DNA from: Streptomyces paludis
Lineage (GTDB): Bacteria; Actinomycetota; Actinomycetes; Streptomycetales; Streptomycetaceae
Direction: 5' to 3'
Assembly: GCF_003344965.1 (NCBI RefSeq)
Contig: NZ_CP031194.1
Location: 4,960,001 to 5,024,000, forward strand
Length of the DNA stretch: 64,000 nucleotides
The notes under the pieces are model-generated. The model did no database searches. It was not told the DNA's origin and saw nothing but the letters and a program-made list of their open reading frames with translations. Below are positions 1-64,000 of this stretch, in pieces (the first letter of the stretch is position 1; every line of letters begins with the position of its first letter). The position numbers and the translations under genes were made by a program.

Positions 1-641
1 TCGGCGCCCGCCGGTCCCGCGTACGCCGCGATCCAGGCCCGTACGGTGGCGAAGGGCCAGGCGCGCGCGTACTCCTCCGCGCTTCCGGTGGCGAAGGCCG
101 CTGCGTACGCGGCGCTGTTCGCGAGCGCGTTGGCCTCGGCGTGCACACGCGCGCTCGCCTCGGTGTTTGTACGCGCGTAGGTCTCGCCGTAGCGTTCCGC
201 CTCGTCCTCGGACCATCCGCGCGAGCGCGCGAAGGAGGCCGCGGCCGACGAGGCCCGGGAGTACACCCGCTCGCGGGGATAGGCCAGCCGGTACACCTCG
301 CGCAGCGCCGGTTCCAGCACCGCAGACCAGGCGTCCTCGGTGATCGCCTCACCGGCCGCCGCGCGTACGTGGACCGCGCGTACGGCGTCGTGCGGGGCCC
401 GCTCCGCGCCGTGCCGGACCGCCGCCTCGGCGATCAGCTCCGCCACCGCACCGGCGTGCCAGTGGTGGACCGCGGCGAAGGGCACCTCGGTGGTGGCGGC
501 GTACGGCAGCAGCCCGTCATGGCCGCCGCCGCCCGCCGGGTCGGTGAGTGCCTCGCGGACCTGGTCCAGCCAGCTCGGTACCGAAGTGGCCGAAGTGGGC
601 GGGAGGGCTTCCGGCGGGACACGTGGTTCGGTCGTCAACAC
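1..641 (-). CDS. Hypothetical protein, 3' end outside window
   Basis: An open frame of about 213 codons runs off the left window edge. The product is rich in Ala, Glu and Tyr and begins roughly LTTEPRVPPEALPP. It contains no catalytic motif or domain that I recognise and looks soluble and helical. The likely start is TTG at 638 (GGAGG five bases upstream) or GTG at 641. It lies upstream of, and on the same strand as, the polysialyltransferase-like gene but is separated from it by a hairpin, so it is probably its own unit. Function unknown. Confidence 0.6.
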   Translation of the reverse strand, partial: MLTTEPRVPPEALPPTSATSVPSWLDQVREALTDPAGGGGHDGLLPYAATTEVPFAAVHHWHAGAVAELIAEAAVRHGAERAPHDAVRAVHVRAAAGEAITEDAWSAVLEPALREVYRLAYPRERVYSRASSAAASFARSRGWSEDEAERYGETYARTNTEASARVHAEANALANSAAYAAAFATGSAEEYARAWPFATVRAWIAAYAGPAGA

Positions 642-681
642 AGCCTCCAGCGGAATCAGCGGACGGCACATTCTGCCGTGC

Positions 682-712
682 CGGTACGGGCGCGTGAACT
701 CCGCCCGTACCG
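682..712 (-). terminator. Hairpin downstream of polysialyltransferase-like gene
   Basis: GGTACGGGCG and CGCCCGTACC form a perfect 10-bp stem around a nine-base loop, 31 bases past the stop codon of the minus-strand gene. There is no strong T run, which is usual for Streptomyces terminators. Confidence 0.5.
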
Positions 713-742
713 CACCGTGTTGACGCCCGAACCCCGGCCCGC

Positions 743-2131
743 TCAGCCCACGCCCACCCGCAGGACCGCCCGGCGCAGCTTGCGTGCGCGGCGGACCATG
801 CGGCGGGCCGCCGCGTTGCGGGGGAGGCGGGTGGCGAGTGGGCCGGGGACTCCGCCGGGGAGGCCCAGGGTGGTCAGACGGCGGCGTTTGAAGTAGCGGC
901 GTTCGCGGTCGTCCAGGGGGCCGGCGAGATAGCGCTCCGCCGACGGCCGCAGATCCGGGTGGAGTTGGGGCTGCATCACGAAGCCGACCGCCACGAGCAG
1001 CTCCTCCAGCCGGGCGTCCGGGCGGTGGGTGTCGCCGGTGCCGTATCCCTCCAGGGGCGGGAGGAGGGCGTCGACGATCGTCACCGGCACCCGGTTGCTG
1101 TTCTGGTACGGGGTGAGCCGCTCCAGCAGCAGTTCCGTGCCCGAGCGGGCCACCGGGATCCCGAAGAACTCCGACGCCGTGAACAGCGCCGTCGAGAAGC
1201 ACCCGACCACCAGCGCGGGCTTCAGCCGCAGGTAGAGCACCTCGGCGAGCAACGGCGTTTCCAGTACGGTCAGTTCGGCGCCCAGCCGGGCCGCCTCCAC
1301 CGCCAGCCGCGTCGACCACACGGCGGGCGCCGCCGGATGCGGCTTGAACACCACCCGGGTGTGCCCGAGCGCCACCGCGCCCCGCACCATCCCGATGTGC
1401 AGCTCCTCCTCCTCGGCCTCGGTGAGGATCGAGAGCGCGGAGAGATACTGACCGAGCAGCAGCGCCGGTGGTCCGGCTACCGGCTCGGCGGGTGGCGCGA
1501 CCGCGCGCCCGCTCTCCGTGTCCGCGAGCTGGTCCAGGACCCGGGTGAAGGCGTCCGTGGGGATCACCTCGGCCGGCACGCCGAACTCCCTCAGCAGCAG
1601 CGGCTTCAGACCCGGCACCAGGTCCAGATGGAGCAGCCGGCGCACCCGCTCACCGACCAGCGGCTCGATCTTCGAGCGCGTCGGGCCGTAGCTCATCAAC
1701 CCGTCCGCGTAGACGGTCAGGGGCGCGGCGGTGAAGATCTGCGCGATCGCCAGCGCCGGGTTGACCTGGAGCGACTCCACGATCAACTCGACCTCGTCGG
1801 AGCCGAGTTGCCAGGACAGCCGCAAGTACCTCTCCCAGAGCGGGATGTCGTCGGGCCTCGGCGACCAGGCGCCCGGGTGGAACGGCGCGATCGTCCCGTT
1901 CCACGACACCAGGTCGTCGAACCGGCCGCGCAGCCGCTCGAACCCGGGCATCTCGTCGACGTCCGGGGTCAGTTCGGGCGTGCCCGTGGTGTTGCAGACG
2001 ACCAGCACCCGCCGGCCGGCCGGGCGGAAGAGGCCCGCGTCGAGCGCGGCGGCCAGCGTGGCCGCGCCGTAGAGGGTGGAGGCGCAGAAGATCTGGGTGG
2101 TGGTATGCGGTGTTGTCGAGGGATTCGTCAT
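743..2131 (-). CDS. Polysialyltransferase-like glycosyltransferase
   Basis: A 462-aa protein beginning MTNPSTTPHTTTQIFCASTLYGAATLAAAL. The N-terminal 'FCASTLYGAATLAAAL' segment and the later 'VVFKPHPAAP' motif match the alpha-2,8-polysialyltransferase-like family (POLYST) common in Streptomyces. Such enzymes add nonulosonic acid residues from a CMP-activated donor at the cytoplasmic face. The start is ATG at 2131, which overlaps the stop of the upstream GT2 gene as ATGA. The frame is open further upstream, but that extension only overlaps the GT2 gene. Its neighbours make CMP-activated sugar, so a role in polymerising a sialic-acid-like wall polymer is inferred. Acceptor and donor are not proven. 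Confidence 0.8.
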   Translation of the reverse strand: MTNPSTTPHTTTQIFCASTLYGAATLAAALDAGLFRPAGRRVLVVCNTTGTPELTPDVDEMPGFERLRGRFDDLVSWNGTIAPFHPGAWSPRPDDIPLWERYLRLSWQLGSDEVELIVESLQVNPALAIAQIFTAAPLTVYADGLMSYGPTRSKIEPLVGERVRRLLHLDLVPGLKPLLLREFGVPAEVIPTDAFTRVLDQLADTESGRAVAPPAEPVAGPPALLLGQYLSALSILTEAEEEELHIGMVRGAVALGHTRVVFKPHPAAPAVWSTRLAVEAARLGAELTVLETPLLAEVLYLRLKPALVVGCFSTALFTASEFFGIPVARSGTELLLERLTPYQNSNRVPVTIVDALLPPLEGYGTGDTHRPDARLEELLVAVGFVMQPQLHPDLRPSAERYLAGPLDDRERRYFKRRRLTTLGLPGGVPGPLATRLPRNAAARRMVRRARKLRRAVLRVGVG

Positions 2132-3144
2132 CAGGCCGCTGCCTCTCCGGTCGAGGCGGGGGCGGCCGTCGCGCCCGTACCGGACGACATCCGGCGCCGT
2201 AGCTTCCGCAGCTGGTCCGAGCGGTCGAGATCCATCGTGTCCAGCGCTTCCTTCAGCAGATCCTGCGGCAGCCGCTTCAGCGCGCCCGCGCTCAGCGCGC
2301 GCAACTGCCGCGCCACGGCCGGTTCGAAGCGGTCCTTCGCCGCCAGATGGTGGGCGATGATCGCGCAGTACGTCCGTACGGCCTTCGGCAGGAAGCGGTC
2401 CGCCTCCGGGTCGGCCGATGTCTCCGCGATCACCTGGTCGAACGCCCGGATGAAGTCGAGCTGCCGCACATCGCCGATCTGCGTGAGCGACGAGGCGACC
2501 CCGCGCCGGTAGAACACCCCGAGCAGCGTCCCGGACACGGCGAACGACTCCGCCTCCCGGTGCAGCCGCCAGATCCACGGCCGGTCCTCGGCCGTACGCA
2601 GCCCGTCCGTGAAGTGCAGCAGCCCCCGCTCCAGCAGCCGCCGGTGGTAGACGCCCGCCCAGGCGTACGCGTAGTCGACGGAGGTGGTCCGGGCGACGGG
2701 GAGGATCGCGTCCCGGGGGTTCAGCACCTCGTCGCGCCGGCCGACCGGGACGCGGTGGACCGTACGCGCCCTGGCGGTGAACTGGACATGGTCCGTACGG
2801 ACGAAATCGCAGCCCAGGCCCTCGGCGGCGGCGACCAGCCGGGCGTAGTAGCCGGGTGTCACCCAGTCGTCGCCGTCGAGGAAGGTGACGTACTCGCCGC
2901 GCGCCGCGTCCAGGCCCGTATTGCGCGCGGTGGCCAGTCCTCCGTTCCGTTCGTGTCTCAGCAGGACCGCCCCCGGGAGATCACGCACAGCCCGTTCCAG
3001 TATTTCCGGGGTGGCGTCGGTCGAACAATCGTCGACCAGCAGGAATTCGAAGTCCTCGCGCGTATTCGCGCGCAGGCTCCGCAGGGTTTCGAGGGCGTAT
3101 GTCTGCACGTTGTAGAACGGCACGACAACAGAGAGCTTGACCAC
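2131..3144 (-). CDS. Family 2 glycosyltransferase
   Basis: A 337-aa GT-A fold enzyme. The N-terminus LSVVVPFYNVQTYALETLRSL, the 'LLVDDCSTDATPEIL' nucleotide-binding segment and the DXD-like 'FLDGDDWVTPGYY' near residue 93 are typical of GT2. The C-terminal half is helical and ends in a charged, Ala-rich tail. There is no transmembrane segment, so it is probably cytosolic or membrane-peripheral. It is translationally coupled to the downstream polysialyltransferase-like gene and divergent from the DUF6716 gene. It likely adds a neutral sugar or primes the same wall glycopolymer (inference). Confidence 0.85.
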   Translation of the reverse strand: MVKLSVVVPFYNVQTYALETLRSLRANTREDFEFLLVDDCSTDATPEILERAVRDLPGAVLLRHERNGGLATARNTGLDAARGEYVTFLDGDDWVTPGYYARLVAAAEGLGCDFVRTDHVQFTARARTVHRVPVGRRDEVLNPRDAILPVARTTSVDYAYAWAGVYHRRLLERGLLHFTDGLRTAEDRPWIWRLHREAESFAVSGTLLGVFYRRGVASSLTQIGDVRQLDFIRAFDQVIAETSADPEADRFLPKAVRTYCAIIAHHLAAKDRFEPAVARQLRALSAGALKRLPQDLLKEALDTMDLDRSDQLRKLRRRMSSGTGATAAPASTGEAAA

Positions 3145-3319
3145 CGTACGACGTTAAACGGCGGCCGGTCCTTCTGCCCGACATCCGCACGCATGCCAGG
3201 TGAACGGCGGGTGGCGGGACCGTGAATCCGGCCTGTGACGCCATTCGTAGAGGTTCTGTTAACCCTTTATTGCGGTTGAGTTGGGCCGCGGCACGAAATG
3301 GCTTCCTAACGTCCGTGTC
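3145..3319. promoter_or_regulatory. Divergent promoter region of the glycopolymer cluster
   Basis: These 175 bases separate the minus-strand GT2/POLYST pair from the plus-strand sugar-synthesis genes and must carry both promoters. The centre (around 3255-3275) is AT-richer than its surroundings. No operator palindrome stands out. Confidence 0.4.
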
Positions 3320-4663
3320 GTGCCTTCATCCACCAGCGGAGCGGTCCGGGTCGCCGTACTCGCCGATTCCGACACCCGATGGAAATGGGGTGCGCTGACC
3401 GCGCGCCGCATTGCCACGGACAGTTCCCGCGGCTCCGTCGAGCTGAGCGGCTTTCTGCTGCGCGGCCGGGCCACCCCCACCGCCCGGCAGCTCGACGAGG
3501 TCGGCGCGGCGGCGGACGCCCTGCGGGAGGTCACCGGGATCGGGTTCCTGAAGGAGCTGCGCGAGGGCGCGTACGACGTCGTCGTGCTGGCCCTCGTCGG
3601 CGGCGCCGTCCAGGCCATGCTGCACGGGATCGCCGCGCTGGGCATGGAGCGGCGGCCCGTCGTCGTCACCGGCTATGTCGGTGTCGTCTACGAGAAGCTC
3701 TCCGACGGGCTGCTGCTGCGGCACGGCGCGGACATCGTCCTCGCCAACTCCCGTTACGACGCACAGCGGTTCCGCGGCGTCTACACGGGCGTCGGCGCCG
3801 ATGACTCCGCCGTCACCGAGGCGGCCCTGCCGTTCCTCGGCGGCGAGCGCTACCGCGCCGAGGAGGGCCGCGACACACTCGTCCTCGCCGCCCAGCCGTC
3901 CGTACCGGCCACCCGCGCCGACCGCGCCTACCTGCTGCGCCGCATGGTCGAGCACGCCCGGCTGCACCCGGGCCGCGAGGTGCTGCTGAAGCTGCGGTCC
4001 AAGCCCGGCGAGCACACCACGCATGTCGAGGAGTTCCCGTACCAGCGGCTCGCCGAGAAGGTCCCCGGCGGGCTGCCGCCCAACTTCCGTCTGGTGTACG
4101 GCAACATGGGCGAGGTTCTGGACCGGACGGACCTGCTGGTCACCGTCTCGTCCACGGCCGCGCTCGAAGCCCTCCACCGGTCCATCCCGACCGCGATCCT
4201 CACCGACTTCGGGATCCGCGAGCCGCTCGGCAACCACCACTTCCTCGGCTCCGGCTGTCTGGCCTCCTGGGACCAGCTGGACGGCGGCGGGCGCCCGCGC
4301 GCCGACGCCGTCTGGGCCGACCGGCAGGGCGTCGCCGCCGACGGTACGTACGCCACCGCCTTCGACGAGGCCCGCGCGCATCTGGCGAAGCTGCTCGAAG
4401 CCCGGTCCGCCGGGTCCGGGCTCCCGCCGATCGCCCCGTACTACACGGCCACCACCGCACCCGGCTATCTGCCGGGCCTGCTCGCCCGCTACCACCTGGC
4501 CGCCGACGGCACGGCGCTCGCGTCGTCCCGTACGGCCAGGGACGAGCCGGCCGGCGGGCTGCGGCGCGTGGTGCGCGAGGCGGTACGGGGGGCGGCGCGC
4601 GGGGCGTACCGGCACGGTGTGCAGCGCGTGGCCCCCGTCATCCGCCGGATGGGCGAGCTGTGA
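3320..4663 (+). CDS. DUF6716 putative glycosyltransferase
   Basis: About 447 aa from GTG at 3320. The frame is open back to 3281, but family members begin close to 'VRVAVLADSDTRWKWG'. The protein has two Rossmann-like halves. 'VLANSRYDAQRF' and the later 'TDLLVTVSSTAALEAL' plus 'TDFGIREPLGNHHF' resemble donor-binding regions of GT-B glycosyltransferases. The DUF6716 assignment is from memory of Streptomyces proteins that sit beside NeuA/NeuB genes. It is first in a plus-strand series with the CMP-sugar synthetase, the NeuB-type synthase and a second POLYST-like gene, so it probably acts on the same polymer. Confidence 0.7.
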   Translation: MPSSTSGAVRVAVLADSDTRWKWGALTARRIATDSSRGSVELSGFLLRGRATPTARQLDEVGAAADALREVTGIGFLKELREGAYDVVVLALVGGAVQAMLHGIAALGMERRPVVVTGYVGVVYEKLSDGLLLRHGADIVLANSRYDAQRFRGVYTGVGADDSAVTEAALPFLGGERYRAEEGRDTLVLAAQPSVPATRADRAYLLRRMVEHARLHPGREVLLKLRSKPGEHTTHVEEFPYQRLAEKVPGGLPPNFRLVYGNMGEVLDRTDLLVTVSSTAALEALHRSIPTAILTDFGIREPLGNHHFLGSGCLASWDQLDGGGRPRADAVWADRQGVAADGTYATAFDEARAHLAKLLEARSAGSGLPPIAPYYTATTAPGYLPGLLARYHLAADGTALASSRTARDEPAGGLRRVVREAVRGAARGAYRHGVQRVAPVIRRMGEL

Positions 4664-4730
4664 CCGGCCCCCGTAACGGCCGCCTGCCCGGTGCGGGCGG
4701 CGTACCCACTCAACCCCCTACGGAGCACTC

Positions 4731-6005
4731 ATGACCGTCCTCGCGGTGATCCCCGCACGCGGCGGGTCCAAGGGCGTCCCCGCCAAGAACCTCGCGCCCG
4801 TCGGCGGCGTCCCGCTGGTCGTCCGCGCCGTCCGCGCCGCCCTGGCGGCCCGGTACGTGACCGATGTCGTCGTCTCCACGGACGACGCGGCCATCGCGGA
4901 CGCGGCCCGTACCGCCGGCGCCGAGGTCGTCCAGCGGCCCGCCGCCATCGCGGGCGACACCGCGACCAGCGAGGCCGCCGTCCTGCACGCGATGGACGCG
5001 TACGAGCTGATGCGCGGGGTGGCCGCCGAGGTCGTCCTGCTCGTACAGGCGACCAGCCCGTTCCTGACCTCGGGCGATCTGGACGGCGTGGTCACGGCCG
5101 TGATCGAGGACGGCGCCGACACCGCGCTGACGGTCGCGCCGACACACGGCTTCCTCTGGCGCGAGACCGGTGGTCGGGAGACGGGCGGTCGCGGGTCGGG
5201 CGGCCATGCGTCAGTCGGCGCTAACGGTGTCGGTGTCAACCACGACAAGGCGAACCGCCCGCGCCGCCAGGACCGCGAGCAGGAGTACCTGGAGACCGGC
5301 GCCGCCTACGCGATGCGCGCCGACGGCTTCCGCGCGGCGCGCCACCGCTTCTTCGGCCGTACCGCGCTCGTACGCACCGACGCCGCCCGCGTCCTGGAGA
5401 TCGACGACCCGCACGACCTGGCCCGCGCCCGCGCGCTCGCCCCACTGGTCGAACCGCCCACGCTGCCGGCGCGCGGCGACATCGACGCCGTCGTCCTCGA
5501 CTTCGACGGCACACAGACCGACGACAAGGTCCTCATCGACGCGGACGGCCGCGAGATCGTCGCCGTGCACCGCGGCGACGGGCTCGGCATCGCCGCGCTG
5601 CGCCGCTCCGGGCTGAAGCTGCTCACGCTCTCCACCGAGCGCAACCCGGTCGTCGCCGCCCGCGCCCGCAAGCTCGACATCCCCGTCCTCCACGGCATCG
5701 ACCGCAAGGACGTGGCGCTCAAGCAGTGGTGCGACGAGCAGGGCATCGCACCCGAGCGCGTGCTGTACGTCGGCAACGACGTCAACGACCTCCCCTGCTT
5801 CGACGTGGCCGGCTGGCCGGTGGCCGTGGCGAACGCGCACGGCTCCGTACGGTCCGCCGCGCGCGCGGTGACCACGACGGCGGGCGGCGAGGGCGCGATC
5901 CGCGAGATCGCGGCCTGGCTGCTCGGCCCCACGCTCCGGACCACCGAAGGCACCACCTCCCCTTACACCTCCACTCCCAGCCTCACCCCCACCCCCAACA
6001 TCTAA
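4731..6005 (+). CDS. CMP-nonulosonate synthetase fused to HAD phosphatase
   Basis: A 424-aa bifunctional protein. Residues 1-240 are an acylneuraminate cytidylyltransferase domain with the P-loop-like IPARGGSKGVPAKN near the N-terminus, which activates a sialic-acid-type sugar with CTP. Residues 250-400 form a HAD/KdsC-like phosphatase with DFDGTQTDD (nucleophile Asp), a later Lys and 'YVGNDVNDLPCF'. That domain fits dephosphorylation of a 9-phosphate intermediate before activation. A Gly/Arg-rich insert (RETGGRETGGRG) expands the cytidylyltransferase part, and the C-terminus is a low-complexity Thr/Pro/Ser tail. It lies 10 bp upstream of the NeuB-type gene. The product is probably CMP-Kdn, because no aminosugar-modifying enzymes are nearby. 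Confidence 0.88.
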   Translation: MTVLAVIPARGGSKGVPAKNLAPVGGVPLVVRAVRAALAARYVTDVVVSTDDAAIADAARTAGAEVVQRPAAIAGDTATSEAAVLHAMDAYELMRGVAAEVVLLVQATSPFLTSGDLDGVVTAVIEDGADTALTVAPTHGFLWRETGGRETGGRGSGGHASVGANGVGVNHDKANRPRRQDREQEYLETGAAYAMRADGFRAARHRFFGRTALVRTDAARVLEIDDPHDLARARALAPLVEPPTLPARGDIDAVVLDFDGTQTDDKVLIDADGREIVAVHRGDGLGIAALRRSGLKLLTLSTERNPVVAARARKLDIPVLHGIDRKDVALKQWCDEQGIAPERVLYVGNDVNDLPCFDVAGWPVAVANAHGSVRSAARAVTTTAGGEGAIREIAAWLLGPTLRTTEGTTSPYTSTPSLTPTPNI

Positions 6006-6015
6006 GGACAGTTCC

Positions 6016-6951
6016 ATGAGCACCAACGCCACCTCCCGCCTGCGCACCCTCGGCACGCGGACCGCGGGTCCCGGCCGGCCTGTCTATGTCACGGGTGAGA
6101 TCGGCATCAACCACAACGGCGACCTCGACAACGCCCTCGCGCTGATCGACGTGGCCGCCGAGGCGGGCTGCGACGCGGTCAAGTTCCAGAAGCGCACGCC
6201 GGAGATCTGCACCCCGCGCGACCAGTGGGACATCGAGCGCGACACCCCCTGGGGCCGGATGACGTACATCGACTACCGCCACCGCGTCGAGTTCGGCGAG
6301 GACGAGTACCGCACCATCGCCGAGCACTGCGCCAAGCGCGGCATCGACTGGTTCGCCTCCCCGTGGGACACCGAGGCCGTCGCCTTCCTGGAGAAGTTCG
6401 ACGTCCCCGCCCACAAGGTCGCCTCCGCCTCCCTCACGGACGACGAGCTGCTGCGCGCCCTGCGCGCCACCGGCCGGACGATCATCCTCTCCACCGGCAT
6501 GTCCACGCCGAAGCAGATCCGTCACGCGGTCGAGGTTCTCGGCAGTGACAACATCCTGCTCTGCCACGCGACTTCGACGTACCCGGCCAAGGCCGAGGAG
6601 CTGAACCTGCGGGTGATCAACACCCTTCAGGCCGAGTACCCGAACGTCCCGATCGGCTACAGCGGCCACGAGACCGGCCTTCAGACCACTCTGGCCGCCG
6701 TCGCCCTCGGCGCCGCGTTCATCGAGCGCCACATCACCCTCGACCGCGCCATGTGGGGCTCCGACCAGGCCGCCTCCGTCGAGCCGGGCGGCCTCACCCG
6801 CCTCGTCCGCGACATCCGCACCATCGAGGCGTCCCTCGGTGACGGTGTCAAGAAGGTCTACGAGTCGGAGCTGGGCCCGATGAAGAAGCTGCGCCGTGTC
6901 ACGGGCGTCGTCGCGGAGTCCGCCGAGTCCGCCGAGCCGGTCGCGGTCTAG
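6016..6951 (+). CDS. NeuB-family nonulosonic acid synthase
   Basis: A 311-aa TIM-barrel enzyme that condenses phosphoenolpyruvate with a hexose or hexosamine to give a nine-carbon keto acid. Visible family motifs are EIGINHNGDLDNA, DAVKFQKRTPE, ILSTGMSTPKQI, CHATSTYPAK and GYSGHETG. It lacks the C-terminal SAF (antifreeze-like) domain of full-length NeuB, as in short actinobacterial homologues. Together with the fused NeuA/phosphatase it supplies the activated sugar. Members of this Streptomyces group are reported to make Kdn for teichulosonic acid (family knowledge). The substrate cannot be read from the sequence. Confidence 0.88.
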   Translation: MSTNATSRLRTLGTRTAGPGRPVYVTGEIGINHNGDLDNALALIDVAAEAGCDAVKFQKRTPEICTPRDQWDIERDTPWGRMTYIDYRHRVEFGEDEYRTIAEHCAKRGIDWFASPWDTEAVAFLEKFDVPAHKVASASLTDDELLRALRATGRTIILSTGMSTPKQIRHAVEVLGSDNILLCHATSTYPAKAEELNLRVINTLQAEYPNVPIGYSGHETGLQTTLAAVALGAAFIERHITLDRAMWGSDQAASVEPGGLTRLVRDIRTIEASLGDGVKKVYESELGPMKKLRRVTGVVAESAESAEPVAV

Positions 6952-6955
6952 CGCC

Positions 6956-8047
6956 ATGACCACCGAAGGTGGGGACCGTACCCGTACTCGTAACTCCGCA
7001 CCCGCACCCGCACCCGCGATCGCCTTCGTGGAGAGCCCGGTTCAGCTGCTCAACGTGCTGGAGTGGGCGGACGCGAGCGGTACGGGTGAGGAACTGACCC
7101 TGGTCGTCCTGTCGCCCACCGACCCCATGTCGCGCGGCCAGCTCCGCCGGATGGCCGAGCTGGCCCGCGACGCGGGTTTCACCGTGCGCTGGCAGGAGGC
7201 GCGCGGGGGCGCGGGCGCGCCGCTGAAGACGGTGCGCGAGCTGGCGCCGATGCTGCGCGCGAGCGACCGGATCGTGATCGGCGACCCGTTCTCCCGCTAC
7301 GTACAACTGCTGCTGACCCTGGTCGGCGGCAAGGCCCTGACGGTCGTCGACGACGGCACGGCGACGATGGAGTTCATCGGCCAGATCGCACGCGGCGAAC
7401 GGCTGGTGCGCTGGCACCGGCGCGGCAGCCGATCGCCCCGGGAACTGGTCCTGGCGCCCGTCACGGCGGTCGCCCGGCGCCGGCTGACACCGTCGGCCGC
7501 CCGTACGGTCGAGGTCTTCACGTCGATGCCGGTCGAGGAGGTGCCCGAGGGCATCACCGTGACCCCCAACGACTTCGCCTGGACCCGCGCCTCCTTCGGC
7601 CCGCCGCGGATCTCGGCGAGCGCGGACATGGTCGGCACCTCGCTGGTCGAGACGGGCGTGGTCGACGCCGACCAGTACACCGAGGCCGTCATCGCCCTGG
7701 CCCGCACCCACAACGCGACGCGCTACTTCGCCCACCGCCGCGAGAACGTCGACAAGCTCCACAAACTGCACGCGGCGACCGGCCTGGAGATCGTCCGCCC
7801 GGACCTCCCGCTGGAACTGATAGCGCGCCGCGGCCCCATCGGCCGCACGATCCTGAGCTTCCCGTCGACCGTGGTCCACACCCTCCCCCTGGCCCTGGCG
7901 GGCACGGGCGTACGGGTCGCGGTCTGCGACATAGCCCCGGAGTGGCTCCGCGAAACAGCCTCCCCCCGAGCCCCCGGCTTCCTGGCAGTCGTCACCGGCA
8001 CCGCCCGAGACGTCCACAGACTGCCCCGCCTACCGTCCCCGGCGTAA
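6956..8047 (+). CDS. Second polysialyltransferase-like protein
   Basis: A 363-aa protein from ATG at 6956, four bases after the NeuB-type stop. After an Ala/Pro-rich start, 'IAFVESPVQLLNVLEW' is the typical beginning of the polysialyltransferase/GT52-like fold. 'DDGTATMEFIGQIARGE' and 'YFAHRRENVDKLHKL' follow in the expected order, and 'LSFPSTVVHTLPLAL' lies near the C-terminus. It is the last gene of the plus-strand sugar operon and ends at a strong hairpin. With the minus-strand paralogue at 743 it may share chain initiation and elongation. Confidence 0.75.
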   Translation: MTTEGGDRTRTRNSAPAPAPAIAFVESPVQLLNVLEWADASGTGEELTLVVLSPTDPMSRGQLRRMAELARDAGFTVRWQEARGGAGAPLKTVRELAPMLRASDRIVIGDPFSRYVQLLLTLVGGKALTVVDDGTATMEFIGQIARGERLVRWHRRGSRSPRELVLAPVTAVARRRLTPSAARTVEVFTSMPVEEVPEGITVTPNDFAWTRASFGPPRISASADMVGTSLVETGVVDADQYTEAVIALARTHNATRYFAHRRENVDKLHKLHAATGLEIVRPDLPLELIARRGPIGRTILSFPSTVVHTLPLALAGTGVRVAVCDIAPEWLRETASPRAPGFLAVVTGTARDVHRLPRLPSPA

Positions 8048-8065
8048 CACCGGCCCCGCCCGATC

Positions 8066-8094
8066 CGGCCCGTCACCGCTCCGGTGACGGGCCG
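8066..8094. terminator. Bidirectional terminator hairpin
   Basis: CGGCCCGTCACC and GGTGACGGGCCG form a perfect 12-bp stem with a five-base loop, between the convergent sugar operon and the acetyltransferase remnant. The same stem recurs at 13184-13220. Confidence 0.75.
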
Positions 8095-8101
8095 GCCGCC
8101 G

Positions 8102-8751
8102 TCACCCGGGCAGCCGGGGAGTGATGACGGAGGGACCGGTGAACTCCTTCGCGAGGGCGTCCATGAGGACCTCGTCGCAGACCTGTCCCAGCCAGTAGCC
8201 GGACTCCCGGAGGGTTCCCGCCGAGCGGAATCCGGCCTTCTCATAGGCGCGTACACCGGCGGTGTTCGGGGCGAGGACCTTGAGCCAGACCATGCGCAGA
8301 TTGGTGACGTGGAAGGCGTAGTCGAGCGTCAGCCGGGTCGCCGCCGCACCGAGTCCGTGCCCCCGCGCCTCCGGGGCCAGCATGATGACGTACTCGGCGG
8401 TCCGTACGAGTGGTCCGGCAGGAGCGTGGTGACTCCGGCCGGGACGGGGGTGCCCGAGGACAGGTCGTAGACGGTGAACCGGATGTTCTCGCCCCGGAGT
8501 TGATGGGCCATCCCCTCGGTACGGGCTTCGAGGGACTCGGGTGCCTGCCTTCCGTAACCGACGAGCAGGGCAGGATCCTGTTCCCAGCGCCAGTAGGTCT
8601 CGGCCAGGTCGGTGTGGTAGGGGCCTAGGGCGCAGGTGTCGGTGCCGATCCACAGGATCGGGTCAGGGCCGGTGCTGATGAGGGTCTCCGATGGTGAGGA
8701 CGGGCGTATGGGCGAGCGTGGAGGGCGGTTCCGCGACGGGCGTGCCGTCAA
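8102..8751 (-). pseudogene. GNAT acetyltransferase, frameshifted (lasso-tailoring type)
   Basis: Two overlapping frames together encode one GNAT. The N-terminal part (WIGTDTCALGPYHTDLAETYWRW...) reads to 'TTLLPDHS'. The C-terminal part resumes in another frame as 'VRTAEYVIMLAPEARGHGLG', the acetyl-CoA-binding motif, followed by 'VLAPNTAGVRAYEKAGF'. One base appears to be missing near 8407, within CACTCGTACGG on the coding strand. The 5' end overlaps the lasso synthetase gene by about 90 bases, and no canonical start lies closer. Its position matches the acetyltransferase of the acetylated lasso peptide albusnodin (from memory). Either tailoring is lost or there is a sequencing error. Confidence 0.75.
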
Positions 8752-11059
8752 CGGTCCGTATCCAGGCGTGCAGACGTACCGGGTTCGGGGCGACGCCGTG
8801 ACACCAGGTGACAGCGAGCCGTCGTGCGGCCAGGAAGAGGGTTACGGCGGCGGACTCTTCCAGGCAGGCCGTACGGCCGGGGAAGTGCCATCCGGCGTAA
8901 CGGACGGCGAGGACGGCGGCGTGGGCCTCGGCAAGGGTGGCCGCGCGCCGGCGGGTTGACGCGGCGGTTCTCAGTGTTGTCGTGATGCGCAGCATGGCGG
9001 ACCTCGGATCCCCCGCCCGCTTGACCGCGGAGATGAAAGCCAGAGCACTTGCCGCCGCGAGGCCGGACCGGCAGGGAACAGCCGGGGGACGGCTTGCTCC
9101 CGCGGGATGCTCCGTGCTGCCCCAACTCGCCGGTGCGGGGCGGGCGGTGATCGGGGCGGGCCACGGTTGGGGCGAGGATGTGGGCGCCAGCAGTCCGGCG
9201 GCGAGGAGGTGATTCGCCAGCCCCGGTGCCATGGCAGCCGGGCGGCCGGTGAGGGCGGTGTCCCGCCACTGGAGCGCGGCTGCGGGCAGAAGGCACTGCA
9301 CGAGGCCGCCGCGGTAGTCGATGAGAACCAGGACATGTCCGAAGTCGACCGCGTGTACATGGCTGGGGGAGGTCGCGAAGCGGGGTGTCTCAGGCACGCG
9401 GGTCCCTCGCTGCTCGGTCGGTCCAGACAGGGCCGCGAGGCCGGCCAGATTGGCCCGCAGTCCGGCGTAGTGGTCGCTGTTGAAGCTGCCCTTGGTGGTG
9501 CGGGCGGCGATCTCCGGCGGCAGCAGGTGCCGCATCGCACGGGAGAGGACCGGCTTGTAGAGGTGTACGTGTGGACGGCGGTCGAGGGGGGTGCGCAGGA
9601 CCGCGTCCATGACCCGCGCGTCGAGGAACGGGTTGTGCAGGTCGATGCCGCAGGTGGCGGCGAGTTGGGCGTCGGCGGCCGCGGTTCGGGCGACCTCTCG
9701 GATCTCGTCCACGAGAGTGCGTACCGAGGCGTCCGGACCGGGAAGAGGGTCCTCGGTGTCCACGGCCTCGGTGGTCGCGTCGGCCAGCAGCCGCAGCGCC
9801 GCGGGTCGGGCCCAGGACGGTGTCGGCAGGGAGTGGAACCATCCGACACGGTGATGCCGGCCGCCCCGGGACGGGACCGGGGCCGCCGGGGAGCGGGCCA
9901 GGTCGACGAGGGCGTCGCGGCGGCTGGTTCGGGCCGTGGCCGCGGCACCCACCAGAAGCGGTGCGATCGCGCAGTGCCGTAGTCGGGCCCAGCCGAGAGC
10001 CTCACGCATCGCTCGTGGCCACCTGCGTCGGCGGATGAGGTCGGCGAGGTGGACGGGCGGCTGGAACAGCACACTGTCACCGCCGTCACCGGTCAGGTGT
10101 GTCCTGCTGCCGAGGTGGTGGTGCATCCAGCGCAATTGAGCGGTCAGCCGGGCGAGGGTGAGTGTCGAGGGGGCGGGTTCGTCCGTGGCGGGGACGGAAG
10201 TGACGCCCGTGTACGGGAGGTGCTCCGCTGCCAGCGGGAAAAGGTGGTGGACGATGCGGTCCGGGTGCGCTGCGGACGCCAGCTTCGCATAGCGGAGATC
10301 CGCACCGTCGTCGTTGCCCTCGGGGTGGATTGTGACGGCGCTGAGCCTGTACGGGGCGGGCAGGGCGGCTGCGGCCAGGACAGCCACCGAGGTCGAGTCG
10401 AGCTCGCCGGAGAGGTCGCAGGACAGGTCCGGGGCGGCGGCTCGCACCCGGAGGCCCACGGCTGCCGAGAGGGCGTCGCGCAGACGGTGATGCGGCGGTC
10501 CCGGAACCGGTTCCGGGCGCCACAGTGTGGTACATCGCAGGCTTCCTCCGTTCGCGGGCAGTTCGATCCGGCAGCCTGGGGCCAGCTGTTCCACACCGGC
10601 GTAACAGGTGCGTGAGCCGATGAGCGCGGGCACCGACGGTGCGAGGACAAGGCAGGCGAGCCGCTGGGAGTCGACGGAGGCGGCGGTGAGGCCGGCGAGC
10701 ATTCTGGCCGAAGTGGACCATGCCCAACCGTTCGACCAGGCCGCCACGTAGACGGGCAGGGCCGAAGCCGGGTCGGTGTGGCAGATCACGCCGTCACGAG
10801 TCTCTTCGACGACTGCGTAGGCGCCGGCCCACCGCCAGGAGATGTCGGTGGGCAGCGGAGCGTCGGCCGAGCGCCGCAGCTCGGAGCGGGTGGCACCGCA
10901 CCAGCCCAGGACCAGGACGCGCCGGTGTCCGCCCTGGGCAGGGATGAAATGGGCGGGTGCGCCGCCGAGTCTCCAGGCGGAAGATCCGGCGCCGAAGCGC
11001 TCGGCTCCTTCGGGGAGGAGACGAATGTGTTCGGTGGTACTGAAACCGCCGAAGGTCAC
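8663..11059 (-). CDS. Fused lasso peptide cyclase, RRE and leader peptidase
   Basis: About 798 aa from GTG at 11059 (GGAGG upstream; the frame is open to 11140). Residues 1-560 form an asparagine-synthetase-like lasso cyclase with an N-terminus MTFGGFS lacking the Cys2 nucleophile, an ATP pyrophosphatase loop SGELDS near 217-222 and GDGGDSVLF near 324. Residues 565-630 (HAVDFGHVLVLIDYRGG...CLLPAAALQW) look like the PqqD-type leader-binding B1/RRE domain. Residues 675-798 form the B2 transglutaminase-like peptidase with a Cys near 732 (TACLEESAAVTLFLA) and a His near 764 (RLHAWIRT). All three activities needed for a lasso fold are thus in one chain. It lies 97 bp downstream of the precursor gene. 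No lasso ABC exporter is present in the window. Confidence 0.88.
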   Translation of the reverse strand: MTFGGFSTTEHIRLLPEGAERFGAGSSAWRLGGAPAHFIPAQGGHRRVLVLGWCGATRSELRRSADAPLPTDISWRWAGAYAVVEETRDGVICHTDPASALPVYVAAWSNGWAWSTSARMLAGLTAASVDSQRLACLVLAPSVPALIGSRTCYAGVEQLAPGCRIELPANGGSLRCTTLWRPEPVPGPPHHRLRDALSAAVGLRVRAAAPDLSCDLSGELDSTSVAVLAAAALPAPYRLSAVTIHPEGNDDGADLRYAKLASAAHPDRIVHHLFPLAAEHLPYTGVTSVPATDEPAPSTLTLARLTAQLRWMHHHLGSRTHLTGDGGDSVLFQPPVHLADLIRRRRWPRAMREALGWARLRHCAIAPLLVGAAATARTSRRDALVDLARSPAAPVPSRGGRHHRVGWFHSLPTPSWARPAALRLLADATTEAVDTEDPLPGPDASVRTLVDEIREVARTAAADAQLAATCGIDLHNPFLDARVMDAVLRTPLDRRPHVHLYKPVLSRAMRHLLPPEIAARTTKGSFNSDHYAGLRANLAGLAALSGPTEQRGTRVPETPRFATSPSHVHAVDFGHVLVLIDYRGGLVQCLLPAAALQWRDTALTGRPAAMAPGLANHLLAAGLLAPTSSPQPWPAPITARPAPASWGSTEHPAGASRPPAVPCRSGLAAASALAFISAVKRAGDPRSAMLRITTTLRTAASTRRRAATLAEAHAAVLAVRYAGWHFPGRTACLEESAAVTLFLAARRLAVTWCHGVAPNPVRLHAWIRTVDGTPVAEPPSTLAHTPVLTIGDPHQHRP

Positions 11060-11155
11060 TGGCCCTCCACTTGCCGTCCGGTTCGCGCGGGGAGCGGGGT
11101 GGTGAGGACACGGCAAGTTCACTTCGTATGTCCGCACCACCCCCTGTGAAGAGGG

Positions 11156-11329
11156 TCAGCTGTTGTAGGCGCGACGCTTGTCCTCGCTCTGACCGCCGCC
11201 CTGGCCCTCGGTCAGCTCGGCGATGTCGCCGAGTGTGACCGGCAGCAGATCGTCCTCACGGCCGGTGCCGGTGCCGGCGCTGGTGCTGGTACCGGCGGGG
11301 CGGGTGTCGGTGCGAAGCGGATTGCTCAT
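11156..11329 (-). CDS. Lasso peptide precursor, albusnodin-like
   Basis: A 57-aa peptide gene preceded by AGAGGA. The leader is Thr/Ser/Gly-rich and then carries LLPVTLGDIAELTE, the leader motif with the conserved Thr at position -2. The predicted core is GQGGGQSEDKRRAYNS, with Gly1 as N-terminal amine and Glu8 or Asp9 as macrolactam acceptor. From memory, albusnodin of Streptomyces albus is the same except for a C-terminal Cys, and its Lys10 is acetylated. This core ends in Ser. The gene sits directly upstream of the fused cyclase/peptidase. It is short and easily missed by gene finders. Confidence 0.9.
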   Translation of the reverse strand: MSNPLRTDTRPAGTSTSAGTGTGREDDLLPVTLGDIAELTEGQGGGQSEDKRRAYNS

Positions 11330-11392
11330 GGCGGTTCCTCTCTTCTCCGGACGTTCTGGGAGAGTAGAGGAGGTCTTCTTTGCAAGGACAGC

Positions 11393-11418
11393 GGATTTCT
11401 TGATATTTCTAGAAATCC
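11393..11418. promoter_or_regulatory. Inverted repeat in lasso promoter region
   Basis: GGATTTCT and AGAAATCC are perfect 8-bp arms ten bases apart in an AT-rich patch, between the lasso precursor start and the upstream helix-turn-helix gene. It is a candidate operator or promoter element for the lasso operon. Function is inferred only. Confidence 0.4.
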
Positions 11419-11443
11419 TCAGAACGAGTGGGACGCCAAGAAA

Positions 11444-12334
11444 TCACTCGCCATCTCCGGGCACTTCAGCGACCTCTGAGGAGAGGTCGTCGATGACCCG
11501 CGTGATGAGGGCGCGCGCAGCTCGCCCGTAGGTGGCCACCGCCGCAAGCCGCTCGAAGGCGGTGCCGTACAGCTTCACTTCCGACGGCTGGGCAAGATTC
11601 AGCTCGGCGGAGTACGTCTCCACCATCACTCGGTCGTGATCAAGGATCCAGAAACCGTGCCATGGGGCCACCGCGTATGGGGTTTCGAATCCGATGATGC
11701 CGAGCTTGACGTTCGGCAGCGTCGACAGAGAGATCAGACGGTCGAGTTGCCCGAGCATGACATCGGGCGTACAGAGCCGAAAACGCAATGCCGCTTCGGT
11801 GAGAACGAAGTGGAAGCGCTTGTCGGGTCGGTAAAGAATCTCCTGGCGTTGAGTCCGTACCCGCACTGCTTCGTCCACATCATGGGGCACGTTGAGGGTG
11901 GTGATGCCCTGAGTGAACCGCTCCCGCGCGTACCCCGCCGTTTGCAGCAGGCCAGGGACAACGGTCGGCTCGAATGCCCGGAAAAACCGTGTCCGCGCGT
12001 CAAGCCGGGCGATCGAGTTTTGATGAGAAGCGAAGCCGGCCTTCAGCTGACGCTGCCACTGCGCATACTGGAGATCCAGGGTGTGCAACGAAGTGAGCAG
12101 CGCCTCGGTCCTGGCCTCGCCTCCGGTTGCCTCGGTCCAGTCGCGGATGTCTTCGGCAGTCGGTGTCTGCCTGCCGTTCTCCAGCTTGGAGACCTTGGAA
12201 GGTGGCCACGACAACGACTCCGCGAGCTGCTTGCCGGTCATTCCGGCTTGCTGACGCAGCTCACGGAGCCGTTGCCCGAGCGCACTGCGTGCCTCGTGAA
12301 CGGTAGTGATGCCCGATGACTTACTCGGCCGCAA
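11444..12334 (-). CDS. XRE-family regulator with DUF5753 domain
   Basis: A 296-aa protein. Residues 15-75 form a helix-turn-helix (LGQRLRELRQQAGMTGKQLAESLSWPPSKVSKLENG). The remainder is the DUF5753 sensor/partner domain with 'FEPTVVPGLLQTAGYAR' near residue 120. The start is TTG at 12334, which overlaps the stop of the DUF6879 gene. In Streptomyces such proteins pair with small DUF397 or DUF6879 partners and affect development or secondary metabolism. It lies immediately upstream of the lasso promoter on the same strand, so it may regulate that cluster, but no direct evidence exists. Confidence 0.85.
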   Translation of the reverse strand: MRPSKSSGITTVHEARSALGQRLRELRQQAGMTGKQLAESLSWPPSKVSKLENGRQTPTAEDIRDWTEATGGEARTEALLTSLHTLDLQYAQWQRQLKAGFASHQNSIARLDARTRFFRAFEPTVVPGLLQTAGYARERFTQGITTLNVPHDVDEAVRVRTQRQEILYRPDKRFHFVLTEAALRFRLCTPDVMLGQLDRLISLSTLPNVKLGIIGFETPYAVAPWHGFWILDHDRVMVETYSAELNLAQPSEVKLYGTAFERLAAVATYGRAARALITRVIDDLSSEVAEVPGDGE

Positions 12335-12839
12335 ATTCGTCCCGCCTTATGGCGTGGTGCCAGGCCGCGTCACGCCAGTAGCCGTGCTGCACGACTGTGG
12401 CGGGATCCTCGATCAGCTCACCGCCGAGGAAGCGGTCCGCGTCATCGAAGTGCATTCTGATCAGCTTGCTGGAATCGAACAACCAGTAGTCGTGGTTCGG
12501 CAGATCGTGGACGTCGGCTTGTTCACGTTCGAGATAGCGGATATCCTCACCGGCTCCGTTGGTGAACTGCGCACACCACACGCCGAATCGGCTGTAGTCG
12601 GTCAGCGGAACGCTCACCACCCGTACCCGGGAGAAGCGACGGCCACTTTCCGTTGCCTCACGGATCATATGCAGCCAATCCCGCATCCAGGGCAGGTCGT
12701 CCTTTTCGGTCGAGAGGAATCTGACCAGCGACGCGTTCTCGTACGGCGCGTCGTAGCGGTCACGGACCTCCAGACGGAACGCGGTGTGCTCGAACGTCCG
12801 GAAGAGCCGGCTGAATCCCTCGCCGGTGATGAGGCTCAG
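12321..12839 (-). CDS. DUF6879 family protein, probable CTG start
   Basis: Reads LSLITGEGFSRLFRTFEHTAFRLEVRD at the N-terminus and ends DAAWHHAIRRDEFAAE, about 172 aa. The only canonical in-frame start is ATG at 12686, which would delete the conserved N-terminal third. CTG at 12839 overlaps the stop of the preceding gene as CTGA and has GGAGG seven bases upstream, so translation probably starts there. It is the middle gene of a three-gene cassette with the small protein at 12836 and the DUF5753 regulator. Such proteins are thought to act as partners of the regulator. The biochemical role is unknown. Confidence 0.7.
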   Translation of the reverse strand: MSLITGEGFSRLFRTFEHTAFRLEVRDRYDAPYENASLVRFLSTEKDDLPWMRDWLHMIREATESGRRFSRVRVVSVPLTDYSRFGVWCAQFTNGAGEDIRYLEREQADVHDLPNHDYWLFDSSKLIRMHFDDADRFLGGELIEDPATVVQHGYWRDAAWHHAIRRDEFAAE

Positions 12840-13066
12840 TGTTCACCCTCCTGGTATCGGCGCGCGTAGAACTTGAGTACCTCTTCGGGGATTTCGATGA
12901 TCGCTTCGCCCTCGGGGACGGGGCCGACGTCGATGAGCGCCTGACGGTCGGTCACCACCCATCCCTGGGCGATGAAGGTCTTGCGATCGGTCCGGTCCGT
13001 CGCGAACAGCGTGGGTGACTGCCCCACCTGGGACGCGGGGTCCTTGCCGAGAAAACGCGCGCGCAT
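12836..13066 (-). CDS. Small hypothetical protein of the HTH/DUF6879 cassette
   Basis: A 76-aa protein, MRARFLGKDPASQVGQSPTL..., acidic in its second half and ending YARRYQEGEH. It contains 'FATDRTDRKTFIAQGWVVTD', a pattern I associate with small proteins encoded ahead of DUF6879 genes in Streptomyces. AAAGGA precedes the ATG. It is translationally coupled to the DUF6879 gene. No known catalytic motif. Confidence 0.7.
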   Translation of the reverse strand: MRARFLGKDPASQVGQSPTLFATDRTDRKTFIAQGWVVTDRQALIDVGPVPEGEAIIEIPEEVLKFYARRYQEGEH

Positions 13067-13183
13067 GCCGATCCTTTCTCGAAACCTGCTGAAAGGTGCT
13101 CATGGATTGTCCTGGAGCGGCTCGGAGCCGGTCAAGGGCGCGGTCCTGATCTCCGGCGGGCCCGTTCCGGGGCGTACACCGAA

Positions 13184-13220
13184 ACGGCCCGTCACCGCTT
13201 CTCTCCCGGTGACGGGCCGT
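13184..13220. terminator. Hairpin with the same stem as at 8066
   Basis: ACGGCCCGTCACC and GGTGACGGGCCGT form a perfect 13-bp stem with a short pyrimidine-rich loop. It lies upstream of the DUF6879 cassette, just after the decayed gene region. Confidence 0.65.
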
Positions 13221-13224
13221 GTTG

Positions 13225-14340
13225 ACCGGGGCGTCACTGACGCCGTAGATGTACGTGTAGCCGTCGCCGCTCTCCGAGGCGGGCAGCAGCGCGGAGCCCC
13301 AGGCCACACCGGACTCCGAGGGCAGGGTACGGACGCGGGCCGGCGCCGTGAGGTTGGCCAGGTCGAAGTCGGCCATCACATTGCGGCTGAAGCGCCAGTC
13401 CCAGGCCCCGCTGCCGAAGCGCTCGTACTTCTGGAAGGTGTCGGAGAAGAGCCAGACGGTCCGGCCGTCCACCAGCTTCACCGAGTAGGTGGAGTCCCCG
13501 CCCGTCCAGCCGTTCGGGGTGGTCTCGGCGTACGTGGTGAACGTCCTGGAAGTGCCCGCCGCCTTGACGGAGTTGGGCTCCGTCTCGGTCCACGTCGACA
13601 CGAGCGTGGCGACCATGGGGTACGCGAAGTCGGTTACGGAGATGATCCATTGAGCGTCCGGCAGCACCACCCGGTCCGTGTCCGGGTACGCCTTTCCGGC
13701 CCCCGAACTGCCCGCCGGGCGCCAGATCACCACCGCCGACTCACGGTTCGGGTCGTCGTCGGTGTCCAGCAGCAGTGTCGAGCAGTATCCGCAGCGGGGA
13801 TCCCCGAGATCCTTCTGCGCCCAGAAGTCGTGGTACGCCGCGCCGTCCTTGCGCAGTGTTACGTCCGGTGGACCGCCCACTCGGCGGTGGCCTCCATCCA
13901 CCAGTTGACCGAGCCGAACCGGTCGCTGCCGAGGGCGTCGATGAAGTCCTGGGCGATGTCGTTCAGACCCCATCGCGCGGTACAGGAAGGCGGCGGACTC
14001 CATCGCGTGAAGCATCCGGGAGACGGCGACGGGCCGCCCGACGGAGCCGAAGACGGCGGGAACTCCTGGGCGGCCACTTGACCGAGAGGGCCGACAGGAA
14101 CGTCAGACAGCGCTCGGGATCCTCGACCGGGCCGGTCGCGCGCAGCCGGGCGGGCACCGTGGCAGGGGAGTTGAGCGCCCTCATCCCGTAACGCGCCGTG
14201 TCGTCGACGGAGAGCCGGCCGCTCCGGTACTCCTTGACGATCTTCTCGTTCGGCCCGAAGGAGAGGGTCTTCGCCGTGACGGGGACCTTGCTCGGGCCGG
14301 ACGGCACCGCCCGGTACTTCCGCGCCCGCGGAGGCGGCTC
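13225..14340 (-). pseudogene. Decayed secreted-protein gene(s), multiple frameshifts
   Basis: Coherent protein-like stretches occur on the minus strand but hop between frames. They are 'TARYGMRALNSPATVPARL' (about 14160-14220), 'SRMLHAMESAAFLYRAMG' then 'LNDIAQDFIDALGSDRFGSV' (about 13890-14020), and a longer run with 'WAQKDLGDPRCGYCSTLLLD' and 'NGWTGGDSTYSVKLVDGRTV' down to about 13230. The last part resembles DUF5005-type secreted proteins, but with an internal stretch missing. At least three frame changes are needed to join the pieces. No intact start or signal peptide remains. Best read as one or two decayed genes at the edge of the accessory insert. Confidence 0.55.
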
Positions 14341-14584
14341 ATCGGCCGGGGCGGTGGCCGCTGAACCGGCACCGCCGGGCGCGGTGATTTCCCGCCGCTC
14401 GGCCCCACCCCCGTGAGGGCCGACCGGCGGAGTCCGGGAAGGCCACCCGTTCGCACGGGTTGTGGCGGACGCTAGCCGCCCGCGGTTAACGAATGGCTGA
14501 CGGCCGGACGAGCCGGGCGATCAACCGGAACGGCGCGCGCGGGCGTCCGGATTTGTAGACTGCGCTGACCCGTTGGGAGCACGC

Positions 14585-15925
14585 GTGTCCTTGTCCCGAA
14601 GTCCCGTTGAATTCAGCCTGCTTGGCCCCGTCTCGGCCACCCGCCAAGGCGTCCGTGTGGAGCTGGGGGCGCCCAAGCAGCGCGCCGTGCTGGCCGCTCT
14701 TCTGCTGCGGCCCGGCCAAGTGGTGTCGGTCGACGAACTGATCGACCAGGTGTGGGGCGAGTCGCCGCCGGACGCCGCCCGCAAGGCGGTCCAGGTCTAT
14801 GTGTCCCGGCTGCGCCGCGCCCTGCCCGAGGCGCCGCCGCGCGGGCAGCTGCCCGGGTATGTGATCGACGTACGGCCGGACCAGGTCGATCTGCACCGCT
14901 TCCGGGCGTTCGTCGCCGCGAGCCGGGGGCGCGCGGGCGCCGACGCCGACGAGCTGCTGCGCCGGGCCGGGGACGAGTGGGCGGCGGCCACCCCGCTGGC
15001 CGGGCTCGGGGACATACCGCTCGTCCGCGTCCAGGGGCCCCCGCTCCTGGAGGAGCGGCTTTCGGTCACCCGGCGGCTCATCGAGGCGAAGCTCGACATG
15101 GGCCGGCACGCGGAGGTGATCGGGGAGCTGCTCACCGTGACCGGAGAGCATCCGCACCGGGAGGATCTGCACGGGCTGCTGATGCTCGCGCTGCACCGGG
15201 CGGGCCGTACCCGCGAGGCGATCGACACGTACGAGGCGGTACGCCGCCGGACCCGGCGCGAGCTGGGCGCGGAACCGGGCAGCGCGTTGCGGGAGCTGTG
15301 CGGGCGGATCCTGCGCACCCCGGCGCCGGGAACGGGATCCGGCCGTACGGAGGCGGGACGTACGGAATCCGGCCGTACGGAAGCGGACCGTACGGAAGGC
15401 GGCCGTACGGCCCGGCTGAGCGCCGGCGCAGCCGGTGAGGAGGTGGAACGGATCGACGACTTCGTCCTGGTCGGCCGGCGGCTCCGGGCCGTCGCGGCCG
15501 AGGCCCGGGAGATCCTCGCCATGCACCCATCCCCGCGCCGCGTGCCTGTGGAGGACCTGGACGACTATCTGCTGATGCTGGGGGAGAGGGACACCCACTG
15601 GCGGACGATCGTCGACCGCGGCTCCCTGGCCGATCCGGCCGGCGTCCATTACTGCGCGCGGCTCCACCGGGCCGGCGACCGGCACCGCGTCACCGACAGC
15701 CCCGCGCAGCAGCTCGTCATCATCGACCGGGCCGTCGCCTTCGTCCCCACGGTGCCCCGGGCGCACCGGGTCGGCGCGTTCGTCATCCGCCAGCCCGGGA
15801 TCGTGGCCACGCTCGTGGATCTCTACGAGCAGACCTGGGACCGGGCGGTCGATCTCGACCGCCTGGTCGACATCGACGAGGTGACCGCCGGGGCAGGAAA
15901 CGGCCGGTATACCCACAGCGAATGA
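14585..15925 (+). CDS. SARP/AfsR-type transcriptional regulator
   Basis: About 446 aa from GTG at 14585 (GGGAG five bases upstream; a TTG at 14573 is less likely). Residues 5-95 form an OmpR-like winged helix (FSLLGPVSATRQGVRVELGAPKQRAVLAALLLRPG...DELIDQVWG). Residues 100-250 are the bacterial transcriptional activator domain (LLEERLSVTRRLIEAKLDMG...AEPGSALREL). A linker of repeated GRTE-like pentapeptides at about 257-280 follows. A C-terminal module (LAMHPSPRRVPVEDLDDYLLML...FVIRQPGIVATLVDLY) resembles that of some LuxR/TrmB-type Streptomyces regulators. Such proteins activate secondary-metabolite genes. The target is unknown. Confidence 0.82.
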   Translation: MSLSRSPVEFSLLGPVSATRQGVRVELGAPKQRAVLAALLLRPGQVVSVDELIDQVWGESPPDAARKAVQVYVSRLRRALPEAPPRGQLPGYVIDVRPDQVDLHRFRAFVAASRGRAGADADELLRRAGDEWAAATPLAGLGDIPLVRVQGPPLLEERLSVTRRLIEAKLDMGRHAEVIGELLTVTGEHPHREDLHGLLMLALHRAGRTREAIDTYEAVRRRTRRELGAEPGSALRELCGRILRTPAPGTGSGRTEAGRTESGRTEADRTEGGRTARLSAGAAGEEVERIDDFVLVGRRLRAVAAEAREILAMHPSPRRVPVEDLDDYLLMLGERDTHWRTIVDRGSLADPAGVHYCARLHRAGDRHRVTDSPAQQLVIIDRAVAFVPTVPRAHRVGAFVIRQPGIVATLVDLYEQTWDRAVDLDRLVDIDEVTAGAGNGRYTHSE

Positions 15926-16022
15926 TCGCCATGCACGGCCGCAGCGGATTTCTTCCCCTGAGCGGCTGAAATTTTGTTGATCCATGCTTGGTTGATCACT
16001 GAAGGGGCCTACTCTTCAACAG

Positions 16023-17345
16023 GTGAGCCAGCTGATGTCCCGTGAGTCCACCACCGCCCGCTCCAGCGAGGAGGCGTCCGCCGAGACGTCCGCCGCCGCC
16101 GCGCTTCCCGGCGCCCTGCCGGACGAGCTGCGCGCCGAGCTGATCGCCTTCCGCCGGGATCTGCACATGCATCCCGAGCTGGGCAATCAGGAGTTCCGTA
16201 CGACCGCCGCGATCAAGAGCCGGCTGGAGCGCGCCGGGCTCGCGCCGCGCGTGCTGGACACCGGTACGGGCCTGATCTGCGACATCGGCATCCGGGACGG
16301 CGTACGGGACACCGGACGGGACGGCGTACGCGACAGCGCACACAACGGCGTACGCGAAGGCGCGCGCCCCATGCTCGCGCTCCGCGCCGACATCGACGCC
16401 CTGCCCATCCCCGACACCAAGACGGGCGTGCCCTACCGCTCCACCGTGCCCGACCGGGCGCACGCCTGCGGGCATGACGTGCACACCACCGCCGTCCTCG
16501 GCGCCGGGCTCGTCCTGGCCGAGCTGGACCGGCAGGGGCTGCTGCCCCACCCCGTACGGCTGCTCTTCCAGCCCGCCGAGGAGGTCCTGCCCGGCGGCGC
16601 CGCCGACGCCATCGCGTCCGGTGCGCTGGACGGTGTGGGCTCCATCATCGCCGTGCACTGCGACCCGCGCGTCGACGCCGGGAGCATCGGGCTGCGCCCC
16701 GGGCCGATCACCTCCGCCTGCGACCGGCTGGAGATCACCCTCGACGGCCCCGGCGGCCACACCGCCCGGCCGCATCTGACCACCGACCTGGTCACCGCCG
16801 CCGCCAAGGTCGCCACCGAGGTCCCCGCGCTGCTCGCCCGCCGGGTCGACGCGCGCTCGGGCCTGGCCGTCACCTGGGGCCGGATCGCGGCCGGCCACGC
16901 CTGCAACGTCATCCCGCAGCACGCCGAGCTGTCCGGCACCGTCCGCTGCCTCGACCTGCCCGCCTGGCGCGACGCGCCCGACCTGGTGCACGCCGCCATC
17001 GACGAGATCGCGACGCTGTACGGGGCGAAGACCGTGATCGACTACGTCCGGGGTGTGCCGCCGGTCGTCAACGACCCCGTCGTCACGGAGCTGCTGCGCG
17101 CCGCGCAGACCGCCCGCCGCGGATCGTACGCAATCGAGGACACCGAGCAGAGCCTCGGCGGGGAGGACTTCTCCTGGTACCTGGAGCGGGTCCCGGGGGC
17201 GATGGCGCGCCTCGGTGTGCGGCGGCCCGGCAGCCAGGATCGGTATGACCTGCATCGCGGAGATTTCGACGTCGACGAGCTGGCGATCACGGCCGGTGTG
17301 GAGCTTTTCACCGCCGCCGCGTTGATCGACGGCAACCGGTTGTAA
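16023..17345 (+). CDS. M20-family amidohydrolase
   Basis: A 440-aa metal-dependent hydrolase. After a Ser/Ala-rich start, 'RRDLHMHPELGNQEFRTTAAI' opens the fold. Metal-binding motifs include HACGHDVHTTAVLGAG, FQPAEE and the acidic segment GGEDFSWYL. The dimerisation domain carries 'GPGGHTARPHLTTDLV'. The family hydrolyses N-acyl amino acids and related amides such as hippurate in the cytosol. A repeated 'DGVRDTGRDGVRDSAHNGVREG' stretch at about residues 98-118 is unusual and looks like expansion of a GTACG-rich DNA repeat. The adjacent nucleoside operon has its own promoter. Substrate unknown. Confidence 0.85.
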   Translation: MSQLMSRESTTARSSEEASAETSAAAALPGALPDELRAELIAFRRDLHMHPELGNQEFRTTAAIKSRLERAGLAPRVLDTGTGLICDIGIRDGVRDTGRDGVRDSAHNGVREGARPMLALRADIDALPIPDTKTGVPYRSTVPDRAHACGHDVHTTAVLGAGLVLAELDRQGLLPHPVRLLFQPAEEVLPGGAADAIASGALDGVGSIIAVHCDPRVDAGSIGLRPGPITSACDRLEITLDGPGGHTARPHLTTDLVTAAAKVATEVPALLARRVDARSGLAVTWGRIAAGHACNVIPQHAELSGTVRCLDLPAWRDAPDLVHAAIDEIATLYGAKTVIDYVRGVPPVVNDPVVTELLRAAQTARRGSYAIEDTEQSLGGEDFSWYLERVPGAMARLGVRRPGSQDRYDLHRGDFDVDELAITAGVELFTAAALIDGNRL

Positions 17346-17399
17346 TCGGCCATGACATCTTCCGTTCGCGACGATCCGATAACGGCTGTCGTACGGGTC

Positions 17400-17427
17400 T
17401 TTACCTGACATCTACGCGCGTTACGAT
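17400..17427 (+). promoter_or_regulatory. Promoter with CTACGCGCGT-type operator for nucleoside uptake operon
   Basis: TTTACC (17400-17405) and TACGAT (17422-17427) are spaced by 16 bases like a -35/-10 pair. Between and across them lies CTACGCGCGTTA (17412-17423), a 10/12 match to the exact palindrome CTACGCGCGTAG found upstream of add, deoC and the purine nucleoside phosphorylase gene. A repressor bound here would block RNA polymerase. Confidence 0.6.
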
Positions 17428-17481
17428 CGCCGCGAAACCAGCGCCGGAAGAGGCGCTTCGGTCAGGTTGAAGGAGCCCCTC

Positions 17482-18543
17482 TTGCGTCGTACCACCAGGA
17501 TCGCCACGCTCTGTATCGCCTCGGCGGTGGCGCTGACCGCCACGGCGTGCGGCAAGACGTCGTCCTCGTCCTCCTCCGGCGACAGCAGCTCCGCGGGCAC
17601 CAAGGAGGCCGCCGCCGCCATCGCGTACGACGTCGGCGGCCGGGGCGACCAGTCCTTCAACGACGCCGCCTACGCGGGTCTGTCGAAGGCCGAGTCGGAC
17701 CTCAAGGTCAAGGGTGTCGACTCGGAGCCCTCCGACGGTGAGTCGGACGCCGACAAGGTGCAGCGGCTGACCGAGCTGGCCCGCGCAGGCAACAACCCGG
17801 TCATCGGTGTCGGCTTCGCCTACGCGCCGGCCATCGACAAGGTCGCCAAGAAGTTCCCGAAGACGACCTTCGGGATCATCGACGACGCCTCGGTGACCGC
17901 CGCGAACATCGCCAACATGGTCTTCAACGAGGAGCAGGGCTCCTACCTCGCGGGCGTCGCCGCCGCGAAGACCACCAAGACCGCCACGGTCGGCTTCATC
18001 GGCGGTGTCGAGACCCCGCTGATCAAGAAGTTCCAGGCCGGCTTCGAGCAGGGCGTCAAGGACACCGACCCCAAGGTCAAGGTCCTCTCCCAGTACCTGA
18101 CCCAGCCGCCGAACTTCGACGGCTTCTCCAAGCCCGACCTGGGCAAGGCCGCCGCGCAGGGCCAGCTCGACAAGAAGGCCGACGTCATCTACGCCGCCGC
18201 CGGTCTGGCCGGTTCCGGCTCGATCGAGGCCGTGTCGAAGGCCGGCAAGTGGAACATCGGCGTCGACTCCGACCAGTACAACCAGAAGGGCCTGGCCGAC
18301 TACAAGGACTCGATCCTCACCTCGGTCACCAAGGACGTCGCGGACGCCGTCTACAACCTGATCAAGTCCGTCCAGGACGGCAAGCCCGAGTCCGGTGAGA
18401 TCCGCTACGGCCTGGACAAGGACGGCGTCGGCCTGGCCGACTCCAACCCGGCGTACACCAAGATGACCGACGTGGTCGCCGCGGTGGAGAAGGCCAAGAA
18501 GGAAATCATCGACGGCAAGATCACCGTCAAGACCACGCCGTAA
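17482..18543 (+). CDS. BMP-family nucleoside-binding lipoprotein
   Basis: A 353-aa substrate-binding protein from TTG at 17482 (GAAGGAG six bases upstream). The signal peptide ends in a lipobox with Cys at about residue 23 (ALTATACGKT), followed by a Ser-rich linker. The mature part carries BMP features: 'IAYDVGGRGDQSFNDAAYAGL', 'VGFAYAPAIDKVAKKFPKTTF' and 'MVFNEEQGSYLAGVAA'. Members bind purine or pyrimidine nucleosides outside the membrane for an ABC importer. It heads an operon with the ATPase, two permeases, cytidine deaminase and thymidine phosphorylase, and is separated from the ATPase by a strong hairpin that would favour its higher expression. Confidence 0.9.
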   Translation: MRRTTRIATLCIASAVALTATACGKTSSSSSSGDSSSAGTKEAAAAIAYDVGGRGDQSFNDAAYAGLSKAESDLKVKGVDSEPSDGESDADKVQRLTELARAGNNPVIGVGFAYAPAIDKVAKKFPKTTFGIIDDASVTAANIANMVFNEEQGSYLAGVAAAKTTKTATVGFIGGVETPLIKKFQAGFEQGVKDTDPKVKVLSQYLTQPPNFDGFSKPDLGKAAAQGQLDKKADVIYAAAGLAGSGSIEAVSKAGKWNIGVDSDQYNQKGLADYKDSILTSVTKDVADAVYNLIKSVQDGKPESGEIRYGLDKDGVGLADSNPAYTKMTDVVAAVEKAKKEIIDGKITVKTTP

Positions 18544-18582
18544 CCGGAGGGGCCGCGCGCCAGGTCCTCCCACTGTCGGCCG

Positions 18583-18616
18583 ATCGCCGGACGGGCTCCA
18601 CCGCCCGTCCGGCGAT
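18583..18616 (+). terminator. Hairpin between binding protein and ATPase genes
   Basis: ATCGCCGGACGGGC and GCCCGTCCGGCGAT form a perfect 14-bp stem with a six-base loop followed by TT. It probably causes partial termination so that binding protein mRNA exceeds transporter mRNA. Confidence 0.75.
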
Positions 18617-18628
18617 TTCCGGCATACC

Positions 18629-20325
<1,697 letters not shown>

Positions 20326-20326
<1 letters not shown>

Positions 20327-21519
20327 TGAAGAAGTTCGACAAGGACAGGCTGATCCTGGGGGTCGCCGGTCCGGCGCTCGCCATGGTCGTCGCCTTCGCC
20401 CTCACCACGGTGGTGCTGCTGGCCTCGGGCAAGGACCCGTTCCGGCTCTACCAGCTGATGTCCGACTCCGCGCAGTACGTCGACATCCAGGTCCTGATCA
20501 TCAACCAGGCCGGCACGTACTACCTGGCCGCCCTCGCGGTCGCCGTCGGCTTCCGGATGAACCTCTTCAACATCGGCGTCGACGGCCAGTACCGGCTCGC
20601 CGCCATGATGGCCGCCCTCGTCGGCGCCAACGTCAACCTCCCCGGACCGCTCCACATCGCGCTGATCGTCATCGTCGCGATGCTGGTCGGCGCGTTCTGG
20701 GCGGGCATCGCGGGCATCCTGAAGACGACGCGCGGAGTGAGCGAGGTCGTCGCGACGATCATGCTCAACGCCATCGCCACCAGCCTGATCGCCTGGCTCA
20801 TCCAGCCGACGAACCTCGGCGTCCAGCCGGCCGGGTCCAACAACCTGACCACCGGCATGATCCCGGAGTCCGGCTGGTTCCCCGGTCTCTCCCTCGGCGC
20901 CGAGGCCGGTCACATCTACGGCTTCACCTTCGTCGCCGTCGCCTGCGGAATCGTCTACTGGTTCGTCCTCGGCCGTACCCGCTTCGGCTTCGACCTGCGC
21001 GCCACCGGCGCCAGCGAGAGCGCCGCGCAGGCGTCCGGCGTCGACGCCAAGAAGATGACCCTGACCGCCATGCTGATCTCCGGCGGCGTCGCCGGGCTCG
21101 TCGGCATGCCGACCCTGCTCGGCGACTCCCACACGTACAGCCTGGACTTCCCGGCCGGTATCGGCTTCGTCGGCATCACCATCGCGCTGCTCGGCCGGAA
21201 CAACCCGGTGGGCATGCTCTTCAGCGCGCTGCTGATCGCCTTCCTGGACAAGACCTCCGCCTCCCTCGACCAGTTCGGGTACGAGAAGGAGATCGCCACG
21301 ATCATGCAGGGCCTGATCGTGATCGCGGTCGTCGTCAGCTACGAACTCGTCCGCCGTTACGGGCTCCGCCGCCAGCAGCAGAAGGTCGGCGAGGAACTCG
21401 CCGCCGGCGGCGCCCTCACCACCGAGGCCCACCCCGACCCCACGTCCGGCGACGGCTCCGGTGACGACTCCGGCTCCGGCCCGTCCGACAAGACCGAGAA
21501 GGAGGGGTCCGCGCTGTGA
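20326..21519 (+). CDS. Nucleoside ABC transporter permease 1
   Basis: A 397-aa integral membrane protein of the BmpB/YufP type with about nine hydrophobic segments. 'AVAVGFRMNLFNIGVDGQYRLAAMMA' and 'GVSEVVATIMLNAIATSLIAWL' are conserved family stretches, the second containing the cytoplasmic coupling loop. The C-terminal tail of about 50 residues is hydrophilic and Asp/Gly/Ser-rich. It is translationally coupled to both the ATPase and the next permease (GTGA). Confidence 0.9.
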
Positions 21520-22796
21520 GTACGCGTACGAACACGAGCACCGTCTCTGCCACGAGCACGGCTCCCAAGAAGACCGGCGGCGGACGCCCCGCGCTCACCC
21601 TGCCCGTCATCCTGCTGATCGTCGCGGGCGGACTGGCCCTCGTCTCGCTCGTCCGGCTGATCAGCGGCGCCGAGGACATCACCTCCGTCGGCCAGGTCGC
21701 CGGCGCCCTCGAACTCGCCATCCCGATCGGCCTCGCCGGACTCGGCGGCCTGTGGGCCGAGCGTGCGGGCGTCGTCAACATCGGCCTCGAAGGCATGATG
21801 GTCCTCGGCACCTGGTTCGGCGCCTGGGCCGGCTTCCAGTGGGGCCCCTGGACCGGCGTCCTCGTCGGTATCCTCGGCGGCTGCCTCGGCGGACTGCTGC
21901 ACGCCGTCATCACCGTCACCTTCGGCGTGAACCACATCGTCTCCGGTGTGGCCATCAACATCCTCGCCGTCGGCGCCACCCGCTACCTCTCCAAGTACGC
22001 GTTCGACGGCGTCGAGGGCGGCTCCACCAAGCAGTCCCCGCGGATCGGCTCCATCACCGAGATCACCGTCCCGGGGCTCGCCGACTGGATGGCCACCCTC
22101 CAGGGGAAACACTGGTTCCTGATCTCCGACATCGCGGGCATCATCGGCGGCCTGGTCACCAACCTGTCGCTGCTCACCCTGTTCGCGCTGCTGCTGATCC
22201 CCGCCACCTGGTGGATCCTGTGGCGCACCGCGTTCGGACTGCGGCTGCGCTCCTGCGGTGAGAACCCGGTCGCCGCCGAATCCCTCGGCGTCAACGTCTA
22301 CAAGTACAAGTACATCGCCGTCGCCGTCTCCGGCGGGCTCGCCGGACTCGGCGGCGCCTTCCTCGCCATCGTCTCCACCGGCATCTACCAGGAGGGCCAG
22401 ACCGGCGGGCGCGGCTATATCGGCCTCGCCGCGATGATCTTCGGCAACTGGATGCCGGGCGGCATGGCACTGGGCGCCGGGCTCTTCGGCTTCACCGACA
22501 GCCTCAAGCTGCGCGGCGGCGCCGAGAACGTCCACGCCATGCTGCTGCTGCTCGCGATCCTGCTGGTCCTCGCCGTAGCCTGGCAGCTCTACAAGAAGAA
22601 GTACGTCCCCGCCGCCGTCTCGGCGGCCGTCTCGGTGCTGCTCTTCGTCTGGTACGGGCTGACCGACCAGGTGCCGAGCCAGTTCGTCGACGCCGCGCCG
22701 TACGTCACGACGCTGCTGGTCCTCGCGCTCTCGGCGCAACGGCTGCGGATGCCGAAGGCGGACGGGATGCCGTACCGAAGAGGGCAGGGCAAATGA
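21516..22796 (+). CDS. Nucleoside ABC transporter permease 2
   Basis: A 426-aa integral membrane protein of the YufQ type, partner of the preceding permease. 'AIPIGLAGLGGLWAERAGVVNIGLEGMMVLGTWFG' and 'TFGVNHIVSGVAINILAVGATRYL' are the equivalents of the first permease's conserved segments. The start GTG at 21516 overlaps the previous stop as GTGA, and its own stop overlaps the cytidine deaminase start as ATGA. Confidence 0.9.
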   Translation: MSTRTNTSTVSATSTAPKKTGGGRPALTLPVILLIVAGGLALVSLVRLISGAEDITSVGQVAGALELAIPIGLAGLGGLWAERAGVVNIGLEGMMVLGTWFGAWAGFQWGPWTGVLVGILGGCLGGLLHAVITVTFGVNHIVSGVAINILAVGATRYLSKYAFDGVEGGSTKQSPRIGSITEITVPGLADWMATLQGKHWFLISDIAGIIGGLVTNLSLLTLFALLLIPATWWILWRTAFGLRLRSCGENPVAAESLGVNVYKYKYIAVAVSGGLAGLGGAFLAIVSTGIYQEGQTGGRGYIGLAAMIFGNWMPGGMALGAGLFGFTDSLKLRGGAENVHAMLLLLAILLVLAVAWQLYKKKYVPAAVSAAVSVLLFVWYGLTDQVPSQFVDAAPYVTTLLVLALSAQRLRMPKADGMPYRRGQGK

Positions 22797-23212
22797 CCGC
22801 GACCGCCGTGGACACCGGGACCGCCGACTGGGACGCCCTGCGGGCCGCCGCCCGCGACGCCATGTCCCGTGCGTACGCCCCGTACTCGAAGTACCCGGTC
22901 GGCGTGGCCGCCCTGGTCGACGACGGGCGTACGGTCACCGGCTGCAACGTCGAGAACGCCTCGTACGGCATCGGGCTGTGCGCCGAGTGCGGCCTGATCT
23001 CCGCCCTCCAGCTCGGCGGCGGCGGCCGGCTCACCCACTTCACCTGCGTCGACGGCGCGGGCGAGGTGCTGGTGCCGTGCGGACGCTGCCGGCAGCTGCT
23101 GTACGAGTTCGGCGGGCCTGAGCTGATCCTGGAGACCCCGGACGGCTTCCGCACACTGGACGAGATGCTCCCGCAGGCATTCGGCCCGGGACACCTGGAA
23201 GCCCGCCACTGA
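22793..23212 (+). CDS. cdd: Cytidine deaminase
   Basis: A 139-aa zinc enzyme converting (deoxy)cytidine to (deoxy)uridine. The motifs are 'CNVENASYGIGLCAECGLISAL' (zinc Cys and catalytic Glu) and PCGRCRQLLYEF (two zinc Cys ligands). The length fits the homotetrameric class. It is coupled to the second permease gene, so imported cytidine can be deaminated at once and passed to the phosphorylase encoded next. Confidence 0.93.
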   Translation: MTATAVDTGTADWDALRAAARDAMSRAYAPYSKYPVGVAALVDDGRTVTGCNVENASYGIGLCAECGLISALQLGGGGRLTHFTCVDGAGEVLVPCGRCRQLLYEFGGPELILETPDGFRTLDEMLPQAFGPGHLEARH

Positions 23213-23234
23213 GCCCGGTCCCGGGGAGAGCCGC

Positions 23235-23284
23235 GATCCGGCTCCCCCGGGGCCGCTGTAATGATCCGGCTCCCCCGGGGCCGC
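23235..23284 (+). repeat. Two-copy direct repeat between cdd and deoA
   Basis: A 22-base unit beginning GATCCGGCTCCCCC occurs twice, at 23235-23256 and 23263-23284, separated by six bases. Each copy contains the self-complementary CCCCCGGGG. Function unknown; it may affect readthrough to deoA. Confidence 0.6.
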
Positions 23285-23319
23285 CGCAATACCGAACCAA
23301 TCCACGCGTAAGGACCACC

Positions 23320-24597
<1,278 letters not shown>

Positions 24598-24642
24598 CGC
24601 GGGCCGGCGGGGGTCTGACCTGCGGGGATACCCATTCGGGTG

Positions 24643-24674
24643 AACGGGATCGGTGGACGGCCACCGGTCCCGTT
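24643..24674 (+). terminator. Terminator of the nucleoside operon
   Basis: AACGGGATCGGTGG and CCACCGGTCCCGTT form a 14-bp stem with one G-T pair and a four-base loop, 46 bases after the deoA stop. Confidence 0.7.
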
Positions 24675-24713
24675 CGGCATGCTGGGATCGGTGACACAAC
24701 GAAGGAGACCGCC

Positions 24714-25286
24714 ATGAGCGCACTCACCGCCGACCGGGACTGGGCCCGGCTTGTCCATGCCTGGGAGGAGACGCATCCGCCCGAGGGCTGCAAGGTGGAG
24801 ATCGTTGACGGGGTCATCACCGTGTCACTGCCACCCTCCTGGGACAACAACGTCACAGCCTCCCGGCTTGTGCGCCGGCTCTGCTTCGTGATCCCGGAGG
24901 ACTGGGCGATCTTTCAGTGGCAGGAAGCGGTCGTACCGGGCCGCAAGGGCCTCTACATGCCTGATGTGATGGTGGTGGCGCAGGAGCACAAACCGGCGCC
25001 GGGAGACCTCTTCCCCGCGAGCAGGGCGAAGTTCATCGCGGAGATAACCTCACCGGGGTACGCCCACCACGACCGCGTAGCCAAAGCACATGGCTATGCC
25101 CATGCCGGCGTACCGCTCTATCTGTTGCTCGACCCCTGCGCGTCGGATGCTCCGACAGCCACGCTCTACGGCGACCCCGAGGGCGGCACGTACCGCGTGC
25201 TCGAAGCGGTTGCGTACGGGGGCAAGATCACCCTCCCCGCCCCCTTCGACCTGGCGATCGACACGGCCGAGTTCCCTGTCAGCTGA
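24714..25286 (+). CDS. Uma2-family (DUF820) nuclease-fold protein
   Basis: A 190-aa protein with the restriction-endonuclease-like Uma2 fold. 'WEETHPPEGCKVEIVDGVITVS' opens it; 'MPDVMVVAQEH' and 'FIAEITSPGYAHHDRVAKAHGYAHAGVPLYLLLDP' carry the D...E-x-K-like active site region (here E-I-T). GAAGGAG precedes the ATG. These proteins are abundant in Streptomyces, often in many copies. The cellular role is not established. Its 3' end overlaps the convergent HAD gene by eight bases. Confidence 0.8.
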   Translation: MSALTADRDWARLVHAWEETHPPEGCKVEIVDGVITVSLPPSWDNNVTASRLVRRLCFVIPEDWAIFQWQEAVVPGRKGLYMPDVMVVAQEHKPAPGDLFPASRAKFIAEITSPGYAHHDRVAKAHGYAHAGVPLYLLLDPCASDAPTATLYGDPEGGTYRVLEAVAYGGKITLPAPFDLAIDTAEFPVS

Positions 25287-26034
25287 CCGCGCGCGCAGCG
25301 CTCAGCAGCCCCGGCAGCTCCCGCATGTCCTCGAAGACCACCGTGCCCGGCCCGGCCAGCCGGTGCGCGGCGGTCAGGCCGCCCGCGTAGCCGAACGACC
25401 GCATGCCCGCCGCGCGCGCCGCCGTCACGCCGTACGGGCTGTCCTCCACCACCGCGCAGCGCGCCGGATCCACGCCCAGCGTGCGGGCCGCGTGGAGGAA
25501 GAGGTCGGGCGCGGGCTTGCCCAGGGCGACGTCTGCGGCGCTGAAGATACGGGCCTCCGCGAAGTGGTGGCGCAGGCCGGCGGTGGCCAGATTGCGCCGG
25601 ATGTTCGCGTGGCCGCCGTTGGAGGCGAGACAGAAGGGCAGGCCGAGCGCTTCGAGCGTTCCGATCGCGTCCGCCACGCCGTCGATCGCGGTCAGTTCGG
25701 TGGCGAGGGCCTCCTCGTAGAGGTGGTCGTACGCCTTGTACCACTCCGGCGCGAGGGGCCGCCCGAGCCGTTCCTCGATGAACGCGTCCCGGATGGCGAA
25801 GGACGAGCCGACGAAGGTGGAGATGACCTCCTCCTCGGTGAAGTCACATCCCAGGTCGGCCATCACCCGCACGTCGATCTTCACGCAGATGCGCTCGCTG
25901 TCGACGAGGACACCGTCGCAGTCGAAGATCACCAGCTCAACGGGTCCAGCGGGTCCGGCGGGTCCGTCAGGTTCGGCGGGTCCGTCAGGGTCGGCAGGTC
26001 CGGCGGGTTCGGCAGGCTCATGCGTCATGGTCAT
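25279..26034 (-). CDS. HAD-family phosphatase/phosphoglucomutase-like hydrolase
   Basis: A 251-aa protein. A repetitive Pro/Ala/Gly/Asp N-terminal stretch (about 30 residues, from a GGTCCGGCGG-type DNA repeat) precedes the catalytic FDCDGVLVDSERI. Motif II is LASNGG, and motifs III/IV are LGKPAPDLF and VVEDSPYGVTAA. The helical cap between them is that of beta-phosphoglucomutase-like or sugar-phosphatase HADs. Substrate unknown. Single gene, convergent with the Uma2 gene. Confidence 0.82.
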   Translation of the reverse strand: MTMTHEPAEPAGPADPDGPAEPDGPAGPAGPVELVIFDCDGVLVDSERICVKIDVRVMADLGCDFTEEEVISTFVGSSFAIRDAFIEERLGRPLAPEWYKAYDHLYEEALATELTAIDGVADAIGTLEALGLPFCLASNGGHANIRRNLATAGLRHHFAEARIFSAADVALGKPAPDLFLHAARTLGVDPARCAVVEDSPYGVTAARAAGMRSFGYAGGLTAAHRLAGPGTVVFEDMRELPGLLSAARAVS

Positions 26035-26105
26035 GTTCAGCAGCGTACGGGCCGGTCCGTGCGCGGCTGCGATGAGTTTTGGCAGTGTGAGCGGTCTCCT
26101 ACCCC

Positions 26106-26444
26106 GTGGATGTCACGGAACCGATCCTTCTCGCCATCGCCGGCCGCGTCACGCCCGCCGAGGTGCCGACGCTCTCCGGCCAACTGGAAACAGCGCTGCG
26201 CGCCGCACTCCCGACGGCCGGAGGCCGGGGAGAGGTGATCTGCGACGTGGGCGGCCTCGTCCAACCGGGCCTGGCGGCGGTCGACGTGCTGGCCCGGCTG
26301 CGACTGGCGGCCCGCAGGCAGGGGTGTGGGTTCCAACTGCGGGGGGTGGGGCGGGAGCTGCGGCTGCTGCTGGAGTTGGTAGGACTGGCGGAACTGGGCG
26401 ACCCGCGCGACACGGCCCAGGCCGACGACGGCGCGGACCACTGA
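26106..26444 (+). CDS. STAS-domain anti-sigma factor antagonist-like protein
   Basis: A 112-aa protein from GTG at 26106. It shows an SpoIIAA/STAS-like pattern: 'ILLAIAGRVTPAEVPTLSGQLETAL', then 'VICDVGGLVQPGLAAVDVLARLRLAARRQGCGFQLRGVGRELRLLLELVGL'. The position of the usual phosphorylatable Ser (D-x-S) is V-Q-P here, so regulation by phosphorylation is doubtful. No partner kinase is adjacent. It is probably a divergent STAS protein. Confidence 0.65.
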   Translation: MDVTEPILLAIAGRVTPAEVPTLSGQLETALRAALPTAGGRGEVICDVGGLVQPGLAAVDVLARLRLAARRQGCGFQLRGVGRELRLLLELVGLAELGDPRDTAQADDGADH

Positions 26445-26505
26445 GCCCCGACGAGCCCCGACGGCCGCGGATCGGGCGGCGCCCACGCTTGACACCTGCT
26501 GGGAG

Positions 26506-27484
26506 GGGTTGTCGGGTGCGGGTCAGAGCGACGCTGAGTGGGGTGGGTCGGTGGCGGAGGTTGTGGGTGTGGGGCCGCCCCTCCAGCTTTGAGTGTCGCG
26601 CTTCCGGGCCGGGTGTAAAGGGCGCTCCTTCGTCGCGTCGGCTGCGCCGATTGCGCTGCGCTTCACCCTTGACACCCGTCCCTCCAGCGCAAGTGCGGGT
26701 GTGGGAGGGGCGGCCGGGGGGAAGGGGGGCCCAGGAGGTGGCGCCGTTCTGCCACTCGGCTCAGGGGCTGGCAGGCGGGTGGGCCCTGCGGGGCTGCGCG
26801 ACAGAGGAATGGGGTGACTCGGCACCGGCTCAGCGGCTGACGGTCCGCTGTTTGCTGAGACTCAAGCCCCGCTGGTCACTGTCGCGCTGTGGTGCCCGGA
26901 AGGCGGACGGCTTCTGCTGCCCGGCTGGGTCCGCGGGCCGGACACCCTGCCCGCATGCCCCACATGGGATGGTTTGGCGGCCTGTTGGAGGTTTCCTCGG
27001 GCGGCACATGTGTCCTCAGGTGCGTTAGCGGCACTCCGGGACGCATGGACGGCCTTCAGGGGCCCACTTGGCGCCACCCGCGTCCCAGTAATCCCACAAC
27101 CCACACAACGGTGACCAGCGGGGCTTGTGTCTCAGCAAACAGCGGACGGTCGGACGCTGAGCCGGTGTGGGACCGCCCCATTCCTCTGCCGCGCAGCCCC
27201 GCAGGGCCCACCGGGCCGCCAGCCCCTGAGCCGAGTGGCAGTGCGGCGCCACCCCTTCGGGCCCCCTCCCCCCGGCCGCCCCCCCCTCATCCGCACTTGC
27301 GACTCCGGGGGAGGTGTCAAGGGCGGAGCGCAGCGGAGTCGGCGCAGCCGACGCGACGAAGGAGCGCCCTTTACTCCTCCACCGGAGGCGCGACACTGAA
27401 AGGAGGAGGGGCGGCCCAGCGCCAAGCGCCTCGCTCCCGTACACCCCGGTTACCTCTTGGTACTGACCCGCACCCGACAACCCC
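26506..27484. repeat. Long imperfect inverted-repeat element (~1 kb, non-coding)
   Basis: Two arms of about 380 bp (26506-26885 and 27107-27484) are inverted copies of each other, each starting at GGGGTTGTCGGGTGCGGG and ending near GCTGGTCAC at the inner side. They share islands such as AAGGGCGCTCCTTCG, GCCACTCGGCTCAGG and CCGCTGTTTGCTGAGA but differ at many positions. About 220 bp separates them. A further partial copy of the inner end follows at 27488-27540. No convincing gene lies inside. The whole 26445-27703 interval is otherwise empty. Confidence 0.75.
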
Positions 27485-27635
27485 ACGGTGCCCAGCGGGG
27501 CGCGAGTCTCAACCAGCAGACGGCCGTCAGCCGCCGCGACGACCCCCGCAGCCGGCTGACGGGGTTCACCGGGTAAGGAGCGCTCCTCCCGGAGGCGCAG
27601 GCGCAGGCGCAGGCGCAGACGGAGTCGGCGGATAC

Positions 27636-27680
27636 GCGGAGGGGCCCACCCGTACCACCCGTACGCGTGGGCCCCTCCGC
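27636..27680 (-). terminator. Terminator of the ECF sigma factor gene
   Basis: GCGGAGGGGCCCAC and GTGGGCCCCTCCGC form a perfect 14-bp stem. The loop itself can pair CGTAC with GTACG. It lies just past the stop of the minus-strand sigma factor. Confidence 0.8.
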
Positions 27681-27703
27681 TCGTACCGTCGTCCCGCCCT
27701 CCG

Positions 27704-28699
27704 TTACGCCGCCAGCGTCTCCGGCAGGTCGAACAGGGGGAACCACCGGGGCGTGTCCAGGAAGCAGTTCAGCGCCGAGATCTTGCCGTTCTCGATCTCG
27801 ATGATCTGGAGCGCCCACGGCGCGAACCCGTCGCCGGACTCCGCCGGCTTGTAGTGCGCGAAGGCCGGTGTGCCGTTCGCGACCGTCGCGACGAGGCGCG
27901 AGCCGCGGCAGCCCGCGCCGATGGTGAGCATGAAGCCGGTGATGTCGTCGTGGCCCTGGAGCCACAGGTCGAAGGGCGGCATCGTGAACTTGGCGTCGTC
28001 GTGGAGCAGTTCCGTCAGCGCCTTCATGTCGTACCCCTCGAAGGCCACGACATAGCGCTCCAGCAGCCGCTGGTGCTCCTCGTCCAGCTCACTGGCCGTC
28101 TCGGTCGCCGCGGGCTCGGACTCGGCGATCGTCGCGCGCGCCCGCTGGAGCGCGCTGTTGACCGACGCGACCGATGTGTCGAGCAGTTCGGCGACCTCGC
28201 TGGCCTTCCAGGACAGCACCTCGCGCAGGATCAGCACCGCCCGCTGCTTGGGCGCGAGATGCTGGAGCGCCGAGACGAACGCCAGCCGGATCGTCTCCCG
28301 CGACACCGCCGCCTCCGCCGGGTCCGTCACGGACGGCAGCACCCGGCCGTCCGGCACCGGCTCCAGCCAGGCGGTCTCCGGGAGCGGGGTGAGCTGCGCC
28401 TGTGCCACGGGGGTGGGCCCCGACAGATCCATCGGACGCGCCCTGCGGTTGCCCGCGCTGAGCATGTCCAGACAGACGTTGGTCGCGATGCGGTAGAGCC
28501 ACGATCTGAGCGAGGACCGGCCCTCGAACGTCTGGAAGCTCTTCCACGCCCGGACCATCGTGTCCTGAACGGCGTCCTCGGCCTCGAACGGGGAGCCCAG
28601 CATCCGGTAGCAGTAGCCGGTCAGCTCCGTCCGGTACTGCTCCAGCCGGGAGTCCAGCTCGCTCTGCCCCGCGTCTGCCGTCGCTGTCGTATCGCTCAT
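27704..28699 (-). CDS. ECF sigma factor with C-terminal SnoaL-like domain
   Basis: A 331-aa sigma-70 family protein. Region 2 is 'YCYRMLGSPFEAEDAVQDTMVRAWKSFQTFEGRSSLRSWLYRIATNVCLDML' (residues ~30-80). Region 4 is 'HLAPKQRAVLILREVLSWKASEVAELLDTSVASVNSALQRARA' (~165-210). A NTF2/SnoaL-like domain occupies residues ~220-331. This matches the TIGR02960-type sigma factors (SigG/SigJ-like), whose C-terminal domain is thought to modulate activity in place of a separate anti-sigma factor. No anti-sigma gene is adjacent. It diverges from the MerR regulator. Confidence 0.88.
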   Translation of the reverse strand: MSDTTATADAGQSELDSRLEQYRTELTGYCYRMLGSPFEAEDAVQDTMVRAWKSFQTFEGRSSLRSWLYRIATNVCLDMLSAGNRRARPMDLSGPTPVAQAQLTPLPETAWLEPVPDGRVLPSVTDPAEAAVSRETIRLAFVSALQHLAPKQRAVLILREVLSWKASEVAELLDTSVASVNSALQRARATIAESEPAATETASELDEEHQRLLERYVVAFEGYDMKALTELLHDDAKFTMPPFDLWLQGHDDITGFMLTIGAGCRGSRLVATVANGTPAFAHYKPAESGDGFAPWALQIIEIENGKISALNCFLDTPRWFPLFDLPETLAA

Positions 28700-28916
28700 C
28701 GCGTCGTCACCCCAGTCGCCCCGCGTGAATCCGGTCCGTGACCAGTCTCGCGGAAGGTGCTGTCCGGCCGCAGCGGATTGGCTCAGGTATCCCGGGCCGC
28801 CGGGACTGTTTGCGGTGGTTGTTTACGGTGGTGATCCTCTTGGCCCGAGGCATTCCGCGTCCGACGGCATCGCCGGACCTTGACCTTGACGCAACGGCAG
28901 GGTTTCTACTGGTGAG

Positions 28917-29651
28917 ATGCGGATCGGAGAGATTGCCGCGCTCGTGGGGCTCACCACCCGGGCGATCCGGCACTACCACCACGTCGGACTGCTCCCGGAA
29001 CCGGCGCGGCGCCCCAACGGCTACCGCGCCTACAGCGTGCGCGACGCCGTCCTGCTCGCCAGGGTGCGCCGGCTCACCGAACTCGGCCTCGGCCTCGATG
29101 AGGTGCGCGACGCCCTCGCCGACGATGCCGGGCGCGAACTGAACGAGATATTGAAGGAACTCGACGCCGACCTGGCCCGTCAGGAAGCGGGCATCCGGGA
29201 GTGCCGGCGTCGGCTCGGTGTCCTGCTCGCCGAGCCGCCCGGCGTGTGCGGTCCCGTCTCACCCGGCCTTGCCGCCCTGCTGGCGCAGGCCCCCCGGACG
29301 GACTCGCCGAGCGCGGTCAAGGACCGCGCGTACCTCACGCTGGTCGACACCGCCGGTCCCGGTGCCCAGGAGATTTTCGCGCTGCTCGGCACGCTGGTCG
29401 CCGATCCCGCGGTCGCCGAACTGTACGAGCGCCTCGACGCGCTCGCCGAAGCCCCCGCCGACGATCCGCGGATCGCACCCCTGGCGGCCGATCTCATGGC
29501 GGCCGTCCCCGACGAGGTGTTCGCCGTGATCCCCGAGGACGGGGTGGTCGTGGCCGGGTTCAAGGAGGCGCTGCTCGCCGAGTACGCGCCCGCGCAGGCG
29601 GAAGTAGTGGGCCGCCTCATGGACGCGTTCATGGGGCGGGGCCGGAGATGA
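28917..29651 (+). CDS. MerR-family transcriptional regulator
   Basis: A 244-aa protein. Residues 1-70 form the MerR winged helix (MRIGEIAALVGLTTRAIRHYHHVGLLPEPARRPNGYRAYSVRDAVLLARV), followed by a dimerisation helix and a helical C-terminal effector region without Cys clusters, so a metal sensor is unlikely. Its stop overlaps the start of the membrane protein gene as ATGA, suggesting that protein is its target or partner. Confidence 0.87.
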   Translation: MRIGEIAALVGLTTRAIRHYHHVGLLPEPARRPNGYRAYSVRDAVLLARVRRLTELGLGLDEVRDALADDAGRELNEILKELDADLARQEAGIRECRRRLGVLLAEPPGVCGPVSPGLAALLAQAPRTDSPSAVKDRAYLTLVDTAGPGAQEIFALLGTLVADPAVAELYERLDALAEAPADDPRIAPLAADLMAAVPDEVFAVIPEDGVVVAGFKEALLAEYAPAQAEVVGRLMDAFMGRGRR

Positions 29652-30484
29652 GCGGCGGACGGGGCGTATGCGTGGCGCGGGTCGCGGTGGCCGCCGTACT
29701 GCCGGGGGAACTGGCCCTGGCGGCCTGCCTGGTGGCCGGGGTCCGGCCACCAGGGTGGGCGCTCGCGGGCGCCGAGGCGCTGGCGCTCGCGGTGCTGCTG
29801 CTGGAGGCATGGGTGCTGCGCTCCCTGTACGTTGCCGCGCGCGCCCGTGGCGCGGACCGCCGGGCGTCGTGGCGGGCAGCCGTACGGGAGGCGGTGCCGG
29901 TGTCGGTCCGCCGCCTGGTCCTCCACGAGCTGCGCGCCCTCGCCTCCCTGGCGCGGTGGGTCCGGCGCGGCACGCACGGGGTGCGCCCCGGGGACCTGGC
30001 CGCCGCGTACACCGGGCCCCAGACCGGGATGATGTACGGGCTGCTCTTCGTGCTGGTCGTCGAGACAGTGGGGCTGGCCCTCCTCATCCCCTGGCCGGCG
30101 GTCCACCGGGTGGTCCTGGTGCTCGACCTGTACGGCGTCGTTCTCGTACTGGCCCTGCACGCCGCCTGCGTCACCCGGCCGCACGTCGTACGCCCCGACG
30201 GCTCTCTCCGGATCCGCTACGGAGCCCTCTTCGACCTCGCCGTACCGCCGGACGCGGTCGCCTCGGTCCGGATTGACCGCCGCTACCCCGAAGGCCGTCT
30301 GGTCACCCTGTCCGAGGACGGGGTCCTCGACCTCATCGTGGGCAGCCAGACCTCGGTGACCCTGGAGCTGAACCGGCCGCTTCCCTTCACCCGCCCGCTC
30401 GGCGCCACGGAGGAGACACACACCATCCGCTTCCACGCCGACGACCCGCGCGCACTGGTCCACGCACTCCGTCAGCCCGCCTGA
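29648..30484 (+). CDS. Membrane protein co-transcribed with MerR regulator
   Basis: A 278-aa protein from ATG at 29648 (the frame is open far upstream but overlaps MerR). Two hydrophobic segments lie near the N-terminus (ARVAVAAVLPGELALAACLVAG; ALAGAEALALAVLLLEAWVL) and two mid-protein (MMYGLLFVLVVETVGLALLIPW; VLVLDLYGVVLVLALHAACV). A C-terminal soluble domain of about 95 residues follows (VRPDGSLRIRYGALFDLAVPP...). No catalytic motif recognised. Function unknown. Confidence 0.72.
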   Translation: MSGGRGVCVARVAVAAVLPGELALAACLVAGVRPPGWALAGAEALALAVLLLEAWVLRSLYVAARARGADRRASWRAAVREAVPVSVRRLVLHELRALASLARWVRRGTHGVRPGDLAAAYTGPQTGMMYGLLFVLVVETVGLALLIPWPAVHRVVLVLDLYGVVLVLALHAACVTRPHVVRPDGSLRIRYGALFDLAVPPDAVASVRIDRRYPEGRLVTLSEDGVLDLIVGSQTSVTLELNRPLPFTRPLGATEETHTIRFHADDPRALVHALRQPA

Positions 30485-30555
30485 CCAGCGCCCGGAACCG
30501 AAGCCGTCGGCGCGTTATCGGTCCTTCGGCTCCGAAGCGGGAGAGAGCGATCCGC

Positions 30556-31503
30556 TCAGGATCTGAGGCGCGCCCGCTGAAGGCGCGTGCTCAGTTGCCA
30601 GGTGGTGGCGTACAGCAGTAGGGCGACTGTGAAGGCGGCGCCCGCTCGTTTGGTGGCGCCTGTCAGGACGCCTTCGGCGACGGTGGGCCAGGGGGCCAGG
30701 GTGGGTTTTTCGGGGTAGGTGGTTTCGCTGGTGCCGTCGTTTTGATTGATGGTGGTGGGGCGGCTGTAGTCGACTTCCGTTATGTGGCGGTAGGCGTCGA
30801 AGTCGGCGCGGGCGTGGATGGTGGCGCCCAGTGCGGGGGATGCGACGAGCAGGGCCACCGTGGTCCAGCGTGCCGCGGGGCTCAGGCGGGTGGCGGGGGT
30901 GCCCGGGGCCGTGGGGGTGCTTGGGCAGTTGCGGGTGCGGCGCCACAGGTGGAGGCCGATGGCTGCCAGGCCGAAGGCGGTGCTCGCGTACTGGAGCAGG
31001 CGGGCGGCTCTCAGCCCGCCCGGCATCTCGGCGCGCAGCAGCGCCACATGGGTGACCACGAAGCCGTCGCCGTGGGTGAAGGAGTCCCACACCAGGTGGG
31101 TGACGATGCCGATGACCGCGGAGATCAGCAGCCACAGCGCATACCCCGCCCTCGCCCTCGCCCGGCCGCCCGGCACCGGATCGGGCTTCGGAGTCGGCGT
31201 CGGCGTCGGCAGGCGGAGGCCGGCCGGGAGCAGCGCTGTGACCGGTGCGCGGAGCATCCGGTACGCCGCGACCAGCGCGAGGGTGAAGGGCAGGCCGACG
31301 AGCGGGCCGACGACGAAGGAGTGGGTCTCCGTGGCGTTGAGGAGCGGCCCGTACCAGTCCTCGGCGCTGGTCGACGACACGCCGAGAACGCCCAGGAAGT
31401 ACGGGGCGTCGGGTGCGATGGCGCCCGCGACCAGCGCGGCCGGTACGAACGGCGGGCGCAGGAACGGCAGTACCGCGGCGGGATGGGACAGGGTGAAGGG
31501 CAA
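30556..31503 (-). CDS. DUF4184 family membrane protein
   Basis: About 315 aa from TTG at 31503, reading MPFTLSHPAAVLPFLRPPFVPAALVAGAIAPDAPYF, the standard beginning of DUF4184 proteins. An ATG at 31575 would add 24 atypical residues. The His and Asp residues in 'LSHP', 'IAPDAPY' and 'VTHLVWDSFTHGDGF' are reminiscent of membrane metal-dependent hydrolases. Five to six transmembrane segments are visible. A 'PTPTPTPKPDP' stretch sits in a loop. Role unknown. Confidence 0.8.
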   Translation of the reverse strand: MPFTLSHPAAVLPFLRPPFVPAALVAGAIAPDAPYFLGVLGVSSTSAEDWYGPLLNATETHSFVVGPLVGLPFTLALVAAYRMLRAPVTALLPAGLRLPTPTPTPKPDPVPGGRARARAGYALWLLISAVIGIVTHLVWDSFTHGDGFVVTHVALLRAEMPGGLRAARLLQYASTAFGLAAIGLHLWRRTRNCPSTPTAPGTPATRLSPAARWTTVALLVASPALGATIHARADFDAYRHITEVDYSRPTTINQNDGTSETTYPEKPTLAPWPTVAEGVLTGATKRAGAAFTVALLLYATTWQLSTRLQRARLRS

Positions 31504-31640
31504 CTCGGTGATCTTCCGGTGGAACGGGTCGACAGGGCATTCGGCACGGGCATGCGACAGGGCTCGATAGGCCATTCGAGAGAGTATTCATCTTGACGGA
31601 CTATCGCAACCTCCGCTTCCTCTTCCGCTTCCCTTCCGCC

Positions 31641-32603
31641 TCAGCGCCTGCCGCGCACCGCCCGCACGGACGCGGCCAGCACCGCCACGCCCGCCAGCAG
31701 CGGGACCACGATGCCGAGAACCGGCAGGAGTTCACCCCAGGCGTCCGCATAGGCGTACGCGACGAGCGGCGGCGAAGCCACGGCCATCGCGCCCGCCTCC
31801 CGTACACCCGGCGAACCCGCGCGCACGGCGAGCGCCACGCCCGTCACGGCCAGGACCAGCAGCGGCCAGGCGCCGTAGTCCGTGGTCACGACGAAGGCGC
31901 CGGTGTGTACGGCCACCACCGGGAACCACGCCACGGCCGCCATCGCCCCGGCCGCCGCCGACAGCCCCCGGTCCCCGCGCAGGTCCGGCGGGCAGGCGAG
32001 GACCACGGCGACGGTCAGCAGCGCCGCGACCGGAGTGGCCACCTGTTCGCTGTGCGCGGGGGCGGAGACGGACCACAGGGCGGCCGTGCCCAGCGAGCCG
32101 CACACGGCCAGGCCCGCGCCCAGCGGCCACCGGCCGGTCAGCGCGACGACCGCGCCGACGCAGACCAGCGCGGACAGCAGCATGTACAGGGCCCAGACAC
32201 CCTCCGTGGCCGCGGAGAGCTGGATCCACGCGGGCGCGGGCGAGCGGACGAGCGACTCGTACCACCTCGCCAGGCGCAGCCCGCAGTCCACCGCGCCGGC
32301 CGCCAGCGCGAAAGGCGCCGCCAGGCCGAGAAAGCGCCCGGCGGGCGAGGCCGAGTCGAGGCGCAGCCGGACCCGGACGGCGTGCGCGGCCAGATCGGCG
32401 TCCGCGCGCAGCCGGGCGGCACGCGGCAGGTCGGCCGTCAACTCCCGGTGCACATCGACGATTTCGCGGCCGTGGGCGGCCCGGTACGCGGCCGGGTACA
32501 GCCTCCACAGCGGGTCGCGCGGCGGGTCGCTCGGCGGGTCGAGCAGTGGATCGAGCAGCGGATCGAGGTGGCCGGTCCGGTCGGCTCCCGTCCTCCCGCT
32601 CAC
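31641..32603 (-). CDS. Multi-pass membrane protein paired with PadR regulator
   Basis: A 320-aa protein. The N-terminus has tandem LDPLLDPLLDPPSDPPRDP repeats, then 'LWRLYPAAYRAAHGREIVDVHREL', a cytoplasmic helix typical of membrane proteins that follow PadR genes, and about eight hydrophobic segments. The GTG start overlaps the PadR stop as GTGA. Such pairs usually have PadR repressing the membrane protein gene. Substrate unknown. Confidence 0.75.
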   Translation of the reverse strand: MSGRTGADRTGHLDPLLDPLLDPPSDPPRDPLWRLYPAAYRAAHGREIVDVHRELTADLPRAARLRADADLAAHAVRVRLRLDSASPAGRFLGLAAPFALAAGAVDCGLRLARWYESLVRSPAPAWIQLSAATEGVWALYMLLSALVCVGAVVALTGRWPLGAGLAVCGSLGTAALWSVSAPAHSEQVATPVAALLTVAVVLACPPDLRGDRGLSAAAGAMAAVAWFPVVAVHTGAFVVTTDYGAWPLLVLAVTGVALAVRAGSPGVREAGAMAVASPPLVAYAYADAWGELLPVLGIVVPLLAGVAVLAASVRAVRGRR

Positions 32604-32938
32604 GCCGGCGCCGCCGATCCCTCCGCGCCGAGCCGCCGCCTGACCTCCCGCGCCGTCGCCGCCAGCCGCTCCGCCTCGGCCTCCAGCCGCTCCCGGCCGG
32701 CGGGCGCGAGGGCGAAGACCCGGCGCGCCCGGCCGTTCACGATCTCCTCGCGCTCGACCTGGATCAGCCCCTCGGCCAGCAGCCGGTCCAGCGCCCCGTA
32801 CAGCGCCCCGGTACGCGGCACCACCCGGCCCTCGCTGATGGCCTTGACCTCCTGGGCGATGGCGTATCCGTGCCGGGGCGCGTTCGCCAGCGCCGTCAGC
32901 AGGAGCAGCGCCAGTTCCTGCATTCCTCTTTCGCTCAT
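32600..32938 (-). CDS. PadR-family transcriptional regulator
   Basis: A 112-aa winged-helix protein: 'ELALLLLTALANAPRHGYAIAQEVKAISEGRVVPRTGALYGALDRLLAEGLI', ending in a dimerisation helix. Length and pattern fit the short PadR-s2 class. It is co-transcribed with the downstream membrane protein and probably autoregulates the operon. Confidence 0.88.
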   Translation of the reverse strand: MSERGMQELALLLLTALANAPRHGYAIAQEVKAISEGRVVPRTGALYGALDRLLAEGLIQVEREEIVNGRARRVFALAPAGRERLEAEAERLAATAREVRRRLGAEGSAAPA

Positions 32939-33028
32939 GTCAGCAGAGTATTCCGCCCGGCGGAGTCGGCGGAGTCGGCGGAGCCGGCGGAGTCGAGGGG
33001 CCCGGCTGAATCACCGCCCCTGGCCGCC

Positions 33029-33745
33029 TCAGGTGCCGGGCTTCCGCCCGTACACGTACACCGCGGTGCCCGTCTTCAGCATCGACCAGTACTTCTTCGC
33101 GTCCGCCGTCGTCATGTTCACGCAGCCGTGCGAGCCCGGCGGGTTCCACATGCTCAGCTTCACCGAGTGGAACGCCTGCCCGCCGTCGAAGAACTGGCTG
33201 TACGGCATCGGGACGTTGTAGATCGTCGAGACGTGGTCCTTGTTCCGCCAGTAGACCTTCTTCAGCCCGGTCCGCGTCGCGTACCCCTTGCGGCCCGTCC
33301 GCACCGGCACCGGGCCGTACGCCAGCTTCTTGCCGTCCTGGATCCAGCTCAGCTGCCGGGTCAGGTCGACGCACGCGATACGCCCCTTGTTCGTGGGGCA
33401 CTTGCCGGCCTTGTTCGGGTCCTTGCCCGCGGCCTTCTGCTGGTTCATGAGGTCCATCACGCCCCAGGTCACCGGGCCCGCGTAGCCCGCGGTCGGTGTG
33501 ATGCCGTGCTTCGACTGGAAGCCGCGGATGGCCGTGCAGTCCGCCGTGGACTGCTTGCCGTCCACCGGCCGGCCGAGGAACTTCTCCACCTGCTTCTGGT
33601 ACGGGCCGACCCCCGCCGTACAGGCCGACGCCGCCGCCGCGGGCGTCGCGCCGAGCCCGACCACGGTCAGGGGCACCACCAGCGCCGCGATTCCGGCCGC
33701 CACGGTCCCACCGCGCGATATGTGTCCCATCCGCCCCGTCCCCAT
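33029..33745 (-). CDS. L,D-transpeptidase with peptidoglycan-binding region
   Basis: About 238 aa from ATG at 33745 (reads MGTGRMGHISRGG, then a hydrophobic signal peptide ending ATPAAAAS). 'VEKFLGRPVDGKQSTADCTAIRGFQSKHGITPTAGYAGPVTW' is a peptidoglycan-binding-like segment. The YkuD catalytic domain ends with HSVKLSMWNPPGSHGCVNM, holding the active-site Cys in SHGC and the upstream His. It would be secreted and form 3-3 crosslinks or attach proteins in the wall. The frame is open upstream to 33898, but that part lacks signal-peptide character. Confidence 0.87.
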   Translation of the reverse strand: MGTGRMGHISRGGTVAAGIAALVVPLTVVGLGATPAAAASACTAGVGPYQKQVEKFLGRPVDGKQSTADCTAIRGFQSKHGITPTAGYAGPVTWGVMDLMNQQKAAGKDPNKAGKCPTNKGRIACVDLTRQLSWIQDGKKLAYGPVPVRTGRKGYATRTGLKKVYWRNKDHVSTIYNVPMPYSQFFDGGQAFHSVKLSMWNPPGSHGCVNMTTADAKKYWSMLKTGTAVYVYGRKPGT

Positions 33746-33869
33746 CCGCCCCGTCCCCCTCCAAGCAACATCCAATATGGCCATATGTGTGGCCTGTCTT
33801 GGGTGGTAGACGACCGGGGCGGGTGCGTAGTTGCGCGTTGGGGGCGGTTTATTTCCCGGCGGTACGGAG

Positions 33870-33944
33870 ACGATCACGCGACCGGCGAAAACGATCACGC
33901 GACCGTACGGAGACGATCACGCGCCCGTACGAAAACGATCACGC
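33870..33944. repeat. Four-copy tandem repeat of ACGATCACGC
   Basis: The core ACGATCACGCG recurs at 33870, 33891, 33913 and 33935 with a 21-22 base period. The intervening bases alternate between GTACGGAG-like and CGAAA-like forms. The fourth copy contains the stop codon of the MFS gene. It lies between two minus-strand genes, upstream of the L,D-transpeptidase start. It could be a cluster of protein-binding sites or a slipped-strand expansion. Confidence 0.7.
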
Positions 33945-35240
33945 CGCCTTCGCCGACAGCGCCTGCCGCCGCCTCTCGCCGCGCGCCGCGTGCGTCCCGT
34001 ACAGCGTGACCGATACGACGCCGGCCCCCGCCAGCAGCCCCAGCGACACCGTCGCGCTCCAGCCGCCCGCGTGGAACGCGACCGCGCCCAGCGTGCCGCC
34101 CGCGCTGCTGCCCAGGTAGTACGCCGACTGGTAGAGCGCCGACGCCTGCGCGCGGCCCGTCGTGGCCGTACGGCTCACCGCCGCGGACGCGACCGCGTGG
34201 CCCGCGAAGAAGCCCGCCGTGATCAGCACCAGCCCGAGCAGGACGGCCACCAGCGTGTCCGCCAGCGACAGCAGCAGCCCGGCGGCCGTCGTGCTCACCG
34301 CCAGATACAGCGCGCCGCGCCGGCCCAGCCTCGCGACCAGCCGGCCGGCCGCCGCCGAGGAGACCGTACCGACCAGATAGACCAGGAAGATCGAACCGAT
34401 CACGCCCTGCGGCAGATTGAACGGCGCCTCCACCAGCCGGTAGCCGAGCGCCGTGTACACCGCGCCGAACACCACCATGAACAGCCCGCCGATCGCGTAC
34501 AGCCGGCGCAGCAGCGGATCGGAGAGATGGCCGCCGACCGTCCGCGCCAGCGCGCGCGGGCTCAGCGAACGCGGTGTGAAGTGGCGCGCCTTCGGCAGCA
34601 GCAGCCGGAAGACCACCGCGCACCCGACTGCCAGCAGCCCGACCGCACCCAGCGCCGCGCGCCAGCCCCACAGCTGGGCGACCCAGCCCGCGACGACCCG
34701 GCCGCTCATCCCGCCGACGCTGTTGCCCGCGACGAACAGCCCGATCGCCGCGATCAGCGCCTTCGGCCGTACCTCCTCCGCCAGATACGCCATCGCCGAC
34801 GCCGGAACCCCGGCGAGCGCCGCGCCCTGGAGCGCGCGCAGCGCCACCAGCCACTCGATGCTCGGCGCGAACGGCACCAGCAGGCCCACCGCCACCGCGA
34901 CCGCCAGCGACGCGGTCATCATCGTGCGCCGGCCGAACCGCTCGGACAGCGCGCTCAGCGGCAGTACGAACAGTGCCAGCGCGCCCGTCGCAGCCGAGAC
35001 CGTCCAACTGGCGCGGCCCGCCGTCACACCGAAGCCGGCGGATATCGCGGGCAGCAGCGCCTGCGTGGAGTAGAGGAGGGCGAAGGTCGCGACCCCGGCG
35101 GCGAAGAGCGCGAAGCTCGTCCGGCGGTAGCCGGGGCGGCCGGGCGCGAGGCGCGTGTCGACGACGGACTCGGAGGTGGCGGGGAACTGCGCGGCGGAGG
35201 CACCCGTGGTGACGGGTGCCCCGGTACTGACTGAAGGCAT
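33939..35240 (-). CDS. MFS transporter
   Basis: A 433-aa protein with about 12 transmembrane segments. The loop 2-3 signature appears as 'LSERFGRRTMM', and 'GRLVARLGRRGAL' is its equivalent in the second half. 'YSTQALLPAISAGFGVTAGRASW' resembles YnfM-type or arabinose-like drug exporters. The gene is divergent from a LysR regulator with about 119 bp between starts, the classic arrangement for regulator-controlled efflux. Substrate unknown. Confidence 0.88.
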   Translation of the reverse strand: MPSVSTGAPVTTGASAAQFPATSESVVDTRLAPGRPGYRRTSFALFAAGVATFALLYSTQALLPAISAGFGVTAGRASWTVSAATGALALFVLPLSALSERFGRRTMMTASLAVAVAVGLLVPFAPSIEWLVALRALQGAALAGVPASAMAYLAEEVRPKALIAAIGLFVAGNSVGGMSGRVVAGWVAQLWGWRAALGAVGLLAVGCAVVFRLLLPKARHFTPRSLSPRALARTVGGHLSDPLLRRLYAIGGLFMVVFGAVYTALGYRLVEAPFNLPQGVIGSIFLVYLVGTVSSAAAGRLVARLGRRGALYLAVSTTAAGLLLSLADTLVAVLLGLVLITAGFFAGHAVASAAVSRTATTGRAQASALYQSAYYLGSSAGGTLGAVAFHAGGWSATVSLGLLAGAGVVSVTLYGTHAARGERRRQALSAKAA

Positions 35241-35359
35241 GCTTCGAACGTAAACACCGCCGGTTCATGCGTCCAATGCACGGAATGGCGATAATCGTTC
35301 CCATGGTGCATGAGCCGAGGTCACAGCCGCGCGTGTCATGGAACAGTTACGAACACGAC

Positions 35360-36274
35360 ATGGATCACACAGAGCACGGCGCCGCCGCCGTCCTCGCCCC
35401 CCGCCTCGCGTACTTCGCCGGGGTGGCCCGCCACGAGCACGTCACCCGGGCCGCGCAGGAGATGGGCGTCCCGCAGTCCACGCTCTCCCGCGCGATGGTC
35501 CGGCTCGAACAGGATCTGGGCGTCGCCCTGTTCGCCCGCCGCGGCCGTACGGTCTCGCTGACCCCCGCCGGACGCACCTTCCTCACCTCCGTCGAACGCG
35601 CCCTCGCCGAGGTGGAGCGGGCCGCCGAGTCGGTACGGGCCGACGCGGACCCGGCGTCGGGGAAGGTCGCCTTCGGGTTTCTGCACACCCTCGGCTCCGA
35701 GACCGTACCGGGCCTGATCAGGACGTTCCGCGCCGACCATCCGCGTGTGCGGTTCCAGCTCGTGCAGAACTACGGCGAGGCGATGATCGAGCGGCTGCGC
35801 GCGGGCGATCTCGACCTCTGCCTCACCTCACCGGTGCCGGACGCCCCCGACCTCGTCGCCCGCCGGCTGGACGAGCAGCGGCTGCGGCTCGTCGTCCCCG
35901 ACGACCACCGGCTCGCCGGCCGCCGGCGCGTACGCCTCGCCGAGGCCGCCGACGAAACGTTCGTCACGCTCGAACCGGGTTACGGGCTGCGCCGTATCAC
36001 CGACGACCTCTGCGCGGAGGCGGGCTTCCGCCCGCGCGTGGCCTTCGAGGGCGAGGAGGCCGAGACCCTGCGCGGGCTGGTCGCGGCGGGTCTGGGCGTG
36101 GCCCTGCTGCCCCCGCCCGCCGTGGCGCGGCCCGGCGTGGTCGAGCTGACGGTGACGGCGCCGCGCGCGGTCCGCGAGATCGGGGTGGCCTGGCTGGACG
36201 GCCACCCGGACACCCCACCGGTGGCCGCCTTCAAGCGCTTCCTGCTCTCGCGGAGGGGCCAGCTGCTCGGCTAG
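35360..36274 (+). CDS. LysR-family transcriptional regulator
   Basis: About 304 aa from ATG at 35360 (in-frame ATGs at 35303 and 35267 are possible but non-conserved). The helix-turn-helix is 'LAYFAGVARHEHVTRAAQEMGVPQSTLSRAMVRLEQDLGVALFARRGRTV'. The rest is a periplasmic-binding-like effector domain (GKVAFGFLHTLGSETVPGLIRTF...). It probably controls the divergent MFS exporter. The intergenic region contains ATGCAC and GTGCAT half-sites around 35276-35308 that could be its operator. Confidence 0.87.
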   Translation: MDHTEHGAAAVLAPRLAYFAGVARHEHVTRAAQEMGVPQSTLSRAMVRLEQDLGVALFARRGRTVSLTPAGRTFLTSVERALAEVERAAESVRADADPASGKVAFGFLHTLGSETVPGLIRTFRADHPRVRFQLVQNYGEAMIERLRAGDLDLCLTSPVPDAPDLVARRLDEQRLRLVVPDDHRLAGRRRVRLAEAADETFVTLEPGYGLRRITDDLCAEAGFRPRVAFEGEEAETLRGLVAAGLGVALLPPPAVARPGVVELTVTAPRAVREIGVAWLDGHPDTPPVAAFKRFLLSRRGQLLG

Positions 36275-36372
36275 ATGGCCGGTTCCAAGGAGAGGGGATC
36301 CGCGGGCACGCGCGCCAACGTGACGTCGGTTTCCTGCCAGCGGACACACGTGCGCCGAGCCAGCATGGGCGC

Positions 36373-36891
36373 ATGACCAAGTACACCGTGCTCCCCGTTG
36401 ACGCTGCCGCCCTCAAGGAACTGCGGGTCGCCGACGACGCGGGCCGTCTCCGCGTCCCGTACGTCGCCACCCACGACGACGAGGGCTCCCCGCTGCGCTG
36501 CTGCCTGCGCCCCATCGGGCTCGGCGAGCGTATCGCCCTTGTCTCGTACGCCCCGTTGCGGCGCTGGGCCGCCGCGGAGGGCGCGCTTCCGGGCGCCTAC
36601 GACGAACAGGGTCCCGTCTTCATCCACGCCGATGACTGCGGCGGGTTCACTCCGGGCGAGGAGTACCCGTTCGACCGGCCGGGCGCGCTGCGTACCGTGC
36701 GCCGCTATGACGCCCGGGGGCATATCACTGGTGGCCGCCTGCTGGAGATTCCGGCCGACGCGACGGCCGGCTTCGACGCCGCCTTCGACGAGGCGTTCAG
36801 CGACCCGGACGTGGTGCTCGTGCACGTCCGGGCACTGGAGTACGGATGCTTCCACTTCGAGGTGCGACGGCCCTCCGCCGAGGAGCGGTAG
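36373..36891 (+). CDS. DUF1203 domain protein
   Basis: A 172-aa protein from ATG at 36373 (the frame is open back through the LysR gene but only as an out-of-frame shadow). 'RCCLRPIGLGERIALVSYAPLR' and 'GPVFIHADDCGGF' are conserved family blocks, and the C-terminus reads 'HVRALEYGCFHFEVRR'. Small cytosolic protein of unknown function, single gene. Confidence 0.82.
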   Translation: MTKYTVLPVDAAALKELRVADDAGRLRVPYVATHDDEGSPLRCCLRPIGLGERIALVSYAPLRRWAAAEGALPGAYDEQGPVFIHADDCGGFTPGEEYPFDRPGALRTVRRYDARGHITGGRLLEIPADATAGFDAAFDEAFSDPDVVLVHVRALEYGCFHFEVRRPSAEER

Positions 36892-36953
36892 CCGTCATGG
36901 AGGCTTCGCGAGACCCCGCTCACGGCCGTAGCCCGGATACGGTCGCAGCCCGG

Positions 36954-37796
36954 TCACGGTCGCAGTGAGCGCCCGAAGCCCGCCGCCAGGGGCATCCGCA
37001 GCCCCAGTGGCGGCGGCGCCGCCAGTGCGTCGGCGACCGGCCGGGAGTACGTACGCGACAGCAGCGCGCCCAGCATGAAGTCCGAGGCCAGCGCGAGGAC
37101 TTCGGCGTGGTGCTGGCGCAGCGCGTGGCCGTCGGAGTGGACCTCGAAGCGGCAGGTGTCGCGGTTCGCCTTCTTGGCGCGCTCGGCCAGCCGGAAGGAG
37201 AGCCGGGGGTCGGTGTGCGCGTCGTTCGTGCCGTGCATGATGAGCACCTGCCGCCCCACCAACTGCCGTACCGGCTCGGCGTCCTGACGGTCCTCGGCGG
37301 CCGGCAGACAAGGCGCCATCGCCAGTACGGAGTTGACCGCCTGATGGCCCGCCGCGCGCAGCGCCGCCCGGCCGCCCGTGCCATGGCCGGCCAGACAGAC
37401 GGGAACGTCCCCGTACCGGCGTACGACCTCGTTCACCGCCCACTCGGCATCCGCCACGTGCGGGACGGCGTCCGTCACATGCGGGGCATCGGGGCCGGTC
37501 CCTCCCGTTGGCCGCCCGTAGCGCACCACATGCACCACCAGCCCCTCGGCCGCGCCCGCCGCCGCCAGCGACCGTGCCAGGGGCCGCATTCGCGCGTAGC
37601 GCGCGTACGACCGCAGATACGGGAGCGGCGACAGTGGCAGCCCGGTGTCTCCCGGTGCCGGCCCGCCCCCGGGGAGCACCAGCACCACGCCGCCGACCGC
37701 CGTGCCCTCCGGCGGCGCGGCGACCGCGCGGGCCAGCCTCGGGCCCCTCGTTCGCGGCGCGGCATCACGAACGTGTGCTTCCCCCAGCTGTCCCAT
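36954..37796 (-). CDS. Alpha/beta-hydrolase-fold protein lacking the usual nucleophile
   Basis: A 280-aa protein with alpha/beta hydrolase topology: 'GGVVLVLPGGGPAPGDTG' (oxyanion loop), 'LAGHGTGGRAALRAAGHQ' at the nucleophile elbow, 'VLIMHGTNDAHTDPRLSF' (acid) and 'SDGHALRQHHAEV' (His). The elbow reads GHGTG rather than G-x-S-x-G, so the nucleophile is Gly and the protein may be non-catalytic or use a neighbouring Thr. It diverges from adenosine deaminase. Confidence 0.75.
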   Translation of the reverse strand: MGQLGEAHVRDAAPRTRGPRLARAVAAPPEGTAVGGVVLVLPGGGPAPGDTGLPLSPLPYLRSYARYARMRPLARSLAAAGAAEGLVVHVVRYGRPTGGTGPDAPHVTDAVPHVADAEWAVNEVVRRYGDVPVCLAGHGTGGRAALRAAGHQAVNSVLAMAPCLPAAEDRQDAEPVRQLVGRQVLIMHGTNDAHTDPRLSFRLAERAKKANRDTCRFEVHSDGHALRQHHAEVLALASDFMLGALLSRTYSRPVADALAAPPPLGLRMPLAAGFGRSLRP

Positions 37797-37871
37797 AGCA
37801 GAAGAGTCTCAGAAGGGCAGGTGTACTCCACCCGTACGCGCGGTCACTGTTACGTATCGCCCGGTCGTACT

Positions 37872-37883
37872 CTACGCGCGTAG
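37872..37883. promoter_or_regulatory. Palindromic operator upstream of add
   Basis: CTACGCGCGTAG, a perfect 12-bp palindrome, starts 36 bases before the adenosine deaminase ATG and just after a TACTCT hexamer that could be the -10 box. The same 12-mer precedes deoC and the purine nucleoside phosphorylase gene. Confidence 0.7.
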
Positions 37884-37907
37884 GGGGAGAGGCGTTACAG
37901 TGCTGGG

Positions 37908-39023
37908 ATGACGAGCCAGACATACCGCCCACCCACCGCCGACCAGATCGGCCGCGCCCCCAAGGTCCTTCTCCACGACCACCTCGACGGCGGTCTGCGG
38001 CCCGGCACGATCATCGAACTCGCCCGCGAGGCCGGTTACGAGGCCCTGCCGGAGCAGGAGTCCGACAAGCTCGGCCTCTGGTTCCGGGAGGCGGCCGACT
38101 CCGGCTCGCTGGAGCGCTATCTGGAGACCTTCGCCCACACCTGCGCCGTCATGCAGACCCGTGACGCGCTCTTCCGGGTCGCCGCCGAGTGCGCCGAGGA
38201 CCTCGCGGCCGACGGTGTGGTCTACGCGGAGGTGCGGTACGCGCCCGAGCAGCACCTGGAGTCGGGGCTCACCCTCCAGGAGGTCGTCGAGGCCGTCAAC
38301 GAGGGCTTCCGCGAGGGCGAGCGGCGCGCCCGCGCCGACGGCAACCGGATCAGGGTCGGCGCCCTGCTCACCGCGATGCGGCACGCGGCCCGCGCGCTGG
38401 AGATCGCCGAACTCGCCAACAGCTACCGGGACTCGGGCGTCGTCGGCTTCGACATCGCGGGCGCGGAGGCGGGCTTCCCGCCCACCCGTCACCTCGACGC
38501 GTTCGAGTATCTGAAGCGCGAGAACAACCACTTCACCATCCACGCCGGCGAGGCGTTCGGACTGCCGTCGATCTGGCAGGCGCTCCAGTGGTGCGGCGCC
38601 GACCGGCTCGGCCACGGTGTGCGGATCATCGACGACATCGAGGTCGCCGAGGACGGTTCGGTGGAGCTGGGCCGGCTCGCCGCGTACGTACGGGACAAGC
38701 GGGTCCCGTTGGAGCTGTGCCCCAGCTCCAACCTCCAGACCGGCGCCGCCGCCTCGATCGCGGAACACCCCATCGGGCTGCTCCGCAAGCTCCACTTCCG
38801 CGCCACCGTCAACACGGACAACCGGCTGATGAGCGGCACGAGCATGAGCCGGGAATTCGAGCTGCTGGTCGACGCGTTCGCTTACACGCTCGACGACATG
38901 CAGTGGTTCACAGTCAATGCGATGAAATCAGCTTTCATTCCTTTCGATGAAAGACTGGCCATGATCAATGACGTGATCAAGCCCGGTTATGCGGAGCTGA
39001 AGTCCGAATGGCTGTTCAAGTAA
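37908..39023 (+). CDS. add: Adenosine deaminase
   Basis: A 371-aa zinc enzyme converting (deoxy)adenosine to (deoxy)inosine. The zinc and catalytic motifs are intact: [12 protein letters not shown] (H-x-H), '[10 protein letters not shown]', 'RLGHGVRI' and '[11 protein letters not shown]'. Length is standard. The 12-bp operator lies just upstream. Inosine produced here is a substrate for the phosphorylase at 57807. Monocistronic; a hairpin follows. Confidence 0.94.
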
Positions 39024-39072
39024 AGGGCGTTGACCAGCACATACGCCCGCTGAATGGGCTCATCACATAAAT

Positions 39073-39112
39073 CGGGAAGCGGCTCGGGACACGGAATCCC
39101 GGCCGCTTCCGG
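39073..39112 (+). terminator. Terminator of add
   Basis: GGAAGCGGC and GCCGCTTCC form a 9-bp stem, with TCGGGA/TCCCGG able to extend pairing inside the loop. It lies about 50 bases after the add stop. Confidence 0.65.
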
Positions 39113-39190
39113 GTGTTTGCGGGCACCGCCCGCGTCTGGCTAACTTGCGGAGCCGCCCACATTCCCACCTCCGCAAGGACGAAAACCCAG

Positions 39191-39577
39191 ATGAAGCAGT
39201 CCGCCGTCAAGACCATCGGTGCCGCCGCCCTCGGCGCCGCCTTCGCCGTCGCCGCCGCGGGCAGTGCCTCCGCCGCGCCCGCCCTCCCCGATGTCGGCGG
39301 GGCGCTGGACACCCTCGGTGTCGTCACGGAGACCCTGCCGCTGGAGGCCGTCGCCGAGAAGCTCCCGGCGCCCGCCTCCGAGGTCGTCACCACGGGCCGC
39401 GCCGCGCTCGACACGGTCAAGAAGACCGCGCCGCAGCAGGCGCAGCAGGTCCAGAAGGCCGGCCAGAAGGCCGCGCCCAAGGCCGCCAAGGCCGCCGACC
39501 CGCTCAGCGGTCTCCTCGGCGGGCTCCCCATCGGCGGCCTGACCGGGAACGGCCTCAACGGCATCCCGCTGGGCTGA
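39191..39577 (+). CDS. Small secreted Ala-rich protein
   Basis: A 128-aa protein with a Sec signal peptide (MKQSAVKTIGAAALGAAFAVAAAGSASAAP). The mature part includes 'LDTLGVVTETLPLEAVAEKLPAP', a Gln/Lys/Ala-rich helix (APQQAQQVQKAGQKAAPKAAKA) and a Gly-rich end 'LLGGLPIGGLTGNGLNGIPLG'. It is similar in plan to the secreted protein at 45921. No enzyme motif. Probably an extracellular or wall-associated protein of unknown role. Confidence 0.8.
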   Translation: MKQSAVKTIGAAALGAAFAVAAAGSASAAPALPDVGGALDTLGVVTETLPLEAVAEKLPAPASEVVTTGRAALDTVKKTAPQQAQQVQKAGQKAAPKAAKAADPLSGLLGGLPIGGLTGNGLNGIPLG

Positions 39578-39630
39578 CCCGGCCGTACGCGCCCCCGGCC
39601 GTACGCGCCGTACCGCACGCTCAGACGCGC

Positions 39631-39658
39631 CCCGCACCACCCCGCCCGGTGGTGCGGG
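39631..39658. terminator. Bidirectional terminator
   Basis: CCCGCACCACC and GGTGGTGCGGG form a perfect 11-bp stem with a six-base loop, followed by TTTGTG. It separates the convergent secreted-protein and PspC genes. Confidence 0.8.
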
Positions 39659-39680
39659 TTTGTGCTGTGCGGCGCGTCGG

Positions 39681-39884
39681 CTACCAGGCGGTCGCGGACG
39701 ACTTCTTCTCGCCGGGCAGCAGCACCCACAGCGCCAGATAGACCAGGAACTGCGGTCCCGGCAGCAGACACGAGACCACGAAAATCAGCCGCATCGTGTT
39801 CGCGGAGATGCCGAAGCGCCGTGCCAGCGCGGCGCACACCCCGCCGATCATGCGTCCCTCACGCGGGCGGACCAGTCCGGACAT
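39681..39884 (-). CDS. PspC-domain small membrane protein
   Basis: A 67-aa protein from ATG at 39884. 'LVRPREGRMIGGVCAALARRFGISANTMRLIFVVSCLLPGPQFLVYLALWVLLPGE' is a complete PspC domain with one long hydrophobic segment. Such proteins sense envelope stress in some bacteria. The function of stand-alone Streptomyces copies is not established. Confidence 0.88.
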   Translation of the reverse strand: MSGLVRPREGRMIGGVCAALARRFGISANTMRLIFVVSCLLPGPQFLVYLALWVLLPGEKKSSATAW

Positions 39885-39979
39885 GGTGGGCTCCTTCGCG
39901 AGACCGTCGAGGGAGCCGCTTCTTCGTATGCGCTCCCGATGTCTCCATGGTCCGCCCACAACGGGGACGAAGCATCGCT

Positions 39980-40708
39980 CTACGGGGCGATCCCGACCCT
40001 GGGAATCGTCGGGGTGGCCCCCTGAGGGATGTCATCCCGGGAACCCTCACGGACCCTGGACAGCTCACGCACCCGGGACGCCTCACGCACCCGCGAAGCC
40101 TCGCGAGCCCGCGACGCCTCGCGCATCCGGGCCGCCTCGCGGACCCTGGACACCTCCCGGAACATCCGCCGGGAGCCGCCGCCCGCCGAGCCCGGGCCGC
40201 CCTCCAGGCGCCGTCCCCGGCCGCGTACGGTACGGCGCGGCTGTCCCCGGCGCAGCCAGGAGCGGCCCGCGGGCACCAGCGCCACATGGACCAGCGCCAC
40301 ACCGGCCGTGTTCAGCATGAGCGAGTCGACATCGACCACCCGCCCCGGCACCACCGTCTGGATCAGCTCGATCCCGAGCGAGATCAGCGCGCCGGCCGTG
40401 GCCGTACGGGCCAGCGAGGCCCAGTAGGAGACGGTGAGCCGGCCGTCCGCCATCGGGAGCAGCGCCCCGAGCGGCGCCAGCAGCAGCAGGCTTCCGCCGA
40501 TCCGGCGCGTGGCCTCCAGGGGCCCCAGCGCCAGGCTGGCCTCGATGCCCGCGAACGGCGTCAGATTGGCCGCGTGCACCCACAGAGCGTCCAGCGGGCG
40601 GAGCGTCAGCCAGCCCACCAGCAGGAGATGCAGGAGGAGGAGAACGCACCCCGCCTTACGGAAGCGGATGACGGCGCTGCCGTCCGGACCTTGACGCACG
40701 CTCCCCAA
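39980..40708 (-). CDS. VanZ-like membrane protein with repetitive Arg-rich tail
   Basis: Up to 242 aa (TTG at 40708; GTG at 40699 is an alternative). The VanZ fold has four or five hydrophobic segments with 'LRPLDALWVHAANLTPF', 'LAPLGALLPM' and 'SLGIELIQTVVPGRVVDVDSLMLNTAGV'. The last 60 residues are a repeat of REASRVR-like units (SRVREAARMREASRAREASRVREA...), encoded by 18-base DNA repeats at 40030-40160. It would be a long charged cytoplasmic tail. VanZ proteins relate to glycopeptide or lipid phenotypes in some species; role here unknown. Confidence 0.78.
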   Translation of the reverse strand: MGSVRQGPDGSAVIRFRKAGCVLLLLHLLLVGWLTLRPLDALWVHAANLTPFAGIEASLALGPLEATRRIGGSLLLLAPLGALLPMADGRLTVSYWASLARTATAGALISLGIELIQTVVPGRVVDVDSLMLNTAGVALVHVALVPAGRSWLRRGQPRRTVRGRGRRLEGGPGSAGGGSRRMFREVSRVREAARMREASRAREASRVREASRVRELSRVREGSRDDIPQGATPTIPRVGIAP

Positions 40709-40845
40709 GACGCCACGCCGTGAGCGATCGGTTCCGCCGACGGCGTAAGAAGACGTTCATGAGACGCGAGTCACCCGGATGGCGGTACAGGCTCCGGGGG
40801 CCACGGGTCCTACCGGGACTTCGCGGACTCCGGGTCCTACGGGTC

Positions 40846-41556
40846 CTACGGGGACTCCGGCGACGCGGCGGAAGAGGCGGCCGGGGCGACCGGGCTCGGC
40901 GCGGCGACGTTCGGGTCGACGGTCGGCACCTCCGCGTACGGGGTCCGCTTGGTCTCGGGACCGCACTCGTACCCGCGCGCCGGATAGTCGCCCGGCCCGC
41001 CCAGGACCACCCGGCCGTCCGTGGACTCGCTGGACTCGCTCTCCGCCAGTGTGCAGACGATCTGCGCGAGCGCCGCCGTCGGCAGGTCCTCCGGCTGCCG
41101 GCTGATCCGCAGCGTCCCCTCGGGGTCCCCCTTACGGGCCCCGGAGACAACCAGCGGTCCGCGTACGGAGGTGGTGAAGCCCGCCTCCCGCTCGGCGGAC
41201 GAGGGCTCGGCGAGCAGCTCGTCCACCAGCCCCTGGGCGATCTCCACCCGGTTGCCCGGCGAGGTGCCCTTGACGATCCGGGCGGCCCGCTCCACGGAGG
41301 AGAGCCCCGAGGCGCAGAGGAGATAGATCCGCACCGGAACGCCGGGTTCCGTCTGGGTGATGACGTTCTTGCCGGCGATGGCGCACGGCATCCGCGAGGG
41401 CGCGGCGCCCGCGTCCACCGGTATGGAGGTGGTCCTGATCCCGCACCCCGAGGCCAGCACGGAGAGCACGGCGAGCGCGAGCACGACGCCCGGCGCCGTC
41501 CGCCCCGCCCGGTTCTCGCAGCGGTTCTGTCCCCGACTCCGGTTTCGGTACGTCAT
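40846..41556 (-). CDS. Lipoprotein of the AfsQ operon
   Basis: A 236-aa protein with a signal peptide ending in the lipobox LASGC (Cys about residue 38). The mature domain (GKNVITQTEPGVPVRIYLLCASGLSSVERAARIVKG...) has no enzymatic motif. Its ATG overlaps the sensor kinase stop as ATGA. S. coelicolor has a lipoprotein gene (SCO4905, AfsQ3) in the same place (memory). It probably modulates signal sensing by AfsQ2 at the membrane surface. Confidence 0.82.
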   Translation of the reverse strand: MTYRNRSRGQNRCENRAGRTAPGVVLALAVLSVLASGCGIRTTSIPVDAGAAPSRMPCAIAGKNVITQTEPGVPVRIYLLCASGLSSVERAARIVKGTSPGNRVEIAQGLVDELLAEPSSAEREAGFTTSVRGPLVVSGARKGDPEGTLRISRQPEDLPTAALAQIVCTLAESESSESTDGRVVLGGPGDYPARGYECGPETKRTPYAEVPTVDPNVAAPSPVAPAASSAASPESP

Positions 41557-43169
41557 GACGCGTCGCCCCCTTCCCCGGGAGCGTTCGGTTCCTCCGCGTC
41601 CTCCGGCCGGCCGTCGCGCGGCAGCCGCAGGACGAACATCGCGCCGCCGTCCGGCACATTGGCCGCGCTGATGTCACCGCCGTGGATATGCGCGTTCTCC
41701 ATCGCGATCGACAGCCCCAGCCCGCTGCCCTCGGAACGCGGCCGGGAGGCGCTCGCCTTGTAGAAGCGGTCGAAGACGTGCGGCAGCACCTCCTCCGGGA
41801 TACCGGGGCCGTGGTCCCGTACCTCGATGATCAGCTCGTCGCCCTCCGTACGGACCGCCACCCGGACCGGCGAACCGCCGTGCTTGAGCGCGTTCCCGAT
41901 CAGATTCGCCATGATCACATCGAGCCGGCGCGGATCGAGCCGCGCCATGATGCCGCGCTCGGCGTCCAGATCCACCGCGTCCAGCCAGGCACGCGCGTCG
42001 ATGCACGCCGTGAGCTGGTCGGCCACATCGACATCGTCCAGGACGAGCCGGGCCGTACCCGCGTCGAAGCGGGTGACCTCCATCAGATTCTCCACCAGCA
42101 CATTGAGCCGCCGGGTCTCGCTCACCACCAGCGTCACCGCGGGCGCGATCATCGGATCCAGGCTGTCCGCCTCGTCCTCCAGCACCTCCGTCACGGCGGT
42201 GAGCGCCGTCAGCGGGGTACGCAGCTCGTGCGACATGTCCGCGACGAAGCGGCGGCTGGACTCCTCCCGCGCGCTCATGTCCTCGACCTTCTTCTGGAGC
42301 GACTCGGCCGCGTTGTTGAACGTCCGCGAGAGTTCGGCCAGTTCATCCGTCCCCGACACCCGCAGCCGGGTGTCGAACTCGCCCTCGCCGAGCTGCCTCG
42401 CCGCCTCGCCGAGGCGCTGCACGGGCTTCAGTACGGTCGTGGCCGCGGCCTGCGCGAGCAGCGCCGAGCCGATCAGCGCGAGGGCGGCGGCGATCCCCAG
42501 CGACCAGGCGAGCGAGTTGAGGTCCGCGCGCTCCTGGTCGAGCGACTTGAAGAGATAACCGGTCGGCCCGCCCCCGATCACCCGCGTACCGCCCACCAGA
42601 TAGGGGGTGTCACCGCGCTCGGTGCGCTGCCAGAAGACGTGGTACGGGTGCTTGTTGGCCGCGGTGACCTGCTGCCGGCTGTTCACCGCGTCCTGGAGCG
42701 ACTGCGGTACGTCGTCGAGCGTGAACCGGTCGGGATCGGAGGCGCCGACGATCGGCTTGCCCCGGTCCCGCTCGCCTATCAGCAGCACGCAGTAACCGGC
42801 GTTGTCGCCCGCCATCTGCTCGGCCGTGGTCTGGAGGTCGGACTCGCTGGGCCGCAGGGGCAGTTCGGCGGCACGGTTCTGCATCTCCTGCTTGAAGTCC
42901 TTGAGGGCGGACTCCTGGGTACGGGTCAGCACGGCCTCGCGGTTCAGCCAGTACGCGATACCGGAGGAGGAGACGGCGGCGGTCAGCGCGACGGCGCCGA
43001 AGACGACGATGAGACGCAGCCGCAGACTGCTCCAGCGCAGCCCCGACAGGACGGCCCTGCGCAGGCCCCGGCGGCTCTTCTCCGTACGCGCGGTGTCATG
43101 TGCCGGGTCGCCACGCTCCGTGTCGCGCGCTTCGTCGTGCGGTCCGTTGTTCAGGGGCTTATCGCTCAC
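41553..43169 (-). CDS. afsQ2: Sensor histidine kinase AfsQ2
   Basis: A 538-aa membrane kinase from GTG at 43169, which overlaps the afsQ1 stop as GTGA. There are two transmembrane segments (~50-75 and ~220-245) flanking an extracytoplasmic domain, then a HAMP domain, an H-box SHELRTPL with His near 314, an N-box 'ANLIGNALKHGG', and G-boxes DHGPGIP and GSGLGLSIA. It autophosphorylates and passes phosphate to AfsQ1. In S. coelicolor this system responds to glutamate as nitrogen source and affects antibiotic production (family knowledge). Confidence 0.92.
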   Translation of the reverse strand: MSDKPLNNGPHDEARDTERGDPAHDTARTEKSRRGLRRAVLSGLRWSSLRLRLIVVFGAVALTAAVSSSGIAYWLNREAVLTRTQESALKDFKQEMQNRAAELPLRPSESDLQTTAEQMAGDNAGYCVLLIGERDRGKPIVGASDPDRFTLDDVPQSLQDAVNSRQQVTAANKHPYHVFWQRTERGDTPYLVGGTRVIGGGPTGYLFKSLDQERADLNSLAWSLGIAAALALIGSALLAQAAATTVLKPVQRLGEAARQLGEGEFDTRLRVSGTDELAELSRTFNNAAESLQKKVEDMSAREESSRRFVADMSHELRTPLTALTAVTEVLEDEADSLDPMIAPAVTLVVSETRRLNVLVENLMEVTRFDAGTARLVLDDVDVADQLTACIDARAWLDAVDLDAERGIMARLDPRRLDVIMANLIGNALKHGGSPVRVAVRTEGDELIIEVRDHGPGIPEEVLPHVFDRFYKASASRPRSEGSGLGLSIAMENAHIHGGDISAANVPDGGAMFVLRLPRDGRPEDAEEPNAPGEGGDAS

Positions 43170-43843
43170 GAAGGCGTGTCCAGCCGGTAGCCCACTCCCC
43201 GTACCGTACGGATCAGGGTCGGCGAGGACGGCACGTCCTCGACCTTCGCGCGCAGCCGCTGCACACAGGCGTCCACCAGCCGCGAGTCGCCCAGGTAGTC
43301 GTGCTCCCACACCAGCCGCAGCAGCTGCTGCCGGGACAGCGCCTGGCCGGGGCGGCGGCTCAGCTCCAGCAGCAGCCGCAGCTCGGTCGGTGTGAGCTGC
43401 ATGTCCTCGCCGTTCTTGGTGACCGTCATCGCGGACCGGTCGATCACCAGGCTGCCGAACGTCGCGGAGTCCGTGGACTCCCGCTCGCCGCGCCGCAGCA
43501 CCGCGCGGATCCTGGCGTCCAGCACCCGGCCCTGCACCGGCTTCACCACGTAGTCGTCGGCGCCGGACTCCAGGCCCACGACCACATCGATGTCGTCGTT
43601 GCGCGCGGTCAGCAGGATGATCGGCAGCTGGTCGGTACGCCGGATCCGCCGGCACACCTCGAAGCCGTCGATCCCGGGCAGCATCACATCCAGCACGATC
43701 AGATCCGGCCGCTGCTCACGCAGCAGTTTCAGGCCGTCCTCTCCCGTCGCCGCGGTGGCCACTCGGTGGCCCTGGCGTGACAGCGAGAGTTCGAGGGCCG
43801 TGCGGATGGCGTCGTCGTCCTCGATCAGCAACAGGAAAGGCAC
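43166..43843 (-). CDS. afsQ1: Response regulator AfsQ1
   Basis: A 225-aa OmpR-family regulator from GTG at 43843; the ATG at 43852 would add three residues. Using the GTG, the phosphoacceptor in 'LIVLDVMLPG' is Asp52, the number known for AfsQ1. The receiver ends at about 120 with Lys in YVVKPV. The winged helix DNA-binding domain follows ('LTPTELRLLLELSRRPGQALSRQQLLRLVW'). It is transcribed away from sigQ, with a consensus binding box in between. Confidence 0.94.
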   Translation of the reverse strand: MPFLLLIEDDDAIRTALELSLSRQGHRVATAATGEDGLKLLREQRPDLIVLDVMLPGIDGFEVCRRIRRTDQLPIILLTARNDDIDVVVGLESGADDYVVKPVQGRVLDARIRAVLRRGERESTDSATFGSLVIDRSAMTVTKNGEDMQLTPTELRLLLELSRRPGQALSRQQLLRLVWEHDYLGDSRLVDACVQRLRAKVEDVPSSPTLIRTVRGVGYRLDTPS

Positions 43844-43946
43844 GAGGAGCATTCTGTCTCATGGGGGGCCGTAGTACGACTGCCGGAGCCCGCCCACGGA
43901 GGTTCCCGCGCACTCCGTACTTTCCGCCCGGAAGCCGAAGTCCCCT

Positions 43947-43962
43947 GTGACAGGGCTGTGAC
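43947..43962. promoter_or_regulatory. AfsQ1 binding box
   Basis: GTGAC-N6-GTGAC, a direct repeat that fits the reported AfsQ1 consensus GTnAC-N6-GTnAC exactly. It lies between afsQ1 and sigQ, 84 bases before the sigQ start, consistent with control of both genes. Confidence 0.75.
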
Positions 43963-44046
43963 AGTCGACGGACAGGGCCATGAAACTGCCCCGGCAAGCT
44001 CATTGGCACACGGAACGAAGCAACTCCAAACGACGGGGGGCGCGGG

Positions 44047-44847
44047 ATGAACGCACCGCACGGCACGACCACCGGACCGGTACTGGTCACGCGTCTGCAC
44101 GACGTCATGAGGAGCGCCGAGAAGTCCGGTGCCGTGAACGGGCGGGGGTGCGTTCGCGGCACCGGGCGTCAGCACAAGCCGTCGTACATGACGGTGGTTG
44201 ACGCGACCACGGAGGAGCGGACGCTCCGGACGAACACGGCGGACGCGGGGGCGTCCGGTGTGTCCGGTGCGTCGGGACCGGCCGGTGTGCCGGGGGCGGC
44301 TGGGGTGGCTGAGGTGTCGGGGGACGCCGAAGCCGCCTTCACCGCCTACGTCCAGGAGCGCCGCGCCTCCCTCTACGCGACCGCCTACCACCTGACCGGC
44401 GACCGGTTCGAGGCCGAGGACCTGCTTCAGAGCGCCCTCTTCTCGACGTACCGGGCGTGGGACAGGATCAGCGACAAGGCGGCGGTCGGCGGCTATCTCC
44501 GCCGCACGATGACCAATCTGCACATCAGCGCGTGGCGCAGGCGCAAGCTCAACGAGTACCCGACGGAGGAGCTGCCGGAGACGGCGGGCGACACCGACGC
44601 GATGCGCGGCACGGAGCTGCGCGCGGTGCTCTGGCAGGCGCTCTCGCACCTGCCCGAGTTGCAGCGCACGATGCTGGTGCTGCGCTACTACGAGGGCCGC
44701 ACGGATCCGGAGATCGCGGAAATCCTCGACATCAGTGTCGGCACGGTGAAGTCGAGCATCTGGCGGTCGCTCCGCCGGATGCGCGAGGACAACGTCCTCA
44801 GCTTCGGCCGTGACGAGGAAGAGTCCTTCGGCGAGCTGGTCGCCTGA
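44047..44847 (+). CDS. sigQ: ECF sigma factor SigQ
   Basis: A 266-aa SigE-type ECF sigma factor. A long Gly/Ala/Val-rich N-terminal extension precedes region 2 ('AYVQERRASLYATAYHLTGDRFEAEDLLQSALFSTYRAWDRI', from about residue 97) and region 4 ('HLPELQRTMLVLRYYEGRTDPEIAEILDISVGTVKSSIWRSLRRMRE'). GGGGGG precedes the ATG. It is divergent from afsQ1; in S. coelicolor sigQ is a direct AfsQ1 target and antagonises its output (family knowledge). No anti-sigma gene is adjacent. Confidence 0.9.
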   Translation: MNAPHGTTTGPVLVTRLHDVMRSAEKSGAVNGRGCVRGTGRQHKPSYMTVVDATTEERTLRTNTADAGASGVSGASGPAGVPGAAGVAEVSGDAEAAFTAYVQERRASLYATAYHLTGDRFEAEDLLQSALFSTYRAWDRISDKAAVGGYLRRTMTNLHISAWRRRKLNEYPTEELPETAGDTDAMRGTELRAVLWQALSHLPELQRTMLVLRYYEGRTDPEIAEILDISVGTVKSSIWRSLRRMREDNVLSFGRDEEESFGELVA

Positions 44848-44852
44848 GGGCA

Positions 44853-44975
44853 GTAGGGGGAAACCGGGGGGACCGGGAAACCGGGGGACCAGGGGGAAAA
44901 TCGGGGGAAGCGGGGAATGCGGGGCCCGTCGGCTTCGGGGGGAGCGGCGGGAGCAAGGGGGAACGCGGGGAAGCG
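44853..44975 (+). other. G-tract-rich stretch after sigQ
   Basis: More than ten runs of four to six G, separated by short A/C-rich spacers such as AAACC, lie on the plus strand immediately after the sigQ stop and before the convergent uridine kinase gene. No stem-loop terminator is visible here. The RNA could form G-quadruplexes. Confidence 0.55.
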
Positions 44976-45031
44976 GGAAGGAAGCGGGACTGTACGGGCC
45001 GGGGGGCCTGTAGGGTCCCGCTTCTCTGCGT

Positions 45032-45733
45032 TCAGTGGGTGGCGCCGGCTTCCGCCTCTGCGGCGGTCTGCGCCGCTTCCACTGCTTCGGTCGTCTTCGC
45101 TGTCTGCGGCGTACGCTGCCGGACCGCCGGGCCCGCCGCCGCGGTCGCGATACGGCCGAACGCCTCCGCCTTGTCGCACGGGTGCGCCCCGAGGGCCGTC
45201 TGCCGGCCGACGATCGCGCGCTCCGCGCGCATCAGCCGCCAGCCGCGCCGCAGCAGGAACGGCACCGACTTGCGGCCCTCGCGCAGATCGCGCATCAGCC
45301 GCCGCCGGAACGTGGTGGACGGCCGGCCGCGCAGACAGAGCGCGTCGGCGAGGACGCCCAGCTCCTGGCAGCGGGCCACGATGTCGGCGGCGAAGATCCC
45401 CTCCGCGAGGAAGAGCGGGGTGCGGCCGATGTCGAGGGCCTCCGTGTCCACGCGGGAGCTGGTGGCGATGGCGTAGACGGGGACGGTCGTCCGTCCCGTA
45501 CGGCACAGCTCCACGACCGCGGCGACGGCGGCGTCCGCGTCCCACGAACGGACCGAGTCCCAGTCGATGTCCGTGCTCTCCGGCACCAGCGGCAGCGTCG
45601 GGTCGTCGCCCTCCTTGTAGAAGTCGTCAAGTCGCAGCACGGGCAGGCCGGTGCGGGCGGCGAGGGAGGATTTTCCGGAGCCGGAGGGGCCCGCGAGGAG
45701 AACGACGCGGGCCGGCGTGGTGGGAGCGGTCAC
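45032..45733 (-). CDS. Uridine kinase-like P-loop kinase
   Basis: A 233-aa protein from GTG at 45733 (the upstream extension to 45841 is non-conserved). Walker A is GPSGSGKSSLAAR. 'LDDFYKEGDDPTLPL' and 'DWDSVRSWDADAAV' match nucleoside kinase substrate sites, and 'LFLAEGIFAADIV' follows. It likely phosphorylates uridine/cytidine, which would salvage imported nucleosides. The C-terminus is Ala/Thr-rich. It is convergent with sigQ. Confidence 0.83.
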   Translation of the reverse strand: MTAPTTPARVVLLAGPSGSGKSSLAARTGLPVLRLDDFYKEGDDPTLPLVPESTDIDWDSVRSWDADAAVAAVVELCRTGRTTVPVYAIATSSRVDTEALDIGRTPLFLAEGIFAADIVARCQELGVLADALCLRGRPSTTFRRRLMRDLREGRKSVPFLLRRGWRLMRAERAIVGRQTALGAHPCDKAEAFGRIATAAAGPAVRQRTPQTAKTTEAVEAAQTAAEAEAGATH

Positions 45734-45920
45734 GGGACACCAGTGTGCGGCATGCGAGCGGAAAGCGAACCCTCGGGGAACGTTTCGGGCGGACAGGTGG
45801 ACGCCTTCGGGTGGTTTGGTGTTTTTGGCCGTACGGCACAACCTTGCGTCAACTACGCTGTGTGCCGGTCCGCTTACTCAATCCACCGGCCGGGCCTGTC
45901 CGGCCAGGCAGGAAAATTCC

Positions 45921-46346
45921 ATGGCACGTCACGCAGCTCCCCCCTCCCCGCGCCGTACTCTGCTGCGCGCCGGTCTGACCCTCACCGCGGCGGGCGCGGC
46001 GCTGGGGCTGGGCGGCGCGGCGGCCCAGGCGGCGGCCCCGGCCGCGCCCCTGCCCCTGTCGGGCACGGACAAGCCGCTCCTCGACATCACGGAGGTCCCG
46101 GTCGCGGGCGAGGCCGTGGCCTCGGCCCTCGGCCACTCGGCGGCGGGCGCCCTCGGCCCGGTCAAGAACCTCCAGCTCGACCCCCTGGCGGGCACCGGCA
46201 CCGACCCGCTCGACAACGTCCTCGGCACCCAGATCGCAGACTTCAAGCCCATCTCCACGGCAGCGGTCACGGGCCCACTGACGGACGGCGGCGCGTTGAA
46301 GGACCTGCCGTTGGTGGGGGGAGTGGTGGCGCTGCTGCCGGGGTGA
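45921..46346 (+). CDS. Small secreted protein
   Basis: A 141-aa protein with a signal peptide containing twin Arg (PSPRRTLLRAGLTLTAAGAALGLGGAAAQAAAP), which could be a weak Tat signal. The mature part has 'LPLSGTDKPLLDITEVPVAGEAVASALGHSAAG' and ends 'LPLVGGVVALLPG'. It resembles the secreted protein at 39191 in plan. No catalytic motif; wall-associated role is a guess. Confidence 0.78.
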   Translation: MARHAAPPSPRRTLLRAGLTLTAAGAALGLGGAAAQAAAPAAPLPLSGTDKPLLDITEVPVAGEAVASALGHSAAGALGPVKNLQLDPLAGTGTDPLDNVLGTQIADFKPISTAAVTGPLTDGGALKDLPLVGGVVALLPG

Positions 46347-46355
46347 GGGTTTCTC

Positions 46356-46607
46356 TCAGGCGCTGCGCCCCAAATGCATGACGGTGATGGTGATCACGGC
46401 GTCATCGATCTCGTAGATGACTCGGAACAGTCCGATCTGGATGCGGCGGAGGTCCGGGGAGCCGTACGCGAAGGAGCCGTTGGGGCGTGGCTCATGGGCC
46501 AGCAGGTCCACAGAAGCGAAGACCTGTAAGAGGCCGGCCGGATCGTCGACCATGAAACGGTCGGCCCCCTTCAGGGCCGCTTCCCGCCAGTGAATTTCGT
46601 AGGTCAT
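46356..46607 (-). CDS. RelE/ParE-type toxin
   Basis: An 83-aa protein, MTYEIHWREAALKGADRFMVDD...RRIQIGLFRVIYEIDDAVITITVMHLGRSA, with the RelE fold pattern and the usual Arg residues near the C-terminal strand (RVIYEI, HLGR). It would cleave mRNA on the ribosome. Its ATG overlaps the antitoxin stop as ATGA, the normal order with the antitoxin first. Confidence 0.85.
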   Translation of the reverse strand: MTYEIHWREAALKGADRFMVDDPAGLLQVFASVDLLAHEPRPNGSFAYGSPDLRRIQIGLFRVIYEIDDAVITITVMHLGRSA

Positions 46608-46861
46608 GCCCGCGGCTCCAGACCGAGCCTGCGCTTTGCCTCCTCGTGGGTGACGGTACTCAGGGTTCCGTTGGCCTTTTCGGCCATGTACTGGGCTACC
46701 GCGACCGCGTCTTCCAGATCCTCCAGCTCCTGCGGGTTGATCAGTATGGCCGCCACATGCCCGTGGTCGGTGATGGCGATCCGCTCGCGGGAATGGGCGG
46801 TTCTGCGGACCAGCGTGCCGAAGTTGGCGCGGGCTTCCGTCATGGCGTATGTGTCAGTCAT
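46604..46861 (-). CDS. Phd/YefM-type antitoxin
   Basis: An 85-aa protein from ATG at 46861. 'MTDTYAMTEARANFGTLVRRTAHSRERIAITDHGHVAAILINPQELEDLED' is a complete Phd/YefM DNA-binding domain, followed by the toxin-neutralising C-terminal region (EEAKRRLGLEPRA). It binds the RelE-like toxin encoded next and represses the pair. Confidence 0.88.
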   Translation of the reverse strand: MTDTYAMTEARANFGTLVRRTAHSRERIAITDHGHVAAILINPQELEDLEDAVAVAQYMAEKANGTLSTVTHEEAKRRLGLEPRA

Positions 46862-46903
46862 GTACAGAAGCGTACGGTGCTGCAAAGTGCTGTGCACTGA
46901 AGA

Positions 46904-46939
46904 AGTCCCGCATTCCTCCGAACGAGGGAATGCGGGACT
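46904..46939. terminator. Terminator after the deoC-aldehyde dehydrogenase operon
   Basis: AGTCCCGCATTCC and GGAATGCGGGACT form a perfect 13-bp stem with a ten-base loop, just past the stop of the short aldehyde dehydrogenase. Confidence 0.8.
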
Positions 46940-46972
46940 CCGTGCGTGACGCTGTGTGTTTGTCGGTAGAAA

Positions 46973-47863
46973 TCAGTACGCCGAGCCGGACGCGCCCAGG
47001 GAGCCCGTTGGGTGCCAGACCGTCTTTGTTTCCAGGAAGGCGGTCAGGCGGTGGGTGCCGGGGTTGGTCAGCCAGTCCTCCGTGCGGGGGCGGAGGACGC
47101 GCTTGAGGTTGTCGGCGGCGGCGATTTCCAGTTCCTTGGCGAGCGCCTCGTCCGTGCCCGCGCCCGTCAGGTCGATCCCGTTGACGTCCTGGTGCGCCGC
47201 GAGCGGGGCGCCGATCTCGGCCGCCGAGCCCGACAGGATGTTGACCACGCCGCCCGGCACGTCGGACGTCGCGAGCACCTCGCCGAGGGAGAGCGCCGGC
47301 AGCGGGTGCCGCTCGCTGGTGACGACGACCGCCGTATTGCCCGTGGCGATCACGGGGGTGATCACCGAGACCAGCCCGAGCAGCGACGAGTCCTGCGGCG
47401 CCAGCACCGCGACGACCCCCGACGGCTCCGGGGTGGACAGGTTGAAGAACGGCCCCGCGACCGGGTTCGCGCCGCCCGCGATCTGGGCGATCTTGTCCGT
47501 CCAGCCCGCGTACCAGACCCAGCGGTCGATCGCCGCGTCGACCACGGCCGTCGCCTTCGGCTTGGACAGCCCCTCGGCGTCCGCGACCTCCCGTACGAAC
47601 TGGCCCCGGCGGCCCTCCAGCATCTCGGCGACGCGGTAGAGCACCTGGCCCCGGTTGTACGCGGTCGTGCCCGACCAGCCGCCGAACGCCTTGCGGGCCG
47701 CGACGACCGCGTCACGGGCGTCCTTGCGGGACGCGCGCGGAGCGTTGGCCAGCCACGCATCCTTCGAGTCCGTCACTTCGTACACCCGGCCGCTCTCACT
47801 GCGGGGGAACTTGCCCCCGACGTACAGCTTGTAGGTCTTGAGGACGTTCAGACGGTCAGACAT
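46973..47863 (-). CDS. Truncated aldehyde dehydrogenase paralogue, no catalytic Cys
   Basis: A 296-aa protein (MSDRLNVLKTYKLYVGGKFPRSESGRVYEV...) covering the NAD-binding half of an aldehyde dehydrogenase. It has 'VVAVLAPQDSSLLGLVSVITPVIATGNTAVVV' but no ELGGK glutamate motif and no G-Q-x-C catalytic cysteine. It cannot be an active dehydrogenase by the usual mechanism. It overlaps the full-length enzyme gene by eight bases and is co-transcribed, so it may be a structural subunit. The pairing appears conserved in Streptomyces (memory), which argues against simple decay. Confidence 0.8.
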   Translation of the reverse strand: MSDRLNVLKTYKLYVGGKFPRSESGRVYEVTDSKDAWLANAPRASRKDARDAVVAARKAFGGWSGTTAYNRGQVLYRVAEMLEGRRGQFVREVADAEGLSKPKATAVVDAAIDRWVWYAGWTDKIAQIAGGANPVAGPFFNLSTPEPSGVVAVLAPQDSSLLGLVSVITPVIATGNTAVVVTSERHPLPALSLGEVLATSDVPGGVVNILSGSAAEIGAPLAAHQDVNGIDLTGAGTDEALAKELEIAAADNLKRVLRPRTEDWLTNPGTHRLTAFLETKTVWHPTGSLGASGSAY

Positions 47864-49286
47864 CGAGGTATGCCTCCAGGCCGTGACGGCCGCCTTCACG
47901 GCCGTAGCCCGATTCCTTGTAGCCGCCGAACGGCGAGGTCGGGTCGAACTTGTTGAACGTGTTGGCCCAGACGACGCCCGCCCGGAGCCTGCTCGCGACC
48001 GCGAGGATCCGCGAGCCCTTCTCCGTCCAGATGCCCGCCGAGAGGCCGTACTGCGTGTTGTTGGCCTTCGCGACGGCCTCGTCCGGCGTACGGAACGTCA
48101 GTACGGAGAGCACCGGGCCGAAGATCTCGTCGCGCGCGATCGTGTGCGCCTGGGTGACGTTCGTGAAGACCGTCGGGGCGAACCAGTAACCGGCGGAGGG
48201 CAGTTCGCAGGCCGGGGACCAGCGCTCCGCGCCCTCCGCCTCGCCCGCGTCGGCCAGCGCCTTGATCCGGGCCAGCTGCTCGGCCGAGTTGATCGCGCCC
48301 AGGTCCGTGTTCTTGTCCAGCGGGTCGCCCACGCGCAGCGTGGCCAGCCGGCGCTTCAGCGCGTCCAGCACCTCGTCGTGCACCGACTCCTGGACGAGCA
48401 GCCGCGAGCCGGCGCAGCAGACCTGGCCCTGGTTGAAGAAGATCCCCGTGACGATGCCCTCGACGGCCTGGTCGACCGGGGCGTCGTCGAAGACGATGTT
48501 CGCGCCCTTGCCGCCCAGCTCCAGCGTCGCCTTCTTCCCCGTACCGGCGATCTCGCGCGCGATGGCCTTGCCCACGGCCGTGGAGCCCGTGAAGGCCACC
48601 TTGTTCACATCCGGGTGGGCCACCAGGGCCGCGCCCGTACCGCCGTCGCCGGTGACGATGTTGACGACGCCCCTCGGCAGCCCCGCCTGGCGGCAGATGT
48701 CGGCGAAGAAGAGCGCGGAGAGCGGGGTCGTCTCGGCGGGCTTGAGGACCACCGTATTGCCGGTGGCGAGCGCCGGGGCGATCTTCCAGGCGAGCATGAG
48801 GAGCGGGAAGTTCCACGGGATGACCTGGCCGGCCACGCCGAGGGGGCGCGGGTTCGCCCCGTAGCCCGCGTGGTCGAGCTTGTCGGCCCAGCCCGCGTAG
48901 TAGAAGAAGTGCGCGGCGACCAGCGGGAGGTCCGCGTCGCGCGTCTCCTTGATGGGCTTGCCGTTGTCCAGCGTCTCCAGAACGGCCAGCTCGCGCGAGC
49001 GCTCCTGGATGATCCGGGCGATCCGGAACAGATACTTCGCCCGCTCGGCGCCGGGCAGCACCGACCACTTCTCGAACGCCTTACGGGCAGCCTTCACCGC
49101 CCGGTCGACGTCCTCGGCGCCGCCCTGCGCGACCTCGGACAGCACCTCCTCGGTGGACGGGCTGACGCTCTTGAAGACCTTGCCGGCGGCCGCCTCGGCG
49201 AACTCGCCGTCGATGAACAGGCCGTAGGAGGGCGCGATGTCGACGACCGCGCGGGACTCCGGGGCCGGCGCGTACTCGAATGCCAT
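47856..49286 (-). CDS. Aldehyde dehydrogenase
   Basis: A 476-aa NAD(P)-dependent enzyme with all catalytic motifs: 'VIPWNFPLLMLAWKIAPALATGNTVVLKPAE', 'FTGSTAVGK', LELGGKGANIV (general base Glu) and FFNQGQVCCAGSR (nucleophile Cys). It is three bases after the deoC stop, so its physiological substrate is probably the acetaldehyde released by DeoC, oxidised to acetate. Confidence 0.9.
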   Translation of the reverse strand: MAFEYAPAPESRAVVDIAPSYGLFIDGEFAEAAAGKVFKSVSPSTEEVLSEVAQGGAEDVDRAVKAARKAFEKWSVLPGAERAKYLFRIARIIQERSRELAVLETLDNGKPIKETRDADLPLVAAHFFYYAGWADKLDHAGYGANPRPLGVAGQVIPWNFPLLMLAWKIAPALATGNTVVLKPAETTPLSALFFADICRQAGLPRGVVNIVTGDGGTGAALVAHPDVNKVAFTGSTAVGKAIAREIAGTGKKATLELGGKGANIVFDDAPVDQAVEGIVTGIFFNQGQVCCAGSRLLVQESVHDEVLDALKRRLATLRVGDPLDKNTDLGAINSAEQLARIKALADAGEAEGAERWSPACELPSAGYWFAPTVFTNVTQAHTIARDEIFGPVLSVLTFRTPDEAVAKANNTQYGLSAGIWTEKGSRILAVASRLRAGVVWANTFNKFDPTSPFGGYKESGYGREGGRHGLEAYLDV

Positions 49287-49289
49287 GGG

Positions 49290-50243
49290 TCAGTCCACCG
49301 TTACGTAGTCGGGGCCGGAGTACCGGCCGGTGCTGAGCTTCTGGCGCTGCATCAGCAGGTCGTTCAGCAGGCTGGAGGCGCCGAAGCGGAACCAGTGGCT
49401 GTCCAGCCAGTCCTCGCCCACCGTCTCGTTGACCAGCACCAGGAACTTGAGCGCGTCCTTGGTGGTGCGGATCCCGCCGGCCGGCTTCACGCCGATCTGC
49501 GTGCCGGTCTGCGCCCGGAAGTCGCGTACGGCCTCCAGCATGAGGAGCGTGTTCGCCGGAGTCGCGTTCGTGCCGACCTTGCCGGTCGACGTCTTGATGA
49601 AGTCCGCCCCGGCGATCATGCCCAGCCAGGAGGCGCGGCGGATGTTGTCGTACGTGGACAGCTCGCCGGTCTCGAAGATGACCTTGAGCCGGGCGGCCCC
49701 CGCGGCCTCCTTCACGGCGCGGATCTCCTCGTACACCTTCAGGTAGTGGCCCGCGAGGAAGGCGCCGCGATCGATGACCATGTCGATCTCGTCGGCCCCC
49801 GCCGCGACGGCGTCCCGGGTGTCCGCGAGCTTCACACCGAGCGCGGCGCGCCCCGCCGGGAAGGCAGTCGCGACGGAGGCGACCTTCACCCCGGAGCCGG
49901 CGAGCGCGGCGGCGGCCGTCGCCGCCATGTCCGGATAGACGCAGACCGCGGCGGTGGCGGGCGTGGTGCGGTCGGTCGGATCGGGGTGGCGGGCCTTGGC
50001 GGAGAGCGCCCGGACCTTGCCCGGGGTGTCCGCGCCTTCCAGCGTGGTCAGGTCGATCATCGAGATGGCCAGGTCGATGGCGTACGCCTTGGCCGTGGTC
50101 TTGATCGAGCGCGTACCGAGCGACGCCGCGCGTGCCTCCAGGCCGACGGCGTCGACGCCGGGCAGCCCGTGGAGGAAGCGGCGCAGTGCGCTGTCGGACG
50201 CTGTCACGTCAGCGAATGCGGGGGTGATGGTGGGCATGGTCAC
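49290..50243 (-). CDS. deoC: Deoxyribose-phosphate aldolase
   Basis: A 317-aa class I aldolase that splits 2-deoxyribose 5-phosphate into acetaldehyde and glyceraldehyde 3-phosphate. 'AAVCVYPDM', 'EIDMVIDRGAFLAG', 'VIFETGEL' and the Schiff-base Lys in DFIKTSTGKVG are intact. GTG at 50243 or ATG at 50237 starts it. The N-terminal 45 residues are longer than in E. coli, as in other actinobacteria. The 12-bp operator is 13 bases upstream, so induction by nucleosides is likely. Confidence 0.93.
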   Translation of the reverse strand: MTMPTITPAFADVTASDSALRRFLHGLPGVDAVGLEARAASLGTRSIKTTAKAYAIDLAISMIDLTTLEGADTPGKVRALSAKARHPDPTDRTTPATAAVCVYPDMAATAAAALAGSGVKVASVATAFPAGRAALGVKLADTRDAVAAGADEIDMVIDRGAFLAGHYLKVYEEIRAVKEAAGAARLKVIFETGELSTYDNIRRASWLGMIAGADFIKTSTGKVGTNATPANTLLMLEAVRDFRAQTGTQIGVKPAGGIRTTKDALKFLVLVNETVGEDWLDSHWFRFGASSLLNDLLMQRQKLSTGRYSGPDYVTVD

Positions 50244-50256
50244 TAGATGAGCATAT

Positions 50257-50268
50257 CTACGCGCGTAG
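50257..50268. promoter_or_regulatory. Palindromic operator upstream of deoC
   Basis: An exact CTACGCGCGTAG palindrome. On the minus strand it sits between TGTACA and TATGCT, spaced 18 bases like a -35/-10 pair, so a bound protein would cover the core promoter. Confidence 0.72.
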
Positions 50269-50384
50269 CGACCTGTACAGGGGGTGTGAGGTTGAGCGGG
50301 GATTGCCCGGGCGGTTGTGCGTGGGGTTGTGCGTGGGGTTGTGCGGCGTGGGGGTTGTCAGTGGCGTACGGCAGAATCGGAGCC

Positions 50385-51116
50385 ATGACGAGTCCCAGCC
50401 CGAACCCGCCGCCGAGCAGCGATGGCCCTGGCCCTGGCCCCGGCCCCGAGGGGGCGTCTGGCCCGTCTGGTGCGTCTGGTGGGGGCGGCGCGTCTGGTGG
50501 CTCGGGTAGCGGCTCCGGCGGGGAGCCGGGCTTCGCCGATCGTGTGTACCGGTCCGCCGGCGGGATCATGGGCGGCGGCATGCTGCTGCTGATCGTTCTG
50601 TGGCTCGGCTTCGACGCGCTCTTCCGCGGCACGGGCCGTGCGCCGTGGCTGTCGCTGGCCGCGATGCTGTGCGCCGTGCCGCTGATCGTCGCGTTCAGCC
50701 TGCGCCCGGCGGTCTTCGCGGGCGCCGATCAGCTCCGTATCCGTAACCCTTTCCGTACGATCACGCTGCCCTGGGGGGCGGTCTCGACCGTACGGGCCGA
50801 GTTCTCGTGCGAGGCGCTGACCGAGGACGGCCGGAAGTTCCAGCTGTGGGCCGTGCCGGTCTCCCTGCGCCAGCGCAAGCGGGCGAACCGCCAGACGGTG
50901 GGCGGCGGATTCGGCCGCCGCGCGGTCGACGCGAACGAGCAGCCGCAGCAGGCCCAGGCGGACCGTACCGTCGTGGAACTGCGCGAGCTGGCCGACGGGG
51001 CCGCGACCCGTCCTTCGGCGCAGGGTGAGCCGGCGGTGCGCTGGGCGTACGAGGTGATCGCGCCGTCGGCGGCGGGGCTGGTCGTGCTCGTAGTGCTGCT
51101 GCTGATGACGGGCTGA
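50385..51116 (+). CDS. PH-domain-like membrane protein
   Basis: A 243-aa protein from ATG at 50385. The first 55 residues are Pro/Gly/Ser-rich and disordered. Two transmembrane segments follow (GGIMGGGMLLLIVLWLGFDALF; SLAAMLCAVPLIVAFSL), then a bacterial PH-like domain (ADQLRIRNPFRTITLPWGAVSTVRAEFSCEALTEDGRKFQLWAVPVSL) and a final membrane helix. A member of the 'PH domain-containing' membrane proteins found here in other Streptomyces. Function unknown. Confidence 0.78.
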   Translation: MTSPSPNPPPSSDGPGPGPGPEGASGPSGASGGGGASGGSGSGSGGEPGFADRVYRSAGGIMGGGMLLLIVLWLGFDALFRGTGRAPWLSLAAMLCAVPLIVAFSLRPAVFAGADQLRIRNPFRTITLPWGAVSTVRAEFSCEALTEDGRKFQLWAVPVSLRQRKRANRQTVGGGFGRRAVDANEQPQQAQADRTVVELRELADGAATRPSAQGEPAVRWAYEVIAPSAAGLVVLVVLLLMTG

Positions 51117-51181
51117 GTGGGGGGCCTCCCGGTTGGGGGCCGTGGTCCGGGCGTCGGTTCGGGCTGGGCCCGGTCGTCTCG

Positions 51182-51340
51182 GTGCCGGGGGCCGGGGCAC
51201 TCCGGAGGCGCATCCCCGGATGCATGATTTACGCCGCGTGCGGCATATCGGCCGACTGTATGCGCGTACAGCGGCACAAATCACGCTCTACATCCGGGGA
51301 CGTCACCTCCTGCGACCCCGGCCCCCTCCCGCCGGTGGGG
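51182..51340 (+). repeat. Long-hairpin repeat, copy 1
   Basis: A ~150-bp imperfect hairpin. Left-arm landmarks are CCCCGGATGCATGATTTACG and GCCGC; right-arm landmarks are GCGGCACAAATCACGCTC and CATCCGGGGACGTC. Homology to copy 3 extends left to about 51125. It fills most of the gap between the PH-domain and GIY-YIG-like genes. Confidence 0.7.
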
Positions 51341-51432
51341 CGGACCCCGGCGCCCTCCCGTTGGGGACAAGTACCGGCCGGTGTCGTCATGATGGACGCG
51401 GTCATCCGGAGCGCAGGGGTAGTGGGGGCACG

Positions 51433-51981
51433 ATGGATATCGGGATGGTGCGGGCCGCGGTTGGGCCCGAGAGTGACGTGGTCGTCAACGGCCCAGGTGT
51501 GTACGTCTGGATCGATGCCGGTGTTCCCGAGCGGCCGGTGCTCTACATCGGCAGGTCGGGCAATGTCAGCCTGCGTACGAGCAATGAGCGCCTGTGGACC
51601 GATCAGTTCCGGAACGCCCGGGGGCGCGGCAACAGCCTGTGGTATTCGGCGGGTTGCGGGCTGGCGCCGGTCCTCGCGGGCGCGCGCGATCCGCAGGTGC
51701 TGGCGTGGCCGATGGAGAAGGCGCGCGCGGGTGCGACGGAGACCGCGCTCATACGTCTGGCGGCGATGACCGGCGGGACTCCGCCGGCCCAGGGCGCGGG
51801 GTGGGGTTGGGGCCGTGGCGACTGCGCTGACAGTGCCCATCCGGTGCATACGCTGCTGAACGCCTGGTTCGACCCGGAACACGCGGTCAGCGTCAAGCTT
51901 GCGAGCAGAGAGGGAGAGCCGGCCCTTGGACAGGTCGGTCACTCGGTCCAGGGGGAGGGGGCGAGGGGCCGGGAGCTGTAG
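51433..51981 (+). CDS. GIY-YIG-like protein
   Basis: A 182-aa protein from ATG at 51433. 'GVYVWIDAGVPERPVLYIGRSGNVSLRTSNERLW' fits the GIY-YIG fold with G-V-Y...Y-I-G and the following Arg. A later Glu in 'AGATETALIRLAAMTG' could be the metal ligand. It may be a small nuclease or a degenerate member. The 3' end overlaps the convergent Nudix-like gene by 43 bases. It belongs to the accessory region. Confidence 0.6.
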   Translation: MDIGMVRAAVGPESDVVVNGPGVYVWIDAGVPERPVLYIGRSGNVSLRTSNERLWTDQFRNARGRGNSLWYSAGCGLAPVLAGARDPQVLAWPMEKARAGATETALIRLAAMTGGTPPAQGAGWGWGRGDCADSAHPVHTLLNAWFDPEHAVSVKLASREGEPALGQVGHSVQGEGARGREL

Positions 51982-52469
51982 CGTTCGCCGCAGATGAGGT
52001 AGGCCGTACGACCGGTGGTCCATGCCTCGTGGGCCGAGTGGATACGGTCGCGCTCGTCGGCGCGGCACAGGGTGTTCGTCTCGTGGAGAGTGGCCCAGCG
52101 GTAGGTGACCGGGCTGCCGTCTTCTGTGTCGTGGGGTGCGCCCAGCGCACTGTTCGGCGGGATGCGGCTGCCCTTGAAAACGACATCGAGCCCCTCGGCC
52201 TCGGTGACCCCTCGGGGGATGTGGTCCACGACGAGGATCTCCTCGGGCGACGCGGCGGGTAAGCCGGCCTTCGCGGTGACCTCCCGCACGTACGCCTCGT
52301 GGAGGAATTCGTCGTCCTGGGCGTTGCCGCCCGGCAGTTGCCATGTGTGCCGGCCGTGGTCGCTGAGCAGGACGTTCAGTTCGCCGCCGATACGCCGCGC
52401 GAAGAACCCGGCGACGCCGGTGCGGCGGGGCGGGGGGCCGGGCCGGTCGATTTCGTCGTACATGCTCAC
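51939..52469 (-). CDS. Nudix-fold protein with degenerate Nudix box
   Basis: About 176 aa from GTG at 52469, which overlaps the upstream stop as GTGA (an ATG at 52463 is also possible). The Nudix box reads GGNAQDDEFLHEAYVREVTAKAGL: the G-x5-E-x7-RE part is present, but the normal E-E pair is A-K. Metal-dependent hydrolysis is therefore doubtful. It is coupled to the RsbW-like ATPase gene, and Nudix proteins next to such kinases are frequent in Streptomyces developmental cassettes. Confidence 0.72.
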   Translation of the reverse strand: MSMYDEIDRPGPPPRRTGVAGFFARRIGGELNVLLSDHGRHTWQLPGGNAQDDEFLHEAYVREVTAKAGLPAASPEEILVVDHIPRGVTEAEGLDVVFKGSRIPPNSALGAPHDTEDGSPVTYRWATLHETNTLCRADERDRIHSAHEAWTTGRTAYLICGERYSSRPLAPSPWTE

Positions 52470-52900
52470 CGTTCCTTCTGGCGGGGAGTTGGCTGCGCGG
52501 GCGCCTGCCACTGGAACACCAGGCCCTTGCCGGTCAGCGTTCTGACGACCGACCACCCGGGCGCGAGCGCGTCGAGCAGCTCCAGGCCGCGCCCGTGCTG
52601 GTCCCAGGCGCTGTGCGGTCGGTGGCGCCTGGTGGGCAGCGTCGTCTCGCCGCGGTCGTGAACCTCGATCCGTACGGTGCGGTGCCGCGGGGCGTGACAG
52701 ATCAGATCGAACGCGCCGCCGCCGGCGTGCAGCACGGCGTTGGTGACGGTCTCGCTGACCAGCAGCTTCACGACGCCGTGGTCGACCCACGGGTATGGGG
52801 CGTAGGCGCGGGCCGCTATGGCTCTGGCCTGGGGTACGGCTACGGCGGTGCAGGGGTAGCGCTCTACGGCCAGGACGTATTCGTGTGCGGGCAGTTCCAT
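52466..52900 (-). CDS. RsbW-like anti-sigma/histidine kinase-type ATPase
   Basis: A 144-aa protein from ATG at 52900. The HATPase motifs are 'VKLLVSETVTNAVLHAGGG' (N-box) and a G-rich lid 'HGRGLELLDALAPGW'. It is like the RsbW-type proteins encoded beside WhiJ/BldB-like genes, where it may bind a sigma factor or signal through the neighbouring regulator. It diverges from the DUF5753 regulator at 53099. Confidence 0.82.
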   Translation of the reverse strand: MELPAHEYVLAVERYPCTAVAVPQARAIAARAYAPYPWVDHGVVKLLVSETVTNAVLHAGGGAFDLICHAPRHRTVRIEVHDRGETTLPTRRHRPHSAWDQHGRGLELLDALAPGWSVVRTLTGKGLVFQWQAPAQPTPRQKER

Positions 52901-53098
52901 GTCCGTGCCTCTGCCTTTCGGTGCGCGCGGAACCAATACGCCGTGCGGCTGTGTGCGTTCGCAGGGCGCGCCCCAGTGTGTGTCACGTGACTTGCCCTGC
53001 GCAACTCAGTGTGTGGAGTTCATTCCGGAGAGTCATGGTGCGGTCGGATGGCCGATACTCTGGGCGCGTCAGGAGACGACGCCGCCGAAAGGGGAGCC

Positions 53099-53974
53099 GT
53101 GGCTGTCAGTGTCAACGCGAACGCGATCTTCGCGATGCGTCGGGTAGGGGAGGAACTCCAGCGCCTGCGCAGCCAAGCCGGCCTCCAACAGGAGGCGGTC
53201 GGGCAGGTGTTGGGCGTCTCGCGCTACACGGTGGGCAAGATCGAGCGGGGCCGGGCGTTCCCGACGGATGAGCAGCTCCCGAAGCTGCTCAAGCTCTTGA
53301 AGGTCACGCCCGAGGAGCGCGCGGGCATCGTCGCGACGATTGAGCAGGGCCGGTCGTACGGGCGGACGTGGTACGAACAGCCTGAGGTGCAGGCGCTGTT
53401 CAGCGGCGACTCGTATCGGTACCTGTCGCTGGAGGACGCGGCGGAGCGCGTGTCGATGCATTCGGGGACGTATGTGCCGGGGCTGTTTCAGACCCGTGAG
53501 TACATCGAAGCGATCGTGGCGTTCGGGCAGCGGCACGAGAGCACGGAGCATCGTGAGACCTTCGTCAAAGCCCGGCTGAAGCGGCAGGAAGTGCTCACGC
53601 GCAGGAATCCTCTTGCGGTGGACGCCCTCATGTTGGAGTCTGCGCTCAGAGCGGTTGTGGGTGGACCGGAGGTGATGCGTGCGCAGCTACGACACTTGGT
53701 GGCGTGTGCCGGGCGGCCGAATGTCACATTGCGCGTGATCCCGTTCTCGGCGGGTGCTCCGAGTGTTGCCGCCGCGATGTTCACCATCGTTGACTTCCCG
53801 GGCGCCGACAATCGCAGTGTCCTTCTACAGGAGCGGGTAACCGGCGAGACCCTCCAGGACGATCCGGCAGAGGTGCGGCGGGCCCGCCGGAGGTTCGCTG
53901 ACTCAACGTCCTACGCGTTGGATGAGGAGGCAACCATTCGATGCATCGAAGAGATCGAGAAGGAACTCCTGTGA
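53099..53974 (+). CDS. WhiJ-like XRE regulator with DUF5753 domain
   Basis: A 291-aa protein from GTG at 53099 (AGGGGAG upstream). The helix-turn-helix is 'MRRVGEELQRLRSQAGLQQEAVGQVLGVSRYTVGKIERGRAFP'. DUF5753 follows with 'SGTYVPGLFQTREYIEAIVAF'. Its stop overlaps the DUF397 start as GTGA. WhiJ-like regulators work with a cognate small DUF397 protein in Streptomyces development (family knowledge). A truncated second copy lies at 54713. Confidence 0.87.
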   Translation: MAVSVNANAIFAMRRVGEELQRLRSQAGLQQEAVGQVLGVSRYTVGKIERGRAFPTDEQLPKLLKLLKVTPEERAGIVATIEQGRSYGRTWYEQPEVQALFSGDSYRYLSLEDAAERVSMHSGTYVPGLFQTREYIEAIVAFGQRHESTEHRETFVKARLKRQEVLTRRNPLAVDALMLESALRAVVGGPEVMRAQLRHLVACAGRPNVTLRVIPFSAGAPSVAAAMFTIVDFPGADNRSVLLQERVTGETLQDDPAEVRRARRRFADSTSYALDEEATIRCIEEIEKELL

Positions 53975-54222
53975 GCAACCCGAAAGACGACCTCTACGCC
54001 GCGCCGCTGGACGGCGAGTGGGAGAAGTCTTCGTTCAGCGCCATGAACGGCGACAACTGTGTCCAGATCATGCCGATAGCCGGGGGTGTTGCCTTCGGTG
54101 ACAGCAAGCGCCGGGATCTGGATGGTGCGTTGCGCTTTACGGACGGGGAGATGCTGGCGCACATCCTGGCGGTCAAGGCGGGTCAGTACGACCACTTGAT
54201 CCCGGACGGGACGGAACTTTGA
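53971..54222 (+). CDS. DUF397 (BldB/WhiJ-partner) protein, copy 1
   Basis: An 83-aa protein reading MSNPKDDLYAAPLDGEWEKSSFSAMNGDNCVQIMPI, with the DUF397 core W-x-K-S-S-x-S and 'GGVAFGDSKRRD'. It is the presumed partner of the preceding regulator. It ends directly at a CRISPR array. A second copy at 54860 differs at only a few residues (SAMNGDN versus SNGSGDA; TDGE versus TNRE). Confidence 0.88.
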   Translation: MSNPKDDLYAAPLDGEWEKSSFSAMNGDNCVQIMPIAGGVAFGDSKRRDLDGALRFTDGEMLAHILAVKAGQYDHLIPDGTEL

Positions 54223-54551
54223 GGGTCCCCAAAGGCGCGGGGAGTAGGCGAGCAGCCGCTCTCAGACCGGCCATTTACGGGGAACACCCCCGCACGCGCG
54301 GGGAGCAGCTCGCGTTCCACCGTCACGCCATCGCGCTGGCGGGAACACCCCCGCACGCGCGGGGAGCGGGGAGACGAACGCGGCGCCCTGTTCGGCGTGC
54401 AGGGAACACCCCCGCACGCGCGGGGAGCGGGGGACGTCTGCGCCAGCTCGATGCGGCGGACGGGGAACACCCCCGCACGCGCGGGGAGCGGAGCCTCGCT
54501 GCCCTGACCGCCGTACTCCACGTGGGAACACCCCCGCACGCGCGGGGAGCG
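54223..54551 (-). CRISPR. CRISPR array 1 (type I-E-like repeats)
   Basis: Five full 29-base repeats begin at 54280, 54341, 54402, 54463 and 54524 with a 61-base period and 32-base spacers. A degenerate repeat lies at 54223-54247. On the plus strand the repeat starts GGGAACACCCCCGCACGCGC and ends GGGGAGC then R-G, containing the I-E palindrome. The degenerate end is on the left and a conserved leader-like segment on the right, so the array reads on the minus strand. The second-to-last repeat base is G in four repeats and A in one. No cas gene is in the window. Confidence 0.95.
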
Positions 54552-54656
54552 GACTTCGTGAGCTGGGAGTTTATGGCAGGGGTGCAGGGTTTTGCAGCAG
54601 TTTCGTTGAATCCGGCGGATCGGCCATAACGGGCTTTGGCGGCAGGGGTATGTGCC
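54552..54656 (-). promoter_or_regulatory. Leader of CRISPR array 1
   Basis: About 105 bases adjoining the intact end of the array, including GGGAGTTTATGGCAGGGGTG, are nearly identical to those adjoining array 2 (55622-55726). Conservation at this side marks it as the leader, with transcription leftward. Confidence 0.65.
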
Positions 54657-54712
54657 TCGGGGCGTCCCGCGCTCCGGCACGGTACCGGCTGGCCCACACC
54701 CCCGCCGAAGGC

Positions 54713-54863
54713 GGCCCGTGGCTATGTGCCGGGGCTCTTGCAGACCCGCGAGTACATCACGGCCATCGCCGCGTTTAGTCAGGAGACTGACCCGGCGGAT
54801 TTTGCGCTGGGCGGGGAAGAAAACATTCGACGCATCAAAGGGATTGAGAAGGAGCGGTCATGA
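54713..54863 (+). pseudogene. Remnant of a duplicated DUF5753 regulator
   Basis: Encodes 'ARGYVPGLLQTREYITAIAAFSQETDPADFALGGEENIRRIKGIEKERS'. The first part aligns with the middle of the regulator at 53099 (YVPGLFQTREYIEAIVAF) and the last part with its C-terminus (EATIRCIEEIEKELL). Everything between, and the helix-turn-helix, is deleted. It is the 5' edge of the duplicated module and still overlaps the following DUF397 start as ATGA. Confidence 0.82.
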
Positions 54864-55111
54864 GTGATCCGAAAGACGACCTCTACGCCGCGCCGCTTGA
54901 CGGTGAGTGGGAGAAGTCCTCGTTCAGCAACGGCTCCGGGGATGCCTGCGTCCAGATCATGCCGATAGCCGGGGGCGTTGCCTTCGGTGACAGCAAGCGC
55001 CGTGACTTGGATGGCGCGTTGCGCTTCACGAACAGGGAGATGCTGGCGCACATCCTGGCGGTCAAGGCGGGCCAGTACGACCACCTGATCCCGGACGGGA
55101 CGGAACTCTGA
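54860..55111 (+). CDS. DUF397 protein, copy 2
   Basis: An 83-aa near-duplicate of the protein at 53971 (MSDPKDDLYAAPLDGEWEKSSFSNGSGDACVQIMPI). Codons are also mostly identical, indicating recent duplication. Its own regulator is reduced to a fragment, so it may work with the intact regulator at 53099 or be drifting. It is followed directly by CRISPR array 2. Confidence 0.88.
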   Translation: MSDPKDDLYAAPLDGEWEKSSFSNGSGDACVQIMPIAGGVAFGDSKRRDLDGALRFTNREMLAHILAVKAGQYDHLIPDGTEL

Positions 55112-55622
55112 GGTCCCCGCAGGTGCGGGGAGCAGTGATTGATCGCGCGCTTGGCCCCGAGACCGGCGGGAACATCCCCACACGCGCGGGGAGCAGTATG
55201 CGCGGGCTGTTACACCGTCAGGCATTTCGGGAACAATCCCGCACGCGCGGGAGCAGGCCACCGACGTCTTCCCCACACCGCCCTTGTTGGGAACACCCCC
55301 GCACGCGCGGGGAGCAGCGGGCGCGCGGCCCGTCCCAGGAATGGGAGACGGGAACACCCCCGCACGCGCGGGGAGCAGCACGCCAAGGCTGCGGCGTGAT
55401 GGGCAAGCAGGGGAACACCCCCGCACGCGCGGGGAGCAGCACGCCAAGGCTGCGGCGTGATGGGCAAGCAGGGGAACACCCCCGCACGCGCGGGGAGCAG
55501 CTCACGGTGATGAATCCGTTCTTCGTCTGGTGGGGAACACCCCCGCACGCGCGGGGAGCAGTGAACCTGCCGGAGGGCCTTGATGGCCGTTCCGGGAACA
55601 CCCCCGCACGCGCGGGGAGCAG
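55112..55622 (-). CRISPR. CRISPR array 2 (type I-E-like repeats)
   Basis: Eight repeats begin at 55168, 55229, 55289, 55350, 55411, 55472, 55533 and 55594, with 32-base spacers and a degenerate repeat at 55112-55134. The two repeats nearest the degenerate end are themselves mutated (ACATCCCCACACG; one base short at 55229), as expected at the leader-distal end. Spacers 55379-55410 and 55440-55471 are identical. Repeats end ...GAGCAG. The leader side is the right end. Confidence 0.95.
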
Positions 55623-55726
55623 ACTTCGTGACCTGGGAGTTTATGGCAGGGGTGCGGGGGTTTGGGGCGGTTTCGTTGAATCCGGCGGATCGGCCATAAC
55701 GGGCGTTGGCGGCAGGGGTTTGTGAC
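55622..55726 (-). promoter_or_regulatory. Leader of CRISPR array 2
   Basis: Homologous to the segment beside array 1, with shared blocks GGGAGTTTATGGCAGGGGTG and TTTCGTTGAATCCGGCGGAT. It adjoins the intact repeats, so it is the likely leader and promoter reading leftward. Confidence 0.65.
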
Positions 55727-55737
55727 GTGGTGTCACC

Positions 55738-55893
55738 ACCGGCGGGAGGGGGGTGGGGTCGTAGGAGGTGCGTGTCCGGACGTAGAGCGTGATTTGTGCC
55801 GCTGAGCGATACCCGCGCGTACGTTCCGGTCCGCACGCGGCGTAAATCATGCAGTCCGGGCATGTGCCTCCGGAGGCCCCGCGCCCCGGCATC
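55738..55893 (-). repeat. Long-hairpin repeat, copy 2 (inverted)
   Basis: The reverse-orientation copy of the repeat at 51182 and 62288: GTAGAGCGTGATTTGTGCCG at 55781 and CGTAAATCATGCAG at 55841 mark the two arms. It lies right after the CRISPR leader. The following stretch to 56014 holds three direct copies of CGCCGGAGGCGACCC (around 55928, 55976 and 55995) and no gene. Confidence 0.65.
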
Positions 55894-56014
55894 AGGCCGT
55901 ACCACCCGCGCAAAGGCGGACCCCGCCGGAGGCGACCCGTACCCCGGCATGGGACCGGCTGGCCCGCGCCCCCCGCCGGAGGCGACCCGCCGCCCTCGCC
56001 GGAGGCGACCCCCG

Positions 56015-57709
56015 TCAGATGCCCGCCGCCTCCGCCACGTCTCGCTTCAGCGCCGTCAGGACGGCCTCGCCTCGCTCGCGCGCCGACGCCAGCTCCGTCG
56101 CGTTTGCCACCGGCACCACCGCCTCCAAGTAGCACTTCAACTTCGGTTCCGTGCCGCTGGGGCGGACGATGACTCGGGCCTGGTAAGCGCCGTCGAGGTG
56201 GTAGCGGAGGCCGTCCGTGGGGGGGAGGGTGGCCGTGCCCTGGGTGAGGTCCTCGGTGGAGGTGACCTGGACGCCGGCCAGTTGCTTCGGCGGGTGTTCG
56301 CGTAGGCGGTGCATCGCGGCTGCGATCAGGGAGAGGTCCTGGACGCGGACGGAGAGTTGGGACGTGGCGTGGAGGCCGTGGGTTACGGCCAGGTCGTCCA
56401 GGAGGTCGGTCAGGGTGCGGGCCGATTCCTTCAGCTCTGAGGCCAGTTCGGCCACCAGGAGCGCCGCCGTGATGCCGTCCTTGTCGCGGACGCCTTCGGG
56501 GTCTACGCAGTAGCCGAGGGCCTCCTCGTAGCCGTAGCGCAGGCCCTCGACCCTGGCGATCCACTTGAAGCCGGTGAGGGTCTCCTCGTACGGGAGGCCG
56601 GCCGTTGCCGCGATGCGGCTGAGGAGGGAGGAGGAGACGATCGACTCGGCCAGTACGCCCGTCGCGCCGCGCGCGACCAGGTGCGCGGCCAGGAGCGCGC
56701 CCACCTCGTCGCCCGTCAGCATGCGCCAGCCGGTGTCCGTTCCGGGGGCGGGTACGGCGACCGCGCAGCGGTCCGCGTCGGGGTCGTTGGCGATGATCAG
56801 GTCGGGGTTCACGCGGCGCGCGGTCGCGAAGGCCAGGTCCATCGCACCCGGTTCCTCGGGGTTGGGGAAGGCCACGGTCGGGAACGCGGGATCGGGCTCC
56901 GACTGCTCCGGTACGGGTACGGGCGCGGGGAAGCCGGCGCGGGCGAACGCCGCGAGGAGCGTTTCCGTACCGACGCCGTGCAGCGCGGTGTGCACGATCC
57001 TGGCCGTACGCGCCGAGCCGGGCGCCAGTACCGCGTCGGTACGGGCCAGGTAGGCCGTCAGGACGTCGTCGTTGAGGGTCTCCCAGCCGGACTCGGGGCG
57101 CGGCACAGCCGACAGTGCCTCCACCGCCGCGATCTCCGCCGCGATCTCCGCGTCCGCCGGCGGCACGATCTGCGAGCCGTCGCCCAGATAGACCTTGTAG
57201 CCGTTGTCCCGGGGCGGGTTGTGGCTCGCGGTGACCTCCACGCCGGCCACCGCGCCGAGGTGGCGTATGGCGAAGGCCAGCACGGGTGTCGGCAGCGGGC
57301 GCGGGAGTACGGCGGCGCGCAGTCCGGCGCCGGTCATCACGGCGGCGGTGTCGCGCGCGAAGTCCGCCGACTTGTAGCGGGCGTCGTAGCCGATGACGAC
57401 CAGCCCGGCGCCCTCGCCCTTGGCCTTCAGGTACGCGGCCAGCCCGGCGGCGGCGCGGATGACGACGGCGCGGTTCATCCGCATCGGCCCGGCGCCCAGC
57501 TCGCCGCGCAGGCCCGCCGTACCGAACTGGAGCGTGCCGGAGAACCGGTCCGCGAGGTCGGCGAGGGCGTCGGGGTCGCCGGCCTCCGCCGTCTCGATCA
57601 GCGCGCCCAGTTCGGCGCGGGTTCCGTCGTCCGGGTCCTCGGCCTGCCAGGCGGCGGCCCGTGCGAGGAGGTCCCGTCGCGCGGTCGCCGCGGTCTCCGT
57701 CGTCGTCAC
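56015..57709 (-). CDS. PGM2-like phospho-sugar mutase (probable phosphopentomutase)
   Basis: A 564-aa alpha-D-phosphohexomutase-superfamily enzyme from GTG at 57709 (AGGAG upstream). 'QFGTAGLRGELGAGPMRMNR' opens it. The catalytic Ser loop is TASHNPPRDNGYKVYLGDG, the metal loop NDPDADRCAV, the sugar loop 'GYCVDPEGVRDKDG', and the phosphate site RPSGTEPKLKCYLE. These match the PGM2 subfamily, whose human member interconverts ribose 1- and 5-phosphate. It follows the purine nucleoside phosphorylase gene on the same strand, so it likely passes (deoxy)ribose 1-phosphate to DeoC or the pentose pathway. Older annotation would say phosphomannomutase. Confidence 0.85.
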   Translation of the reverse strand: MTTTETAATARRDLLARAAAWQAEDPDDGTRAELGALIETAEAGDPDALADLADRFSGTLQFGTAGLRGELGAGPMRMNRAVVIRAAAGLAAYLKAKGEGAGLVVIGYDARYKSADFARDTAAVMTGAGLRAAVLPRPLPTPVLAFAIRHLGAVAGVEVTASHNPPRDNGYKVYLGDGSQIVPPADAEIAAEIAAVEALSAVPRPESGWETLNDDVLTAYLARTDAVLAPGSARTARIVHTALHGVGTETLLAAFARAGFPAPVPVPEQSEPDPAFPTVAFPNPEEPGAMDLAFATARRVNPDLIIANDPDADRCAVAVPAPGTDTGWRMLTGDEVGALLAAHLVARGATGVLAESIVSSSLLSRIAATAGLPYEETLTGFKWIARVEGLRYGYEEALGYCVDPEGVRDKDGITAALLVAELASELKESARTLTDLLDDLAVTHGLHATSQLSVRVQDLSLIAAAMHRLREHPPKQLAGVQVTSTEDLTQGTATLPPTDGLRYHLDGAYQARVIVRPSGTEPKLKCYLEAVVPVANATELASARERGEAVLTALKRDVAEAAGI

Positions 57710-57806
57710 GTCCTGCTCCTGCCGCTCGTTCTGCCGCATGGTGGAGGTACCTCCGTCTGGGCTGCTCATGTCGTCTGGGCTGCCGGTGTCATGTCCGTAC
57801 GCGTAC

Positions 57807-58637
57807 TCAGATACGTTCCAGCACCCGTGCCAGCAGCGACCCCATCTGGGTCGCCGAGTCGCGGCCCGCCTGAAGGACCTCCTCATGGTTGAGGGGCTCG
57901 CCGGAGATGCCCGCCGCCAGGTTCGTCACCAGCGAGAGGCCGAGCACCTCGGCGCCCGCCTCGCGGGCCGCGATGGCCTCCAGGACCGTGGACATGCCGA
58001 CCAGGTCGCCGCCCATCGCGCGGACCATGTTGATCTCGGCGGGCGTCTCGTAGTGCGGGCCGGTGAACTGGACGTACACGCCCTCTTCGAGATCCGGGTC
58101 GATCTCCTTGCACAGCGCCCGGAGCCTCGGCGAGTAGAGGTCCGTCAGGTCCACGAAGTTCGCGCCGACGATGGGCGAGACCGCCGTCAGGTTGATGTGG
58201 TCGCTGATCAGCACGGGCTGCCCGGGGCGCATGCCCTCGCGCAGGCCGCCGCAGCCGTTCGTCAGGACGATGGTCTTGCAGCCGGCCGCTACGGCGGTAC
58301 GGACGCCGTGCGCGACGGCCGCGACGCCCCGGCCCTCGTAGAAGTGCGTACGGCCGAGGAAGACCAGCGCGCGCTTCTCGGCGATCTTGTACGAGCGGAT
58401 TCTGCCGCCGTGGCCGGCCACGGCCGGGGGCGGGAAGCCCGGCAGGTCGGTCACCGGGAAGTCGGCCTCGGGCTCGCCGAGGGCGTCACCGGCCGGTCCC
58501 CAGCCCGAGCCCATCACAAGAGCGACGTCATGGGTCTCGGCGCCGGTCAGCTCGCGGAGCCGCGCTGCGGCGGCCTCGGCGGCGGCGAGGGGGTCGGCGG
58601 GTCCGTCGGCGTTGGCCTGGATAACTGATGCGTTCAC
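57807..58637 (-). CDS. Purine nucleoside phosphorylase
   Basis: A 276-aa trimeric-type enzyme from GTG at 58637. '[11 protein letters not shown]', the phosphate loop '[22 protein letters not shown]', '[26 protein letters not shown]' and '[28 protein letters not shown]' are conserved. It phosphorolyses inosine and guanosine nucleosides. An exact operator palindrome lies 26 bases upstream, and the mutase gene follows. Confidence 0.93.
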
Positions 58638-58662
58638 GCCGATGAGGGTAGCCGGTCAAGCC

Positions 58663-58674
58663 CTACGCGCGTAG
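58663..58674. promoter_or_regulatory. Palindromic operator upstream of purine nucleoside phosphorylase
   Basis: An exact CTACGCGCGTAG palindrome. On the minus strand it follows TATCAT, a good -10 hexamer, so it would overlap the transcription start. Confidence 0.72.
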
Positions 58675-58786
58675 ATGATAGGGGGATTGGTCTGGACATC
58701 GTTGTGTTGTCGTTTCCGAAGGAAGTGTCCGGCCGTCCCCGGCGCGGGCGGTTCCTCCCCTTCCGCGCCGGGTTTCCGCGCCCGCC

Positions 58787-59224
58787 TCAGCAGGGGCGCT
58801 TGCGCAGCTCCATCACGTAGTCGTGCGGTGCCCCCGCCGACTCCGCCGCGTCCGCCAGCTCGCCCAGATACCGGGCCGAGGGCAGCCCGCCCTCGTACCC
58901 GTTCAGGACGTACAGCCAGGTCGGCTCCTCGCCGTCCAGCGTGTGCACCCGTACCCGCATCCGGCGGTAGATGTCGAGCCCGACACCCTCCCAGCGGTCC
59001 ATGGAGTCCTCGTCCATGGGGGCGATGTCGTACAGCGCGACGAAGACCTGGGAGCGCGGCGCCTCCACGATCGTGACCAGCGCTCCCTCCCAGCCCATCT
59101 GCTCGCCACCGAAGGTGAGCCGCCAGCCGTTGAGCCAGCCGGTCCCGCGCAGCGGTGAGTGCGGGGCGCGGCGGGACATCAGCCGCGCGTCGAGGTTGCC
59201 GGCGTACGCGGCGTAGAGCGACAT
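58787..59224 (-). CDS. Gamma-glutamylcyclotransferase-like protein
   Basis: A 145-aa protein. 'YAAYAGNLDARLMSRRAPHSPLRGTGWLNGWRLTF' matches the Y-x-x-Y-G-x-N-like opening of the GGCT fold, and 'DMDEDSMDRWEG'-like 'MDEDSMDRWEGVGLDIYRRMRV' supplies the acidic residue. Cytosolic. The substrate may be a gamma-glutamyl peptide. It is divergent from the flavoprotein gene. Confidence 0.8.
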   Translation of the reverse strand: MSLYAAYAGNLDARLMSRRAPHSPLRGTGWLNGWRLTFGGEQMGWEGALVTIVEAPRSQVFVALYDIAPMDEDSMDRWEGVGLDIYRRMRVRVHTLDGEEPTWLYVLNGYEGGLPSARYLGELADAAESAGAPHDYVMELRKRPC

Positions 59225-59482
59225 GGGGTCGAGGGTACGGGAGGTACGGGCGTGGCCGCCGATGTGTCCGGAGGGTCACATGCCCGGCCGGCGCCTCCGG
59301 GCGGCGCTCGTGCGGCGGGGGCGGGCAGGTCAGAGGGGCGGTGCCCGGATGGCGGGCCCCGGGGAGAAGCAGCTTGGCGGGTGCGGGACAATGGAGTACG
59401 TACTGCATCCCCCGGGGCTTCCCCCGGAACCCCGGCCGGGGTGGCAGACGGGCCGGGTTGACACGCGAGGCGGATTTTTTTC

Positions 59483-60922
59483 GTGACCCGGATCGTGATC
59501 ATCGGCGGCGGACCCGGCGGCTACGAGGCGGCCCTGGTGGGCGCCCAGCTCGGTGCGGAGGTGACCGTCGTCGACTGCGACGGGCTCGGTGGCGCCTCGG
59601 TGCTCACCGACTGCGTACCGTCGAAGACGCTCATCGCGACGGCCGAGGTGATGACCACCTTCGACTCCTCCTACGAGGAGCTGGGGATCATCGTCGCGGA
59701 CGACCGGGAGCCCGCCGAGAAGGCGGCCCGCGTCGTCGGCGTCGACCTCGGCAAGGTCAACCGCAGGGTCAAGCGCCTCGCGCTCGCCCAGTCCCACGAC
59801 ATCACCGCCTCCGTCACCCGGGCCGGCGCCCGGGTCATGCGCGGCCGGGGGCGGCTCGACGGGCGGCAGGCCGTGGACGGCTCGCGCCAGGTGATCGTGA
59901 CCGCCGCCGACGGCAGCGAGGAGTCCCTCACCGCCGACGCCGTCCTGATCGCCACCGGCGCCCACCCGCGCGAGATCGCGGACGCGCGCCCGGACGGCGA
60001 GCGCATCCTGAACTGGACGCAGGTGTACGACCTCGACGAGCTGCCCGAAGAGCTGATCGTGGTCGGCTCCGGCGTCACCGGCGCCGAGTTCGCCGGCGCG
60101 TACCAGGCGCTGGGCTCCCGGGTCACGCTCGTCTCGTCCCGCGACCGCGTGCTGCCCGGCGAGGACCCGGACGCCGCCGCCGTCCTGGAGGACGTCTTCC
60201 GGCGGCGCGGCATGAACGTGATGTCCCGCTCGCGCGCCGAGGCCGTGAAGCGCGTGGACGACCGGGTCGAGGTCACCCTCGCCGACGGCCGTACGATCTC
60301 CGGCACGCACTGCCTGATGGCCGTCGGCGCGATCCCCAACACGGCGGGCATGGGCCTGGAGGAGGCCGGCGTCCTCGTCAAGGACTCGGGCCACATCAAG
60401 ACCGACCGGGTCTCCCGTACCTCCGCGCCCGGCGTGTACGCGGCGGGCGATGTCACCGGGATCTTCGCCCTCGCCTCCGTCGCCGCCATGCAGGGCCGGA
60501 TCGCGATGTACCACTTCCTGGGCGACGCGGTCGCGCCGCTCAACCTCAAGACCGTCTCGTCGAACGTCTTCACCGACCCCGAGATCGCCACCGTCGGCTA
60601 CAGCCAGTCCGACATCGACGACGGCCGGATCGACGCCCGCGTCGTGAAGCTGCCGCTGCTGCGCAACCCGCGCGCCAAGATGCAGGGCATCCGCGACGGC
60701 TTCGTCAAGATCTTCGCTCGTCCGGGTACGGGCATCGTCGTCGGCGGCGTTGTCGTCGCCCCCCGCGCGAGTGAACTGATCCACCCGATCTCGCTCGCCG
60801 TCGACAACAATCTGACGGTCGAGCAGATCGCGAACGCCTTCACGGTGTACCCGTCGCTTTCGGGTTCGATCGCCGAGGTGGCACGGCAGTTGCACACGCG
60901 GAAGTCGGGCGAGGAGATCTGA
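59483..60922 (+). CDS. NAD(P)H-quinone dehydrogenase-type flavoprotein disulfide reductase
   Basis: A 479-aa FAD enzyme. N-terminal FAD site TRIVIIGGGPGGYEAALVGAQLG, the NAD site 'ELIVVGSGVTGAEFAGAYQALG', 'GVYAAGDVTGIFALASVAAMQG', and a C-terminal dimerisation domain. The usual redox pair is incomplete: 'GGASVLTDCVPSKTLI' keeps only the second Cys. This matches the mycobacterial LpdA/Rv3303c group, which reduces quinones rather than lipoamide (family knowledge). Confidence 0.87.
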   Translation: MTRIVIIGGGPGGYEAALVGAQLGAEVTVVDCDGLGGASVLTDCVPSKTLIATAEVMTTFDSSYEELGIIVADDREPAEKAARVVGVDLGKVNRRVKRLALAQSHDITASVTRAGARVMRGRGRLDGRQAVDGSRQVIVTAADGSEESLTADAVLIATGAHPREIADARPDGERILNWTQVYDLDELPEELIVVGSGVTGAEFAGAYQALGSRVTLVSSRDRVLPGEDPDAAAVLEDVFRRRGMNVMSRSRAEAVKRVDDRVEVTLADGRTISGTHCLMAVGAIPNTAGMGLEEAGVLVKDSGHIKTDRVSRTSAPGVYAAGDVTGIFALASVAAMQGRIAMYHFLGDAVAPLNLKTVSSNVFTDPEIATVGYSQSDIDDGRIDARVVKLPLLRNPRAKMQGIRDGFVKIFARPGTGIVVGGVVVAPRASELIHPISLAVDNNLTVEQIANAFTVYPSLSGSIAEVARQLHTRKSGEEI

Positions 60923-60926
60923 CGGG

Positions 60927-60945
60927 GCGGGCGGCTGCCGCCCGC
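60927..60945 (+). terminator. Short hairpin after the flavoprotein gene
   Basis: GCGGGCGG and CCGCCCGC form an 8-bp stem with a three-base loop directly after the stop codon. There is no T run. Confidence 0.45.
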
Positions 60946-61190
60946 TGGGGCGTTGCGGGCCTTGGTCTTCGAGTCTTACGGCTCGGGGCCGGGGCCCGTT
61001 TCGTGTGTGCCTGCCGGTGCCCGTTCGGGCGGGCCGTCCGTCCGTTCCGGCGCTGAAAGCCCTTTCTGGGCGTACACGTTCGAGCGGATGGGATCGCTTT
61101 ATACCATCGTGGACGCTCGTCTGTGTACAACTTCTGTTATTCGGCGCAAACTGCTGAAAGCAGACGGTCGTTGGGGTTACTGTCAGTTTC

Positions 61191-62210
61191 GTGTTCGCTG
61201 CAGAACGTCGCCAATTGATTCTCGAAATGGTGCGCGCCAACGGGGCCGTGTCGCTCCGTGAGCTTGCCCGTGTCGTCCAGACCTCTGAAGTGACCGTACG
61301 GCGGGACGTGCGGGCGCTGGAGGCCGAAGGACTCCTCGACCGCCGGCACGGCGGTGCGGTACTGCCGGGTGGATTCACGCGAGAATCCGGCTTTCCGCAA
61401 AAATCGCATCTCGCAACGGCGGAGAAGACGGCCATCGCCGATCTCGCCGCGAGCCTCGTCGAAGAGGGCGAAGCCGTGGTCGTCGGCGCCGGTACGACCA
61501 CGCAGGAGCTGGCCCGCCGGCTCGCGCGGATCCCCGGGCTGACCGTCGTCACCAACTCCCTGCTGGTCGCGCAGGCGCTGGCGCACGCCAACCGCGTCGA
61601 GGTCGTCATGACCGGCGGAACGCTGCGCGGCTCCAACTACGCGCTCGTCGGCAGCGGCGCGGAACAGTCCCTCCAGGGCCTCCGCGTCACCCGCGCGTTC
61701 CTCTCGGGGAGCGGGCTGACGGCCGAACGCGGCCTCTCCACGTCCAACATGCTCTCGGCGAGCGTCGACCGGGCGCTGGTGCAGGCGGCGGCGGAGGTCG
61801 TCGTCCTCGCCGACCACACGAAGCTCGGCACCGACACGATGTTCCAGACGGTGCCCACCGATCTGATCAGCCGCCTCGTCACCAACGAGCCGCCCGCGCA
61901 GGACGAGCGCGCGGCGACGGAGCTTCAGGCGCTGGCGGATCAGGGCGTACGGGTGTCGGTGGCGGGCGGCGTCGCGTCCGGGGTGGCCGGCGGGTCCGGT
62001 GGTTCTGCCGGAGGTGACTCGGGGGGGCCGCCGGGGGCGCGGTCGCGCCGCGATGTGCCGCTTCCGGGGCAGCGCCGTACGCATGGCCCGTCCGGGCCGG
62101 GGAGCCCGTCCGGCGGGACGGGGGGCGCGCAGCCGTTACGGAGCGCACCGCCGCTGGCCCAGCAGGAGCCGGGGGAGCGGGCTCGGGTGGCGGACATGCG
62201 GCGTCGGTAG
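61191..62210 (+). CDS. DeoR/GlpR-family regulator
   Basis: A 339-aa protein. The helix-turn-helix is 'ERRQLILEMVRANGAVSLRELARVVQTSEVTVRRDVRALEAEGLLDRRHGGAV'. The sugar-phosphate-sensing domain has 'VVGAGTTTQELARRL' and 'LADHTKLGTDTMF'. An unusual tail of ~90 residues is Gly/Ser/Pro/Arg-rich. DeoR-type regulators bind phosphorylated sugars. It lies close to the mutase and phosphorylase genes and is a candidate regulator of the CTACGCGCGTAG sites. That link is inference. Confidence 0.86.
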   Translation: MFAAERRQLILEMVRANGAVSLRELARVVQTSEVTVRRDVRALEAEGLLDRRHGGAVLPGGFTRESGFPQKSHLATAEKTAIADLAASLVEEGEAVVVGAGTTTQELARRLARIPGLTVVTNSLLVAQALAHANRVEVVMTGGTLRGSNYALVGSGAEQSLQGLRVTRAFLSGSGLTAERGLSTSNMLSASVDRALVQAAAEVVVLADHTKLGTDTMFQTVPTDLISRLVTNEPPAQDERAATELQALADQGVRVSVAGGVASGVAGGSGGSAGGDSGGPPGARSRRDVPLPGQRRTHGPSGPGSPSGGTGGAQPLRSAPPLAQQEPGERARVADMRRR

Positions 62211-62287
62211 TCCGGGGTGCGACCGGGTCGCCTCCCGGCTGGGGGTCGTGGGGTTTGGACGGGTGCGGGGTGCGGCTGGTTCGTTTT

Positions 62288-62445
62288 GTGCCGGAGGCCG
62301 GGGCACTCCGGAGGCGCATCCCCGGATGCATGATTTACGCCGCCGCGCGGCAGGGTTCTTCGACTGCGGACCGTACAGCGGCACAAATCACGCTCTACAT
62401 CCGGGGACGTCACCTCCTGCGACCCCGGCCCCCTCCCGTCGGTGG
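62288..62445 (+). repeat. Long-hairpin repeat, copy 3
   Basis: Nearly identical arms to copy 1 (CCCCGGATGCATGATTTACG; GCGGCACAAATCACGCTC), with a different loop. Homology to copy 1 extends left to about 62230. It occupies the gap between the DeoR gene and the convergent TetR gene and may terminate both. Confidence 0.7.
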
Positions 62446-62501
62446 ACGGCCTGTGTCCAAACGTCCTGGGCTCAGCCCGAGACGTCCGGAACCCCAGGTT
62501 C

Positions 62502-63119
62502 TTACCGCGTCGCAAGGCCCATCAGCGTCAGTTTCAGCAGGCGGTCCGCCACGTCCGGGTCGGACGGAGTCTGTTCCGCGGCCAGGGCGATCGCGTTGGT
62601 GAGCTGGAGGAGGTCGTCGATGGAGACCTCGGGGCGTACATGGCCGGACTCCACCGCGCGGGCGAGGAGGCGGGCGCCGGCCTCGCGGAGGGGGGCGCAG
62701 CACTCGAAGAGGGCTGAACTCGTGTCGTGGGACGCGGACATGAGGGCGCGGGAGAGGCCGCGGTACTCGCCGGCGTGGGTGACGATGGCGCCCAGCCACT
62801 CGACCAGCGCCGTGCAGGGGCGGTCCGCCGCGGCCAGTTCGCGGGAGCGGGCCAGGAGTGTGGTGAGGGCTTCGCCGAAGACGGCGTTCATGAGGGCGTG
62901 GCGGTTCGGGAAGTGGCGGTACAGCGTGCCGATGCCGACGCCCGCGCGGCGCGCGATGTCCTCCAGGGAGGCGTCCGTACCGTGCGCGGCGAAGCTGAGG
63001 CGGGCCTCGGTGAGCAGGCGGTCGTAGTTGCGGCGGGCGTCGGCGCGCATCGGCCGGGCCGGTGCTGTCGCCGGTGCCGGGGCCGGGCCGGTCGGCCTCG
63101 TTGCCGTGTTGCTCGCCAT
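62502..63119 (-). CDS. TetR-family transcriptional regulator
   Basis: A 205-aa protein from ATG at 63119 (AGGAGG upstream). A Pro/Ala/Thr-rich leader precedes the helix-turn-helix 'YDRLLTEARLSFAAHGTDASLEDIARRAGVGIGTLYRHFPNRHALMNAVFGE'. The C-terminal ligand domain matches the SbtR/'TetR_C_33'-like group. The target is unknown. It lies downstream of the acyl-CoA carboxylase gene on the same strand but is a separate unit. Confidence 0.88.
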   Translation of the reverse strand: MASNTATRPTGPAPAPATAPARPMRADARRNYDRLLTEARLSFAAHGTDASLEDIARRAGVGIGTLYRHFPNRHALMNAVFGEALTTLLARSRELAAADRPCTALVEWLGAIVTHAGEYRGLSRALMSASHDTSSALFECCAPLREAGARLLARAVESGHVRPEVSIDDLLQLTNAIALAAEQTPSDPDVADRLLKLTLMGLATR

Positions 63120-63215
63120 CGCGGTGCCTCCTGTCTCTCCCCGTGGCGTCCAGGATGCCACCGAGGCCCCGTCCGGTGGACCGGGCGGGGCCTCAGGGCC
63201 GTAGAAGGAAGAGCG

Positions 63216-64000
63216 TCAGCTCTTGATCTCGCAGATGGTGGCGCCGGACGTGAGGGAGGCGCCGACCTCGGCGCTCAGGCCCTTGACCGTGCCGGAGCGG
63301 TGCGCGTTGAGGGGCTGCTCCATCTTCATGGCTTCGAGGACGACGATGAGGTCGCCCTCCTTGACCTCCTGGCCCTCCTCGACGGCCACCTTGACGATGG
63401 TGCCCTGCATCGGGGAGGCGAGCGTGTCGCCGGAGGCCGCGGAGGCGGACTTCTTGGCGGCGCGCCGCTTCGGTTTGGCGCCGGCGGCGAGGCCGGTACG
63501 GGCCAGGGACATGCCGAGGCTGACCGGGAGGGAGACCTCCAGGCGCTTGCCGCCGACCTCGACCACGATGGTCTCGCGGCCGGACTCGTCCTCGTCGCTC
63601 TCACCGGGGACGGTGAACGCCGGGATCTCGTTGACGAACTCCGTCTCGATCCAGCGGGTGTGGACCGTGAACGGGTCGGCGGTGAAGGCGGGGTCGCTGA
63701 CCACGGCGCGGTGGAAGGGGATCGCGGTGGCCATGCCCTCGACGTTGAACTCGGCGAGGGCGCGGGCCGCGCGCTGGAGGGCCTGCTCGCGGGTGGCGCC
63801 GGTGACGATGAGCTTGGCCAGCAGCGAGTCCCAGGCGGGGCCGATGACCGAGCCGGACTCCACGCCCGCGTCCAGCCGGACGCCGGGGCCGGACGGCGGG
63901 GCGAAGACCGTCACCGTGCCGGGGGCCGGGAGGAAGCCGCGGCCCGGGTCCTCGCCGTTGATGCGGAACTCGAAGGAGTGGCCGCGTACGGCGGGGTCGC
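63216..64000 (-). CDS. Acyl-CoA carboxylase alpha subunit, C-terminal part
   Basis: 261 codons of a biotin carboxylase/biotin carrier fusion; the 5' part is beyond the right window edge. '[24 protein letters not shown]' is the end of the biotin carboxylase domain. The C-terminus has the biotinyl Lys in EAMKMEQPL within a complete carrier domain ending '[11 protein letters not shown]'. It provides carboxybiotin for acetyl- or propionyl-CoA carboxylation with a separately encoded beta subunit. In S. coelicolor the equivalent is the AccA1/AccA2 type (memory). Confidence 0.92.

Follow-up and report, generated by a model that had tools for sequence, protein, structure and literature searches.

Genes in the order precursor, cyclase, B protein and acetyltransferase (A-C-B-T) lie on the minus strand of the window, the whole stretch of 64,000 nucleotides of the Streptomyces paludis genome that was analysed. 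The albA-type precursor gene (11156..11329) is a reading frame of 57 aa with an ATG start, recognized by a match to NF033525, 'albusnodin family lasso peptide' (E 4.8e-18). The score of 65.3 bits, set against a cut-off of 30, places the gene in the family and tells that the match is not due to chance. The product terminates in ...LLPVTLGDIAELTE-GQGGGQSEDKRRAYNS, where ...LLPVTLGDIAELTE closes the leader and GQGGGQSEDKRRAYNS is the core. In the alignment, the leader exhibits an expansion of about 33 bp, coding for Thr, Ser, Ala and Gly, relative to Streptomyces corynorhini. An albusnodin-type precursor had been proposed here in the preliminary description, and is real. The gene had been also described as easily missed, which is not the case, since the curated NCBI model picks it up directly. 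The comparison with the published core, GQGGGQSEDKRRAYNC (Table 1 in PMC12427821), bears out the expected difference at the last residue alone: 15 of 16 residues are equal to those of the table entry, and Cys16 is replaced by Ser. The core thus conforms to the family pattern, GQGGGQSEDKRRAYN with a 16th residue either variable or absent.

Cyclase and B protein are encoded by one ORF of 825 aa (8663-11140, minus strand). ORF residues 30-571 (9428..11053, minus strand) match NF033561, the albusnodin/ikarugamycin macrolactam cyclase model, with 661.5 bits (cut-off, 300). The match spans positions 2-511 of 561, and the same domain reaches positions 559-560 in three relatives, so that the cyclase is truncated at the C-terminus. 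The B part (about residues 600-825; 8663..9343, minus strand) plausibly includes an RRE-like region and carries the B2 leader peptidase domain (NF033537, residues 694-816); it covers positions 3-235 of 236 of the B profile, and is intact. Relative to the co-linear S. corynorhini locus, a net deletion of 160 bp, with the junction at 9425..9445 (minus strand), has removed the conserved end of the cyclase, and joined the remainder to the B frame. All 21 relatives having both cyclase and B2 encode the two in separate ORFs. The frames differ in 20 of these relatives, and coincide in Streptomyces sp. SM11, which still has two ORFs. Gene order has been kept in the window; the separateness and completeness of C and B have been lost.

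Homologues of the 825-aa ORF number 146 among 7993 scored candidates (size range about 454-1444 aa), and 120 of them are listed. Among these listed matches, the window ORF is the only one of about 800 aa, the other 119 ranging from 514 to 657 aa. The nucleotide-loop motif SGGLDS, kept in 119/119 of the other matches listed, reads SGELDS in the window, Glu replacing the second Gly (ORF residues 244-249; 10394..10411, minus strand). The missing tail contains, in the same matches, a Trp column conserved in 119/119, and Glu and Gln columns conserved in 118/119 each. Over 139 conserved columns the window deviates at 9, and three other listed homologues at 13-16, hence the number of deviations alone proves nothing. 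The SGGLDS loop presumably binds ATP phosphates. A PDB search started from the S. corynorhini cyclase found no match at E <= 0.001, and no nucleotide-loop data were found in the accessible part of PMC11420955. The 'lasso synthetase' previously noticed next to the precursor therefore exists as an ORF, and not as an intact enzyme.

The acetyltransferase gene, a GNAT of the albT type, is spread over two frames, as the term remnant used earlier had implied. The N-terminal part resides in a first frame (8329..8751, minus strand; similarity up to about 8407, positions 2-91 of the 193 of the T profile), the C-terminal part in a second one (8102..8653, minus strand; similarity from about 8407, positions 91-190). 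The frame change involves a single base, and has been placed at about 8405-8412. No intact GNAT gene consequently adjoins B, where the family has one. The loss of the start codon was considered as an additional lesion and rejected, because S. corynorhini and a further genome (G028), both with open frames, also lack ATG, GTG or TTG at this site. A second close copy is missing in the 8.45-Mb genome, the next best match having 30% identity (E 1.4e-7).

Directly upstream of the cluster lies a gene for an XRE/DUF5753 transcriptional regulator (11444..12334, minus strand), found also upstream of the S. corynorhini cluster (L138, 4966-5856). An inverted repeat with 11-nt arms, spaced by 4 nt (11393..11418, no strand assigned), precedes the precursor gene, and is largely kept in S. 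corynorhini. The repeat is possibly the operator of the neighbouring regulator.

On comparison of sequences, Ser16 is a recurrent natural ending, shared with the intact S. corynorhini cluster, and no part of the damage. In 21 loci carrying the core pattern, the endings are Cys (12), Ser (4), Cys-Ala (1), Tyr-Ala (1), or the residue is absent (3). Seven albusnodin-type clusters with a Ser ending were found, 5 of them with intact C and T genes, and SM11 combines intact enzymes with the identical 16-residue core. The notion that Cys16Ser is a cause or a mark of acetyltransferase loss was dismissed on this ground. According to the accessible text of a review (PMC9266682), albusnodin has been reported as one product only, threaded, acetylated at Lys10 and without residue 16.

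A census covered 53 loci, 47 of which, including the window, were assessable. T is broken in 5/47 clusters, and in all 5 C is broken as well; both genes are intact in 41, and none of these 41 clusters with an intact cyclase has a broken T. The reverse situation, a broken C with an intact T, was met once (SID9727). Large deletions, expected to remove C and T together, underlie three of the five cases with a broken T, and clusters are not phylogenetically independent; with the three excluded, the table becomes 2/0/1/41 (p = 0.003). JJ66, taken at first sight as a broken acetyltransferase next to an intact cyclase, was discarded, the gap being a run of N. Comparable remnants in related species keep the precursor, G385 along with a short GNAT tail, and A1277 along with the ends of C and T. 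Survival of these orphan precursors was rejected as a sign of a role: both loci were found through the precursor, and the survival is an ascertainment effect. The census pattern fits the idea that the acetyltransferase may be dispensable only after the synthetase has been lost. In a literature search for decayed lasso clusters, none of the 15 papers listed, out of 44, contains the term 'lasso peptide'.

A 2021 review, in the part available, leaves undecided whether the Lys acetylation of albusnodin serves folding or the protection of the producer. Acetylation of triculamin and lariocidin has been reported to confer self-resistance; the accessible part of the Saskemycin preprint yielded nothing on lasso acetyltransferases. 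If the acetyltransferase is obligate, its breakage solely alongside a broken cyclase would be expected under either role.

The window very probably hosts an albusnodin-family lasso peptide cluster which has been recently inactivated. Precursor and B part are intact; cyclase and acetyltransferase are both damaged, which makes a dying copy more likely than a working unacetylated variant. Neither activation of the acidic side chain nor ring closure would be within reach of the truncated SGELDS cyclase. The locus would then yield neither acetylated nor unacetylated lasso peptide, and loss of the acetyltransferase would be tolerated because no lasso is being made. Relaxed selection had to be given up as evidence of decay. 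In the lineage test the ratio of amino-acid to synonymous changes is 54:56 in the window lineage and 50:48 in that of S. corynorhini (p = 0.89), so that either the decay is of recent date, or the genes have remained in use.

The latter option has been considered in different forms. The 825-aa fusion could be a functional one-chain synthetase, unacetylated albusnodin-Ser16 having arisen through loss of the acetyltransferase. The single open frame, the integrity of precursor and B2 domain, and the negative lineage test speak for a working cluster; the altered motif, unmatched in the other homologues listed, the loss of the conserved C-terminal block, and the lack of any cluster with an intact cyclase and a broken acetyltransferase speak against it. 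Moreover, expression of the albusnodin cluster in a heterologous host without albT is reported to yield no product (PMC9266682, accessible text). A working cluster is accordingly hard to credit, and harder still is the stricter version in which a single-chain enzyme with a rewired nucleotide loop makes the peptide without needing the acetyltransferase. The core type, the gene order and the broken acetyltransferase of the preliminary description stand; its natural unacetylated variant does not, in view of the intact Ser-ended clusters, the reported product without residue 16, the two cyclase lesions and the expression without albT that reportedly gave nothing. Alternatively, the precursor may have stayed in use: a different synthetase, such as that of a second lasso locus in the genome, could act on it in trans, or the remaining B part could cut it into a linear peptide with a role of its own. 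This second locus lies at about 3.78 Mb, with cyclase, B2 and what reads from its sequence as an ABC transporter, and the G385 and A1277 precursors outlast their synthetases. This continued use is very improbable: the cyclase of the second locus is only 30% identical to that of the window, the candidate precursors next to it carry a different leader (...FAPTMATAPVADVTL), and ascertainment accounts for G385 and A1277.

Sequencing or assembly errors, disguising an ordinary intact cluster for acetylated albusnodin-Ser16, are an equally improbable explanation. The frame of the acetyltransferase changes through a single base, and one base might suffice for the altered motif; among the matches listed, where the best other cyclase is 80% identical, no further strain of this species turned up as a check. 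Yet errors would have to account for three lesions, among them the net 160-bp deletion, all within one 3-kb stretch of a genome made of a single contig, with a listed completeness of 100%. The favoured reading remains that of recent inactivation. As a decayed version of a cluster already known, the locus is of comparative value. The census supplies named loci for probing the role of the acetyltransferase, and warns that a cluster detected in genome mining by its precursor only can be dead.

Core type G...E-K-R/Q-x-PY is the mark of triculamin-like lasso peptides, which have a self-resistance acetyltransferase. The window core differs from this type; cores of the ...KRSPY type reside in other loci, as L066 and L189, which we take to be triculamin-like. 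One of the closest described systems is the albusnodin cluster (albA, C, B, T) of Streptomyces albus DSM 41398. In the published data available, GQGGGQSEDKRRAYN is identical over 15 residues, the A-C-B-T order is the same, and a GNAT gene lies downstream; the window differs in having Ser16 instead of Cys, a truncated SGELDS cyclase running into B, and a frameshifted acetyltransferase. The Sven-LP/albusnodin cluster of Streptomyces venezuelae (ATCC 10712, NRRL B-65442) shares the 15-residue core, and includes a gene for an acetyltransferase. The precursor given for it in the available published table is also encoded by genome G015, where, unlike in the window, C (609 aa) and B occupy separate frames and the GNAT is intact. 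SM11 shares the whole core, but its C, B and T are intact, and its cyclase is just 55% identical to that of the window. S. corynorhini is the nearest relative compared, with C and B2 identities of 80% and 81%, the same flanking genes, and a Ser-ended precursor. In contrast to the window, its core is GQGRGQSEDKRRAYNS, its cyclase of 614 aa retains SGGLDS and the full tail, and its GNAT frame is open.

The lasso peptide cluster lies in a genome made of a single contig of 8.45 Mb, of which the window covers 4,960,001-5,024,000. Its genes are read from the minus strand, and follow in transcription order as an XRE/DUF5753 regulator (11444-12334), the 57-aa lasso precursor (11156-11329), an 825-aa ORF (8663-11140) and an acetyltransferase split into two reading frames (8329-8751 and 8102-8653). 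Flanking genes on either side are co-linear with those of Streptomyces corynorhini, and the nearest named relatives of the cyclase among the homologues listed are Streptomyces. With 65.3 bits the precursor passes the cut-off (30) of the NCBIfam model NF033525, "albusnodin family lasso peptide", and it has no match in the host genome besides itself. The preliminary description was right on the albusnodin core, as the window core is GQGGGQSEDKRRAYNS and the published one GQGGGQSEDKRRAYNC (Table 1 of a review, PMC12427821); the latter core is also tabulated for Sven-LP, the albusnodin-type peptide of S. venezuelae (PMC5974421). The leader is expanded by ~33 bp relative to S. corynorhini. Upstream of the precursor, an inverted repeat (GGATTTCTTGA/TCTAGAAATCC, 11393-11418), mostly kept in S. 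corynorhini, is possibly the operator of the adjoining XRE regulator.

Genes of nonulosonic-acid type adjoin the cluster (4731-8047, plus strand). At 4731-6005 a PseF-like cytidylyltransferase and a KdsC-like phosphatase form one fused protein; 6016-6951 encodes a NeuB-family synthase, and 6896-8047 a 383-aa protein that has no Pfam match and is kept beside the S. corynorhini cluster too. A second lasso locus resides at ~3.78 Mb of the same genome (L191, 2884-7843, plus strand). Two candidate precursors with the common leader VFAPTMATAPVADVTL are accompanied there by a cyclase of 579 aa, a B2 protein and a putative ABC transporter, so labelled from its sequence.

The 825-aa ORF joins two genes. 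Macrolactam cyclase and B2 leader peptidase are separate ORFs in all of the 21 relatives having both, and lie in different frames in 20; in Streptomyces sp. SM11 the frame is the same, and the ORFs are still two. Compared to S. corynorhini, the window carries a net 160-bp deletion near 9425-9445, a length not divisible by three, and the truncated cyclase continues in the frame of the peptidase. Coverage of the cyclase model NF033561 stops at position 511 (2-511 of 561), versus 559-560 in the three relatives tested. The homologue search with this ORF (7993 candidates sharing most words scored, eligible lengths ~454-1444 aa) yielded 146 proteins at E <= 0.001, and among the 120 listed only the window's own is ~800 aa long, the other 119 measuring 514-657 aa. 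The missing tail includes a Trp column conserved in 119/119 of the latter, and Glu and Gln columns conserved in 118/119 each. Aligning the 120 proteins revealed in addition that the SGGLDS loop, present in all the other 119, reads SGELDS in the window. In asparagine-synthetase-like enzymes this is the loop that holds the ATP phosphates. An asparagine-synthetase-like acyl-AMP mechanism is supported for lasso cyclases (PMC4979651). The window deviates at 9 of the 139 columns kept in at least 95% of the other listed homologues, 7 of them within the lost tail, against a median of 1; the count alone is no proof of damage, because three other homologues deviate at 13-16 columns.

The acetyltransferase is interrupted by a frame change at ~8405-8412. 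Compared to the intact protein of a related cluster (L054), residues 1-90 match in one frame (89% identity) and residues 91-190 in the other (84%). The gene is intact in 41 related clusters, and the host genome hosts no second close copy, the next matches being partial, with 30-40% identity and E values of 1.4e-7 or weaker.

The preliminary description had taken the final Ser in place of Cys, together with the loss of the acetyltransferase, to make this an unacetylated natural variant of albusnodin. The main points of the observation held; the interpretation did not, given the cyclase, truncated, run into the peptidase and altered to SGELDS, and the other Ser-ended clusters. Seven Ser-ended albusnodin-type cores were seen (four of the pattern loci described below, genome G385, L175 and the window), and cyclase and acetyltransferase are intact in five of these clusters (L135, L136, L138, L142 and L175), among which L136, from SM11, encodes a 16-residue core identical to that of the window. 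A degenerate core pattern, which fixes most of the core, leaves more distant cores uncounted and may omit records very near the window, found 21 loci in named genomes, ending in Cys (12), Cys-Ala (1), Tyr-Ala (1), Ser (4), or stopping at AYN without residue 16 (3). According to a review (PMC9266682), heterologous expression of albusnodin gave a sole product, missing the C-terminal Cys and carrying an acetyl group on Lys10, and omission of albT left the unacetylated intermediate altogether undetected. Ser for Cys therefore need not alter the mature peptide.

A total of 53 loci were scanned with three profiles, that of the cyclase built from the 119 other listed homologues of the 825-aa ORF, those of acetyltransferase and peptidase from 18 and 16 of the scanned loci, respectively. 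Six were unassessable because of runs of N (L058), contig breaks (L057/L145 and L134/L082) or a contig end (L063); in L082 (S. sindenensis, oriented 7095-7230), split over two contigs, the albusnodin core is in frame and the upstream leader seems shifted into another frame relative to SM11 and G385. The census leaves aside L070-L073 (G258, G141, G220, G415), with precursors below the NF033525 cut-off, and L069 (G061), a distant cyclase match only. Both genes are intact in 41 of the 47 assessable loci, 22 with albusnodin-type cores and 19, several near-identical, of the wider family. In five others both genes are broken, namely in the window; L055 (G385; 7805-8088, minus strand), an orphan precursor with core GQGGGQSEDKRRAYNS, cyclase and peptidase gone and a short acetyltransferase tail directly downstream; L081 (Streptomyces sp. 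A1277; ~8-772, plus strand), where a precursor with core GQGCGQSEDKRRAYNC precedes a 157-aa ORF joining cyclase start to acetyltransferase end, a large internal deletion; L068 (G044; 5405-8250, plus strand), with ~110 N-terminal cyclase profile positions not found, acetyltransferase in two frames and no precursor matched; and L182 (G751), with precursor and cyclase start, and neither peptidase nor acetyltransferase within the 8-kb stretch examined. Only L061 (Streptomyces sp. SID9727, minus strand) combines a broken cyclase (in-frame loss at profile positions ~210-419) with open peptidase and acetyltransferase, thereby supplying the other side of the order of loss, and in none of the 47 is the acetyltransferase broken next to an intact cyclase. 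The association (Fisher p = 4e-6; p = 0.003 without three large deletions spanning both genes) takes loci as independent, ignoring shared ancestry, and most loci were found via the precursor.

The window most likely holds an albusnodin-family cluster that was inactivated recently. In a three-way count with G028 as outgroup, the window branch carries 54 amino-acid and 56 synonymous changes, and the S. corynorhini branch 50 and 48, respectively (p = 0.89); no gene segment differs significantly (lowest p 0.10, acetyltransferase N-part). These counts give no hint of long relaxed selection, so the lesions arose recently or the test lacks power. The matches listed for decayed lasso clusters included no lasso-peptide paper, and an earlier description of decayed albusnodin clusters is possible.

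In intact relatives the peptidase would cut off the leader, the cyclase would activate an acidic side chain and close the ring on the first residue, and the acetyltransferase would at some stage acetylate Lys10, as reported for albusnodin (PMC9266682). In the window the peptidase may still cleave the leader, but the ring is not expected to close, and the frameshifted acetyltransferase would not be missed. Ordinary as a gene cluster, the locus is mildly useful as a natural knock-out when asking about the role of the acetyltransferase. According to a review, Lys acetylation confers self-resistance in the case of triculamin and lariocidin (PMC13352647), and one group failed to transfer the Sven-LP cluster to three hosts and suspected toxicity (PMC5974421). 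The acetyltransferase could therefore be safely lost only after, or with, the cyclase, and the order of loss seen, acetyltransferases broken only where the cyclase is broken, matches it.
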